This document shows, piece after piece, positions 1-64,000 of a stretch of DNA of 64,000 bases; position 1 is the stretch's first letter; the number at the start of each line of letters is the position of its first letter. A program made the position numbers and the translations under genes. Origin of the DNA: Monarcha castaneiventris obscurior (lineage: Eukaryota > Chordata > Aves > Passeriformes > Monarchidae). Under the pieces are notes generated by a model. The model did no database searches, was not told the origin of the DNA, and saw only the letters and a list, made by a program, of their open reading frames with translations. Location: positions 1,273,501 to 1,337,500 of the forward strand of contig JAMPIT010000417.1 in assembly GCA_026261815.1 (NCBI GenBank), written 5' to 3'.

Positions 1-347
1 ACAAACGTGATCCCGAAACTCAGTTTTATCCGGGAGTGGGGAAAGGTGGGACGAGGGAACAGGGACCAATGGGGAAGCTCTGGGGGAGTGACAAGGTGTA
101 GAGGCCAACAGCCAACCGGGGAATCCAAACTGGGATAGATTAACATAACTGAACCATGCATCCTGGGAGAAGCCTTTTGGTCACCTTAACATGCAGTGGT
201 TCTTGTGGTACTAGGGACGTGTCTTACTGAAAACTCTCTGCTCCTTGTAATGTATTTTCATCGGCCACCACACACATCTCTACTTTTCCCACATTCCTAA
301 AGTCACACAAAGAAAGACTCTAAAGCAAATCTTTCGGTTTCTCTCAG

Positions 348-361
348 TAAATAAATAAATA
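348..361 (-). promoter_or_regulatory. AU-rich element-like repeat (ATTTA pentamers)
   Basis: On the minus strand this reads as overlapping ATTTA units (TATTTATTTATTTA), the form of a class II AU-rich instability element. It only matters if the EEA1 3' UTR reaches this far, about 2.1 kb past the stop; otherwise it is chance AT-rich sequence. Confidence 0.25.
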
Positions 362-986
362 GAAAAAAAAATTCCCAGAGGCAGAGATTCTGTTCATATT
401 TTCTATTCAAAAGATTCTTATGCCAAACAGTCACACTGATGAAGAGAAACAGGGACTCCAGAGGCTCTGTTCATACGGAATTGTTGCAGCAATTGTTTTT
501 TTTGAGCAAGCAACTCTCAAATTCAAACCAGAAAAGCAGGTCAGTGTTTTGTATGAACCACAGTGGGAACCCAATCCCTTTTACAGTGACAAGAACAAGT
601 TACATCATTCAGCTGGCTTTTGGGAAATAAGAACTGAATTTTAAGAAAGCTCCTTGTCGTTGCAAATGTAGAACTAGCTGGGTAAGTTAAAAGGGAATAT
701 GAAACATATAGATCACTACTTCTGGAGTAGAAGGATAAAGTTTCTTCACTTGACAGTTAATCAAGACAAGACATTTTTCATGAAGGAGACACTTCTTCAT
801 TCACATATAGAGCTGTAACTAGATAAAAGCAAACAAATCTTCCTAATGATGACTAAGCTTCCGTCATTGTGACAGAATTTGATTCCTTGCCTCAGGAAAG
901 AAGCAGAGGAATTCAGGACACAACCGTTTTTTTCTGAACAGCTGGCAAATTTTGGTAAGATACTGAAGCATTTGGGGGGTGGAGAA

Positions 987-992
987 TTTATT
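987..992 (-). terminator. Distal poly(A) signal AATAAA
   Basis: A second canonical AATAAA on the minus strand, about 1.5 kb past the stop codon. It is a candidate for a longer 3' UTR form. Still more distal sites could lie outside the window. Confidence 0.35.
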
Positions 993-2195
993 AGGGTATT
1001 TAAGACAAAAACCTCCTAAATATTGGAAGACATACCCCCTGCTTGAAGAAATAATCTTAAAGGTTTTGAAATACCAGATACACAGGGAAGAAAAGTTAGA
1101 GACAGGCAGGCAAAAACAATGAGGTGCAAAGAAAATCACAACAAAAAAGAAGTTCGGAGCCTACATGAACTGTACAAGAAACTTCTGTTCCCAGTACAGA
1201 AAATATGAATAAATATTTAAAATCATATATAGTGGCCTCTTAGGTAGAGCTGTTTGGCTCATAACTAAGCCAGCAGCAGGAGATTCACACCACCATTCTG
1301 AGCAGACTAAATCACATAACTAACATAATACTTCAGAGCCCCTGGTAATGAGGGTCAGATGGAGTAATGGAAAAGTGAGGTTTGTTAGGTGTAGCAGTTC
1401 AGCCTCTGCCACCAAAAGCTGAGGGAAGGGACAGAAGAAAAGACAGTTTTCTAAGACAGTTGTTTCAAAAAATACTTTTCCTTAGTTGGATAGCTGGCTT
1501 GGAAGGTCTGGATGTCCCTTGGAACAGCAGTGATCTCTCAGTGCTTCCAGGGTATGGGCAGGGGCAGATGTGCTACAGGCTTCTACCAGTATTGTTTGTT
1601 TGCTTTTTAAAAGCCACATGTAAGGGTTTCTTGAATATTAAAATCCATCAACCAAATCCATAAATGTGAAATCAACCGCTATGGGATGAAATACTGTAAT
1701 GTATCATATAATATTGCTACAATGCCAGATAAACTTTGTCTCATCATTTGTTCACACATACTCAGAGAGACAGACACACTCCCACACCAACTGTGCAGTA
1801 CAGTAGGGGCAAAGATGTTCCAGCACTCAAAAGCTGTATTTAGATAAAGACATGAGTGCTGATACTACAAGTGGGCAAATAAAACTGAGTTGAAATTGAG
1901 TCCAGCCATTACCCTCACTGTGGAGTTCAAACTTTCGAGAGAAAAATGCAAGAACCAGAGAGACAGAGAAAAAACAAAATCATGGGGGGTTATAAAGAAC
2001 ATCAGATATGCAATCAAATGCAACAATTAGTTATGTTTTTACAGCAACATTTGATACATAAAATCCTTACAAGTTTTCGCATCTTCCTTTTTCTTTGAAG
2101 GAAACAAGAATAAACTTCAATATCACATAAATGCTGTTTCTCTTGAACAAAAAAATAAAAGATAAAAAAATACATTGTTACTCCTCTGTTTAAAC

Positions 2196-2201
2196 TTTAT
2201 T
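2196..2201 (-). terminator. Proximal poly(A) signal AATAAA
   Basis: A canonical AATAAA on the minus strand, about 265 nt past the EEA1 stop codon. It could end a short-UTR transcript. Cleavage would be expected 10-30 nt further left; use is not shown. Confidence 0.45.
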
Positions 2202-2464
2202 TACAAATAACTGGGTATTTCTAATCTAGACATAAAAGCTCTTTCCATGATTAATGTTAGTAAGCTATGGATGATCTGAGCCCATGTCTCACAAAAAAAT
2301 ACAATAGTTTTGCTTGGTATCAATAAACATTTTAAAATATACTAGATTTTGCCAAGTGTTACAATCATTGTCCATACTGAATAGTAGTCTGAGTGCTGAA
2401 TGAAGTGCATCAACAGAAATAGTAAATTTTAGTGTAACATTTCTTTGTCACTCACGATAGCCAG

Positions 2465-2587
2465 TTATCCTTGCAAGTCATTAAAGCAAGTATCACAGAC
2501 TCGGACAGGCTTCTTGGAAGAAGGAGTTAAGGCATTCTTTGCTGAGCACTCGGCACAAAAGATATTCCCACACTGTCTACAGTGATG
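2465..2587 (-). CDS. EEA1: EEA1 exon 29: C-terminal half of FYVE finger and stop
   Basis: Forty codons plus TAA (residues about 1370-1409). It begins [17 protein letters not shown] and ends FNDLQG. It supplies six of the eight zinc-binding cysteines as three CxxC pairs (CRQC, CAEC, CDTC), most of the basic R-R-H-H-C-R PI3P pocket, and the RVC motif. Acceptor AG is at 2589-2588, after a pyrimidine-rich run. The human equivalent of CDTC is CDAC; otherwise this is almost unchanged. The stop codon is at 2467-2465. Confidence 0.97.
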
Positions 2588-5500
2588 CTGCAAAAGAGAA
2601 GAAACATACATGCTGAACATTGGTGGCAGAGCAGTGATCACTAATGGAGATCACTATCATGTTAAGTCAACTCTCAGCCAAATCAACTCTCACGTTCCAA
2701 AAGTTAATTTTAGTTTTTAAGTAGCAGTTACATAGCACAGAGGTCATATGAGTAAATCCTTTCTAAAGGGTAAATGAGTAAAACATTCAGAAGTACTCCA
2801 CTGAGTCAACAGAATATACCAGTTTCAGAAATGAGTTATATTCATCCTCCTCTTGAATTTGTTCTCTTGAACTTGTTCTGATCCCATGAAATACATTCTT
2901 CTTATATGTAACTACCTGCTTTCACACTGAGAAGTATCCTTGAATCAAAGGATCCAGCAGCCTTTGTTCAAGGACTACCCAAAGAACATCATTAAAATAG
3001 TGCAGGCCAAGGGGAGTCACCTAAGATCAAGTCAGGAAGCTCTGCAAAAATGAACCTCACAAATATCCCTCATCTACTTCATTGCCAAGTCATTTGTTGG
3101 CGGGGTGCTCATCTCTGGATGAAGGGCAGACCCTGCCAATTGATGCTAACATCTTAGCCGACCACAGCTGTTTTTACAACCAAGCTCTGGCTACAGACCT
3201 AAAACACATCCAGTTGTTTCTTCTGTTCCATGTCTAGCTGGTGTTTGGAACTGCAGAGTCACAAAGCACCAGATCATGGTGATGCCTCATATTTTCACAC
3301 ATACCTAATTTCAACCAATTTGCATTCCTTTTATACCCATAACTCTAGTTCAGACTGGTTATAAATGTATTTTCTGTAAATATGCTTATGACTGTGTAAT
3401 TTTGCCTGCTTGCTTAGGGGATTGAAGCATTTTAACACTGTTTTTAAGCTGATGCTGTTAAAATGGAAAAAGAACCATGAATAAAGTAAGCTCCACAGCC
3501 CTTATTTTTAATATGTTAAGGCACTGCAAACAATAACTGTATTCTGAGATGTCTTGAGAATCACAGCATTATTTTCTGAAGTATGTATCCCATCTAAGAG
3601 TTTGAAAACAATAAAAATAGAAGATCACCACAGAGTAGAACACACCTACCCTTCTTACTGTCACCGAAAAGCCTTTTCCACAGGCCATACAATTCTGTAC
3701 CTCATTGTCTTCTGCCCACTTCCTGTTGAGAGCTTGGGTGTGCTTGATCTATACAGAAGATGTAAAAAAAGCATCAGGCTTTTTTAAAAATGCATGTCTA
3801 TTTCCCCCTAATATCCTCTATTTCCACAGCACACACTACCCATTGCAGAATAAAAGCACCAATTCTGCCATGATACTCAGGGCTTATGTTTATTCAGAGA
3901 GAAAACCTTCCGAGCTTCAAAACTATAAGCAGATTCAATAACACACAGACAGAAGTATGACCCTCACAGACCACAAACATAACACCTTAAATTACTCTAG
4001 AAAGGCAGCCCACCACTAATCTGACACAAATTTGAAATTCTCCTAAGGTTCCAAACAGAAAATAAACAGGTTTAATAGCTTCAAATCAAATTATACCTGT
4101 AATGACTGGTTTTCTCGGCCAAGTTCCTGCATTGCAGCAGTTGTATTGTCCAGCTTTTTCTTCATTTCTACAAGTTTGGCTTGAAGCTTTTCAATTTCTC
4201 CCTCACTTTTTATACACCTGAGGTAAAATAATAAATAGTCAGCTCAAAGCATTTAAGACAATGTACAGTGTGTGTCCTTTGGGCCAGCTGTCAGTCTGAG
4301 AAGCTACCCGCATAAAATCCAGCCAAAAAAATCCTTGTTCTGAAAAGTTCTTGGATGCCTTGAGTAGGAAAACATTCTGTGTAACAATCAGTTAAAGATT
4401 ATACTGGCATTGCTCCTAAGTATCTGCAGCTTATCAATACCTGGAGTTACTCCCCAAACCAGGGACAATGCTGAATGCAGTCCCTCAACAGCAAGCCTTG
4501 ATAAATACCCCTGTGCAACAGGACACTCACAAACCAGCTGCTACAGATCAGGTCAGACAACAGAGCAGAAAAGGAACCTTCTTCTTCTAGCAAGGCCACC
4601 TCCCATCAGCTGAAACTCAGTTAACTGCAGAAAGCCAAATTTCAAAGGGTATTTTTCTGCCAAGATGTAAACAGCTACTGGATGAGTTCAATACAGTACA
4701 GCAAGGGATTGCCAAAGAAAGAGGATCTCACTTGAACTGATCCCATCCTTTCCCAAGGTCTACTGCTCAAAAGACAAATCACCAAGCTTGACAGTATCAA
4801 CAGACGTTTTCCCCTCTGCCTTCACCAAACATGTCAGGAAATAAGGACAAAGAAAGCTTCCAGTCTCACAGGTGTTTCTTTTGCCCTGGAAATCACTGCA
4901 TTCAGGTAGCTCCTGCTGTCTGGCAAGGCCTCCTCCTGCCTGAAGGAAAAGCGCTCTGCTTACCAAAGACTTAAATATAATGCAGAGACAACAGCAGGAC
5001 TGGAGAAAATAAGACTGCAGGTTTTCAGGAGGAAGAAAATGCCTCCTTTGTGAAATTTAGTCTATATAATCCAATTACATATTCAGTCTCCTAACACGGA
5101 GTAGTGGGCACACCTGGGAGTTCCTATGCAAATTCTGTGTTACTTAAGGCGTCTTTTCCAGGCTTCTGGATGACTATTGCAAGTATTCTAACTGAATCAA
5201 GGCATGGGAGTCTCAGAGTGATGGAGAACGACAGCTCAGGTAACAGAAGTTCCCTCTGCCAGGCCTCACAAGCTTCACACAACAGATGAGAAGCCACAGC
5301 CTATATACCTGAAATCTCAGAGGAGCCCAGTGTATTTAGAAGGCTCTTACAGATGGACAAATCTTTGAGAGCAAGCACAGAGCTGTGGCTTTGGTGATAA
5401 GTAAAGATCCTGACAAGCCTGCCTTATTTTCTACAGAATGATCACAAAGAGCACAGCTGGTTCCCAAAACCCCTTGCTGTGCTTTGGCAGGGATAACAGA

Positions 5501-8500
5501 AGGTTGCACTCTGGAAACTGCACCCACAGCCCAGGCACTAAGAACAAATACAGATTTAAATAAAGCATGAACACATAATCCTGAATCAACTCAAACAAGT
5601 TTTCATTCTCATTTCATTTCATTTCTCAAACTATACTTCCATATCATCATGACCACAGCTTACCTCTCCAGCAATGCTCTTCTCTCATCCTGATTATTCT
5701 GGACTGTTGCTTCCAAAACAGCATTGTCCCCACGTAAATCATCCGTCTGTTTCTCCAGCTCACTCACTCGTCTTTGACTGCTTTGCCACTCTTTCTTCAT
5801 GGTAGCCAGGTTTTCATTCAGGGCTGTGACCTGCATGGTGAGCTTGGTCTCCTTTTCCTCATGTTTCCGTTTTTCTTCTTCTTTGTCTTTTTTCTCTGTG
5901 TGCTATGAAGACAATGGAAAAATGAAAAACAAGATTCCAAGCATCCTCTCCCTATTCCCTATATATAATTGAGGCAAAGAATCTTACTGTGACAGAATCA
6001 CTACTTTTAATCAACAAACTCTACTAGACAAGGCTGTCACCTCACTGAATTTTCCTATACCATTAAATGCCTCAAAGATTTTTGATTTTGTCATTTAGAA
6101 ACTCATGCAAAGTGAAACTAAAGTCAACCCATTGTTTCTTTTCTGTCCCTGGAAGAATCCAAAGGCACATTCACAAAACAGCAGTCTCACACTCTCTAAA
6201 ATACTAACCAGTTTGGCTTCAATTTCAGCACATTCTTTCTTCAGCTCCTCTTCTCTCTTTTCCAGCTGATCTTTGACAGCTTGATGTTTTTGTTTCTCCT
6301 GTTCCAGAGTTGAATTTGTATTATCTATTTTGCCCTGCAGTTCTAATTTCTGTTGAATCAATAGCTGGTTTGCATCCTTGAGATTTGTCACCTCCTGTTA
6401 GGATACAGGGTTCAAAGTTAAAGTAACAACACTGAAAGCATAAATGGATTTAAATCCAAAAAGACTGTAATCCTTTCCTAGGAGAGGACAGCAATAATTT
6501 TTAGTTTTATCACTGGAAGAAAGGATGATTTTATAGCACAAAACATCAGTGATTTTCATGATCAAAGATTTTAAACTTACACTATAATCAACATTAAATT
6601 TTAGAAATTATTTTAATGCATGTTTCTGCTGAAGTAGAGAGGAAGATCTGTTGAATTGTTTCCTACAGTTCCTTGAAAAGATGCATCCATTGTAATTTTC
6701 TAGGTACTGTTCTAAAATTTACTTCACATTGTTCTCTGGTTGCAATAATGAGGTTAAAAACTTTGTAATGACAATGTAAAACTGAATGCTTATGGAAGAA
6801 AGTTAGTTTCTATTAGTCTTGAAAGTATAAAAAATTACTCTCTGTTTTAAGCAAGTAGGATGATATAAATAATGGCTTTACTTGTTCTTCTGTAACTGAA
6901 CTCAAGTAGAATAGTTAGTTTAATTCATAGAAATCACTTTCCTTAAAATTACACAGCCAAGCATATAGGTACTAACAGACTAATAGGGGTCAGCCATTTT
7001 TGCATAAATCAAAATTCAGAATACAAGTTAAAACCAAACCAAGGACAGTGAAGAGAACATATCCTCAGAATACAAGGATGCCTGACAAATAAGTATACAT
7101 CCATTCCTTGCTAGGAGATGGGAAACAGAATTTAAGTCTTTGGAGACTTTCAGCCTGATTGCTTGTATGGAGGCCAAGAAATGACTGTTAAGATGACATT
7201 AGTGTGCACACCTTTTACTTCTTTATAAATTTTATTCTTTAGAATAGAGTTTTCAGGAACAAGAATTAGGATACCTTTCCCCCAAGCACATATTGCTTGA
7301 GAGAAACAAAGTACAGACTTATACCTAAAAATTAAAGACCATTTTCTAAACAATGGAGAACAATAGAACATTGGAAGGTCATAAGTTCTCATGTTATTTT
7401 CTTTTTATTAGCATAGAGGGAATTGTACCTGTATTTATACTTGTACAACAATTTAAACTAAGTGTGCTTAACAGATGCAAATATAACTGCTAATAGTTCA
7501 TTATGGAAAACACAAACTACAGCCTTTTAGTAATGTTTGTTTTTATAGAGACTAAAAAACAGAATACGTAGAGTTTGACAAGAGACAGTTTTACTGAAAA
7601 CTAAAAATTATTTCATTTAAGCCTCCCAACTTTTACCCTTTAGGGAGCTCAATTGATTGTTACGATTTTGGAAAGGAGTTTGTCTTTTATGAGGTGCCTG
7701 ACATTGTTTCTTCCCCAACTGTGACTGTTTAAGACATTTTATTAAACAACACTAAGGGAGTTTCAACTCTACCATGCATGCCTGAGATGTCCCAGATGTG
7801 CCTAGAATATCTGGAAGAGTTCACCATCGTGACTCTTTGGACAGCCTTTCACTGCAGAACAGTCAAGCAGGGGTATGCAGAGTGAATTTACAGTGGAACT
7901 GAAGAAAAGCCAGGACATACAACCCATCCTGAAGCCAAAACAAGTTATGCAGCCCACCTGGCTCACTAGGCCCTGGTACTCAAGGATCATCACCAATCAA
8001 GACATCATTGCTGAGGAAGCTCAACAAAATCTGGGCTTTGGTTCCCTTACCTGTAATACCAATATTTACAGTAACCATCTTTGCAAAGCCATTCCAGATA
8101 ACATCTACTCAGTAGGCACATATTTCTCATTAGATAACCAAACACATGAAGAAGACTCAGTTTGTCTCAATACCTTCTCAAATTCTTGCTTGCAGGCTCT
8201 AAGCTCTTCACCCAGCTTGGCACTTTCTTTTTCAAGTCTAGTTCTTATTTCCTGGAGCTCTGCTGTTTTACATTTTTCATTAGCCAAATCTTTTTCTTTC
8301 AAAATCTTGAAGAGAAATAAAAGTGCTAGAAAAGTTACTTCTTCCAAGTTCACAAAATAAAAAACCCAACCAATCAAAAAACATCCAGGGTCCAAAAACT
8401 ACTTGGTGCCTTTTTAATTATGGGGAAACAACTGCCATATACCTATCCACAGTTTATAATGCAATTAGCAGCATGATTGCAGTTTTAGATTTAAAACTAA

Positions 8501-11500
8501 TGTTTTCCCACCTGTCTAGCCACAAACCTGTCTAGAACAAATTAGCAGCATATTTTGAATCAAATTCACTACAACTGTCTCTTTTTAAAGTATTTTTACT
8601 AAAGGTTCAGTAAAACTGTCATTGTTATGCTCTCAAATTAGAGATGTAATAGAAAATAATAAAAGGTGCCTGCATGGGGTGGATGTGACTGTGTGGAGAT
8701 TTCAAAAGGCAGAGGCATTTACCCTGTCATTCTGAAGATCTTGAAGCATTTTGGTCTTCTCACCCAGCTGCTGTTCTTTCTTTGATGCATCCTGCTCCAG
8801 TGCAGACTTAGCTTTCTTCAGCTCCTGAATCTGTTGATTATTGCTAGCAATTCGATTCCTGCTGGAAACTAATTCTTCTTGAGCTAGAGCAAGTTTTTCT
8901 TCTGTGGACTAATTACAAAGAGAGTTATGCAAGTTATCGGCCAGTACAAAAGTTTCAAATACTAAACAGACAGTTAAACATTTTCCAAGTAGAGAAATTG
9001 CTACCTAGAGTGCAACATTTAGCTTCAAATGTTGACAGACCATAATTACAGAAACTTCTAGTTTACAAAGTAATTTCCAGGAACAAAACCTTACTGTACA
9101 TATTCCAGCTTGCATCCTTACACAGACAAAAGAAGACAAAAAGACATGTGAAAACATGCAGAAGGGCAGAGAACAAAAACTGACAAAAAGAGAATGAACT
9201 TCAATTTGCTCACACAAATTTATTTTATCTAGGCAAATCAACTGTTCTATAACTCTAGACTGCTGTTACTTAAGAACCAGTGAAGCTATACTTTGAAGAT
9301 TTCAAAAATAATTCAATGCTATTTTTTACCAATTACTTAATAAAGCTAGTGCTAGGACAACTGCGAAATTTTTTAAAATTCTGAAGCAAAATGTATAAGG
9401 TAAAAATGCTAATATCAGGAGAAGACGTTTCACAGTTTCTGCTGCGCAAGCATTTTAAACATTAAGTTTAAACTTCCGTTCAAAAGCTACAGATAATACT
9501 TCATTTGCCTCTAACTCTCACCATTAGCTAGAAAAAAGCTTTGATTTATCTCTCTGAAACACACCACAAAATCCCAAGAAACAATCCAAAACTTGCACCC
9601 AAAGCCAAAGCTGATTCTGTTTGCTCACAGCAAAGTCAAACTTTGGGGGTCTTTTTGAGTTAATATCCTGGAGGTTATTTTTTTAAACCTTCTACCTTAG
9701 GTAAAGACTAGTTCCACTTGGAAACAACAAGAAAAAAATCAAACAAACTCATCCACTCATCCACTTCTTCAAAATATTGGAATTTTACAGAAATTTTTGA
9801 TGCTATGATACAGAAAGTGAGTGGAGATTTATTAGTAGTAATAAGTTTATTGCCTTCAGTGCAGCAGTAAGGATTTAAATTTTTTTCAGAACAAACTCAA
9901 TTATTTTCAAAGCTCCTGCTTAAATATTAATCAAACCACTTGCTGAAGGTTAGTGGTTTTAAAAGGAACTATAAGCAGAATTCTCCCTTCATTCAATTAT
10001 GCATATGCTTTAGTCACTCCCATGTTGATTTAAAAGCTAATTCATTTCTGATGCCTCATGACCCTCCTTTGTAATATCTGAAGTATTTTGCTTGTAGAGA
10101 CAGACTTAATTTGAAACAGCAGTGATGGAACACTGCTGCTTCAACAGCATTTTCAACAATCCCCATGACTCTTAAAAAGCTCGCAGTGGCTTTTAAAATT
10201 AATTTTCAAATAAGTTACTTTATTTGCTTTCTGAGATATTAGAGTTCACTACTTAACATTTTGAAAGGTGCTGACTCGGAATTTTTTGTAAGCAAAATAG
10301 GAGGTGCTTTAGCAGTTTTCAAGGTTTCAGCACAGTGGGCATTTCAGAAAGCACAATTATTCCCCTCTGCTCCAGTGTGTGCAGTGGAATACCATATTTT
10401 CCTAACACTAAGGAAGGATAGGAAGTCTAGCATCATCATATAACATCTTCACAAGAAAACCCAACAGTCTCTGCAGTTTTAGAAAGAAGCATAAGAAAGC
10501 CACAGCTTTTTATTCACATTTGTTTCCAGTAGAAGAAATGTGGCTACATCAAATTTTCTAGCATCAGATGATGAAATTTGATGAAGTGGATAGTGACATC
10601 CACACACAGTGGGTACTCCTCTCAACCCACCCCTCAAAGTCTCTGTTCTGTACAGGTTATCTCAATGTGTCTATACTGAAACTGAGACAAGGAACAGGTA
10701 CAGAACAAAAGAGGCCAATTAGTACTCATTTTTGTAAATAAAGAAGAATGCTAGGTTGACTGGTACAGAGTTGACATAAATTCAGAGATTTGAATATTAC
10801 AGTTTGATTCACTACAGCTTGGGCTGTGCTCGTGTAAATCATTGTGCCAACATCTCAACTGGTCCTAGCAGGGTGGTGGGACCCAGATTCATTCAACCTA
10901 CATGAAGTGCACAAACAAGCATGTGAGTTGTGTGCTCCCTGATCCCAGTCCACAAGGACCAACATTAAATTATTCACAGATGCTAACCTGATCTCTCTTC
11001 ACTCCCTAAAAAAAAGAGCTAGACTGACTGTATGCAACTTAGGCTCCTGACTTACAGAACTGAGGTCTGGCAAGCATGAATTTTGTTCCAGAGCATTCAC
11101 TCAATATATGCTGACAGCAATGCCAACACTGGAGACAAAGAAACATTCTTCTGAAAAAACAGAAGAAACCAGGACTGACTACAAAAAGCACAAATGCCAA
11201 AATTCAAGAATACTTGGCAGAGCTCAGGAGATCAGATTCACAGAAAGTATCCTCGCACTAAGTCAAAATCAAGGAAAAAATAACAGTTTGAACATTTTTA
11301 TTAACTCTTCTATATAAAAAATGCCTTTATCACCAAAAAAAAATTGTATTTATATATACACAAACAGATATGTGTATAAATAGGTGTGTGATATTTGTAT
11401 AAATAATGTATACAAAAAATATTTAGTGGTATCCTTTTTTAATTATATATACCCTTTGTTATCAAAAAACACAGCTTTAACAAGCACTCAAATCCTACAC

Positions 11501-14500
11501 TATTTCTTTTTCCAGCCACAAAGATGAAAATGTGTGTGAAGTTACTGTCAGAGAAGTTTTTAAACCAAAGTAAATTTGCAGCAAATAGTATCCATAAAAT
11601 TATAATTTTATATAATTTATATAATATATATATTATATATATGATTTATATAATTTACATAATATATATAATACATATATATTTTATATATATATTATAT
11701 ATATATAATATATATATAATTTACATAATCGAACATTCCCAGTTCCGATTTTATTATTTATTGGGGGTTTGGGTTTTTTATTGCAGCACGTGTTCAGTCT
11801 GCAGTTCTGAGAGCAGCACGGCTCGCATGTGGCCGCAGCCAGGGCTCGGTGCTGCGCTGCGGCCGCAGAAGCTGGGCCCCGGTGCCGCTGGCCCTGCGGA
11901 GAGCAGCGCTCGGCTCGGCTCGGCTCGGCTCGGCTCGGCTCGGCTCGGCTCGGCTCCGCTCCGCTCCGGCTCAGGCAGCGCCGCATCCCCGGCCGCGAAA
12001 CCGCCCCGAAGCGCTCGCTGCCCTCCCAACGCCGCCCCCGCCCCGCAGCCAGAGACGAGCCATCGATCCCGCAATCCTGCCAGCAGTGACATTCCCGACA
12101 GGTGCCAGCAGATGGTGCTCTCTGCACGGCCCAACTCCCGCCATGCCCTCCCGGGAACCACACTATCCTACACGGCCTTTCACGATCCATCCCCACGCCT
12201 GGGACCTTGGCCCCGCCAGCATGCTGCCACACCACGCGAGGATGTTAAAAGTTTTCCCTTTTAACTCTAGCATTGCGAGGATGTCACGATATGGCCTGGC
12301 CATGCCTGTTCTGGACAATGCTGGGCTTCTGACACTGACTCAACACAACTGTGCAGGGAGTTCGTATCTCTGCTGAAAACCCTGCCTGAAGGACACTCAA
12401 GCCGCCTCTAGATACAGACAAGTTTTAAAAACTTCTACTACTGCCTACTAAGACGACTAAGGCCAATCTAAAGCTCAGCCTAACCATCACTTTTGGTTCC
12501 AAACTTTAAGCAAAACACACAGCTCTGGCTCAAAATGAGCTACTTTTAAGAATTTGCCCAATGCAAAACATCATGCAGACAACTGATTTTGAATAGGCTG
12601 TGAAAGGCTACTATAAAGTTCTTCTAACTTGAGTGGCATTTTGATACTCAGCTCTCAAGACTAACATTGTCACTTGGAGACTGTCTGAATGTGTTTTTTT
12701 CTTTTGTGGTCTTCTAAGACAAGCTATCACTGCTTCTTTAGTTTAATGTTGCACTGAGGCAGCACAGTCATGATTAAGTATCAGCTCCCCACCTCTTCCC
12801 TCTTCTACATCTTCCCGGAGAGGAAAAAAAAAAAAAAAAGTGTCAATCAGACCTCACTAACCCTAATTAATACATGTTTTTTACAAAAATTTTAAATCAA
12901 GCAAATGGGCTCCAAATTGGTACACCACTTCAGGACTTAGGACCCCAATCTTCTTCAGGCTCTCTAGGCTCCACAGAAACTTACATAAAAATACCTGACT
13001 GCTCACCTTAAAAATCTTGTTTCCCCATTGCCATCACCTTATTTTACCTTTCTGCATAGCGTTCTCTCTCTCTCGCTACCATCCCCATCGGGTCTAAATA
13101 CATGTGAGACGCTTCCTGTCCTATTTTATACTTGCCAGAACTAGAGGTCATCAAACTGCTTTAATAACAATACTTATTCACAGCTATTTTGCAACAAGTG
13201 ATACTGTAATGAAAACTATACCTAAAAACTCCCAAGTTACTGAATACATCCAATGCTTCTACAGGCCACTGCATTACCAAAAGGTGATTTAAAGGCATTG
13301 CAGGAAATAAACTCACAGATGTATACATGCAATAGTAACAGACTGAAAGAAAGGACATGCTTAAGCCACCACTGCTTTTTAATCATGAGGAAGTTCTCCA
13401 CAATTTAATATAGCGATTCAACCATGCTGCACTGAAAGTAAAGCTTCACTAACCTGCAGGGAAACATGGCAGGTAATTTAATGCTACGGAGGAGGAGTAT
13501 GTCTCCTGCAACTGCAGTGGCCTATATGGAAAAGAGATATTTCTCTATTTCTTAAAATAACCTGAGCATGGAGTTTGGCTAGGGCTCCAAAGCTCACATG
13601 GGCCAGTGAGAAACAGCCACAAGACCTTTACAGGTTTCAGCAGTGGGATTGAAAGGCCCACCTTTGGGAAAAGGGAACGATAAAATCAAAGCAGGGAACA
13701 ATGAAATCTAAGCAGTCACCACAAGCTCCCTTTATACAAAACAAAGCAAACAGAAGCTGACATCTAAAGCAGATCAGATGATCTGTCTTCCCAAAGCATC
13801 TACTCCTGTCCATAAACTTCAGAAGAGCCTAGAACAACAGCACTGGACATGGAGAAACCTGCAGTGGGATTTATCTGGAGTGAAAAGTGCCTAAGCTACA
13901 AATCTTGCCAGCAGACAGCCAGTCTGTGCAGCACAGTATGTCCTGGGACTAACTGAAGCATTTGCTTAGTACTGACACGAAGCAGAGGACCAGAAAAAAA
14001 AGCCAAAAAACACCTTTGCTGACTGGCTCAGCTCTCAGTAATACCTCTTTGAAGGCACTGCACACTAATACAAAACCAGGTAACTTCAGTTTAAGAGTAG
14101 CAAAAACTTCAAGGACTAAACAGTATTCCAGTTAGGTCCATAAGCCTACTGTTTCTATTAGTTTGACATCTTTCAACATCTACCACCAGCCAGGAATATT
14201 CTAGTTAAATCATCTAGAAGATAGCAGTTACTCACATGCTGGCAGACCTTGCCCTAATTAGCTATGCTATTTAAATTAGTTGAAAGCTACAGTATAACAA
14301 GAAAAGGCAACATTAAAAAAATAACTCTTTAATGAATATAAAACTAAATCACCTTTCACTTTGCTGCTGCAGAAACACAAGGGTATTTCAGGTAAACTGG
14401 CAAATATGTCTGGCTTTAAATTAGTTTCAGAATATCCTTTGTCTCAGGGGAAGGGATTTAACAGCACTAAATTCTATACAAAGCAGAAGAGATTTTTTTT

Positions 14501-17500
14501 CACTTATACAGTTCCTACATTGTTTCTTGGCTTTCAAAATGGATATTAACATCTACTAAGTCACATATGACATTACAGTGACTGCAAGTACCTTAAGGTC
14601 TTGCCTGGTTGCCAGCAGCTCAGACTCTTTCCCATAAAGATCCAGCTGCAGCTTCTCCATGTTTTCTTTATGTTTATCATGGGCCTTCTGTAAGTCTGCT
14701 AGCTTGCCTTTCTCTGCTTTAAGTTCCTGTGCTGACAAAATAGACTGCTGTTGTAGTTTATTCTCCAGCTCTGCCTGAAACATAAGCATAGAAATTTTTA
14801 GTTAAAGTTACATGCAGTGAAGTCACCTTAAGCATTTCAATTAAATGCATTTCTACTGCAAGAAGAGAATTTTGTTCTTCTTATGAAATAGCAGTTCAGT
14901 AACCTGATATTTATGATTTTACAGAAACGTTTTATAACTAATTTAACAACAAAATTTAATTCAGACAAAAGCCTAAGTGAAACACATTAAGACCAAACAT
15001 TAAAAATTGGAATAATGTTTCCAAGTGTGCTGGTTTTGGCTGAGGTAGAATTTTCTTCATAGGAGTTAGTATGGGGGCTGTGTTTTGGATTTGTGGTGGG
15101 AACAGTGCTGTCACAGGGATGTTTTAGCTACTGCTTAGCAGCACTCACACAGAGCCAAGGCCTTTCCTGTTTCTCACACCACCCCACCAACAAGAATCTG
15201 GAGAGGGCACAGCCAGGACAGCTGATCCCACTGACCAAAGGGATATTCCATACCATATGGCATCATGCTTAGCATACAAAGCTGGCAGAAGAAGAAAGGG
15301 GAGGGAGTTTGGAGTGATGGTGTTTGTCTTCCCCAGTCACCGAGCAGCTCTGTGCTGCTGAGCTGATGGCTGGGTTAAACCACGACACCAAAATCTGATG
15401 TTTCCACAGGCTGTCTAAAGCACAAATAAGACCAAGTAGCATTGGGCAGCCAAAGCTGGAGCCACATTTAACTGTGCATGGCACACAGCACAACATTCCC
15501 TAATGTTGTAAGACATTTGAACACTTTCCATTATGGTTTATGAGTTTCATACTGTCACTCAGATAAATTCTTTTGGTATAACATGAGAAGACTTGGTTTA
15601 AAACTGCCATGGACATTTTAAAACACTGCAGAGTTTGTCTAAAAATACTCTCATGAAATTCTATTGCTTTACAAGAAAATGGCAGCTCTTGCCTTGCTCC
15701 TGAAGAAAAAAACGCACATTCAATCTACACTATTTTATCCTTTTATTAAAATTCAATTCCTATGAAATTCGTATTTCAGCACTGGTTCTTCTCATTATTG
15801 CTGTTGATGTTGTTGTTTCTATCTCCAACAGCATCTGAAGACCTCACTGCCATATCCTGACCTTACCATTTTCAACAAGGCTACAGCAAACAGAGTTTAT
15901 CACAAAGTTATTGACATAAAAGCTTCAGTATTTATCAGAGGAATTTACATTCATTTTCTTATAAGAGTAAGAAAGGACAGTCTTACCTTTTCTAAAAGGG
16001 CAGTTTTTAATTCAGCTTGCAGTGTCTCACTATGTTTTTTCTTCTGCTCAAAAGATTCCTTTAACTCTCTCAGCTTTCCCTGGAGATGTTGCTCATTTTT
16101 TTCTTTGTCCTTCAGAAGACCCTGGATTTCCAGGACTTGTGCTCTTGCTGAATCAAGGTCTATAGACAACTGCTTAGAAATCTAGATTCAAAAATATTAA
16201 ATAACTGTATATAATTTAAATTTAAATTACTATTTGTACATGCTGTTCACAGAATCAGACCATCCCACAGTGCCGCTGCTGTTTCAGAGCTACGTGGCTG
16301 AACACTGGCAAGTGGATTTTAAGAACTACCATAACACATTATAATAATCTGTTATTCCAAATTTACTACCTAGAGATCAACAGCAGTCTTTTTTACCCAT
16401 TCTAAATTAAGATCAGGCAACTTTGCTCACACCAGCAGTGGTGTGGGCTCTCCTGCTGCCAGCTGCAGCATATACCAAGCTCATCCTTCTGCACTTTCCA
16501 CTGAGCACCAGAGCACTTCAGCTGAATGAGTGAGGAGCCAGGGAAGTAGCAGCAATAGTCACAGAGCAGTTACCATCACACCTGCACACCCACAAACCTC
16601 TTTCAGACAGTAAGTGTCCCTCACTGTCTATCAAACTATGTCCACTGATCAAATCTTTTCTGATTCCTTAAGGGAACAGAAGACACTTTGGGTAAAGAAA
16701 TCCATGAAAGCAGACCTGTCCTTCAGGCTGCAGCTGCACTGCATGGTCTGAATGCTCATCTTTGAAAAAGAAGTACCTTTGGTCCTTATGTAGTCACAAG
16801 CAAGTGACTTACACAAGTTTGAAAAAGCAATTCAATCCTTGAAGGATATCTGAAAATGTCCTGTCAACTACACTGAGAACATACTGAATAAGCCTGAGAA
16901 TAAAATAGATCCAAGGATATGAAATAACAACTTTTATTGCATGGAAGTACAAAAGAAAACGGGGACACAGTAGTATCAAGTAACTGGTTCACTAACGAAA
17001 AAACCCGAAGGGCTAAAATCCCCTGCTAAGGTATGTGGGGCACAGAAATCTAAGACTAAAACCTATATTTTAAAGCTTCATATCACCCTCTACAAAAGTT
17101 TTAGTATTACCTTATTTCAGTGCCAAAGATAGGTTACAATTTGAGAACTGAAACATCTTTATTTCTCATCAGTCCCAGCACGTGACACTGAAAATCAATC
17201 TTTTAAACATTTATTATTATTGGTTTTTAGACTTTTGAAACTAAGTGGACAACTTACCCCCTCCTTTTTTTCCAGTGAGTTTTTCAATTCATTCCTCTCT
17301 TTAGCTACAGACTCTGTCTGTATCTGAAGTTGGTGTTTTAATTCTTGGCAAGATTTTTCCTAAAAAACATAAGACAAGGAAATATTCCTGTTAGCTTCTA
17401 AGACCGAGTACCAAGTATTTTTGCAGGATCTACAAATCCTTAAAAAATAACGCTTTCATTTTCAATGAAAAATCTTACCTTCTCAACTGCAGACATTTTC

Positions 17501-20500
17501 AGCTCAAAACCTCTCAAAACTGAAAGTGGCAAATCTAAGCTGAACACATCTGATACCCTGTACTAATAAACTCAGCCAGGTGCCAGAGATTTTCTGAGTA
17601 GGGATAGTCTCCCTGTTTGAAGCTGTGGTTGGCAGCCCTCCTTCTTGCTGAAGTAGTAGGCTCACTGGTCTCCTCAGGATCTAAAATTCCTTCATGTTCT
17701 AAAACTTACAAACAAGTACATTTGCAGACCTCCATGCATATGCAACTATATGTTAAGCCCAAATACTATGTATTTAAGATAGTTGAGAGCCTCCAAAAGA
17801 CTACAGAACTAGAAGCAGAATCTGGACTACTATCTTTAAGTCTAAATTGGGGAGAAAATCCTTCAAGTTTTTAGAAGAAACAGATCTTTAAACAGCAGTA
17901 ACTAAGAAAAGCAAGAAAAAGAGTTTTTCTTTAAAGGGCAAATGAGTAAAAGGAAATGTTCTTTTGAACTACAAGTTTTTAGATCAGAATAAAAGCAGCT
18001 CTGAATGGGCTCTGGAAAATGGTGACATGTAAGATGAAAGGGCATGAGAAAGATGCCCCTTGCCACATCTGAGACAAGGCTGTCAGAACAACTCTATCTA
18101 TAAAACATGTATTCATATAATGCCCATTCATATCACCAAGGCAGAAGAGGTAAGAAAAAGGTATATTTTAACTCCAGTAATACTTTACTTTCTTTACCAT
18201 AATAGGTTGCTCTGGTGGTCAAGCACTTGTTATACTGCCACTTGTAAGACCCTTCTGAAACTCAAATAGTTCTAGTACTCCAATAATACCTTAAGCTAGG
18301 CATTCCCCAAATGACAGATGATGTTACTCTCTCCACCTGCAGTATGCAGCTTTCCAGCATGCCCAGACAAGTGCACAGGAAGCTCTATGTACAAAGACTT
18401 CAAAAAGGAAATTAAAATGGCCTCAGAAAAATAACTTCTTCAATACAATGGCATTTTACCAAATGTTCTATAACTTTGTGTTGTTATGATACGGCTGATG
18501 TATTTTTTAAAAGGGAGACATTTCCCATCATTTGTTTCACCACTTGTCTCCATTTAGTTTCTTCACTGTGTTAAAGGCATGCAGCAAGAAGGAAGGATCC
18601 TGTTATGTGATATGACTAATGTTTACTACTGTAAATATCCAGGCAAAAATTTAAGGTGGGAAACATGTATGGCCTACAAAAAAATCACAATTTGGTTTTC
18701 CTTACAGCAAGTAATTTTCATGCATTGTCATCATATGTTCACTGTCTGCAAACAGAAAGCAAAGTCATTTTATCAGACTGTATATACACTAAACTTAATG
18801 CCTAATTAAAGAATCTACTAACCATTTCTGCCATAGCTGCTTTTCCTTTTTTAATTTCTTTTTCTAATTCCTCCTTTCTTTTCTTGAAGGATTCAGAGCT
18901 TTTTGAGAGCTTATCTTTGGTATCTGTAAGGTCCTTTAACAGAGTATCCTTCTCTAATTTCACTTGTTGCAGCTCTGATGTGGCTGCTTGCATTTTACAG
19001 TCAAGTTCCTTGAGCTGTTTACTTGTATCTTGATTTGATTTCTCAAGGTTTTGTTTGAGACTGGCCTTTTCCGCCTCCTGCTTTGAAATGTGTTGGTTTG
19101 CTTGGTCAAGAGCCTCAGATTTCTTCTGCAAATCCAATTGGGCATTAGATATCCTGAAAACACAAAAAGATAAAACATACTTTTTAAAAGTTATTTTTCA
19201 CAGGTTCTTTTGTATCCTTAAATGTCTCTATTTTCATCCATGGGCATTACAACCCTCCAGTTAAGACAAAACAGCAACTCTAGAAACTAGTTTTGTAATG
19301 GTTCTTTCTTCATCAACTATAATGAACAGAAACCACCCCTTTGCTGCTTATGCATAAATTACAAATTTGTATTTGAAAAAGGTTACAGAGCTATGGATAT
19401 TTAGAGATGGACCTCACTACATCAAATGTTCCAGTATTTAGCTAACAACAAGCACAGTGAATAAACTGAAGTGTAGTGTGGCAGAGCAGTCAGTGATTCC
19501 CAAGAGACAACATGGTAGATGGAGTGAAAGACAACAGGTAGGACACAACACAGTTCTTGTAGCAGAGGGGACACAGCTCTTATTTATGACTTCATGAAAT
19601 CACAGGAGAGAAGCACAAAATTTCAACTCTAGTCCAAACTCCTCCAGTGTTATGTCTGACTTTGAAAAGTATTGTAACACAGGAAATGCATACTCTTCTC
19701 TTGCTGCTTCAAGTTGTTTACTCAGTTCTGCTGCTCGGAGGTCTAATTCTGTAGACTGATTTCGCTGTTGCTGTAACTCCTGAAGAGCTTGGTCTTTACT
19801 TGCTTTAGCATCAAGAATGTCACCTTCAAGTTTCTGAAAGAGAAAAATAAAAAGATAGAGCCATCAGAACACAACCAACAAAATAAAAACAGCAATAAAA
19901 TGCAAAGCCATCTAGTCTGTGAGTAGCAATAACTGTAGAAAGCAGTCACAACTCTCACACATCATCTACCTGTTTCATTACTCTACTATTTATCTTCCAT
20001 TATTTAGTTCCAGCTAATCACCAGCTCCTCCAGAACTGAACTATTTTGGTAAAACATGCTAAATTGCCAAGCCAGCATTTTACTGCAAAGTAATAGATAC
20101 AAAGTTTTACAGTAAAAACAAAGACATGAACTACAGCTGTGAAGAAATTCTATGCTTGCCTGGAAAGGTTTTTCTCCTGTTTTTTTCCGAAGGTACTTTT
20201 CCACTCACATGGAGTATAAAGAATACAGGAGCCTTCAGGAAATGGGCACTGTTTAGACTCTTCAACATACTGGCTGTTTTACAGGCACTTCTGCTTTCAC
20301 ACAGTGGCCATAAAACATAGTGGCCAAGTTTCTAAAAAAAATTCCTGAGGGCTTTTTGTTTTCTAATTTTTTCCTACTTTTTTAAATGTCACACATTCAA
20401 CTGGAATAATCTCAAAGAATGGTGATGATGCCAAGATTTTACACAGAATTGGTTTCCTGTTGACAGCACCAACAGTCCTGCCCAGTTTCACACTTCAGCT

Positions 20501-23500
20501 ACCAGGAAACTCATAAAATCGTACGCAGGCAAGCTCTGTATTTCTCCAAAGCATTTTTGTCTACTGGCAACTTGTGAAACTTCAGCAAAAGAATGAAAAA
20601 TAAAAACACAAATCAAAGTAGGCAGGAAAAAAAGAACAGTGTTCAAAAGAAGAGATGGAAGGAAAAAATAATCATGCTGATAAAGAAATGCATGACACTA
20701 TTTTTTAATAGCATTGGATTTAAAATTTCATATAGGGAAAACGATCTTTGTTCTCTTCTATAGAGCCTATAAGCTAGGAAAAACACCCAACTCAATCTTG
20801 AGACAACTAACCTCCCTCAAAACAGACAGACAACACTGCAAAACCAGTTCTGCATTGCTCCCATGATCCCTGTATCATATGCTGTTGTCTGTAACAAATT
20901 TTGACTACCAAGAATTTTTAACAAACATTGAACAAAGGTCAAAGCCCAAATTTTAAAGCTCTCAAGCATTAGGATTAATCCATATCTTTAACTGAAAATA
21001 CTGGTATATCAAAACACCAAAAAGTTCAGCAAACCTTCTGCCAGAATTATGTGCACTTTAAAATAAAAACTGATTTCAGTACTGGAATGCAAAACTCCAG
21101 ATTAAATTAAGAAATTAAATAGTGATAAATAAATCTTGCTAAAAAGCCTACCAAAAGGCTTCAGAAATAAATTAAACCAGACAGGCAGTGTTAAACAGGG
21201 CCAACCAATATAACACATATTCCCTGCTACCACTTGTAAAGTGTTTAAGTTCAAACTTAAAAACTCTAGTTTTGGGACATATTCATGTTCCCTCACATAA
21301 CAATTTCCAGGTAGCACAGAGGCTGGTAGAAGTACCCATACAGTGTGCTAGGAAAATGACAGTGTAGTGGCAATATCATAGGCCTATCTTTTTAATGTGA
21401 TACACTAGCATGGAAGAAGAAAACAGGATTAAATTGTGACTCAGGAAACATTAGTGAGAAAGAAAACTCACAAAGGCAATATTGATATAATCCTTCCCTC
21501 ATAGTTTGAGCACAGCTTTTACCACATGCTACCTAAGAGCAGAGATCAGTTTCTGTAAGTACAGACACTGTGTTAAATACAAACCTTAAGCTGGCCCTCC
21601 AGTTCTTCATTTTTTTGCTCTAAAGAAAGGCATTTTTCTTTGTACTCTTTAAGATTGGCTTCCAGCTGAGTACAGTATTCCTGCTTGTCATTCAGCTTAG
21701 CTGTAACCTGATCCAACTGAGCGCTGACCTTATTTAACTCCTGGGTAAAACAAAAATACAAGGGTTGTTACTTTTTAAATAACTTCAAAAAATTACTAAT
21801 GTCATATATGCTTTAAATGATCTAAAGTGCTCAAATTAAAAACGTAAATAATGTTTATTTTTTCATTCTGAGGGACAGGAAATTGAAAGGGGAAACACAA
21901 ACACATGCACAAATTCCCTCTGTTTCACTGAAAAAAATATTTTAAAGACTCAATATTCTCTCAAACCTTACAGGCTCTGGGCTAAATGTTAACAAAGGTG
22001 TTTCAAGTCGTAAATGGAAGAGGAACTGTTGGTAATAAAGGCACTAGCTCCTCAAGTTAGTACAGCAGTAACTAGAAAGTAACATTACAAAACCTAGATA
22101 AAATTTTTGACATCTTTGTTTGCCATGAAATCAACAACCAAAGAGGAAAGCCAATAACATGGAAATGCTCCATTCTCCACATACCAGAGACAATTTCAAA
22201 ACATTTTGTTCAACACAAAACAAATAAATTCTGCAGGAGACATGAACACATTCACCTAGTAACCACTATGATGACAGCTACATCAAAGCTCACTGCTCTC
22301 CGACCAAGCTGATGTATTTAGTTATTTATTAATTATTTAATGGCTGCGAAAAGTTGTCTCCTTTTTACAACAACTAATTACATTCCCATGCTACAAAATG
22401 GTGCTATATTAACATCTGCTGGATGTTTCCATGAAGACCACACAGCACTGACTTTAACAATGCAAATGTTTGATTCAACAGACGGTAAAATGCTTCACTA
22501 GGATTAAAGCACATTAAAAAACATGTAATTTTATCACCAGTCTTCTGAGTTTTTATGTCAGCTGGCACACAGAGAATTACTTCTGAATACTGGCAGCTGA
22601 TTGGAAATTTATGAGTCAGCAATAAGAGTCAAGAGTTTTCACTTCTACTGAGTGCATTCTACAATCTTTTCTTCATAGCATGCACACAGGAACTATCTAA
22701 TACCTCCAGAATACCTAAGGAAAGCTTAGATTTTGAATGATAACCCTACAGCAAGGAGTGGACTTCCAAGTAAATTCCTTGCACTGCAAAATATATCTGC
22801 TCCAGATAACACCAAAAGGAAATGAATGCTTATCACAAAATAGCCTAAATGATCATTTCCCAGTGCATATTCATATGTTTATTGAGTTTGTAAAGTGACT
22901 ATTCTCAGGCTTTTAAGCAGTTTTTATATAACACAGAAACTTTATATTTCATACCTGTTGTTTATCTTGCAGTGCATGCTGGGCAGTGTCCAGATGGTTC
23001 TGTAGATCTGCTCTCTGAGCAGCTTTTGATGCTTCTGCTGAAAGTAGCAATTCAGTCTTTGCTTTTACCTGAAAGACCAATTGTATTTCACTAAAACATC
23101 TGTTTTACTGTACCTCATTCTAATTATTTTATAGTCACCGGTAAGTTTAATAGTAAAATCAGAAATATTCATGTGTTAGTGTATGTATCTCCTTGTAGAA
23201 AAATGCACCTTTTCCCAAATGGGAAATCACAACCAGAATTTTTCATCACCATAAAATACAGCGATCCATTACCTGCACATCAAGTTGTGACACTTTCTCT
23301 TTACTTTCGTTTAACTGACTGGTTAGTTCAGTGATGTTTGCTTCCAGGGAAAGCACACGATCTTGAGCAGCTCTTAGGTGTGCCTTTTGTTCTTGCACTT
23401 GTTCATGCAAATTCTCTTGGGCTTGTTTATGACTTTCTGATTGATTCTTCAGCTTCTCTGTCAGCTGAGTTACCTGCAGTGGAAAAGAAAATGAATGTGA

Positions 23501-26500
23501 GAAGGCTGGAACAGTGTGTCCAAGGAAGTAAAAACTTAATTTTAGTGTCTTATTATGGCTCTGGAGACTCAAAGCTATCACATTTCTTCTCCTGAGCTAT
23601 TACAGTAAAGCACAACACCAGAGTTTAAATAGGTTACCAGCTGAAAATAGAAACAAAAGGGAATTGTCAATTTGGCCTTAATGTAACAGAAACAAAATAC
23701 TAAGGAGGCAACAGATGCAGGCTAAACTGAATTTTGGTGTTGAAAGCAGGAATTAAACCTCTTTCTAAAATGAGTGAAACATATATAATATATACATTTA
23801 TATATAGTTATATTATAATTATATATATATTTAAACAAATATATACATACATATACACATATATAGTTATAGTTACATAATTATATAATATAACTATTTG
23901 TAAGTACATATTACTAGCATATGTACAAATGAAACATCCAGGAATTCCTCTCCCTATGCTGATAGCACAGAAGTCACCAAAACACAAGTCCTGTGAAATT
24001 TACAGTACGATCTTTAAAGTAAATATTAAAGAAACAGAAGAGTATAGAAAAGACTAATGTCACATCTGATGAAATACAAATAAAAAAGGGAAACAAGATT
24101 CAATAACGAGAACAAACGAAAATAAAGAGATCTCGAAGTTCTTACCTGTATTTGCAATGCATGGTTTTTCTCTTGTAGCTGGTTAAGAACCGCGGTTTCT
24201 CCTTCACCAGCTTGAATTTTTGCATATAAGTCTTCTCTTTCCTTTTCTAGCAGAGAGATGTTGTCCTTGCTTTTTTGAAGCAAAGCCTCAAGATTTTGAA
24301 TTTTTTGGTCCTTATCTCCAATTTGTCGTAGTACTTGCTCCAGATCATTCTAGAAAAGACCATAATAGTGTCCTTAATTAAAAGGACCTTAAAAGATGGG
24401 CCTAATGCATAAAATGTTGGATAAATTTATCAAACACTTTCCGTATATTCTATTCTAGATTTAGAAGTTAATTTATTGAAACTAGTATACTTTCAGCAAG
24501 TCACTTTAGAGATAAAAAATATTTAGCATAATGAAACCCTGGAACACACTTTCACATGAGGATACATAACTATGTTACCTGGGCTTCTCGGAGTTTTGCT
24601 GTTGTATTTTGCTGAAGTGTCTGCTGCTCCTGGTGCTGCTGCTTTGCCTTTTCTAATTGATGTTGCAATTCTGTGGAATTTGCTGCTTTTTCCTTTAGCT
24701 GAAAAAAAAAACCAAAACCAAACACGAAACAAACCAGACTAATGAGTGGAAAAAGCACCACTCAGTATGCCAATTGTATGTACTCAATGTTGACTCTAAA
24801 AGATTTTAGTGTAAATATGGATTTTTGAAAACTTGAAAAAAAAACCAAAAATCTGTAATGGTAGCTAAATGATCAAAATCTAATCAAAGCTTTCTTTACT
24901 ATTAATCTGTGAGATTCTATATCACAAGCGAGAACTACAAAACAATTATCAGATGCATGTAATTTAGCTCTCAAAAAATCTAAAACGTAAGAAACTTTTA
25001 GTATGCTTTTTACAATACTTGTTAAGGTGTAACATGACTGATAATACATATACCTGTAAAACAACATTATTATTACTATTTTTGGCAATTTCAGTAGCAA
25101 CTGTCAGTCATTATTTTAGTAGCAACTTCAGTTTAGCAGTCTCTCCACTTCTATACTAGTCAAGGCTTTGCAAATTAGCTACAGAAAAGTTTAAAGCTTT
25201 GACAACATACCACTCAGATATTTGGCCAATCCCCCTACAGCCAGCAGAAAATCAGCAACATATACAAGATACTCTTTAAAACAAATAAAAATTAATAAAA
25301 CAAGTGTTTTCTACACATCCACCCCACACAGATTATTAACTATCAATGACCTGCTGTGCAATGTTCACTTTTATCTTCATGTAGGGCTTTATCCTACAAA
25401 AATATCTACACACAAAACTACCTATACGGGCCTATGTGCACCTAAGTAATTCTTTCGTAAGACCCTTAGACAAAGCTAATAAGTGTAAAATGCACAACTT
25501 TTGTTCATTTGTTAAGCACCACAAACACACATACATCTTTAAAGACAAGCAGCACCTAAGCAGATTTCGATAATTTTAATGCAAGTCCTTGACAGTATAA
25601 GTCAAAAGAAATTCCCATGAGAACAAACTTTATAAACTGCACTGTCATCACAAGTGTGCATACAGGTATATCACCAGAACTAGAACAAACTACAGAATCT
25701 GCATAAAAACCCCTACCTGCTCTTCAGCACGAGAAAGTTTTAATTGTAGGTCAGCCACCTGCTGCTCTTTGTCCATCAGCTTCTCACTGGACAGCTGCCT
25801 CTGCTCCTTGAGCCGCCCATGCGCTTCCCCTAACTGGCGCTCTGTTTCTAGGAGCTTACTGTGCAACTGTAAAAAAGAGAGTCATCCCCTTTTTCAGTCA
25901 TTCTTTAGCCAACACTGATATGGACTCATTTTCTGCAATGTTTATGTGAAGTTTTCATAACCCAGAGCAAAACAATTCCATGACCTCCTGAAGTCATGTC
26001 TACACCTCATACACCTCAGAAACACAAACCATGTTAAAAACAGCATCAACTGCGCAAGCAAGAAGAGATACTCAAAAAAGGGTGTTGGAAGGACTCAAAA
26101 ACATCCTCATTTATCTACAGAATCCCTTCAAAACAAGTTACAGAGATTTAACAGAACCAGGAAGAGGGTGATCCTTCAAAGGCCTATGGACTGTCATGTA
26201 AAATAGTGATGCTTTTGAACCATCTCAGCTTATCCAGCTCACACACTCCTGTAGATCCAGTGGCTGAAGTACCTGGCCTTTACCTGCTCCACTGCCTCCC
26301 ACAATATATTGTTCTGCACAGCTAGAATATTAAGAGTGTAATTTTTAGCTTGAGCTGGCTACATCAATGGCATTCATTCTCTACAGAGAAGAGATACGTG
26401 AACAGTCAGCGTAGGGTACACAGTAACTTTGGTGGCTTACAGTCCAGTACCTTCCAGCAGCAAAGAGTAAGTAGGTGGATGTGCTCCAGCTGGACACAAA

Positions 26501-29500
26501 CCTGCTTCCTGATTTTATCAGCCATCAAAAGCAGTACTGCACCATCTTCAAAGTGCAAGGATGGCCTTTTACAATTCACTGTTCTGAAAAGCTCTTTTCA
26601 TAAAATCAGCTTATTCTACGTGAAACTGCCACTATTTGTCCTGGGCTGCCTCCTGCCTACTTCTCTACACGAACACATTCAAGGATACAATGACCTTTTA
26701 TCTCAATGCAAAACCAGAGAACGGATCAGACCTTTCAGCATAGCAAGAACTTTCCATAGGTTGTGGGAAGCTATGAACGAAGCTTGCTCCCCTATGCATT
26801 AATGTCCAAGGCCCTTGAACCATCCACCTTTTTACTCTAGGTCCTCCCTTCAATACCCCTAAACCTTCCTCATGCTTTCCTTAAATCCCTACTAAGATCT
26901 AAGCAAAAGGCAGCCCAGTTTTATTGTTCACTGCAAGCAATCACTATTTGACCAGCTGGCTGCCTAGTGGAGCAGAAAAAGGAACAGTGATTGTGATACC
27001 ATTATACTTTCCACCCAGGCATTAAAAGGGGGTAAGGCCTCTCTCCTGCTGTTTCCAAAAGAATTTAATACCAAAGAACTTAAAACTGAAGTCCTTTGGG
27101 CCACCTGTCAAAATTTACCTCAAGCTATCAGACAATGCAAAAGTTTAAAGGGTTTGGAGACAGTAAAGTAAATGTATCCATGACTTACCTTCTTAGAAAA
27201 TCAAGCTAAATTATCTGTCCACAATCACAAAAACTGTGAGTGAAAAGCTGTTTGGCATGTGGCTAAGATGCTGATTGCTAGCAGTTACTGTACAGTTAAG
27301 AAACAGTTAGGAGAAGAGGGATGACAGGGTGAGGAAAGAGTCCAGAATCTCTCCTCCAGTAATGAAGAACATTTGTCTTTTCTTGCAGGATCACCAAATT
27401 ATAAATATTTCCTCTTCACTAAAAATACAAACAAGAACTGTAGAAAAAAAATCTATTGAAGAAAGGGTGCAACAAGATAACTATTAACTATTCATCGCTA
27501 TGTTGATACCAGAAGAAAATATTTGGAAAGAGGGAAATCAGTAAACCATATTTTACACAAGTTGCTTTTATCACAGACATGGTTAAGTATTTTTGAAGAA
27601 CTTTAGGATGATGTTTAAGTAAACAGAACCATAAAATCCAGGATTAACTTATGCTACAGAATGCAAAAAAATCATGAAAAAATACCTAGACCTTAAAAGA
27701 TGCAATTAAGTAGATTCAAATTGTCTCAACAGAATTTATTAGCAGTTAACATTTCTTCAAAACTGAAGGAGTCCATACTCTCTTGTCCACACCCTCCTCC
27801 TACTGTCATGCTGGAACCAACACTATCACTCAAGTTTCTCCCATTAAGATCACTTCTTCCACATCACCCAAATTCTAAAAAAAACAAACTTAACCAGACA
27901 TGCACCCATTCAAATGAATTTTGAGAAGATGACAAGGATTCTTAGAAAATGGGATTTGACTAAACAACTACACATACACCTCCACAAACAGAATTCATTG
28001 TCTCAATGTAAGCTAATGGACTACATGCACAAAAAGGTAATTCCAGTGAAGTACCAAGTGAATAAACATGAGAAATTCTGTCCTTTCATTACAATAGCTG
28101 AAATCTTCTTTGCAGGAAGAGAAAGGAAGAAATGTTTATGTTTGGCTTTTCTTTTTTCTTTTCTTTTCTTTTCTACCAGATACAAAGGGCTTTTTCCCTC
28201 CACTATTCTTCTACTATACAATTCTGAAACACATCCTGAAGTCCAGTGGCTTGTTGAAGATTTCTTGCTTAGGTTGTCTTCCTTCCCAATGATATCACCA
28301 GAGAATGTGTCATGCCTCCATTTCCTTTCATAGGAATTAATTCAGCAATGCTTTACTCGACTTCCTCCTCGTTCATTTTCCCACCCCAAAAATCCTTCCT
28401 GAAAATGACCTCAGGCTGAAGACAGATTTCAGCTCAACCTCTTGGCTATGCTCCTGTTGCCTAGGCAGACTGAGGCAGTTTCATCAAATGCAGATTCCTA
28501 TGCAGATAACTAATACAATTATCTGCTCTTCCACTGACAGAAGACTGATGGGAGAAGGAAAGACATTCTGGGGATGTAATACACACATAAATATGGTTTT
28601 GCCAAGTCACAGTTCTCCCAAGGTAAACTATACACAGAGAGCTTGCAACCCAATCTGTTTCAGATTTTACAAAGAGTTGAATGCTCAGAAACACTCACTT
28701 TAAAATAAATAAGCTTTAGCAAGGTTAAAATGAAGTATGTCATACTAACAAATAAAATTTTTTACATCTTAGTACTGGACATGATTATTGATACGCAAAT
28801 ATTTCTCCAGTCTAACACACTGCTCTCCAAAAAATGACCAACTAGATGAAACTGAATTCAACCAGCCTAAAGTTTCAAAATGCTCAATGTTATATGAAAG
28901 TCCTAGTTCTCTGAGTTATTGGACTCAGCAGAACAATAGGTTCTGGTGGGAGGGATGCTCTGGGTGTTCTCACAGCGACAGCAACATAAAGAGAAGTTGT
29001 TTCTGGAGAAACACTAAGGAAGCAGTATCAAGACTTCACATTACCCTGGCTTTTCACACTAAGTATTCCCTACTATATTGACTACTCAGTCTTAAAGTAA
29101 ATCAAGCACTATTCAATTCTAATGTACAACCAAGACTCACTTTTCTCAAGCTTCCTATAGAGTAGTAAAATACAAGTACTGGTTAATTACTCTCCTCCAA
29201 ATAAGGAAATGTAAATGCATGTGCATAAGAAATACACATGTGCAGTGTAAAAACATACCTGACTGAGCTCGCTTTGGAGTTGCAGGCCATGCTGCTCTTT
29301 TTCCTCCCTCTGCTGCTGGAGCTGTTTACATTCTGCCTTGAGATGCTGGTACTTTGTCTCTACTTCAGACAACTCTTCTTTAAGTTTCTGGCTTGCTTCT
29401 CCCTTCTCACCTAGCTCTGTCTGTAATCTCTGTATCGAGGCTTCAGAAGCAGACAGCTTTGCCTGAAGCTGTTGGCAGTCCAGGTCCTTCTGGTGAAAAC

Positions 29501-32500
29501 TTGCCTGCACATTCTTCTTACTCACAGATACTTCATTGTGTTTTTCTTCCAGCTGGGTGTAGTCCTGTTCTTTCTTCAGAAGCTTCTCAGTCAGACTCTA
29601 AGAAGAGAGTTACACAGCAAGTTAAGTATGATTCTGCTTGCAGCTGTTCAATGCATTATTGAAATTTTTTTCTAAGTGTTGATGCTAAACAGTGAAGAAC
29701 TTGTACAAAAACATTATTAAAGAAAATATTAACCTGTATCTTGTGTTACACAAGTTGATTCTGGAGCCCATACAGTACACAGTTTCAACTGGAAATACTG
29801 TTTTTCACATTCTCACATAAATTCACTTCCTCTTACTGAGAACACCACACAAACTCTACTTCCGTATCCTGAAATCTAATTTGTTCTCCCTGAATGTTGA
29901 AATTAACTTTACTACAACTGCAACTCCTTGGGGAAAAGCTGAAAGGTTTTCCATGCTAGCTATCTTCTGGGCTACAGGCCCTTACTGGCCTCGGCATGGC
30001 AAGCCAAGACCCACAATTTCTGTGCTTTAAAAATGAAGAAAAGAGAGTTCCTGTTGGTCTCAGAGAACTGATCTTTTATATATATATATTTATATATACA
30101 TCTGTTCTCCTCAGTATAGCTCCTAAAATATAAAAAACAGGTTTCTTGCTTGAGGTTGTACATGAGCTTGAAAAACCTCACATCAATGCACAGAAGTATC
30201 TTCCCACATTGCAACTGGATTATAAATCAGTGCTCATATCAAATGTATTATATTCTATATATTCTAGGTATAATGTATTCTATCACGAATTAATGGCTCC
30301 TCCCTGACAGATTCTTCAAGGATGGCAAACTGCTCAAAGTGAAAGCAATTTCTCTTATTGGAAGCTAGTCTTATTTTTTCCAATTCTAGGTCCAACTCTT
30401 CCAGGGCCAAAATTCCTAGCATTTCATTCCTAGGGACACCACCTTTCAAAAAGCTGCAAAAAGAGATGGCTGTGAACTGTCTTAAGTCACTAAAACTGAA
30501 AGAGGAAAAGTAGCTCACTGCCACTTCTCTTCTTCCTATTCCTTAAGTGGTGTTTGGCATTAATCTGACATAGCAGAGGACTCTCTCTTAATGTGTGGTG
30601 ATCATATGCATCAATCTGTTTACCTCCACACTGTTAATGAATTACCAAAAGATTCAGGAAAGGGCTCTATACTGTATAGCAACATTTCTGCCAAAAGCTT
30701 GATTCATTGCTGCTGGTCTGTGGAAAATTACAGCATGACAATTCTCACCTTCTCAGTTCCACACCTGATTTAGCAAGCCAAACAGAATCATCCTGCTAAA
30801 GGTAGTTTCATTTACCAAATTTTAATTGCACCTTATATTTTTTGCAAATGCCACTTTAATATTAGATTAATAAATACACTCCATTTGGTCCCTGTCCTTT
30901 CCTGTTTTCCAACGCTGACAAGGTTCCTGGTAAATACATGTATGTAATGTCCAGTTCATACACAGTGTTAAATGCAACATAAAGCAGTACACATCTTTCT
31001 CTTTGTTTCCTTTCCCCCTTTTCTCCCTTTTTACCCCCACAATACATGATTTCTAAACACAAATACAAAATGCAGCAAGCTCAAAGAGCTCTGCTAACGG
31101 CTCTCAAAGAATATAAGTTGAGAAGTTTCTGGAATTAATTTTCATTTTCTACCATTCATGATGCCAATAAATGGCCTGAAAAATATGGGAAAAGTACGAT
31201 CTAAAAGCTAAGAAACTGGAAAACCAGTGAAGAGAGCTCAGAATATCTTTCAAATAATGATTTTTAGGCAAATACATTATTCCCAGGGGTACTACTTTTA
31301 ATGTGTGAGATGGCAATACTGCTTAATGATAGGGGAGCATAAACTGCAGCAATTAGAAATTTGCAATCATCACAACCCGTTGTAGCATATGATGATCACT
31401 ACAATATAGTGTTTGCTTGTGCATTATAATAGTCCAGTTGTTAAACAAAATGGCAAAGGAATTCTCAGCTTCTGCAAGAAGTTAGTCTTCAGTGCTTCCC
31501 AAGGCAATGTGTGATGTGTTTCCATTTTAATGTGAGCTAAAAAGCGTAGGAAATAATAGCATTCTCACCTGATTCTTCTGTTCTAGCTCTTTGAGTGAAC
31601 TTTGAAGTTTTTGCAGCTCCTGAACATACACAGCTACCTCCTGAGGTCCTTTGGCAAGTTCAGCTCTTAATTGGTTAATGGTTGCCTGAAAAGACAAACA
31701 GAAAAATCCACATATAAAACAAAGGTTTGCATGCATAATCCAACAAAAGCAAGATGTCTGGTAGCAAAATAAAAATACATCTTCTATACAAATAAAAAGC
31801 CTAAGGAAAAAAATCACATGTAAATTAAGCTCAGAGCACCATCAGAAGTTATCACTGAGCATAATTTCCCAGCTGAGATTCATTTATGTCCTATTTTGGA
31901 AGATGAAAATCTGACCCAATCCGACAGCAAACGCCAGGTTGAGCCCAAAACTGATGAAAATCATAACAGATTATCGATTGATAATTATCACAGTTCTAGC
32001 CCAAGGTGAAACCTTTCCAAATCATTGCAGTTACATGGCCAAAATCTTGGCCGATCTAGGAAGGGAAATGTGCTGGAAAAGGCTCTAGAAGCAAGTCTGG
32101 CATGTGATGCAAACTTGGTGTGTGACTTTTGGACACATCAACCCTGCACGTCTTCATAATCAGAGGAACAATACTACCCCATTAAACAGCACCAGTACAG
32201 AACAGAATATATCAATGACTGCACAGTATTTGAATACAGTAATGGAAGAAAACAACAAAAGCACTTCAGGGCATGGCTGCCCTAAAACATGTTGTGTATT
32301 CATGCACTCATTTCAAATACACTATATAGTAGTGACCTTTATAAAGAAGTTTTCTTTCCTATCATTCCTGCAGAGATTTCAGCACAAATGCATAAATGCT
32401 GAATTCAAGAGTGAACTAAAGCAGAATAGAAGTAGTAGACAATAACCATCCAATTTGCCACCTTCCTGCAGAAGAAGGAACACCAAAGAGAACATAACAG

Positions 32501-35500
32501 TATATGACTGCATATAGTTAACTGACTCTCTGTAATGCTGTGCTTTACAAAGCTGTTTCATAACAGAGCTGTTAGTAAAAACACATCCTAGGATCGGTCT
32601 TTTTCGGACTAACGTTCCAGGATTTTATCAGAAAACAGTATGGATATTTCATACTGAGAGAATACAATGCAGAAAATGTGCAGAAGGTTGCAGCCTTTCC
32701 AACTAGAATCATAATTTATGTGCATAAAGATCCATTTCTTTTTCACAATTCAGTAGGACCATCCCACATTTCTTTCTTAACAGGGAAATACACCCTGGGT
32801 AAATATTCAGTCCTGGTATTTTCTTGCTGATGTGTCTCTATGAATAATGAACCATTTAAAAAACAGAAATGCTTCTGTTTAATAACATCTTGAAATTGTC
32901 TTGATATGGCAGAAATTTTCTATAAGAATAAAATTCTTTCCAAAAAATTTACCTCAAATTTAGGTGTACCTATTAGAGAGCAGAAAAATAAAATGGATGG
33001 GTGAAGGATGGAAAGAAACAGCCACAAAAGCTGTAGTAAGCACACTTCCTCAAATTTGTTTTATAAATATTCCAGTGTTTCTAATGCCTTTGCTTAGAGG
33101 GAGCAAAAAAAACCCAAAAAACCAAAAAAACACTAGTCCCAGCTTTATTAAATTTACCTACAATTTAGGCTACTAATCATGTTTATTTCTGTGGGCACTC
33201 AAGTTAACAATCAAGCCTAGGTGCTGCATTTAATGAAGATTTATCAGATACTGAAACAAACGCCAATAAGCAGACATTCACAGCAATGCTTAGCTCCAAA
33301 GCAGTGCAGCTGTTTTCATAACACATTTACTATACAGGAGCCACTACAGTGAAAAACTAAAGATGAAAGGAGCCACTCAGTATGAATATTCATCTGAGAG
33401 ATGCAGATGCCATTTTCAGGTACAGCTCTGAAAAAGAGGTAAAAACACCCAAAAGATTTAGGTGACAGTTGTAGAGTGCACTATTCTTCACATCCCTCTC
33501 CTGCAGTATTTGAAGATGCTCATATAGGGCTAATATGATTTTTGTTATTTTCACCCATACTGAGCATTTACCTTATTTTAAAGATACTCACTTTGAAAAC
33601 CAGTATTAATATATGTATCCTCAGCCAGCCTGTAAAAACAGCCGAGGGCGGTGTAAAAAGCACTTTTAAATTTCAGTCCTTGCTGCGGTCTTGAAGAGCA
33701 AAGCTGAGATGAAACATGGCCAAACACTTATGTCAAAACTTAAACATACCTATTTTGGGGAAACAGGAGCAATTCATGCTTCTGTGAGAATGTTTTTAAG
33801 ATGAAAGGTTTTTGTTATGCCCACGTGACTGTCATTTTATCTTCACATGAGAATTAAATATCCAAAACCACAAAAAACTACAGAGACAGTATTTTGAAAT
33901 GAAATTTAAATTCTGCAGCACAATTGTGGCATCTCACAGTTAAAACCAAATTACAGTTGTGCAGCAACTTTACATGGCCACATAACCACATTACATTCGT
34001 AACACCAACTGTGATATTTCTTTTTCACATCTGATACAGAGCTTGCCATACATAATTCTAGCTTGAAAACAATGGTAGATTCATGTTTAGTACAATACTG
34101 TACCTGTGTATAGTTCCTGGAGATAAATATATCTGTTGGGGGGCAAAACAGAAAGGAAAACCCTAAGGAGTTTGGAACAATACCTGGCAGCATTTCTCTA
34201 AATTTTTACAGTGCAAAGGAAGGGATGGAAGGTTAAAACTTCGGTCCTGAAATCTAGGGCACATGAAACCCCAGAATAAACTTATGTCAGAAATTCTTCA
34301 CACCCATGAATCTCAACAGGACAGAGGATACTGGGAGTCCTACAGAAACTGCAGGCATTCCCTCATGTAAGCTGGGGAATATTGCAAGGACCACACTTCA
34401 TGAGAGACCACAGCTCTGCGTTGACAAATTTTGCTGGCATTGCTGCATTGGTGGGGGACATCGGAAGAACCAGGGGGCAAAATTAAAAGGTTTCAAACAC
34501 ACCTGATGTCTTTAGTAAAGATTGTTACATTGTCAAGTAATCTATTAGCAATATATTAACCAACCCACCAGTGAGTGCAATACCCAGCAAGAGAGTTCTT
34601 CTGCAGGTATGGATTTAGCAACTCCTCAACAGAGTAAACTGTATGTTAGACAAAAGTCTTTTTGGTGATACTGTATTTTTATCAGGATTTCTTGCAATTA
34701 TCTCTGTCAGAGATTTCCCTCACTATCATGGTAAACATCAAACAGGCTTTAGCCAGGAGCAGTTCGAGACAGTTTGAGAAGTAAAGTTCCTCTAAAGATC
34801 CAAATCTGAGCTGCTGCATCCCTTTTTCTGTTTTGTATGGAAGTCATAACTGGTAGAAGAGCAGAATAACCACAACCTTTGGAGAAGTGAGAAGATTCAA
34901 TTAAGAAAGATGCTTTTTCATTGTGATTAATTAATATTTTCCATTTTCATATGATAATCACAGCAAAGCTAGAACATACATCTTTAGGTACGATTATTAC
35001 CTCAGAGTTAGCCTGCTCTGCCTGCAAGTGCTTGCACTCATCTTTCAGCTTCTCAGATTCTCTTTCACGCTCCAGAGTCATTTTATCCATCAGTGTTTGA
35101 ACTTGGACCAGCTCCTTTTTCAGGACAGCCACATCTTCCACACCAGGCCTTTGTAGCTGAAAAGTTGTGAGCAGTGAGCAACAACACATTGGCAGACATG
35201 CAATGTCATTTCTAAAAATCTATCAAATCATCAATTTATAGACAAGGTGGCATATACAGTATTACAGCCAGGCTCTAAAAAAAAGAGATAAAGAAAACTC
35301 CCCCCCGCAAAAAACCCAAAACCACAGAGAACTGCTTATAATTCCCAAAGAAAACAGGATTTAAGGGCTAGCTTTTAGTTTCTGTCTGCTGAACTTTGAG
35401 CTTGTTGATTGATTTCAGCCAAATCTGACAAATGGAAAATTGTCTCAAAGATTAAATTTCTGTAATTTTTACGTATGTAGATGGCTAGATACTAGTCTTG

Positions 35501-38500
35501 AAGAATTATTTCAGAGAATCACCACAGACAAAACAAAAGGGCAGCTGAAGGCAATGTCTTGAAGATACTACCAGATATGGCTCACACCAAACACACAGGT
35601 AAAATCTGTCGGCCATTGCATCTCAAGCACCATAACATCCCTCAACATGAAATACTATGGAGGAAAAGAAGAGGGATGGTAACTAGGAGCAGCAAAGAAA
35701 GCAGAGAAAAGGAATGTTCGCATCTCTAGAAGAGAAAAGGAACAGAAAAAAAGATAAGAAGGAAAATGGAATGAAAATGAGAGATAAGAAGGAGCAGGGA
35801 GGAATGGACAAGTTCAGTATCTGGGCAAGGCCAACAGGCCCTTGAGGGCAGTCAGCCACAGGGAAGAAGGGGGATAAACAAGTCCTACTTTCCTCCAGAG
35901 TCTAAGCAGTAGCTGAGTGGGAGAAACAAGGAAGTTCCTTGCACTACTGCTTTAGAAGGGGCCCAACTTGCTGAGTCACTGGGATTGCTCCCTGGAGCCA
36001 TGGCTGTATATGAAGTCATCAGGAGCCAAAATCCTGGAATACGCACACATTGGCATTATCAGCCAAGTGCAAGAGGGACAAGATTAACATAGGCATGATG
36101 ATGACAGCTGCCAGTTTTTCAGCCACCATGTCACAAAACACCTCTCTGAGCACTTCTCTAAAATGCAGCTGTCCAAGGACAGTCAGTGCATACCACCTCA
36201 TGGAAAAAGAGTGACCTAAAGATAGCTGTGGAAGTCAGCAATGGCATGCTCCAAGTTCAGGTCTGGGCAGCACACCTACATGTGTAAGACACTGAGAAAT
36301 GCTGAAGGGTAGAGCATCAAACAAGAAGACTAACATAATGTAGGGTGAAATTTAGTATATAAGTCAAAAACAACATACAGTTTCTCACTGGAAAAACACT
36401 AAAAATGCAGATCAAAAACAATGGTACTCTGAATTTTTTCAGCCCACAAGCAGATATCTTCATGTTCAACGGAGTCTGACTGCTTTAAAACTGTGTTTGC
36501 AAGCAGTAAACTCCTCTCTTGACCTGAAAATAACAAAAACATTAATGTGATGTGAATACCAGCTCTGTCTTTAAGTCTTCTACTGTACTTCTCTCCTTCT
36601 GCAGTTCTTGTCTCAGGTTCGTCACTTTCTGCTCTGCACCTTCCCGAAGGCTGATTTCTTCATCATACTTTGATTTAAGATCTAATAAGAAAGAAGCTGA
36701 ATAAATGATCCCTTTCACAAATTGCACAAGTAAAGAAGAGAATTAGATCTCACGCTAATACACTTACCCACAATTTCAGTGGCCAGTTGTGCTGCCTTTT
36801 GTTCAAATAAGTCTTTCATTTGCTTAATGTTAAAATTTTCTACTTGGATCTCTTCTAGTTGCCGTTCTAATGATTCTATTTCCATAAAAAGAACAGTATT
36901 ATTTTCTAGAAGAACTAGGACAATACAGTTCCTCATGCCCATAACTAACCACGAGAGGTGAATATGCAGTCCAAAATCCCTTAACATCCAACCATCTTAG
37001 CAAAGTGAACAACTTTACTGAAGTTAAATATCTGCAAGCATGATGTCACTGTCACTAGCTGAGTACTCTGCAGGATTAAGAACATATTGGTTTTCACTGG
37101 TCACAAATAGCCCTTCAGATCACTGCAACATGCTGTTGAATTCCAAACCCTGAACTGTAATTAAAAGCTTTAATCAATATCAGTCAGATAGTTTATGAAC
37201 AAATAGGGAAATTGTTATTCTATGAGTGCCTCATGGAGAAAAACAGAGCAAAAATTATGAGTCTGAAAAACAAAAAAAAATTCAATGTTTTCTTTGCTAG
37301 CAATGAGCACAGAAGAACAATAAATAAAACCATCACTGAAAAATGCTGTAGTTTATACAGTATAGTGCTATAGTATATATCTGACTGCTTCAATATATGA
37401 AATTATTAAAAAAGCGTTCAAAATGTCTCATGAGAACTGCTTTTAGATTCAGGAGAACTCCTGTTTTGCTTCTAAAAATTTCAAACCCTGAGCCCCTGGA
37501 ACATTTCCCCAGACTACTGCTGAAGTCAAAGAGCTCTTAATAGATCTCACAATGAAATTTTTTGCCAGTAATTGTAACATTCCAGCTTTCTAGCTCTTTA
37601 ATTCACCAAAAGTGCTAATTTACCTAAAAGCTAAACCAAAATAAATTCCAAAGCAGTGCAGAAATTAATATAATAAAATTTTAGCCACCTGTAGACGTAG
37701 CTGTTGTCAATCCATCAGACTTAGAATCCTTAAGAAAACAGAATAAATGCACCATTAGACAGTAGGAATAAAAACTACTACTTCCAAAGTTCATCCATTT
37801 TTTGGAAAAGACAGGGAAATAAAGACTTCTGTGCTCAAATACTGCACAGCAGTATAAAAATACCTGAATTCAAACGGTTATATCTGGATAGGCCAAGATG
37901 ACTTTTCATTTCATATATCACTACACTATTAAGGTTCCACTTTAAGACTCCAGTAGGAATCCCTCCCCCTCCCTTCCTCAGTATAGAAATCTGTCCTAAA
38001 ATCAGAGGTTACAGACATCGAGAAGTACATCCTGAGAGGGTGTTTTGTCAGAAAGCAATTTCTGAGGTTTATAACTATACTGCATCTAAATAGCTCATAG
38101 TAATAAAAAAAGCAAGAGCTTCCTTTAGGGCACAACACACCACAATTTGTCTTGCCTTATTTTTTGAGCTCATCTGGATACCTATGAAATCCCACTGCTG
38201 TCTTCCAAGAGTTCTTATAAGACTTCATAGCCTTTTCTCATCAAAGGTGAAACACCACATTCAATTTATTTTCTTTAACAAACTGAGTTCTGAATAAGCC
38301 CAACAGAAGGAAAAGTCTGAACTGAACTTGTAGTGAGTAGTATGGAAGAATCATTATCTATTCTGACTTTGTTCTTTACATTTATATATACAATTACATT
38401 GTGGAGAGATAACTAGCTTTGTTTTCAAGAACATGTCAATATTTAAATTACAGAACTAACTAAATCAGGCCACGTGCCTTACAAAAAAGGTTTTAATCTT

Positions 38501-41500
38501 CAATGTCAATGCTGACGATAAACCTGCTTCAAGTATTTTAAAGCAATTACTTGCTGCCGCTGCCCCTGCAATTTCTCTAGTTCTTTCTTCAGCTCTTCTG
38601 AATACCATCTCTCCTCCTGAGGGGGAAAATGATAACAAAAGAAAAGGACATGGGGAGAGAGACTATAAATTTGGTTGCTTAAGACAGCAGAACACTTCAA
38701 TTTGAAACAAAGAACCAAGTGCAAGTAAAATATATTTCCAACCTTTAGCGAAGCTTGCAAGTCTTGGACTTCTTGTCGGAGCAGTGATACTTCATCTCTG
38801 GATAAATATATCCACAGAGTGGAGAAAATGAATACACAGTGGTTATAATTTGTCAGTTATATACAGGTTGTAATGTGCGTTAAGTAACTGGACTGATAGC
38901 CATGTACTGCATAAATACAACTTACATAATTATAAATATTTTTAGATTTTTTTGAAACTTGGAACAAACAAGATTAATATCACTTTGCACATCATTTGAA
39001 AAATGCTAAACATTACATGGATAAGTAAGAAATAGATATGAAAAAAAGTCTCATGAAAACAGAATGTAAATCAAGATCAGTGCATCAGCTCAACCACAAG
39101 TTCAGAATGACAAAGCTATGCATTGGAACATTTAATTGTTTTGCATGCCTTTTTACAAAAAGGACAGGTTTATTCTCCTTCACTTCCCATATCGTGTAAA
39201 GGAACACTGCTTAGTGACAGCATGCCATCTTACTCGTGAAATATGCCATTACATAATATTTCATCCACAGAGCAATTTGGCATGCCCCACAGACACATTC
39301 ACTTAATGGTCTGAATATTTAAAGCCTTAGAATTTTAAATTCTCAAATTTCATGCTCAAGCCTCCAGCCACACAAGAACACAAGATCCAAGGCTGTAACT
39401 GCTAGTAATTGATTCACACAGCACCCTTCAAAATCACAGGTCTCCTTACAGAGTTGCACAACTATACACACAAGGATAATGTTGCATTACTGAGATACAG
39501 CCACTCCAAATCAAGAATACAAGGGTCATTAAAATAATGCAAAAATACTCTTTCTTATTGTTTGTACAGTGGCAACACTAAGGAGTACACAGAATATATA
39601 CGTGGGGGGCTACCAGTGCCAACAAATTCTCTCAGTTTTATGCCATACAATTTTATTGCTGCTGGTGCACATTATCCCCTCCTCCACATATGTTCTTTCC
39701 AATTATCTCATACTTAGGAGAAAAGAAACCACCACAGCAAGTTATTCCTTAGCTAAAATGGTGACGAATAGATTCAATCTACATTAGCATATTAACAGCA
39801 GGTCAGGGTCATCAAGTAGCAAGTGAAACATGCATTTGAACCAGTGGGGCAAGAACTCGATAGACCAATTTTAATGACAAAATAAACATGGGATATTGGG
39901 AGATTGACTTTTTCCAGAGGAAAATTTTGTTATGTACACATCATTCTGCCTGTGTGATACATTCACTGGAGGTTTGCAAATACAACTTTACTGAGGCAGG
40001 TGTAGCTGTATTCCAAAACCTGTACACTGGATGTGGGTGGCGAAGAGGGAGCCGCTTTCTCACCAGTACGAGTAAGTAAATGAGCTAAGATTCAGATCTA
40101 AGATTATAAATAAAATCTCAAGCAGGTGAAACAGTTAACTGTATTGCAGTTGGGCTGAACATACAACAGACCTGCAATACCAAAGCATTTAAGATGCTCT
40201 GGTCTCCACAGTAGATTAAAGGGTTTGAGTTGTATAAAGCTAGTCTGCAGAAGATGGGAAGGTGGAGGGGAAGAGAAAGGAAAGAGTTTGTAATGTAAGG
40301 AGCCTTCTACAATAGTTGCCTTGATATCCCCAACAGAATTTTCCTCAACAGTTTTAAGATAAAACCTAAATTCAGTTTAACCAGTGATAAATGAATGGGG
40401 GAGAATTAGTGTAAGGGATCACTACAGGCACTGTAGCTTCGCTTTTCTTCCCATCATCCAAGTCCTCACCAAATCTCCTTTTCTGCTAGGGCTGTGCCAA
40501 TCCCTTCCTCCTCTCAGCACATGTGAGCCTACCATCTGGAAAATCCTTAGTGCCTTTTCATTATGCTCCACTTGGTTTCCCACTTGTGATGCCAGTGCCT
40601 CCACCCTAGTACTGAGTACTGACAGCCTTGCTGAATCACACTGGGGGGAGTTACGCGATTTACTCTTGGAACTTATTCACCATAGCTTACTGGGGAGTGG
40701 GAGGAAGAGGAAATTGTGTAATTCACAGTACTTAACTTCTCCTATTAACTAAATACAGAATTTTACCTCCCCATCTTGGTCCTAAGTACTGCACATAAGC
40801 TTCACACATGGAGAGCAAATGGAATGGCTCCCTGCTGCAGGCTGCAATATTTCTTTAATACAGAATTCCAGGGCTTGGAAAAACATATTTATGTTGAATG
40901 AGAGTTTTCTCAAGCAAGCACACAAATGAGTAGCATTAAAGAATGCCACACTAATAGAAAAATACAGCTCACATGCTACACTGTGGCTCTCACTAGACTC
41001 CCTTCATACCATCAAAACTCCCTGACCTTGTCCACTTTTTCAATTATGTGAAAGAAAACAAAACTACTTGTCCTTAAACTGTCAAGAGCCAGAGAAAAAA
41101 ATAACTATATTTCACCAGCCAGCAACTGATTGACATTGGAAACTTGCAGCCATAAGTATTTCATAAACTATAGAAACAATATAGTTATGACCAATAATTC
41201 CCCCATATGAATGCTATTATCCTACTAAGTATCACTTCAGGTGTAAGTTGAATTACTTCAAAAAGACTTAAATCAAGCCTAAAGAGAAGAAATATTCATT
41301 ACTGAATAAATGCGCACATCAGAAGCCCAATATGTATGATAGTACCCTATCACTTTTATAAAGGCCCGATTTTGATTTTTTTTGAAGCAGCAGCTGAGAG
41401 AGAAGGCAGCTATCCACAACGAAGGAGTCATCCAAGACCTCTGCTAATGCTGGCTCTTACTTGAGCTGGCTTGCCAGCTTTGCTTAGTACTGGGGAGATA

Positions 41501-44500
41501 CAGATCTGCATTTGGGTAACAACTGAAACGTTCTCTTCCACACTCTTTTCTCACTAAAGAGCCACCCTCTCCTGAGTTGGTTACATGTGTATTTCTTTCA
41601 ATGTAATTATTTGTCATTTTGGGTCACATTTCTGCTTGTGACAAACATTTCACCTGTGTACTTCCCAGGATCAGCAGAAGCCACAGGATCATGTGCTGTG
41701 TACCTCTGTGCTGCTCGCTCTGACTCTCCTGCGTACAAATCAAAGGAGTCTAGGGGAGTGTGACAAAACAGCACCATGGATGGCTATTTACAACAGTGCA
41801 AAACAAGCACTGAGCAGAAAAAGAATTAGCAGGGAGCAAAAGGAAGCCTACGTAAGTTTTACCCACAAGAAAACCTTTCCCAAAGCAACACAGACTACTC
41901 AGTTAGACACTTCTAGAGAAACTCGCACGTTATCAGCTCCTGCCACATACTGCTGCTCTCAAAAATAAAACAACCTGATATGCTTCCTAGGGATGTATTT
42001 AACAATACAGTTCTGACCAAAAAATCAAATAAACTAGTTGAGATTTCTGAAGATTACCATGGAGTTTCTGAAAAACAGGAGAATTACTGCCACAGACAAA
42101 AACTTCTCAGATTTGCAAATAACTAGGTAGTAAGGGAAGCTATTTAGGCAAATACTGATATTGTAATTACTCAGTAAGTACCCTAATTAACTAGGGACAA
42201 AATTGGGTTTCTCCTATATGTTTAGGGTTGTCCTCCCCACTCTCAAATGATGATATTTCAGCTCTATGTCAGAAATTAGGAGAAACCTGTATTTCTTCTG
42301 CCACAATTGTAAAAATCATTCTGGTCTGTAATATTGCATTGTCAACTGAATCAGAAACAGGTGCTTTAATATCATAAACACATCCAATCTGATTTTCACT
42401 TACTGTCAGATCAGTATCAGACAACATAAGTTACAAGCTGCCTTTTCATTCTAGTTGCAAATGGGACATGAACATTTAGATACTTGACAACGTAAGTTCA
42501 AATGAATAAAACCTTCAGTGTAACTAGAAGCAGCTCAACACTGGCACAAAAGCACATGCACAAATGAGTACTGTTTCACCTTTCCGGTGACAGGTGACCT
42601 TCCCCTCCATGAGTTGAATCAATGCCAGAATTATGAACTGCTTCATAGTGCTTGAACAGCTCCTCTGCTGATCCATGAGACTTCATACAGAGAGGACAAA
42701 TAAAGCCCTATTACAAAAAGGAAAAACACACAAACAAAAAAATATGAGACACGGGCTTTTTTCCACCTTATTTTAATACATAACTGTAAATTTTGTTCGC
42801 ACATTTAAGAAGTAGTAAATGCAATTTTGAAGATTCACTGTAATTCTTGCATGCTCTGATAACAGTTTTTGCAATTAAAGAGTTAGAAAATGCCTATGAA
42901 AGTCATATTACATTCAGTGAGTTTCTTCCCCAACAGCATTACATACTAGCAACAAAATTTTATTTAGCAAAATAAAAAGGACTGCTCTGCAATTTCTTCC
43001 GCGCCACCCACCCCCTCCAACAAAACAATTTGCCATACAGCTTTTCATAAAATCACACTCTTATTCCAAATAGAAGGTAGCATCTAGAGTTTGGTCTTTA
43101 AAAAGGAGATATAAAGACCCACTCTAAAGCAGTTATTCATAAACCAATTACCTCCACAGTGAAACTAGTGATTTTAATATGGGCCAGACAACTAAGAATC
43201 ACTTTTTACTTTTCATAGAATTAATTGATAAATGCCATTCAGATAAACACCATATTAAGAAAATCAGATCTCTACAGCCTTAAGAATCATAAATCATCCA
43301 TTTTCTTTCCAGCATATATACTACAAGCTTACCAGAGTGGAAATTTAGCAGATCGATGCCCTCGCTCTACCCATTAACCCACAAATGAAAACAGTAACTG
43401 TTATGCACATCTTTATGTATCTCTTAACATTTGTGGAGTGTCCAAGCTGCCAGAAGTACCATCCACCTCATTTTTCACAGTTTATTACAACTGGTGTTGA
43501 CTGCTGGACTTTATGCTGGCTCCTCACTCATGTGGTTATCATGCCAAGGCAGAGCCCAATTCCCATCTACATTTCAGCCCATAATGTAACACAGTAGCAA
43601 CACAGACGTTTCAGAGTAAGAGCTAAAAACCTCGTCTCACATTAACAGCCCCCTGTAAATCCAAGCAGTGCAAAATGGGACCGCGTGTAAGTGGGGTGCC
43701 TGTCCTTAATTTTTTTAAGGCCCTCCATTTCTTTAATTAATTTCAGATATGCATTTTTACATTTAGATTTATCCTTAAGTTTCTTATGGCACTACAAATT
43801 GTAGTGTGCTCCAACACTAAACCAAAGCTCTCCAGCATCCAAGATGAGAGTACTCCTCTAAACAGGATTATCACACTTCACCAAGCACAGCCTCCCACAG
43901 GATTTATGACAACACATGAAGAGTTTTGACACTTCTGTTTTGCTCTTAACTTTGCATTTGGATGCTAATGGGCAAGCCACAACACTTTAAATATTAGCAC
44001 AAGGTAAATATACTGAATGTGTATGTTGATAACCACAATAGCACTCATTTATTAACTTGGCGTTCATAGTATTTTGTTTCACTAGTCACTAAGAATTCAA
44101 CAACCTAACATTTACATGGTTTTAACCCAAGAAAACTACCATGTCCAGCTACTCAAATGTAGCCACAGCTTTGAACAGAGCCTTCATAACTTCTGTAATT
44201 TATTGTTTCAGAAATTAATTACTAAATACAGTTGCTTGGCAAGTCCACCACATATCATAGGGAAAACTAGTTTTGTCACAACCAGACCAAACAAAACAGT
44301 ATACTCTTTCCTAAGCAGGAAACAGGCATTTAGCCTTAACGACCATTTATTTATTTGCAGAGTTGATAAGCACAGTTTCACTCCAGATTAAACCAAGTTA
44401 ACTCATATACAAGTATACATGCCAAAACAGCTACAGAAAATTTGTTCAGCTATTAGGTTCCCAGTAATGTTTACGTGATACAATTAGCATATGATGCCAG

Positions 44501-47500
44501 TGAGAGTCACTCTGAGTGCAAGAACCAGAGGGAGCTTCCTGGCACACAGCAAATGGCAAGGAACCACAGGGGTCACAGAATACAGGATTGGGGTTTTTTC
44601 CTACTAGGTCAATCAGAAAGCAGTTTCATACAATGAGAGTGCAACAGCATCCTTTTGGGATGAAACTCTACTAAGCAGTTCTCAGTGTTGTGTTTAGTTT
44701 CCCAGTGATGGGAAGGTCTGCTGTTTCATAGAGAAAAGCATATGGTCCTCATAGTTTCAGTAAGCACATCTAGAAAGAATGAGTGTAGAAAATTGCTCTG
44801 GCCTGTCCTTCCTTTTGCCCTTTACTTCTTTTCATTTAAACAGCAAATCCATTTCTTTGCCTGGGGTTTTTTTTTTGTTGGTTTTTGTTGTTGTTGTTGT
44901 TATTTTTCTTTGGTTTTTTGTTTGGTTTTTTTTTTGGTTTTCTGTGCTTGTTTTTTGTTTGTGTGTTCATGGTTTTATTTTTGTTTTGCTTGGGATTTAT
45001 TCTGTAGAAAGAGGAGCCCTGGAGAAGAGGAAAGAATAGCTTACATGTGCAATTAGCCCAGGGGGACAGCAATCATTCATTTCAATTATTGGGCAAAGCC
45101 AGCCAGTATTTCCCAGACAGGCAGGCAGATTTCAAGGCAAGGTCCACAAGGACAAGGGGCCAGAGGCAGAACAGAGCTGCTGAGCCAAGGGAACGTGCTG
45201 CAGTTGTGAGACTGCAGGGTGGATGGGAGCTCTGGGAGGAAGGCATGCTGTTATCAGCACAGGGGGACAAAACCTCCTCCTCTTCTTGTTAGAAACTGCC
45301 TTCCTCTCACACAGAGTGCATCACCCACCAGTCCCAGGCTCTCCACCAGCACTGCCATGATCATGGCTGGCCTCAGTTTTGGGGACCTGGCACTGTTGGA
45401 GCCAGCTCTCACAGGCACCCTTAATCTAATGCAGCTTTTTCTAGAGGTCTTGACACACAGGCTCTAACAGAGTGAGGTGTCACCCTTCTACAACAAGGTG
45501 CCCTTGCCATGGGAAATGCCATCTTTCCTGTACAGAGGTGGGCAGGAACACCAGCTCCCACAGATGCAGGCACTACTACTCACACATCAGAGCCTTAAAC
45601 TGCACGAACTCATGAACCAGCTGCATCTCACAGGCTGATAATATCCAAAGTTGACTCTGATGTCAGCAGCATTAATTCAGTTCTCTTTAGAGCAGGAAAA
45701 CCAGAATCATCAGGATCTTCCTGGCATCAGGCAGTAAAAGGCAGAAGCACATAGGCTCCCTGGACTTGTAACTATCAGCCCCAGTGGCAATCTTGTTTGG
45801 AAAACTGGGTTGGTGGATCACTAATTCTATCTCTTTAAAAAATTAAATACAGACAAAAAATATCTCTCAGTATCATCTTGAGATTAACTTTGTAAATATG
45901 TTCCAAAGTGTATTTTACTATTCAAAAGACAAACATGCAAGAAGAGGGGAAGAAACCTGATGGTCTGAGATGCTTAAATTTAGTGAACATTTCTGTCAGT
46001 TTGCAGGAATTTTTATCAGGTCCAACATATTCATACATCAGGACCATGCCTGTCTTGGGTAAAGAGGAGATTATGTAGCTACAACCAAGAGATGCAATAC
46101 TGGTCATCATAGCTTGGGGCAGGAGCTGAGGCATCCTTCTCAGAAAGCCTGCACCTGGGTACTTTAACTAACATTAAGGTAACATTGAGGTAAATAACTA
46201 GATGCCTTTACAGAAGCAGCAAGTATGAGAGTATCTTGAATTTTGCTCGGTTTCCTTTAAACATGCACTTAGGGATGACTTTGCATAAAGCACAGCCATG
46301 GAAAAGCAAAAGGTATTTCACATTCTTCATTTAATAAAAGCGAAGACATCACTTACAGCTCCTTCAGTGCTGCACCACAACTCATGATTCCCTAGCTGAT
46401 ATTTCTAGTTGAGTTTTATTTTTCACTTTACACAGGAAGAAAGAGACTAAAAGAAGTTAAATGATGATTATTTGGCTTTGTTTTTATAAAGAGAGAATCT
46501 TCTCACCAGGAAATGACAATTTATTGAATTCAAGGATTTTTGCAAATGCCTATCAGTTCAAAGAAAACAAAAATAAAACCACAATAACTACATGCACTAG
46601 TTTTTGTCAGGAAAATGTTCTTGAGATCACCACAGAATTTCTGAAGCAATACACAGAAAGAACAGTAAAAAAAAAAAAAAAAAGGCATTCAAACGAAAAC
46701 CCAATATACGTGTACAAACAGCTAGGAGACAGCACACAACTTAAAGCACAAAAGAGCCCCTGGCACAATGGTCCAGGCATTCCAATGAGAATGACTTGAG
46801 ATGCTAAACTTCAAATCCCAATTTTCTGATCCCAAGGGAAATGTTCCTCTTTGAGGTAGATGTCCATGAGCCATGCCAAGCACTAAGCACCACCAGGGCA
46901 ACATGCTGTTTGCAGTGGGACAGGCCTTCCTCAGCGCAAAGACTCCAAAACACATGGGTTTCACCCACAGCAGAACAGAAACCGCTACGTAGAAGTTTTG
47001 TAGAAAAGCATCTTGCCTCAGCTTGAGTTATAATGCCAAATTTCACCAAAGATCACAGACTCTGTGAAAGCACCAGAAGCCTTTTTACTTGCCTTTCTTA
47101 AGATAGCCTTACAAATAAGCCCAGAGAACAAAAAACAACTTTTCCTCCCTAATAGTTGAGATTTACTTTCAGGCTTGATAAAGTTAAGCTTCTCAGTGCT
47201 CTATCTCCTTAAAGCCATTCAAGGTAAATTATTTCTTTCTGGTAACATTAATATTTGTATGAATCATCAAGACAGCATTCTTTAGGAAGCATGTCAGGAT
47301 ACTAAAAGCAACACTGGAAGGAAACTCTCGCTACAAAAACTAGCGTGGGGTTTGGGGGTTTTTTGTACTAAAATAATTTACAGAACTATTAACTATTGTA
47401 AGAACTTTGGCCTACAACATTCAAACACAGTGCCCAGAAAAAATAGGGCACAGACCCACAAGCAGACAAGTGCACAACCAGACCAGCTGCAGGCTACCAT

Positions 47501-50500
47501 AGAGTCCTCCTAATCCTCACATTATTTTAAAGTGGATGCAGAAATAGTTTATGTAACAGAAAAATGAATGTCTAGGACTGAACTGAATGGTTTCTGAGTT
47601 TGTCTTCTTATATTACTCTGTAGGACTAGGGGTGATGGAGTCGGCAGTGTAAAGAAGTATTTTGAAAATTTCAGCCTTTTCAGAATATTGTCTTACTTTC
47701 AATGATTTTTTTTTTTCATCAGCTGAAGGCTCCCAACTGAGGTTTAAAAAAACCCCAGCATTTAAATGTAGATGTCTACTCCCCAATCACTACCAATGCA
47801 GAGCTATTCAACACAGTTAACGGAGCAAGAAACTAGTCATCGACTTAAAAAATGTGTATACCTTAGGTAGGGTCAGCATAACAGCTCCCAGGGCTCCATC
47901 ATCAGTAACTGGGCCTGAGACACCTACATATAGATGCATTCAATCTCTCTTCATCTGCCAGCTGCTCTCCTTTTGCCCTGAGCTTTAATGAAATGGTCTT
48001 TTAGAGCCAATATGAAATCTTGTTTTAATTAGTTAATGAGTGAGAACACAGTTTACTTTACTCAAAGTTGCTTTTTCACAAATTAAAACTGGAGTTATCT
48101 GGCAGAAAGATGACAGCTCTTGAAGGACAGTCCCATGGGCAAAACAGTTTTTACGGGATGGATATGCTCAGGTCCTTAGAATCCAAGAAATAAGGCGCCT
48201 TATTTAAGTTTTAAAGTCACGGCCATAGCAACTCAGCTTCCTTAGCACCTTCTAGCAGTATCTGACGATAGTGTAGTCAATCCCATTTTAAAACTGCATA
48301 GAATTGAATAAGTGGTCCCATTTAGGATGCTGTGATTGCTGCTGATCTACAGCTGTGTGTGGTAGAGAGCCATACAGCACAAATAGCTTCAAATAGCACA
48401 GAGCTTCATTTACTAATACAAACAAAGCTTCTGCAACATCTTGTATTTTTATTCTAGCACTTATGTCATGAGTCACACTTACAGAACCATGGAACTTCAC
48501 TGCTTTACTGTTTTCCATGCTTGGAAAATATTTAAGCACTAAAACATTAAAAAAAACCCTCCACCAATCCCAACTTCAAAAAACAAACCCCACAGAATCA
48601 TTTCAGGATAACTGACACTTCTACCATATGGAAAACATTCATGACTATTCTACCATATCCATGCTATAGGACAGCTTAGCCCAAAACGAAAACCAGGATG
48701 CACTTTAACATGCTTGGCATTCACATGACTAGGCTTTAAGTTTAAATAGATTCGAGTATCTAAGTTTCTGATTGACTGACCTTCCAGAAATACCAGGTCA
48801 GCAGCTACAACTGTTTCCAGTGAGTTGCATGAACAAAAAGCCAATTGCAGTGATTCAAGCCCAGGGCTGTAACACCTTCTGGCCACGACCTATGTTTGCC
48901 CCTGTCTCAGAATCCACACTTACATTAGCAGTTCTCACACAATTGTATTGCTACAATAAGCTGTATGCTGTGAATGAAGTCCAGCATGTTTAAAAAACTG
49001 AAAGTAAGCTCACCGTTCATGTTTCTTCCACTGCAGGAGAACCTCCACAATTTTCCTCAATACAAGATACACATCCTCAGCAGCACTTAAACAGTAAGTC
49101 CAAGCTAAAACTCAGATAGTCTCCAGTTACACAGTGATATAAAGTCTGAAAATTTTACATGATGTAAGATCAGAAACTGTATATATTTAGGGCCAGCAGA
49201 GAGAAACATAAGTGATAATTCAGAGCTGAAAGATGTATCAACTAGCTTCTAGATTGTTATTTTCCTAATATATATCAAAGCAATTAACTGAATCCTCAGG
49301 AAGTTCTCAGAAGCAGATTAAACGGTCTGCCTGGACAGCAAGGGCAAGACTATATGTCATAATTTATTTGGAAGGCTTACATATTGATTTAAAAAATCAT
49401 GACATATTTTAAGTTAAAGAATAAATAAATTAGGTCACTCCTTCTACATACTGCTAGAAGGAAAATACAGTTGACATTTTTCATGCCTTTCACCAGATAA
49501 AGCCCTTTCCTCTGTGTTTATGTAAACAGTAAGATGACAGTGGCTTTCTCAGATAACATCTCTATTTAATCATTAGAAAAGTAGGTAAAAAGGTCATGAT
49601 GAGTATAACTAAGACCTGCAGTCGTTTTCAATTTTACAAGGAAGTATTTAAATTTCTGGACAAAGAGAGCAAAGGTGTATTTATATAGCATTTTATACCA
49701 GACTGCAGAATTTATGTCTTCCTGGAAAAGAAGCTGGATTCTCCCTGAGAAGAATAGAACCAACATAATTTCTAGTTCAGTTCTTGTATGTTTTTATTGC
49801 TATTGATGAGTAAGGCTACAATTGTGTCACAACCTACAAGACTACAATTTTGTCATGAATTAGAAATTCTAATCTGGTGGGATATCTATTTCTTAAAGAA
49901 AAGTCATATTCCATGGCCAAGTCAAATCAGTATCTCTAATTCTTCATTCTCTTAATACTGTTCGGAAGTTGCAGGAAGTTAATGTACTAATGTAACTCAA
50001 TCAATAATGTTTGTTCCTGTGCAAAGCAGGCAAGTACTGTTGAGGTGAAAACAGGCACCACAACCCAATTTGAGAAGCAACTGAAAGAGAATAAAATACC
50101 AGCATTAAAGCATTGACATGATGTTCTGTGCAGTAACAGTCTGCAACATTCCAAGGACATGAATAAAAACAGAAGATTCAATCAACTGATTCTACAATAA
50201 GAGACAAGTAGGTAAAAAAAATCCCATAAAGAATGAGGTCTTTTTAAAGACTGACATAAAAAACCCCACATTTTTGCACAACTACTATGCCAATTTACAC
50301 CCTGCAATTCTATGAAAAGCCTATTCAGAAAATATCAAGGTCATATCTTGCTTGTATTAGCCAAGAAACACATTTTTACTAAATATCTGGAAAGTTATGA
50401 AGACTACCCAAAAGAAACTGTTTAAAAATTGTCTTAAATTTAGCCAAATGGTAGATAAGACAACAGATATTAACAGCCACTGTATTCTAAATTCTGCAGG

Positions 50501-53500
50501 GGTACCATACAGTGGTTGTTTTGGATGCTTCAGATAAAAACAGGACAGGAAGTCTCAAATTATGCCTCTATATTGACTCACTGTTGACATGTTTTGAACG
50601 TCCAACAGAGATTGTCAGGAAATGCTGGACACAGTTTAGAAATGTATCATTCCTTTCAAAAAAAGAAAACAAAACAGAAGCCGTCACACAGCTTTTGTTA
50701 GTGACACCACTGTATACATGGAAGTTGGGAAACAATGTTTGGGAACTTGGCGATGCATGTGACTTTCATACAGCATTTGTTTGGTTAAGTTGGATATGGA
50801 CAGATATTTGCCAATATTTTAGTGGTTATTCCTGCAGCTGAATAAGCCATTGTATTTTAAAGTAAGGCTTCATCACAGCTTGGGGGGCAGGTGAAAGTAT
50901 TACACTGACATTTTCACCCTTTATCCTACGTTTCAATCCCTAGTTTGAAAAAGAGGGCTGCACAGAGAGCTGTTCAAGAAGATGGCCATAAATCAGGTTG
51001 TAGGCAAGTGGCAAAAATCCTTTCCCACAACAGGACACTGCAGGTGGGAGTGCCTGGGACTGAAGAACAAGACCAACACTCACTGCATGGAGGACAGAGA
51101 AAAAGGAAGGGCAAGGAGAACAGAGGGGCAAATGACCTGACTTGCTAAAATTTTCATCAGCTGACAGGTGAATCAGTGGAAGAAGGGTTAGCAAAGAAAC
51201 TATATGTAAAATCTAAGGCAAGTACTAAAGCTTTTGTTAACCAAGTAACAGTTTTTCAGGTCTCACGAAGTATAACCAAGCACTGGCCTTGCAATACATC
51301 CTACCTCCTTGTTTAAGGAGAATTCACTAGCAAAAAACCTGAACTCACAAACTTCTTCAGCACTGTTTCCAACAAAAGGTATTTGAACTTTTCCCAGTAC
51401 TATCCACAAGCAGTAACACTAAACACCAGTTTAAGTAAACCAAACTGAGCAATGTTCCACATGTCTGCTACACAAGAGGACACTGACAACATTATACCAT
51501 TGTTACACTGTTGTCCCAGAAACGGCAAAGATTGAAGGAGGCATCACAACCTGGCTGGGTTACTGTTTCAATGTGTTCCCTACAAATGCAAACTATTATT
51601 TTCCATCAGCAATCAGTTTTTCACTAGTCAAGCATTTTAAACTTTTCATACTAGTAACTAACAATAGCTATTAACAGAATTCCCCACTTTTTCAATGCTT
51701 CTAGGTGTTCTCATATAATAAAAGATCAAATTGAAAAAAAACCCCATGCATATATTCACTTTGCTTGTCACATCTTACAGATATTTACTGAACCACAGTA
51801 CAAAGAAAAACAGCTTTAGCAACAGGAAACAGCAATAGCTAGAATTTGTATTTCAAGTGCTACACTCAATACACAGTTTATCAAGTTAAAAAGTTGTAAT
51901 CAGCTCTTGACAAGGGGAAAGTACTGACCAAGGAACTGACACTGGAAAAACAAAAATTCAAAGTGGGCAAGAACCCTGCAGACAAGTCCATAAAATATGC
52001 TAAGCACAACCAGCTTAAATAAAACAGTAACTTCATGTTATCAAAACACCCCTGATGGCTCACATCCCAAAATCTACTGACACCATCACATCAGGAATGC
52101 CACAGCTTATTCAAGTACAGCACTTGCTTTGTGACCAGATAATAAAGAAAATAAAAAGCTGACTTGACCACAACAGAGCACTACTGACAGCCTCTACTTC
52201 AACAAGAGGCAGTGAGGAGTCCATCAAAAGGCATACTCAAGTTGTCCTGTCTCTGAGGAGGTCCCACACCACTCCAAGAGAGTAGCACAGGTCAGTCTTA
52301 CCACAGATCATCCTTATTTTAACAGTCATGCTTGAAATGATATCCCAAATTATCTCTAGAATAACCAATGTATTGACTGCTTCCATTGTCTGAGAGTAAC
52401 ACCCAACAATTTAAAGTTTACCCTTCAAAAATACAGCACAAATACACATCAAGCAGCAGGAAGGAAAAAAAGCACTACCTAGCAAATGCATATAACAACA
52501 AACACAATAAAATCATATCGCACACACATCCTAGAATAAACACTTAGATTTCAAAACTCAACAAAAGTAACATTGGCAGAAACAATGCAAAACTTCACCT
52601 CTATAAAAACCCATTTAGTGCACAGCAATCTGCCTACCCCCAGAAGTCAAATCTACTCTCTCAAGGTTTGCACCAAAAAGAAACAGATAGCCTCGGGCAG
52701 CTGGAAGCTGTTAACTTCCAGAATCCAAATTCTAGTTCTGGAGCATAAAAAAACACATTTTGTTTTAATTGTGCAGTTTTGCACTGTACAGTTGCAAGAA
52801 TTTAGAAATTCACTACGATTTACATCTATTAACTGAAACAGCCTTTGTATTTTCTTGGGGGCTTAAAAAAAATCCAGAAAGATTATATATTAAAGAGTTG
52901 TTTTTCTAATTATTTTTATAATGTAGCTGCAATACATAAGCTCCTAAACATGTTCAAAGAGAGAAGCTTCTGAGTTTTTTATAGTCCCACCCTCAGTTCT
53001 CTTTTGCCCAATGTACCTACCTTGCACTAGAAATATGCTTTAGAAAACAGTTAGCTAATAACGGCTCAAAACATTTCTTTTCGCAAAGGATGTGCCTGAT
53101 CCACCACCATGTTTATCATGATACTGAGTCTGATATGAAGCAAACCAAGTAAGGAAATAAGTCTTATTTATAAGAAAATCAAGCAAAAGCTGCTAAAAAA
53201 AAAAGTGTATATATCAGTGACTGCAAGTCTTCCAATACTGCAAATGTCTCATGTGGCAGACAACTGCAAACCAGAAAACTAGGTATTAATTAATTCTTCT
53301 GCTGAATGTATACTTCGGAATCATGCACATGAGATCAAATTGCATTTAAGCAAGCAATCAAAAGAAACAATTTAAAAAGCTGACACCCAAGCCACAAGAA
53401 AATATGTAGTATATTTAAAGCAGCCCATTACCAAAGCTATGTAAACAAAATCAACAAGACCCACACTAATAGCTGGGAGGTCACGAAGCTCCTGTCTTCC

Positions 53501-56220
53501 TTTTGTCCCAGTGTGCTCACTCTGGTAATGTTCAGACAGACCAGTGGGAGTTACACACACTTTCATACATAGCGGACAGATGAAGCCCTGTGAAATGTAT
53601 ATTTGTTTTTAAGAAACTAATAAAGACAAAAAAAAATGCAGATCTGGAATCAAAAGTTTGAATTCTTATGCTGAAAGCTCTCTAAAATCACCAAAAGCAA
53701 AGTCTGTTTTCCTTTTGGAGAGAGGACTTTTGCAAACCATACCAATACCATAGAGAAAGCAAGAAGGAACAGTGACTAAGGACATGAAAATAACTAAATC
53801 TAAAAACTAGGACCATACTGCATACTATTATGTGTTTTCCAGACACTCTTGGTACCCCCTTCATGTGACAGAGGAACAAGTGCATGACAAATTGTGAATG
53901 GAGCATTACAAGGCACCACGTCACATCCATCGTGAGGTTTCCCATAAGGGTGTTGAGATGTTTCAGGGAGAGAGGGAAGAGTGGTGCAGTGAGACTGCAG
54001 AAATGCCTCCATAAATTAATAAGCAAGTTTGCAACAGCAGCAGGAGAGGCTGAGGCAAACCTGTCTAGTTAACGCAGTTAAATTACACTAAGGAAAGCAT
54101 CATCCCACTGGTACACTCACTGCAAGCATGGAATATTTAGCAACCCCGTACTGCAGACAGAGCTGCACTGGGACCTAAGCTACAAAGGTAAGATAGACCC
54201 AAATGTCTCCTCCTTGGGCAGATTGCACAGTGAATAAAAGACTTCATTATGGGTCTATGTGCGACCTGAAGTGCTGACATAGTCACAGACAGCACTTAAG
54301 CAAATTTTTACCTCTTCTTGAGCAGTTCGAATTCAGACTTCCCCACTCCTTGTGTTTCATACTACAGTTCTCAAAAATCAGGATTTATTTCAACCAGGTT
54401 TGAGGAGGAAGGAAACGTACAAATCTGCACAGATTTAATAATTATTATCCATTTGAATCTTGCAACAAGACAAATTAAAAAATCTAGCCAAGAAACAGGA
54501 GTGAAAACAAGTTACTGGATTTCTGACTGTATAATTAATAACAGAGAACCAGGTAGGAGTATCACAATAAAACAAAGAACAAAAATTCTGCAGAGACCAA
54601 CTATGGTACTCCTGAAGAGGAGCTCCAGGAGAGACAAGACCTCAGGCAAGCTGCGAGGCAAAAGGAAGGCTAACAGATTCCAGTAGCATTACATGTGAAT
54701 CTAAAAACCCACCACCAGGTTCAGAACTCAGTTTCAAACAGAATGAAATTCTATGGCAAGGGTAATACCCAATGCAAGAAATGATGGAGTCATGGACAAC
54801 TAAAAGATACTTTTTTTACGTAACACATGCATATCAAACAAGAGTGACAAAGCAGCCTTTGGTCTGACCCAGTTTCGACTCAATAGAAAGAACAGTCAAT
54901 GGGGTAATAGTACAGGCACACCACCACTCTGAAAGCTCATCCCATGTCTAGAAAATACTGCTCCATTAGTACTGTGTTACCTTATGGCACCCACAAGCTG
55001 TACAGTTAGTGATATTGCACTAATGTTAACAGAATTGTACAATATTAGCCAAATCTTAGAAAGAAGCAATTGTCTCATTGCTCATTTTTATGCCTTAATC
55101 AACTACAAAAGTAATAAGATTTTAGTCTGCAATTTAAGAATATTTATTTGCTCCAGGGGCAGTTAAATATGCACACAAAACAGATCTGGATTCAAAAATG
55201 TGTGACATGTAGAATATGCAGCAAAATATTAAGGAATGTCTGATTACATTGACTGCAATAAGGCTTCAAGAAAGAAGAAACAAGCAGATGCACAGACAAG
55301 ATTTTAAACAGCACTGTGAAAGTTTCTCTTATCTTTCATCATATCCCACACAGGAGTATTTGAATTGTCACACACTTTATTCAGTGTAAGAAAGGGCACT
55401 CTGCTCCCTTTAATGCTGTAATAGGGGTAATTAACCCTGCACTGTATTTGTATGTTAAGCTCAAAACATTTTCAAGATAGGTAAGCAGGCTACATCAGCA
55501 CAAACAAGCTTCAACAGCCAGTGAAGTCAGCTTGCATTTTTCAGCGTTAATGTCTGACAACACTGTAAATACAAAGACATTGTAATATGGGATTGCAGCA
55601 AGAATAACAACTTATTCTGCTGATTAAGCATGGCATACAGACCATGAAAAGCTGAGAGGATTTATACTTCAACACCAAGCAAAACCCAGTATGTTTGATA
55701 TTTCACAAGAAGGAAGAGGTTTCCAGTACACATTATAGCTTAGCAGAAGCAAGGTGAAAATGGAGTACAAGCATGATAAAATGTAAAGACTTGTTTTTTG
55801 TAGCTCTCATGAAAGATTTATTAACAAGGAGTCTTAAGCTTACATCTAATTGCTTTTAATTTTAATAATTCATGCCTAGAACTACAGGAAGGATTGCTTG
55901 TGACCACTTGGATAGATAAGCCTAATTAATAGTTACATATAAACATGGCCTAGTCTTCCTTTTTTTATTTAAATAACAAACAACTTTTAGAAGACTACAT
56001 CTGCAAGTGTTTATTTAGTACAGTATTTATTTAGGAAGGTCATCAAAAGTTACTCCCAACAGTTTCATGGAGCAGAGAAACAGCATCCAAGGTTTAAGAC
56101 ACGAGTCCCGTGTACGGTGCACAGTACCTCTGAGGAGCCTTCATTGTTCACGTCCACGGCATTTCCAGGTGTGGCAGAAGAATCCGAATCTGAACTCTGA
56201 GACCCACCTCTACCTGGAGT
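2465..56220 (-). CDS. EEA1: EEA1 gene, coding exons 2-29 (whole span, 28 exons)
   Basis: Early endosome antigen 1 is a homodimeric coiled-coil tether on early endosomes. Its N-terminal C2H2 finger and C-terminal region bind Rab5-GTP, and its FYVE finger binds PI3P, so it bridges membranes for SNARE-dependent endosome fusion. Joining 28 segments at GT-AG sites gives 1,401 codons plus stop with every junction in phase. I recognised the protein by near-identity to vertebrate EEA1 along its length, for example [57 protein letters not shown] and [16 protein letters not shown]. Human EEA1 has 1,411 residues; this model plus the expected 8-residue first exon gives 1,409. The start codon was not found in the window, so the CDS is 5'-incomplete. 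The exon span is the gene model; the coordinates include introns. No frameshift or premature stop was seen. Confidence 0.97.
2588..3649 (-). other. Intron 28
   Basis: About 1.06 kb between the two FYVE exons. I see no repeat, exon or RNA gene in it. Confidence 0.9.
3650..3748 (-). CDS. EEA1: EEA1 exon 28: start of FYVE finger
   Basis: Thirty-three codons (residues about 1337-1369), [20 protein letters not shown] followed by [13 protein letters not shown]. It carries the FYVE WxxD motif (WAED), the first CxxC pair (CMAC) and the two arginines that open the RRHHCR signature. The hydrophobic turret residues FSVTV, which insert into the membrane in FYVE domains, are intact. Acceptor AG is at 3750-3749; the donor follows AGG at 3649. 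The helix before the finger forms the dimer stalk in known EEA1 structures. Confidence 0.97.
3749..4096 (-). other. Intron 27
   Basis: 348 bp of ordinary intron sequence; nothing else seen. Confidence 0.9.
4097..4217 (-). CDS. EEA1: EEA1 exon 27: end of coiled coil, C-terminal Rab5 region
   Basis: One base plus 40 codons (split residue about 1296, then 1297-1336), ending [20 protein letters not shown] followed by LQ. It starts in phase 2, completing the Arg codon of exon 26. This stretch lies directly before FYVE and belongs to the second Rab5-binding region mapped in human EEA1. Acceptor AG is at 4219-4218, donor at 4096. Confidence 0.95.
4218..5663 (-). other. Intron 26
   Basis: About 1.45 kb. 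No recognisable mobile element, RNA or exon. Open frames within it show no protein-like pattern. Confidence 0.85.
5664..5902 (-). CDS. EEA1: EEA1 exon 26: coiled coil
   Basis: Seventy-nine codons plus two bases (residues about 1217-1295). It includes the conserved runs [20 protein letters not shown] and [20 protein letters not shown], nearly identical to human EEA1. Its first part is rich in Lys and Glu ([18 protein letters not shown]) and is more divergent. Acceptor AG is at 5904-5903; it ends GAG AG before GTAAGC. Confidence 0.96.
5903..6208 (-). other. Intron 25
   Basis: 306 bp; nothing beyond splice signals. Confidence 0.9.
6209..6394 (-). CDS. EEA1: EEA1 exon 25: coiled coil
   Basis: Sixty-two codons (residues about 1155-1216), starting [20 protein letters not shown]. 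Heptad pattern with high Gln, Glu, Lys and Leu. The donor is the less common but valid GTTAGT after CTG at 6209; the acceptor follows a TAACAG at 6395. Phase 0 at both ends. Confidence 0.96.
6395..8173 (-). other. Intron 24
   Basis: About 1.8 kb, AT-rich. I see no element or exon. Confidence 0.85.
8174..8305 (-). CDS. EEA1: EEA1 exon 24: coiled coil
   Basis: Forty-four codons (residues about 1111-1154): [20 protein letters not shown] to CKQEFEK. Matches the human KEKELVNEKSKLAEIEEI segment. Phase 0 at both ends; acceptor AG at 8307-8306, donor GTATTG at 8173. A 161-codon open frame on the opposite strand here is only a shadow of this exon. Confidence 0.95.
8306..8722 (-). other. Intron 23
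   Basis: 417 bp with no additional feature. Confidence 0.9.
8723..8908 (-). CDS. EEA1: EEA1 exon 23: coiled coil
   Basis: Sixty-two codons (residues about 1049-1110), from [20 protein letters not shown] to [10 protein letters not shown]. It corresponds to human SVEEKLSLAQEDLISNRNQI. Acceptor ATTAG at 8910-8909, donor GTAAAT after AGG at 8723. It follows the longest intron of the C-terminal half. Confidence 0.95.
11597..11729. repeat. (TA)n-rich palindromic tract
   Basis: Some 130 bp almost wholly of A and T in alternating TA and TAA units, with several self-complementary stretches able to form cruciforms or hairpins. A less regular A/T-rich stretch precedes it from about 11330. Confidence 0.9.
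11908..11956. repeat. (GGCTC)n pentanucleotide microsatellite
   Basis: Nine or so tandem GGCTC/CTCGG units, then variant units with CTCCG. Translation gives Leu-Gly-Ser-Ala-Arg-type repeats in plus frames, which is a by-product and not protein evidence. Length is probably polymorphic. Confidence 0.9.
12105..12118 (+). promoter_or_regulatory. CTCF-like motif
   Basis: CCAGCAGATGGTGC matches the CTCF core CCASYAGRKGGCRS at 13 of 14 positions; the T at 12116 replaces C. It lies in the GC-rich islet, which is the usual context. Binding is not shown. Confidence 0.4.
14592..14774 (-). CDS. EEA1: EEA1 exon 22: coiled coil
   Basis: Sixty-one codons (residues about 988-1048), beginning [20 protein letters not shown] and ending [13 protein letters not shown], the last part identical to human but for one residue. 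Acceptor TTTCAG at 14775, donor GTACTT at 14591, phase 0. Confidence 0.96.
14775..15986 (-). other. Intron 21
   Basis: About 1.2 kb. Its middle third is an ERVL-type solo LTR (15026-15387); the rest shows nothing recognisable. Confidence 0.9.
15026..15387 (+). mobile_element. Solo LTR, avian ERVL-type, internally shortened
   Basis: It opens TGTGCTGGTTTTGGCTGAGG and closes GGGTTAAACCACGACA, the terminal sequences of the ERVL-like LTR family common in birds, bounded by TG...CA. The middle keeps the family's GGGATATTCCATACCATATG block and a decayed TATA position (catacaaag, about 15275). The part after the GTCTTCCCC block is much shorter than I remember for the family, so part of R/U5 seems deleted. 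Flanks CCAAG (15021-15025) and CCAAA (15388-15392) look like a 5-bp target duplication with one change. No internal retroviral genes remain. It is antisense to EEA1. Confidence 0.85.
15987..16181 (-). CDS. EEA1: EEA1 exon 21: coiled coil
   Basis: Sixty-five codons (residues about 923-987), [20 protein letters not shown] to [11 protein letters not shown]. It aligns with human SHQLKLELNSMQEQLIQAQN but is among the more divergent stretches, as expected for a coiled-coil rod where heptad pattern rather than identity is kept. Acceptor CTAG at 16183-16182; donor GTAAGA. Confidence 0.94.
16182..17257 (-). other. Intron 20
   Basis: About 1.1 kb; no feature recognised. Confidence 0.85.
17258..17359 (-). 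CDS. EEA1: EEA1 exon 20: coiled coil
   Basis: Thirty-four codons (residues about 889-922): [20 protein letters not shown] then [14 protein letters not shown]. It contains the ELKHQLQ block shared with human. Too short to stand out as an open frame; found by splice phase between exons 19 and 21. Donor GTAAGT is strong. Confidence 0.93.
17360..18822 (-). other. Intron 19
   Basis: About 1.5 kb, AT-rich; nothing recognised. Confidence 0.85.
18823..19153 (-). CDS. EEA1: EEA1 exon 19: coiled coil (331 nt)
   Basis: One base plus 110 codons (split residue about 778, then 779-888). It starts [20 protein letters not shown] and ends [10 protein letters not shown]. The blocks [10 protein letters not shown] and KGKAA are shared with human. 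Entry is in phase 2, completing a Glu codon (GA|G) from exon 18. Donor GTTAGT follows ATG. Confidence 0.95.
19154..19693 (-). other. Intron 18
   Basis: 540 bp; nothing recognised. Confidence 0.85.
19694..19833 (-). CDS. EEA1: EEA1 exon 18: coiled coil
   Basis: Forty-six codons plus two bases (residues about 732-777). [20 protein letters not shown] then QQQRNQ, close to human KLEADSLEVKASKEQALQDL. The donor is AGA|GTATGC, lacking the usual G at -1, but the phase only works there: the next exon supplies G to make Glu. Confidence 0.92.
19834..21584 (-). other. Intron 17
   Basis: About 1.75 kb; no element or exon seen. Confidence 0.85.
21585..21740 (-). CDS. EEA1: EEA1 exon 17: coiled coil
   Basis: Fifty-two codons (residues about 680-731), [20 protein letters not shown] to [13 protein letters not shown]. 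Strongly conserved with human ([22 protein letters not shown]). Acceptor ACCCAG, donor GTTTGT, phase 0 both ends. Confidence 0.96.
21741..22954 (-). other. Intron 16
   Basis: About 1.2 kb; nothing recognised. Confidence 0.85.
22955..23068 (-). CDS. EEA1: EEA1 exon 16: coiled coil
   Basis: Thirty-eight codons (residues about 642-679), [20 protein letters not shown] then [18 protein letters not shown], nearly identical to human. Phase 0 both ends; acceptor TTTCAG, donor GTATGA. Confidence 0.96.
23273..23473 (-). CDS. EEA1: EEA1 exon 15: coiled coil
   Basis: Sixty-seven codons (residues about 575-641), [20 protein letters not shown] onwards to [10 protein letters not shown]. One of the best conserved rod segments, including [18 protein letters not shown]. 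Acceptor CTGCAG at 23475-23474; donor GTAATG. Confidence 0.97.
23474..24145 (-). other. Intron 14 with TA repeat
   Basis: 672 bp. Its only notable content is the TA-rich tract at 23780-23897. Confidence 0.85.
23780..23897. repeat. (TA)n / (ATAC)n microsatellite tract
   Basis: About 118 bp of alternating AT, ATAC and TATA units, imperfect and partly self-complementary. Confidence 0.9.
24146..24349 (-). CDS. EEA1: EEA1 exon 14: coiled coil
   Basis: Sixty-eight codons (residues about 507-574), [20 protein letters not shown] to [10 protein letters not shown]. The section [20 protein letters not shown] is identical to human. Acceptor CTAG, donor GTAAGA, phase 0. Confidence 0.97.
24579..24698 (-). 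CDS. EEA1: EEA1 exon 13: coiled coil
   Basis: Forty codons (residues about 467-506), [20 protein letters not shown] then [20 protein letters not shown]. Gln-rich as in human. Acceptor after a run of T ending CAG at 24699; donor GTAACA. Confidence 0.96.
24699..25716 (-). other. Intron 12
   Basis: About 1.0 kb; nothing recognised. Confidence 0.85.
25717..25866 (-). CDS. EEA1: EEA1 exon 12: coiled coil
   Basis: Fifty codons (residues about 417-466), [20 protein letters not shown] to [11 protein letters not shown], differing from human by about one residue. It is missing from a simple long-open-frame view because it lacks an in-frame ATG or long extension. Locally more GC-rich than its introns. 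Acceptor TTACAG; donor GTAGGG is weaker than usual. Confidence 0.96.
25867..29258 (-). other. Intron 11 (3.4 kb)
   Basis: No exon or mobile element recognised. It holds a plus-strand TTTTC run at about 28147-28174. A 150-codon plus-strand open frame at 26350-26802 shows no recognisable domain and is probably chance. Confidence 0.8.
28147..28174. repeat. (CTTTT)n pyrimidine run
   Basis: Short imperfect tandem of TTTTC units on the plus strand. Confidence 0.85.
29259..29597 (-). CDS. EEA1: EEA1 exon 11: coiled coil (339 nt, largest coding exon)
   Basis: One hundred and thirteen codons (residues about 304-416). It opens [20 protein letters not shown] and includes [20 protein letters not shown] and [20 protein letters not shown]. 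Very close to human throughout, with a regular heptad pattern. Acceptor TTAG at 29599-29598; donor GTATGT. Phase 0 both ends. Confidence 0.97.
29598..31568 (-). other. Intron 10
   Basis: About 2.0 kb. A short TA repeat at 30075-30100 is the only pattern seen. Confidence 0.85.
30075..30100. repeat. Short (TA)n microsatellite
   Basis: About 26 bp of alternating TA with one TTTA interruption. Confidence 0.85.
31569..31685 (-). CDS. EEA1: EEA1 exon 10: coiled coil
   Basis: Thirty-nine codons (residues about 265-303), [20 protein letters not shown] then [19 protein letters not shown]. The [17 protein letters not shown] block is identical to human, including the helix-breaking Gly-Pro. Acceptor TTTCAG, donor GTGAGA. 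Confidence 0.97.
31686..35000 (-). other. Intron 9 (3.3 kb)
   Basis: A-rich low-complexity sequence at about 33105-33132; otherwise no element, RNA or exon recognised. Confidence 0.85.
35001..35156 (-). CDS. EEA1: EEA1 exon 9: coiled coil
   Basis: Fifty-two codons (residues about 213-264), [20 protein letters not shown] then [20 protein letters not shown] and onwards. Almost identical to human. Acceptor TTTCAG at 35158-35157; donor GTAATA. Confidence 0.97.
35157..36559 (-). other. Intron 8
   Basis: About 1.4 kb. A purine-rich AGAAAAGGA-type stretch at about 35640-35830; no mobile element identified with confidence. Confidence 0.8.
36560..36681 (-). CDS. EEA1: EEA1 exon 8: coiled coil
   Basis: Two bases plus 40 codons (split residue about 172, then 173-212), [20 protein letters not shown] then [20 protein letters not shown]. 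Completes the Asp codon begun by the last G of exon 7. Acceptor ATTAG, donor GTATTC. Confidence 0.95.
36768..36875 (-). CDS. EEA1: EEA1 exon 7: start of main coiled coil
   Basis: Two bases, 35 codons, one base (residues about 136-172), [20 protein letters not shown] then [15 protein letters not shown]. The block [23 protein letters not shown] is identical to human. The donor GTAAGT is strong. The acceptor at 36877-36876 was chosen because it joins exon 6 in phase; a second in-phase acceptor lies 30 nt upstream (36907-36906). Confidence 0.85.
36876..37688 (-). other. Intron 6
   Basis: 813 bp; nothing recognised apart from the alternative acceptor of exon 7. Confidence 0.85.
37689..37728 (-). 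CDS. EEA1: EEA1 exon 6: 40-nt microexon
   Basis: Thirteen codons plus one base (residues about 123-136): [13 protein letters not shown]. It aligns with human EAKPDGLVTDSSA, the flexible Ser/Thr-rich linker between the helix after the zinc finger and the main rod. Acceptor TTAAG at 37730-37729 after a T-rich run; donor GTGGCT. Its length is not a multiple of three, so skipping it shifts the frame. Confidence 0.85.
37729..38550 (-). other. Intron 5
   Basis: 822 bp; nothing recognised. Confidence 0.85.
38551..38616 (-). CDS. EEA1: EEA1 exon 5: helix after zinc finger
   Basis: Twenty-two codons (residues about 101-122): [20 protein letters not shown] then QQ, against human [20 protein letters not shown]. 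Acceptor CCCCCTCAG at 38617, donor CAA|GTAATT. Phase 0 both ends, so the exon is symmetric. Confidence 0.95.
38743..38797 (-). CDS. EEA1: EEA1 exon 4
   Basis: One base plus 18 codons (split Arg about 82, then 83-100): [18 protein letters not shown], against human [18 protein letters not shown]. It completes an Arg codon (AG|A) from exon 3. Acceptor ATCCAG, donor GTTGGA. Confidence 0.95.
38798..42579 (-). other. Intron 3 (3.8 kb)
   Basis: No mobile element, RNA gene or exon recognised. Several open frames of 60-120 codons have no protein-like features. Confidence 0.8.
42580..42707 (-). CDS. EEA1: EEA1 exon 3: canonical Rab5-binding C2H2 finger
   Basis: Forty-two codons plus two bases (residues about 40-82). 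[20 protein letters not shown] then YEAVH carries Cys43, Cys46, His59 and His64 in C-x2-C-x12-H-x4-H spacing. From memory of the published human Rab5 complex, Phe41, Ile42, Pro44, Met47 and Tyr60 form the interface, and all are present at the same numbers. It continues [17 protein letters not shown], a variable acidic/Ser linker. Acceptor AATAG at 42709-42708; donor GTGAAA in phase 2. Confidence 0.97.
44867..44998. repeat. T-rich (TTTTTG)n low-complexity tract
   Basis: About 130 bp of T runs separated by G or GG, with a (TTG) stretch near 44886-44900, on the plus strand. Confidence 0.9.
46667..46683. repeat. A17 homopolymer
   Basis: Seventeen A residues on the plus strand. No retrocopy or SINE-like body is visible to its left. 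Confidence 0.9.
53432..53587 (-). CDS. EEA1: Extra exon-like segment: second EEA1 C2H2 finger (alternative exon)
   Basis: After a strong acceptor (ATTTCACAG, AG at 53589-53588) the frame reads [20 protein letters not shown] then [21 protein letters not shown]. The first nine residues equal those of exon 3, yet five of the nine codons differ, all at silent third positions. Cys4, Cys7, His20 and His25 give the same C-x2-C-x12-H-x4-H spacing, and Leu17 and Tyr21 are kept. Exon 2 ends in phase 0, so it can join here. The end shown uses GTAATG (156 nt, phase 0), which would place two fingers in tandem; it is uncertain. Other donors are GTGGGT (123 nt, phase 0) and GTGAGC (67 nt, phase 1, lost His25). 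Without splicing the frame stops at 53374-53372. It is absent from canonical EEA1. The finger is well supported; its use is inferred. Confidence 0.7.
53588..56127 (-). other. Intron 2, exon-2 side (2.5 kb)
   Basis: Between exon 2 and the extra finger segment. No element, RNA or exon recognised. Confidence 0.8.
56128..56220 (-). CDS. EEA1: EEA1 exon 2: N-terminal Ser/Asp-rich segment
   Basis: Thirty-one codons (residues about 9-39): [20 protein letters not shown] then [11 protein letters not shown], against human TPGRVGSQGSDLDSSATPIN. Probably disordered. Acceptor TTTCAG at 56222-56221; donor GTACTG. Phase 0 at both ends, so it can join exon 3 or the extra finger segment equally. The human protein has eight residues before this, from exon 1. 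Confidence 0.95.
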
Positions 56221-57504
56221 CTGAAATAGATGGGGAAGAGAAAAATAAGAGTCTACATTTTAATATATAACAAGTATTTAATAAAGCACAGTACATATCC
56301 TATGCAAAGGCCTCTCATCTACTTCTTGGAATAGAGAGGTATTTTCCCTCTACAAGAGTAATGAAGTGAACAAGCTGACAAGCAATTATATAATTTTCAG
56401 CACAACACTTCAACAAAAGCTTCTATCCAACACTCTCCACACATAAAAAACCAAACAGATACCAGAAGTAAAAGCCAGGATTTTATAGCACTTCCTCTCA
56501 TGAATGCTCAACACAACACAAAAACTTTGGCTAAACTCTTGGCCCTTGTATCACTCATGGTGATGTTAAATTAGGTTGCTATATCCTATAGTAAAACACT
56601 AGAAGTTAAAGTCTTAAAAGTTTCAGAAGTAGTAAACTAGTATCATCCCACTTTCTTGATAACTTGTCTACATTCTGGACAAGCCTTTAAATATATGAAA
56701 GACAGAAGACTAAAGTTTAAGGACCCTGCTGATTCAACAAGCACACAAGCAGGTACACTGCCTTGATTTGGAAAAAAATAAAAATAATAATCAAGCCTGT
56801 GGCAAAGTTAAAACATGCTAATCAGTAAGAAAACCTATAAAGATATACTCCTATGAATATGCTGAAAATCAAAACAACAGTATTGATTTTAAACTACAGA
56901 TAAAATAAGCAAATAAACTTTAAATATCACATGATTCAAAATCTGGGTAGATGGATTGGATCTTATAATCCTTATTTAACTATAACTTTGATTTAAATTT
57001 GATTTAACTTCCCTTACTCATTTCCAAAATGTCTGCTTGACTGATGGCTGAAAAGTAAGCATGCCCAAAGCAAACATCATTTAAAAATTATCTCAATATG
57101 TGTATGCAATCCTAGTTTCAACAAAGAACAAAAAGTTATCTAATTCTAGTATGACAATCTCAAATAGGATAAAGTAATGCTACTGCTGTATTTTAGCCTA
57201 TCTGGAAATACTTACAATGTTATAAAGGATTTTATAATTTAATATAAGAGGATAAAGATTAAGAATTTAAATATATAGATTGAAATCTACAGAGAGAGGG
57301 ACAGAGTTTTAGTTTCTTGATCTTGGTGCCTCCAAAATCTTATTTGGAGAAGAATTTTCTTGCTCAAATATATCCTTTTTTTGAAGACAAATCAGCTATA
57401 TAATGTCTTATATCTGCAGCACACCTGAGTTCCCATTCTTTGAAAATTAAGTACATTTTCCTGCTTTGTTTTAAAAAGAATGTTCTATTTTCAACTTTCA
57501 TAGA

Positions 57505-57547
57505 TAAAAAGATAACAACAAAGATAACAAAGATAACAAAGATAACA
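57505..57547. repeat. (AAAGATAAC)n short minisatellite
   Basis: About four tandem copies of a 9-bp unit, the first interrupted by AAC. Confidence 0.85.
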
Positions 57548-58059
57548 GCCTTCTATTATTAATCAAATCTAAAAAATATGTCATTAACAGGTCAAGTTTA
57601 CTGATTAAGGACTTAATTCCCAGTGAAATACATTTCAGTTTCGAAAAGGCTCTGAAGACTGGCCAAAGGGAAATGAGAAGGAGTGAAACACCAAGCTATG
57701 GGGGCTGGGGACAGTAAGAGATGACAACCATCCCTTCCCTCTCCAGCCTTCTCTGAGGTCATCAGTTAAGTGATCAACATACTCTGGTTTTCCTACTCCA
57801 TGTCTTTTCACATTCACTGTACTGTATTCCTAAACAAAATATGAACACAATTTCCTCCTAATACAGCACACAAAAGCAATAGGCAAGGTGATGCAAACTC
57901 TGAAAGTTAATAACAGGAGAGGCAAAAAAAGGGTAAAAAGAGATACGATACACATGCAAAACATGTCAAAGTGAAGGCACTGGTACTTCTTCCCAGGGTC
58001 ACTGATACAGACAGTAAACAAGGTACATCCCATCATGGACCACAGGTGCACTCTTCACG

Positions 58060-58780
58060 TTTTCACATGACATCAAACTGGGAGGATCAGCTGATACACT
58101 CAAGGGCAGGGCTGCTATTCAGAGGGACCTAGAAATGTCTGGAGAAATAGGCCAAGGGGAACCCTATGCAATTCAACAGGGACAAATGCAGAGTCCTGTT
58201 CCAGGAAAGGAAAACTCCTGGCAGTAACAGAGGTCTCTGCTGAAAAGGACCGAGGCCTCGTGTCAGCAGCAAGTTGAACAGGAGCCCGCAGCATGCCCTG
58301 TGTGCACAGAGGGCTGCCAGAAGCCTGGATTGTGTTAACAAGGAGCCCAGCCAACTGATCAAGGGAAGTGATCATTCCCCACTGGCCAGCACTCATTGGA
58401 TAACATCAAAATACCACTCCCCCAGTCCAGGGAGAACACTGATCAACCAGTGTGAGTTTAGCAAAAGGCCACCAACACATCTGGGGATGAAGCATCTGAC
58501 CCATGGGAGAAGCCAAGGGAACAGGGCTGGCTTAGCATGGAAGCAGAGACAGCTTTGGGAGGGCCAAACAGCAGCCACGCTACCACCCATAAAGAGGCCA
58601 TCAAGAAGAGGAGGCCAAGCTGGTCTAAGCAGCACACAGTGAGAGGCTCAGACACAGAAACTGAAATGAGAGAGTCCTACTGGATGTAAAGAACAGCTGT
58701 TCCAGTGTGAGACAGGCTTGGGCAACTTGCTCTTGACCTCCAAGCTGTTCCTGTTCACTGCCCAGACTAGGGAGCTCCTG
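58060..58780 (+). mobile_element. CR1 LINE fragment (3' part of reverse transcriptase ORF and beyond)
   Basis: Plus-strand sequence follows the avian CR1 ORF2 end. It has a decayed 'GACACCAAGCTGGGAGGA' block (about 58069-58088), 'ATTCAGAGGGACCTA' (58116), 'ATTCAACAGGGACAAATGCAG' (about 58172) and 'GCTGAAAAGGACC' (58238). Next come the AGCCxGCAGCATGCCCTGTG block and a GCTTAGCATGGAAGCAGAGA block (58530). Indels and stops break the frame, so it is a dead, 5'-truncated copy. Its exact ends are unclear. It is antisense to EEA1. Confidence 0.8.
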
Positions 58781-61700
58781 AGCTCCCTTCCTGCCCCAAT
58801 TGCTCTGTAGCCTAAGAAGTGCTGCGCACAGAAATACACATCCCGCAGGAAAGCTTTGAAGTGCAAGCGACTCCATTAATGAGCATGTGGATTGTGTCCC
58901 ATTGACAGGCAGAAGAATAGTATCTAAAACAAGTGGTAAGTTGCAGCCAGGTTTCCCAGGAAGACAGGTAAGTTAGAATACTGCATCTAATGTTTCACTA
59001 AGAGATGGTCCAACTGTCTCTTTAGACAGGCAGCACCCACCTCCACTTCTGCAATATCTGAGATACACTTTCAGCACACCTAATGAATTATTTTGCCCCA
59101 AACCCAAGAACCTTCTGCAACAATTAACGCAATATTTTCTTCACCTCAAATCGTAACTCCTTATACAACACTATTGTACACTGTTAACTGCCCATCCCAT
59201 TTCAACCCAGAGTTGACTCCATTTTGCAATGAGATTTGCATATTAAGCTCTGCTAGTTCCAACACTACAAATTTGAGATTATTACAACCTCCAGGATGCA
59301 AGCTCTTCTGTTATTACTCCACTGTACACTGTTATTACTCCATGGTTGATTAAAGGACTTGCTTTATGAAACACTTCAGACATGCTATAATCACATTAAT
59401 AAGCACTGGATGGGATGTCTCATTGCATGCATTGTATGACAGAAATTATTACACAGTACCTGGTAAAATCCTTTTAACATTTCAATAATCAGTGTGTGCT
59501 CTTTAAAAGAGAAAGCATAATTCCAAGCTAGATTTAGAAAGCTAAGTAGAAACAGTGACATTTTCTGGTGAGTGCCACATGTGGGAAAGAAGAGTGGAAA
59601 GAGGTCATTAAGTAACGTTCAAGTTATAGTCCATAGTATTCATTTGCAAAATATAGAGTAGCAAGAAAAATTAAATGCAAAATTGGAAGAATATTATGGA
59701 AGCCAAGATCAAAAATGAAATTAACTTATCTTTCAAGGTTGTAATGTAATTTAAACATCCTTCACCATCCAAATAAAGAATGGGGCATCGGGAATGTCTT
59801 TTTTTAATTGATCATTGAATGATCAAATTGGTTCACATACGCAGTTAAGCTATGCTCACATACCATTGTGGTATCACATTCCATTAAAAAAAAAAGAATC
59901 ACAACACATTGAACAATTTGGATTTTGTGATCTACAAAAGACTCAGAATGACATTCTTTGTTTTCAGATGGCCTATATAGGGGAGCAAATGAATGACTTA
60001 CTAATCCCAGAGGAAAAGAAAAGTTCCACACAGGCTTCTGTGTGTGTACAATTACAAAATTAACATTTGACACTTGAAGGCATGCCTGGAGTTGAAAGAC
60101 TGATGCAAAGTTAGTCTTTGATCCAGCATATTTCTCCCCTAGTTGTCAGTTACATTTGTTTACTTTGCAGAGAAGCATGTTTCTACTGCTAGCCCTAGAG
60201 TTGTAGAAGTAATATGCTAAACTCCATAATGCTGTTCTCTGTGTTTTCTCAAAACTGCAAGCTAATATAAAGAAACATCATTAAAAACAAAAAGGATGAC
60301 AATGATTGCAGCTTGTTTTCTGAAAAGGAGTAGAAAATTATATAATGAATGAGTTGAGTTAATACTTTAAAATGAGGGAGTATAAATATGGACCACTACC
60401 GTGTCATTTTTGCAAAGTCATTTATCTGTCTATAGCTACATTCCTTTCAGTTAGAATACTCTTTTCAGCAGTTTTAAATTCAGAATAAATTAAAACCTTT
60501 GAAAATAGAGGAAGCCTTGAGAAAATGAGAACAAATACAGATTTAACAGTTTTTCCAGCATAGATTTAAATACTACATAAGGGTACTACTACAACCATAA
60601 AAAGGCCCTGAAGCAACAAACAAGACACAAAAATGAGAAGGTAAGAAGGCCAAAGCCCTTGTTACCAAAGAACTCTCAGTGCTAGGAACAGGGTATTCTG
60701 CCACACAGAACAGTAACACCATTTACTTCTAAAGCAGTGTGACGCTACTTTATGACTCTGTAAAATGAAATGACTCCTGACTTCAGAGGGCATAAACCTT
60801 TTCTTTCCCATCATGCTATCAGTTTCACACAAGCAGACTTTGTGCCCAGGAAGAGGCACACATGCTCCCTTTGACTCCTGAGGAGAGGGCAGAAGCACAG
60901 CTGCAGTTCAGCATCTATCCAAGTAAACATGCTATCTAGTGAGCCCTGCAATTATAAATGTAAAAAGAAAACTGTAAGTCAGGCATGAGATGCAATGATT
61001 TCAGACAAGTAAATATCTCTGTGCCTGAGCTTGGAGCAAGAGAAAAGGTGACTGTACTACCTGAGCTACAGAAATGTCTGCAAAGCCCTGCTCTCCCCCA
61101 GACACCAAGATCTCAACACCAAAGTCAAGCATTAGCTAGAAACGGAAAGCAACAGAGGAGCACAGAGAGCAACAAAGATCACCCAAACACAAAACAGCTG
61201 CCAACAGTTAAAAGACAAATATGAGCAATGGAAAGAAGGCTCAGAAGGAGGTCAAAGTAATCAGTTTTCTATCAGCTGAAAATAAATGCCCCCTCCTTCA
61301 AATACAAGAAGTGGGCTCTGCTTTAATAGGCCAGAGGCAATTGCCACTGCCCCACTAGCAGAGTAACAACAGAGATGACATGACGCTCATAAAGGGCATT
61401 CAGAGTTGAACACAATAAAGGAAAGACCACTCTCCAAGGAATCCGCTGACAAAAAAATCTAACTATTTGAGCAGGAAAGTTGTGTCTCAGACATTCCATA
61501 CAGATATCTTTTGGGAAAGACTCCCTTCTTCTAGATCAGCATGATGAACAATGCATGAAACCAGGAAGTGGCAACAATGTACCAAAGGGGGTTTTATGGT
61601 GCAAACATACAAAACAGGTGGATCCTTGAGATGTCATGTTGAAAACACACAAAAAATTTAGAAACAATTTGTAGAGAAAGGATGTAAAATAAGGAGCTAG

Positions 61701-63129
61701 TTGAAGACAGCACAGAGCTCCTAACCTCAAAAACTAAATGAGTAATGTTCAGTATGTAATACTTTCTACTCTAAAAATATGTCATTCAAAGTCACTGTGA
61801 AGATGCTTTTAAAAACAGAAATTACAACTGTGGAAGAAATAAAAAGGTGATCAAGGCAGAGAAGTAGTATAAAAAAGAAACACAGGATGTTTTGAAACTC
61901 CAGGCATCAAAATTTCAAATAGATAACTAGAACTATAAACCTCATCTTTATAGCTGTTGCCTTCCTCCATTGCAGCTGAGTTACAACAAAAAGGAATGTA
62001 ATAAAGGATTCGTTTTTTAAAAAACTTACTTTTATAATTCAAGTTATACCACTATTAATGACTAGCTCTCTGGCTAGAAAGGGTGGCATCACCTATAATC
62101 ATATAACAAACCGAGTAGGTATGCAAGAATCTATGTTTCAGTGACAGAAAGGCAGGGGTTTCTTGTCAGCTATACAAATGATGGACAATAGAAGGGTCAA
62201 GAGGAGGTTCCTTATCCTTCAAATTACTGCATGAGAAGCATGAAAGATATTAATAACTATGTTCTTTATGAAAATATCTGACATAAACCTAAGGTTCATT
62301 TTTTAATACCAAAGTACAGCAGAAGTATTTTTCAGTTTGCCAACCAGACCACAAGTCAAAATAGTATGTATGTACGAGGTCGTGCATGCAATCACTATTT
62401 TTACAAAAAGCCTAAAGCCCCTTTTAGTATGAGGTGAATTTTTAAAAGCATAGTTTTTTCTGCAATTAAAAAGTTAACACCTTCAAAAATCTTGGCATTT
62501 CCCTATTTCATTTTTGGGCAGGAAGAAGTCTGTTTCATCTTTCTCGACAATCAGCTCTCCTGTAATCCTATAATTTTCAGGAGCAACTGGAAAACAACTA
62601 TTTGTTCAATCTATTTGGAAAAGATGTGTTTCTCACACAGAAACTTTTGCACTGACTTCAGATTTTTATAAGGCACGTTTAGCTGAATTCATACTTGGGG
62701 CAAATATCCTTTGGCACTGTATAAAGCTTTTTCCTCTCTCATAGAAGCCTTCCTTGATGCCCTGGTATTTCTCAGAATCAATAAACACCCAGTTAACTGC
62801 TGCCAATATTTAATTAGGTCTGTACTAAGTTTCCATGCTTGTTAGCAGGGCTTCACATTAAATTTCAGGAAGGAAGTTCTTCCTTGTAAACACGAAGCTC
62901 CAAATAGACCAAGATCTTCACCTGCTCAGGGTCTATGACTGAAAAATAATCTGAGGTATGCTTTACACCGAAAAACTTGGTGGTATGCTTACTTTATTTC
63001 CCCTGTGTTAACTTTCATTCTTGTAGCAACGCTTGTTTGCATGGCAGATAAGGAGAGCAAGGCAGCGTTTTCAATAAACCACTGTTTCACAGAGGTGTCA
63101 CACAGACAGCACGCTTTGGAAGCAACAGC

Positions 63130-64000
63130 AGATAAACCGGGGGCAGCAGCTGGTTCCCCTGTCTCTGTCCGTGAGCGCCTCCTGCGTGACACCGACCCGG
63201 CTCCCTCGCGGTGCGGGACCAGGAGCGCTGCCTGCCCGCCGCCGCCGTGACTCGCCCCTCCGGGCTCATCCCCGGGCCGAGCGGGACCACGCCGGCACCG
63301 GCCCCGCGCCAGCGCCGCCCGCCAGCTCCCGCCCAGCCGCAGGCCGGCTGCAAGGCCACCGGCACCGGCGCGGGCATCTGGGCGAGCGAGAAGGGTTTCA
63401 TAAACCAGTGTCACAACTTGGCTTTCCAAGCCAGGCAGAGCTGCCGGAAAAGCCGGTTCCAAAAACAGAGGAGACAGGCGGACGGCGGCTGCCGGGCTGG
63501 CTCTCGGCGTTATGAAGCTGCTGCCTGCCGGCGGCCCCTAAGGAAATCACCGCGGGTCCCTGCGGCGGCTCAGCCCAGGCCGGGCTTCCCTTGATCCTGC
63601 CCTAGGCGCGGGCAGCCGCAGCGGCGGCGACGGGCGCAGGCGACGGGCGGAGACGCCGCCGCGCCACGGGAAGGAGCCGGGGCCGGGGCCGCCCCTCGCC
63701 CCTCCGACAGGCCCGGCCGCGGGGAGCCGCCCGCCGCCAGCACCTCCGCCCCGCCCGGGGCACGACACCGCCCCCAGCCGGGACGGCGGGCCCGGCACGT
63801 CCCGTCCCGTCCCGTCGGGGCTCGGGCCGTCCCCCGGCGAGGGGGCGGGGGCGGACAAACTCACGGCCTCCGGGGCCGCGAGGGCTCTAACCCGCACCCT
63901 GCGCCGCGGGACGGGCCAGGCAGGGCCGGTGGCTCCGGCTCCGCCGCGGGGAGCGCAGCTCCGAGCCCGGCCGGCACCAGGAAGCGGTACCGGCACGGCA
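63130..64000. promoter_or_regulatory. EEA1: CpG island, probable EEA1 promoter side
   Basis: G+C and CpG content rise sharply from about 63130 to the window end, with GC boxes (GGGGGCGGGGGCGG near 63841), repeated CCCGT units at 63801-63815 and scarce ATGs. It lies where the 5' end of EEA1 should be. Sp1-type housekeeping promoters look like this. The island runs off the right edge, so the transcription start and the exon with the normal start codon may lie beyond it. A divergent plus-strand transcript is possible but not shown. Confidence 0.8.
63865..63996 (-). CDS. Candidate alternative first exon of EEA1
   Basis: On the minus strand an ATG at 63996 opens 44 codons (MPVPLPGAGRARSCAPRGGA to RALAAPEA) ending exactly in phase 0 at a good donor, GCC|GTGAGT (GT at 63864-63863). 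Exon 2 begins in phase 0, so a fused N-terminus is possible. It bears no likeness to the expected MLRRILQR, and long GC-rich frames are common by chance, so this may just be 5' UTR ending at a real donor. Confidence 0.3.

Follow-up and report, generated by a model that had tools for sequence, protein, structure and literature searches.

A predicted second C2H2 finger exon in the EEA1 gene of Monarcha castaneiventris obscurior, probably arisen by tandem exon duplication before cartilaginous and bony vertebrates diverged

A 123-nt segment in intron 2 of the EEA1 gene of Monarcha castaneiventris obscurior, here named exon A, is probably (at roughly two chances in three) an exon of that gene and one half of a tandem duplication that predates the split of cartilaginous and bony vertebrates; when spliced in, it would add a second finger in frame. 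The proposal is based on the sequence of the window (the whole 64-kb stretch of DNA analysed), on open-frame relatives of the segment (P0001 to P0005) and on a homologous finger in EEA1 models of a skate and a bichir.

EEA1 is located on the minus strand of the window and runs from high to low coordinates. Exon 2 (56128..56220, minus strand) encodes 31 residues (TPGRGG...NNEGSSE) that match the N-termini of EEA1 proteins, and its 3' end is in phase 0 at the donor GAG|GTACTG. Exon 3 (42580..42707, minus strand, 128 nt, phase 0-2, donor AAG|GTGAAA) encodes the canonical Rab5-binding finger, finger B, and the same 25 finger residues are found in the squamate EEA1 models P0007 to P0012. Exon A (53465..53587, minus strand, phase 0-0) lies between these two exons and encodes 41 residues, a second C2H2 finger (finger A) and its linker. 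A preliminary description of this DNA had reported two copies of the peptide GFICPLCMK, each directly after an acceptor AG and each with four zinc ligands in the same spacing. Both observations were confirmed. GFICPLCMK starts directly after AG at 53587, where exon A is preceded by ...tatacatttcacag, and at 42707, where exon 3 is preceded by ...cctttttgtaatag. The exon A finger is a complete C-x2-C-x12-H-x4-H, with x12 and x4 as described, and this pattern is also present in finger A of skate and bichir. The frame after the exon A acceptor is open for 71 codons, through 53375, with a stop at 53374-53372. No RNA family matches were found in the window at gathering scores. At 11601-12250, inside an AT-rich EEA1 intron, a TA-rich array (11601-11729) adjoins a 500-base stretch of 66-68% GC with a (GCTCG) array of 12.8 copies (11908-11972), and this region may be an inserted GC-rich element.

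Splice sites were scored with general site frequencies. The 3' splice site of exon A (53588..53601, minus strand) scored 7.26, at the 95.7th percentile of all minus-strand AG in the window, while the acceptors of exon 3 and exon 2 scored 7.19 and 7.96. The preferred 5' splice site, AGT|GTGGGT (53459..53464, minus strand), scored 4.02 and is of average strength (exon 2, 4.04; exon 3, 6.52). The other in-frame donor, TTG|GTAATG (53426..53431, minus strand), scored 2.91 and would give an exon of 156 nt, likewise in phase 0-0. It was this longer exon, ending at 53432, that the preliminary description had drawn. The 3' end is most likely 53465 instead, on the higher donor score and on the tblastn alignment of the 43-residue bichir finger A, which runs end to end with 53587-53465. 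The preferred donor falls at the position where the linker of finger A ends in the skate (AIS|G) and bichir (DIA|G) proteins. In the relative P0005, judging by its peptide, the frame seems to shift after codon 47, which is past the donor at 53464 and before that at 53431. Two GT inside exon A outscored the preferred donor, one at 53520 (AGA|GTGAGC, 5.84, phase 1) and one at 53560 (AAA|GTGTGT, 5.22, 27 nt into the exon). The GT at 53520 is the top-scoring one in the exon A frame, and a cut there would fall before the second zinc His. Splicing from this site would break the finger and shift the frame, and might serve as an off switch.

The duplication had been suggested to provide EEA1 with an alternative or an additional finger. 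The phases speak for the second of these. Exon A, in phase 0-0, keeps the frame when added, whereas exon 3 is in phase 0-2, so that a swap of one for the other would shift the frame; a mutually exclusive, substitute exon is disfavoured on this ground. The only phase-2 donor past the complete finger within the 220 bases scanned was at 53384, with a score of 1.49. Used in this frame-keeping way, exon A would yield an EEA1 with two successive fingers, the arrangement seen in the skate and bichir models.

Five of the nine GFICPLCMK codons differ between exon A and exon 3, and all five differences are silent, just as the preliminary description had pointed out. Five random changes in these codons would all be silent with a probability of 0.0002 to 0.0013, the value varying with the transition bias assumed and with the copy chosen as the starting sequence. 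Within the first 26 codons, 13 residues are identical (eight of them with a silent codon difference) and the other 13 are replacements. A degenerate DNA pattern of the motif, allowing up to three mismatches, was found at two places in the 64 kb, both without mismatch, while shuffles had a mean of 0.23 places and reached two places in 3 of 100. A chance motif was ruled out by these shuffle counts and the silent-codon statistics. It had been argued that the pattern reflects selection and not chance or decay; the rejection of chance stands, while modest neutral drift would also fit the bird peptides taken by themselves. Using tblastn with five fingers at E up to 1, no credible third copy was detected in the window: 53587 and 42707 were matched at E values of 3e-5 or less, and four other places at 0.05 to 0.92. 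Using blastn around the two copies, up to E 1, a 28-base match at the exon start and one 21-base match (E 0.16) were found and no others. Such little similarity in the flanks fits an old duplication.

A search with the joined reading of exon 2, the segment and exon 3 gave 17 matches among 142 candidates. Two tandem fingers were found in EEA1 isoforms X6 (P0013) and X3 (P0014) of the skate Rhinoraja longicauda and in EEA1 isoform X2 (P0015) of the bichir Polypterus senegalus. In all three proteins the extra finger comes directly after the exon 2 residues and ahead of the canonical finger. The exon order in skate and bichir was read from protein order alone, while order and phases in the window were read from DNA, where exon A has the position between exons 2 and 3 and the phase 0-0 expected of an orthologue. 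The bird segment and finger A of these isoforms share the same place, the same frame and homologous residues. They differ in that finger A of skate and bichir stands in annotated EEA1 models, whereas the bird segment is not annotated as EEA1, and in that finger and linker together have 43 residues in skate and bichir and 41 in the window.

With a full-length profile, 107 proteins were obtained at E up to 1e-50 among the best 8000 candidates. Of the 108 long EEA1-type proteins compared, 3 contain finger A and in 66 an exon 2-like end runs straight into finger B. The N-terminus is incomplete, mis-modelled or otherwise uninformative in 31, and the remaining 8 do not show the finger B pattern that was used. 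These eight include three tunicate proteins and two two-finger metagenome proteins (P0109 and P0113). P0109 and P0113 are long, EEA1-like proteins that end in FYVE and carry a pair of C2H2 fingers at the N-terminus, but their second finger starts with HVCPIC or YLCPVC, not GFICP, and follows a few residues later (29-30 residues on). Their layout suggests that paired fingers may predate vertebrates or may have arisen twice. The only bird EEA1 model found, the partial P0006 of Merops nubicus, which was also the best EEA1 match, has exon 2 joined directly to exon 3. None of the EEA1 models found for birds, squamates, frogs and mammals includes exon A, several of these models lacking an informative N-terminus. 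Four teleost EEA1 models (P0065, P0070, P0071 and P0073) carry what is apparently a retained exon 2-3 intron of 20-29 codons. This insert begins with V, as from GT, and ends with Q, as from CAG, and its length differs between the two models of one species. Such a tiny intron 2 has no room for exon A, which seems to have been lost in some teleosts. The 2012-aa EEA1 model of Bombina bombina (P0028) has a reverse transcriptase (PF00078) among its precomputed Pfam domains, which probably stems from a transposon taken up in the model.

A profile made from the window, parrot and owl segments was compared with 70 distinct fingers cut with the C2H2 pattern. Finger A of skate ranked first (48.3 bits) and finger A of bichir second (36.2 bits), and the other 68 scored 31.9 bits or less. 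When skate finger A was searched in the window by tblastn, exon A scored 42.7 bits (E 1e-9) and exon 3 30.8 bits; with bichir finger A the two were nearly equal, at 37.0 and 36.2 bits. In columns 10-26 the window segment equals skate finger A at 10 of 17 positions and its own exon 3 at 4 of 17. The bird segment is closer to finger A of skate and bichir than to exon 3 of the same gene. All five finger A rows have T13, P14, E/D19 and E24, where the seven finger B rows have S13, A14, K/R19 and V/F/C/Y24 instead. The single finger of Ciona also has T13, P14 and E24, so these residues may be ancestral and not specific to finger A. The mean BLOSUM score of bichir finger A is 41.7 to bird finger A and 40.3 to finger B, a small margin. 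Tree support was partly weak: the finger A group including bichir had a support of 0.925 in FastTree and 75 in IQ-TREE, and the group of birds and skate had 0.495 and 55; the three birds were joined with a support of 94 in IQ-TREE. In an AU test limited to four hand-written topologies (26 columns, 11 rows), the two trees joining bird A to bird B had p-AU values of 0.004 and 0.010 and were rejected. On these four topologies and the profile scores, the reading of exon A as a recent copy of exon 3 was rejected. The duplication most likely predates the divergence of cartilaginous from bony vertebrates, and bird exon A most likely descends from the finger A exon. The idea of an old tandem exon duplication, put forward from the window sequence, is thus borne out by the tree and profile tests and by the extra finger annotated at the same position in skate and bichir EEA1.

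By PDB match, profile and tree, the segment grouped with EEA1 fingers. Its best PDB sequence match was 3mjh_B at E 0.004, a small margin over the next match at E 0.011. The exon 3 finger is a relative of 3mjh_B, and PDB 3mjh is the Rab5 complex of the EEA1 N-terminal C2H2 finger. When the PDB was searched with the whole skate protein, 3mjh_B was matched only through finger B. The window segment missed the Pfam finger cut-off (best 18.5 against 27.5). The canonical exon 3 finger was also below its cut-off (24.6 against 27), so the Pfam cut-off does not define the family. With PF23075, bichir finger A passes (27.2 against 27), and the skate match is finger B (29.1). Exon A shares with exon 3 the GFIC(P)xC start, the Phe-Ile pair, the C-x2-C-x12-H-x4-H spacing, an acceptor in phase 0 and a place as neighbouring exon of the same gene. 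It differs in helix, loop and linker and in phase (0-0 against 0-2). Rabenosyn-5, the product of a different gene, likewise has an N-terminal C2H2 finger of this Rab5-effector type. The Phe-Ile pair, within GFIC, is kept in all five finger A sequences that reach it (window, parrot, owl, skate and bichir). In the canonical reading 39 residues precede GFI, as in P0007, which makes GFI residues 40-42. Passages of PMC7036122 and PMC3521694 describe binding of Rab5 and Rab22 by the EEA1 N-terminal finger. According to PMC10397212, Phe41 and Ile42 are required both for Rab5 binding and for the maturation of endosomes: Rab5 binding is impaired in the F41A/I42A mutant, which fails to restore any maturation event to EEA1-knockout cells. 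The same source calls the Rab5 affinity of the N-terminus weak, yet above that of the isolated C-terminal Rab5 site; its authors invoke the joint action of several N-termini, with N-terminal Rab5 contact triggering endosome maturation (PMC10397212).

A protein search with the 78-residue frame of the segment returned five of five candidates. These open-frame relatives were from the parrot Amazona collaria (P0001), from the owl Athene cunicularia (P0002) and from metagenome ORFs (P0003 to P0005); P0001 and P0002 bear only the database name "C2H2-type domain-containing protein". The preliminary description had named a missing open frame or lost Cys/His in other birds among the signs against its reading. 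For the five relatives the outcome favours that reading: they keep an open frame, and both His are kept in six of six bird-type sequences, the window included. It is a biased sample, because the relatives were found through their open frames. GFIC and all four ligands are kept in the three bird-type sequences that reach the N-terminus, namely window, parrot and owl. P0003 to P0005 begin after both cysteines, so that among the relatives parrot and owl alone bear on these. Exon A of the window is 78% identical to that of the parrot and 85% to that of the owl, with a range among birds of 78-91%. In codons 8-25, the core of the finger, 244 of 270 pair positions were identical (90%), against 194 of 240 (81%) in the linker and 136 of 170 (80%) in the codons after the preferred donor, the pairs being non-independent and the relatives found through open frames. 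Two changes are private to the window species: D16G, where D is kept in all five other relatives, and E29K. Pattern scans with the bird alignment gave 37 matches in viral contigs and 28 in genome contigs, none of which was confirmed.

Annotated transcripts of most species seen skip exon A, which in birds would most likely be a cassette exon whose inclusion is regulated, confined to a minority of transcripts or limited to certain tissues. In simulated neutral drift, identity fell from 81% at d = 0.10 to 73% at d = 0.15. The 78% between window and parrot corresponds to a neutral d of about 0.12, and the bird range to roughly 0.05-0.12. Neutral drift reproduces the bird identities, so the bird comparison alone does not prove selection. 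Over longer times the case for selection is much stronger. In the simulation, which modelled no indels, only 0.07% of neutral lineages at d = 0.5 still had 17 of 26 residues and all four ligands in an open frame, and at d = 0.7 and d = 1.0 none of 20,000 runs each did so. If neutral divergence between skate and bird lies above about half a change per site, as general neutral rates imply, selection must have acted on exon A during most of the interval from the gnathostome ancestor to the ancestor of these birds.

Exon A could instead be a relic, an exon of early vertebrates that may have stayed in use until early birds and now, unspliced in birds, decays slowly without selection. We regard this as unlikely, though deserving serious weight. 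It agrees with the absence of exon A from the bird, squamate, frog and mammal models (several with uninformative N-termini), with bird identities that neutral drift can produce, with the private changes of the window species, and with a frame that extends beyond the common end of P0001, P0003 and P0004. Against it, the frame is open in the window and in five relatives including parrot and owl (the biased sample noted above), the finger core is better conserved than the linker and the following codons (80-81%, in non-independent pairs), and the splice sites still have scores close to those of exon 3 (acceptor) and exon 2 (donor).

Two further readings take exon A as transcribed in another way. 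In one, very unlikely in our estimate, it is an alternative last exon: exon 2 would be joined to 53587 and read to the stop at 53374-53372, giving a short EEA1 whose finger could compete for Rab5. The 71 open codons would permit this, and the short parrot and owl models likewise read through to a nearby end. However, the stretch from 53587 to 50000 contains no AATAAA and a single ATTAAA, 818 bases past the acceptor. The ends of the relatives also vary: P0001, P0003 and P0004 share one column, while P0002 and P0005 seem to be frame-shifted earlier. In the skate and bichir models the finger is internal. The same models, in which the finger is part of EEA1 itself, stand against the other reading, a separate small gene within EEA1 intron 2 with an upstream MKG-P exon joined to the finger. 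That possibility is suggested by the similar starts of P0001 and P0002, MKGVPGVPGKHI and SRMKGDPR, and by a similar window peptide at 53864-53829 on the minus strand, but we find it hardly credible. The parrot and owl models seem to use different donors, and the corresponding sites in the window are weak (ATA|GTATGC, 2.27; AGA|GTGTCT, -0.36), so that these models look like artefacts; in our judgement they resemble a gene builder's search for a Met start.

With exon A read as a cassette exon of EEA1, its inclusion between exons 2 and 3 (SSE at the end of exon 2, then finger A) would place a second C2H2 finger in frame before finger B. Since neither finger has lost the Phe-Ile pair or its metal ligands, each chain would likely carry two Rab5/Rab22 sites. 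Two fingers per chain would amount to four potential Rab sites at the tip of an EEA1 dimer, and the membrane-distal end could then have a higher avidity for Rab5-coated vesicles. The helix face of finger A differs (TPTxLxEHYxxEH), which makes a changed Rab preference the other option: finger A could prefer another Rab, or bind none. From the sequence we infer the splicing of exon A in birds, the binding of zinc and Rab by its finger and the effect on avidity.

EEA1 is the textbook marker and tether of early endosomes, and its N-terminal finger has been taken as single. Among the matches listed from open-licence literature, no title or start of an abstract indicated that EEA1 has two N-terminal fingers or a cassette exon. 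The two-finger form is already public as skate and bichir annotation; as far as we have seen, what is new is that it is recognised as one ancient exon and found in birds. An exon can stay unnoticed in so well studied a gene because most vertebrate gene models seen skip it. Tentatively, and at odds we would place somewhat short of even, jawed vertebrates may ancestrally have had both one-finger and two-finger EEA1 through a cassette exon that birds have kept, which would double the Rab5 sites at the tip and alter vesicle capture or Rab choice. If true, a spliced second finger would be a direct means of tuning the multiplicity of N-terminal Rab5 contacts.
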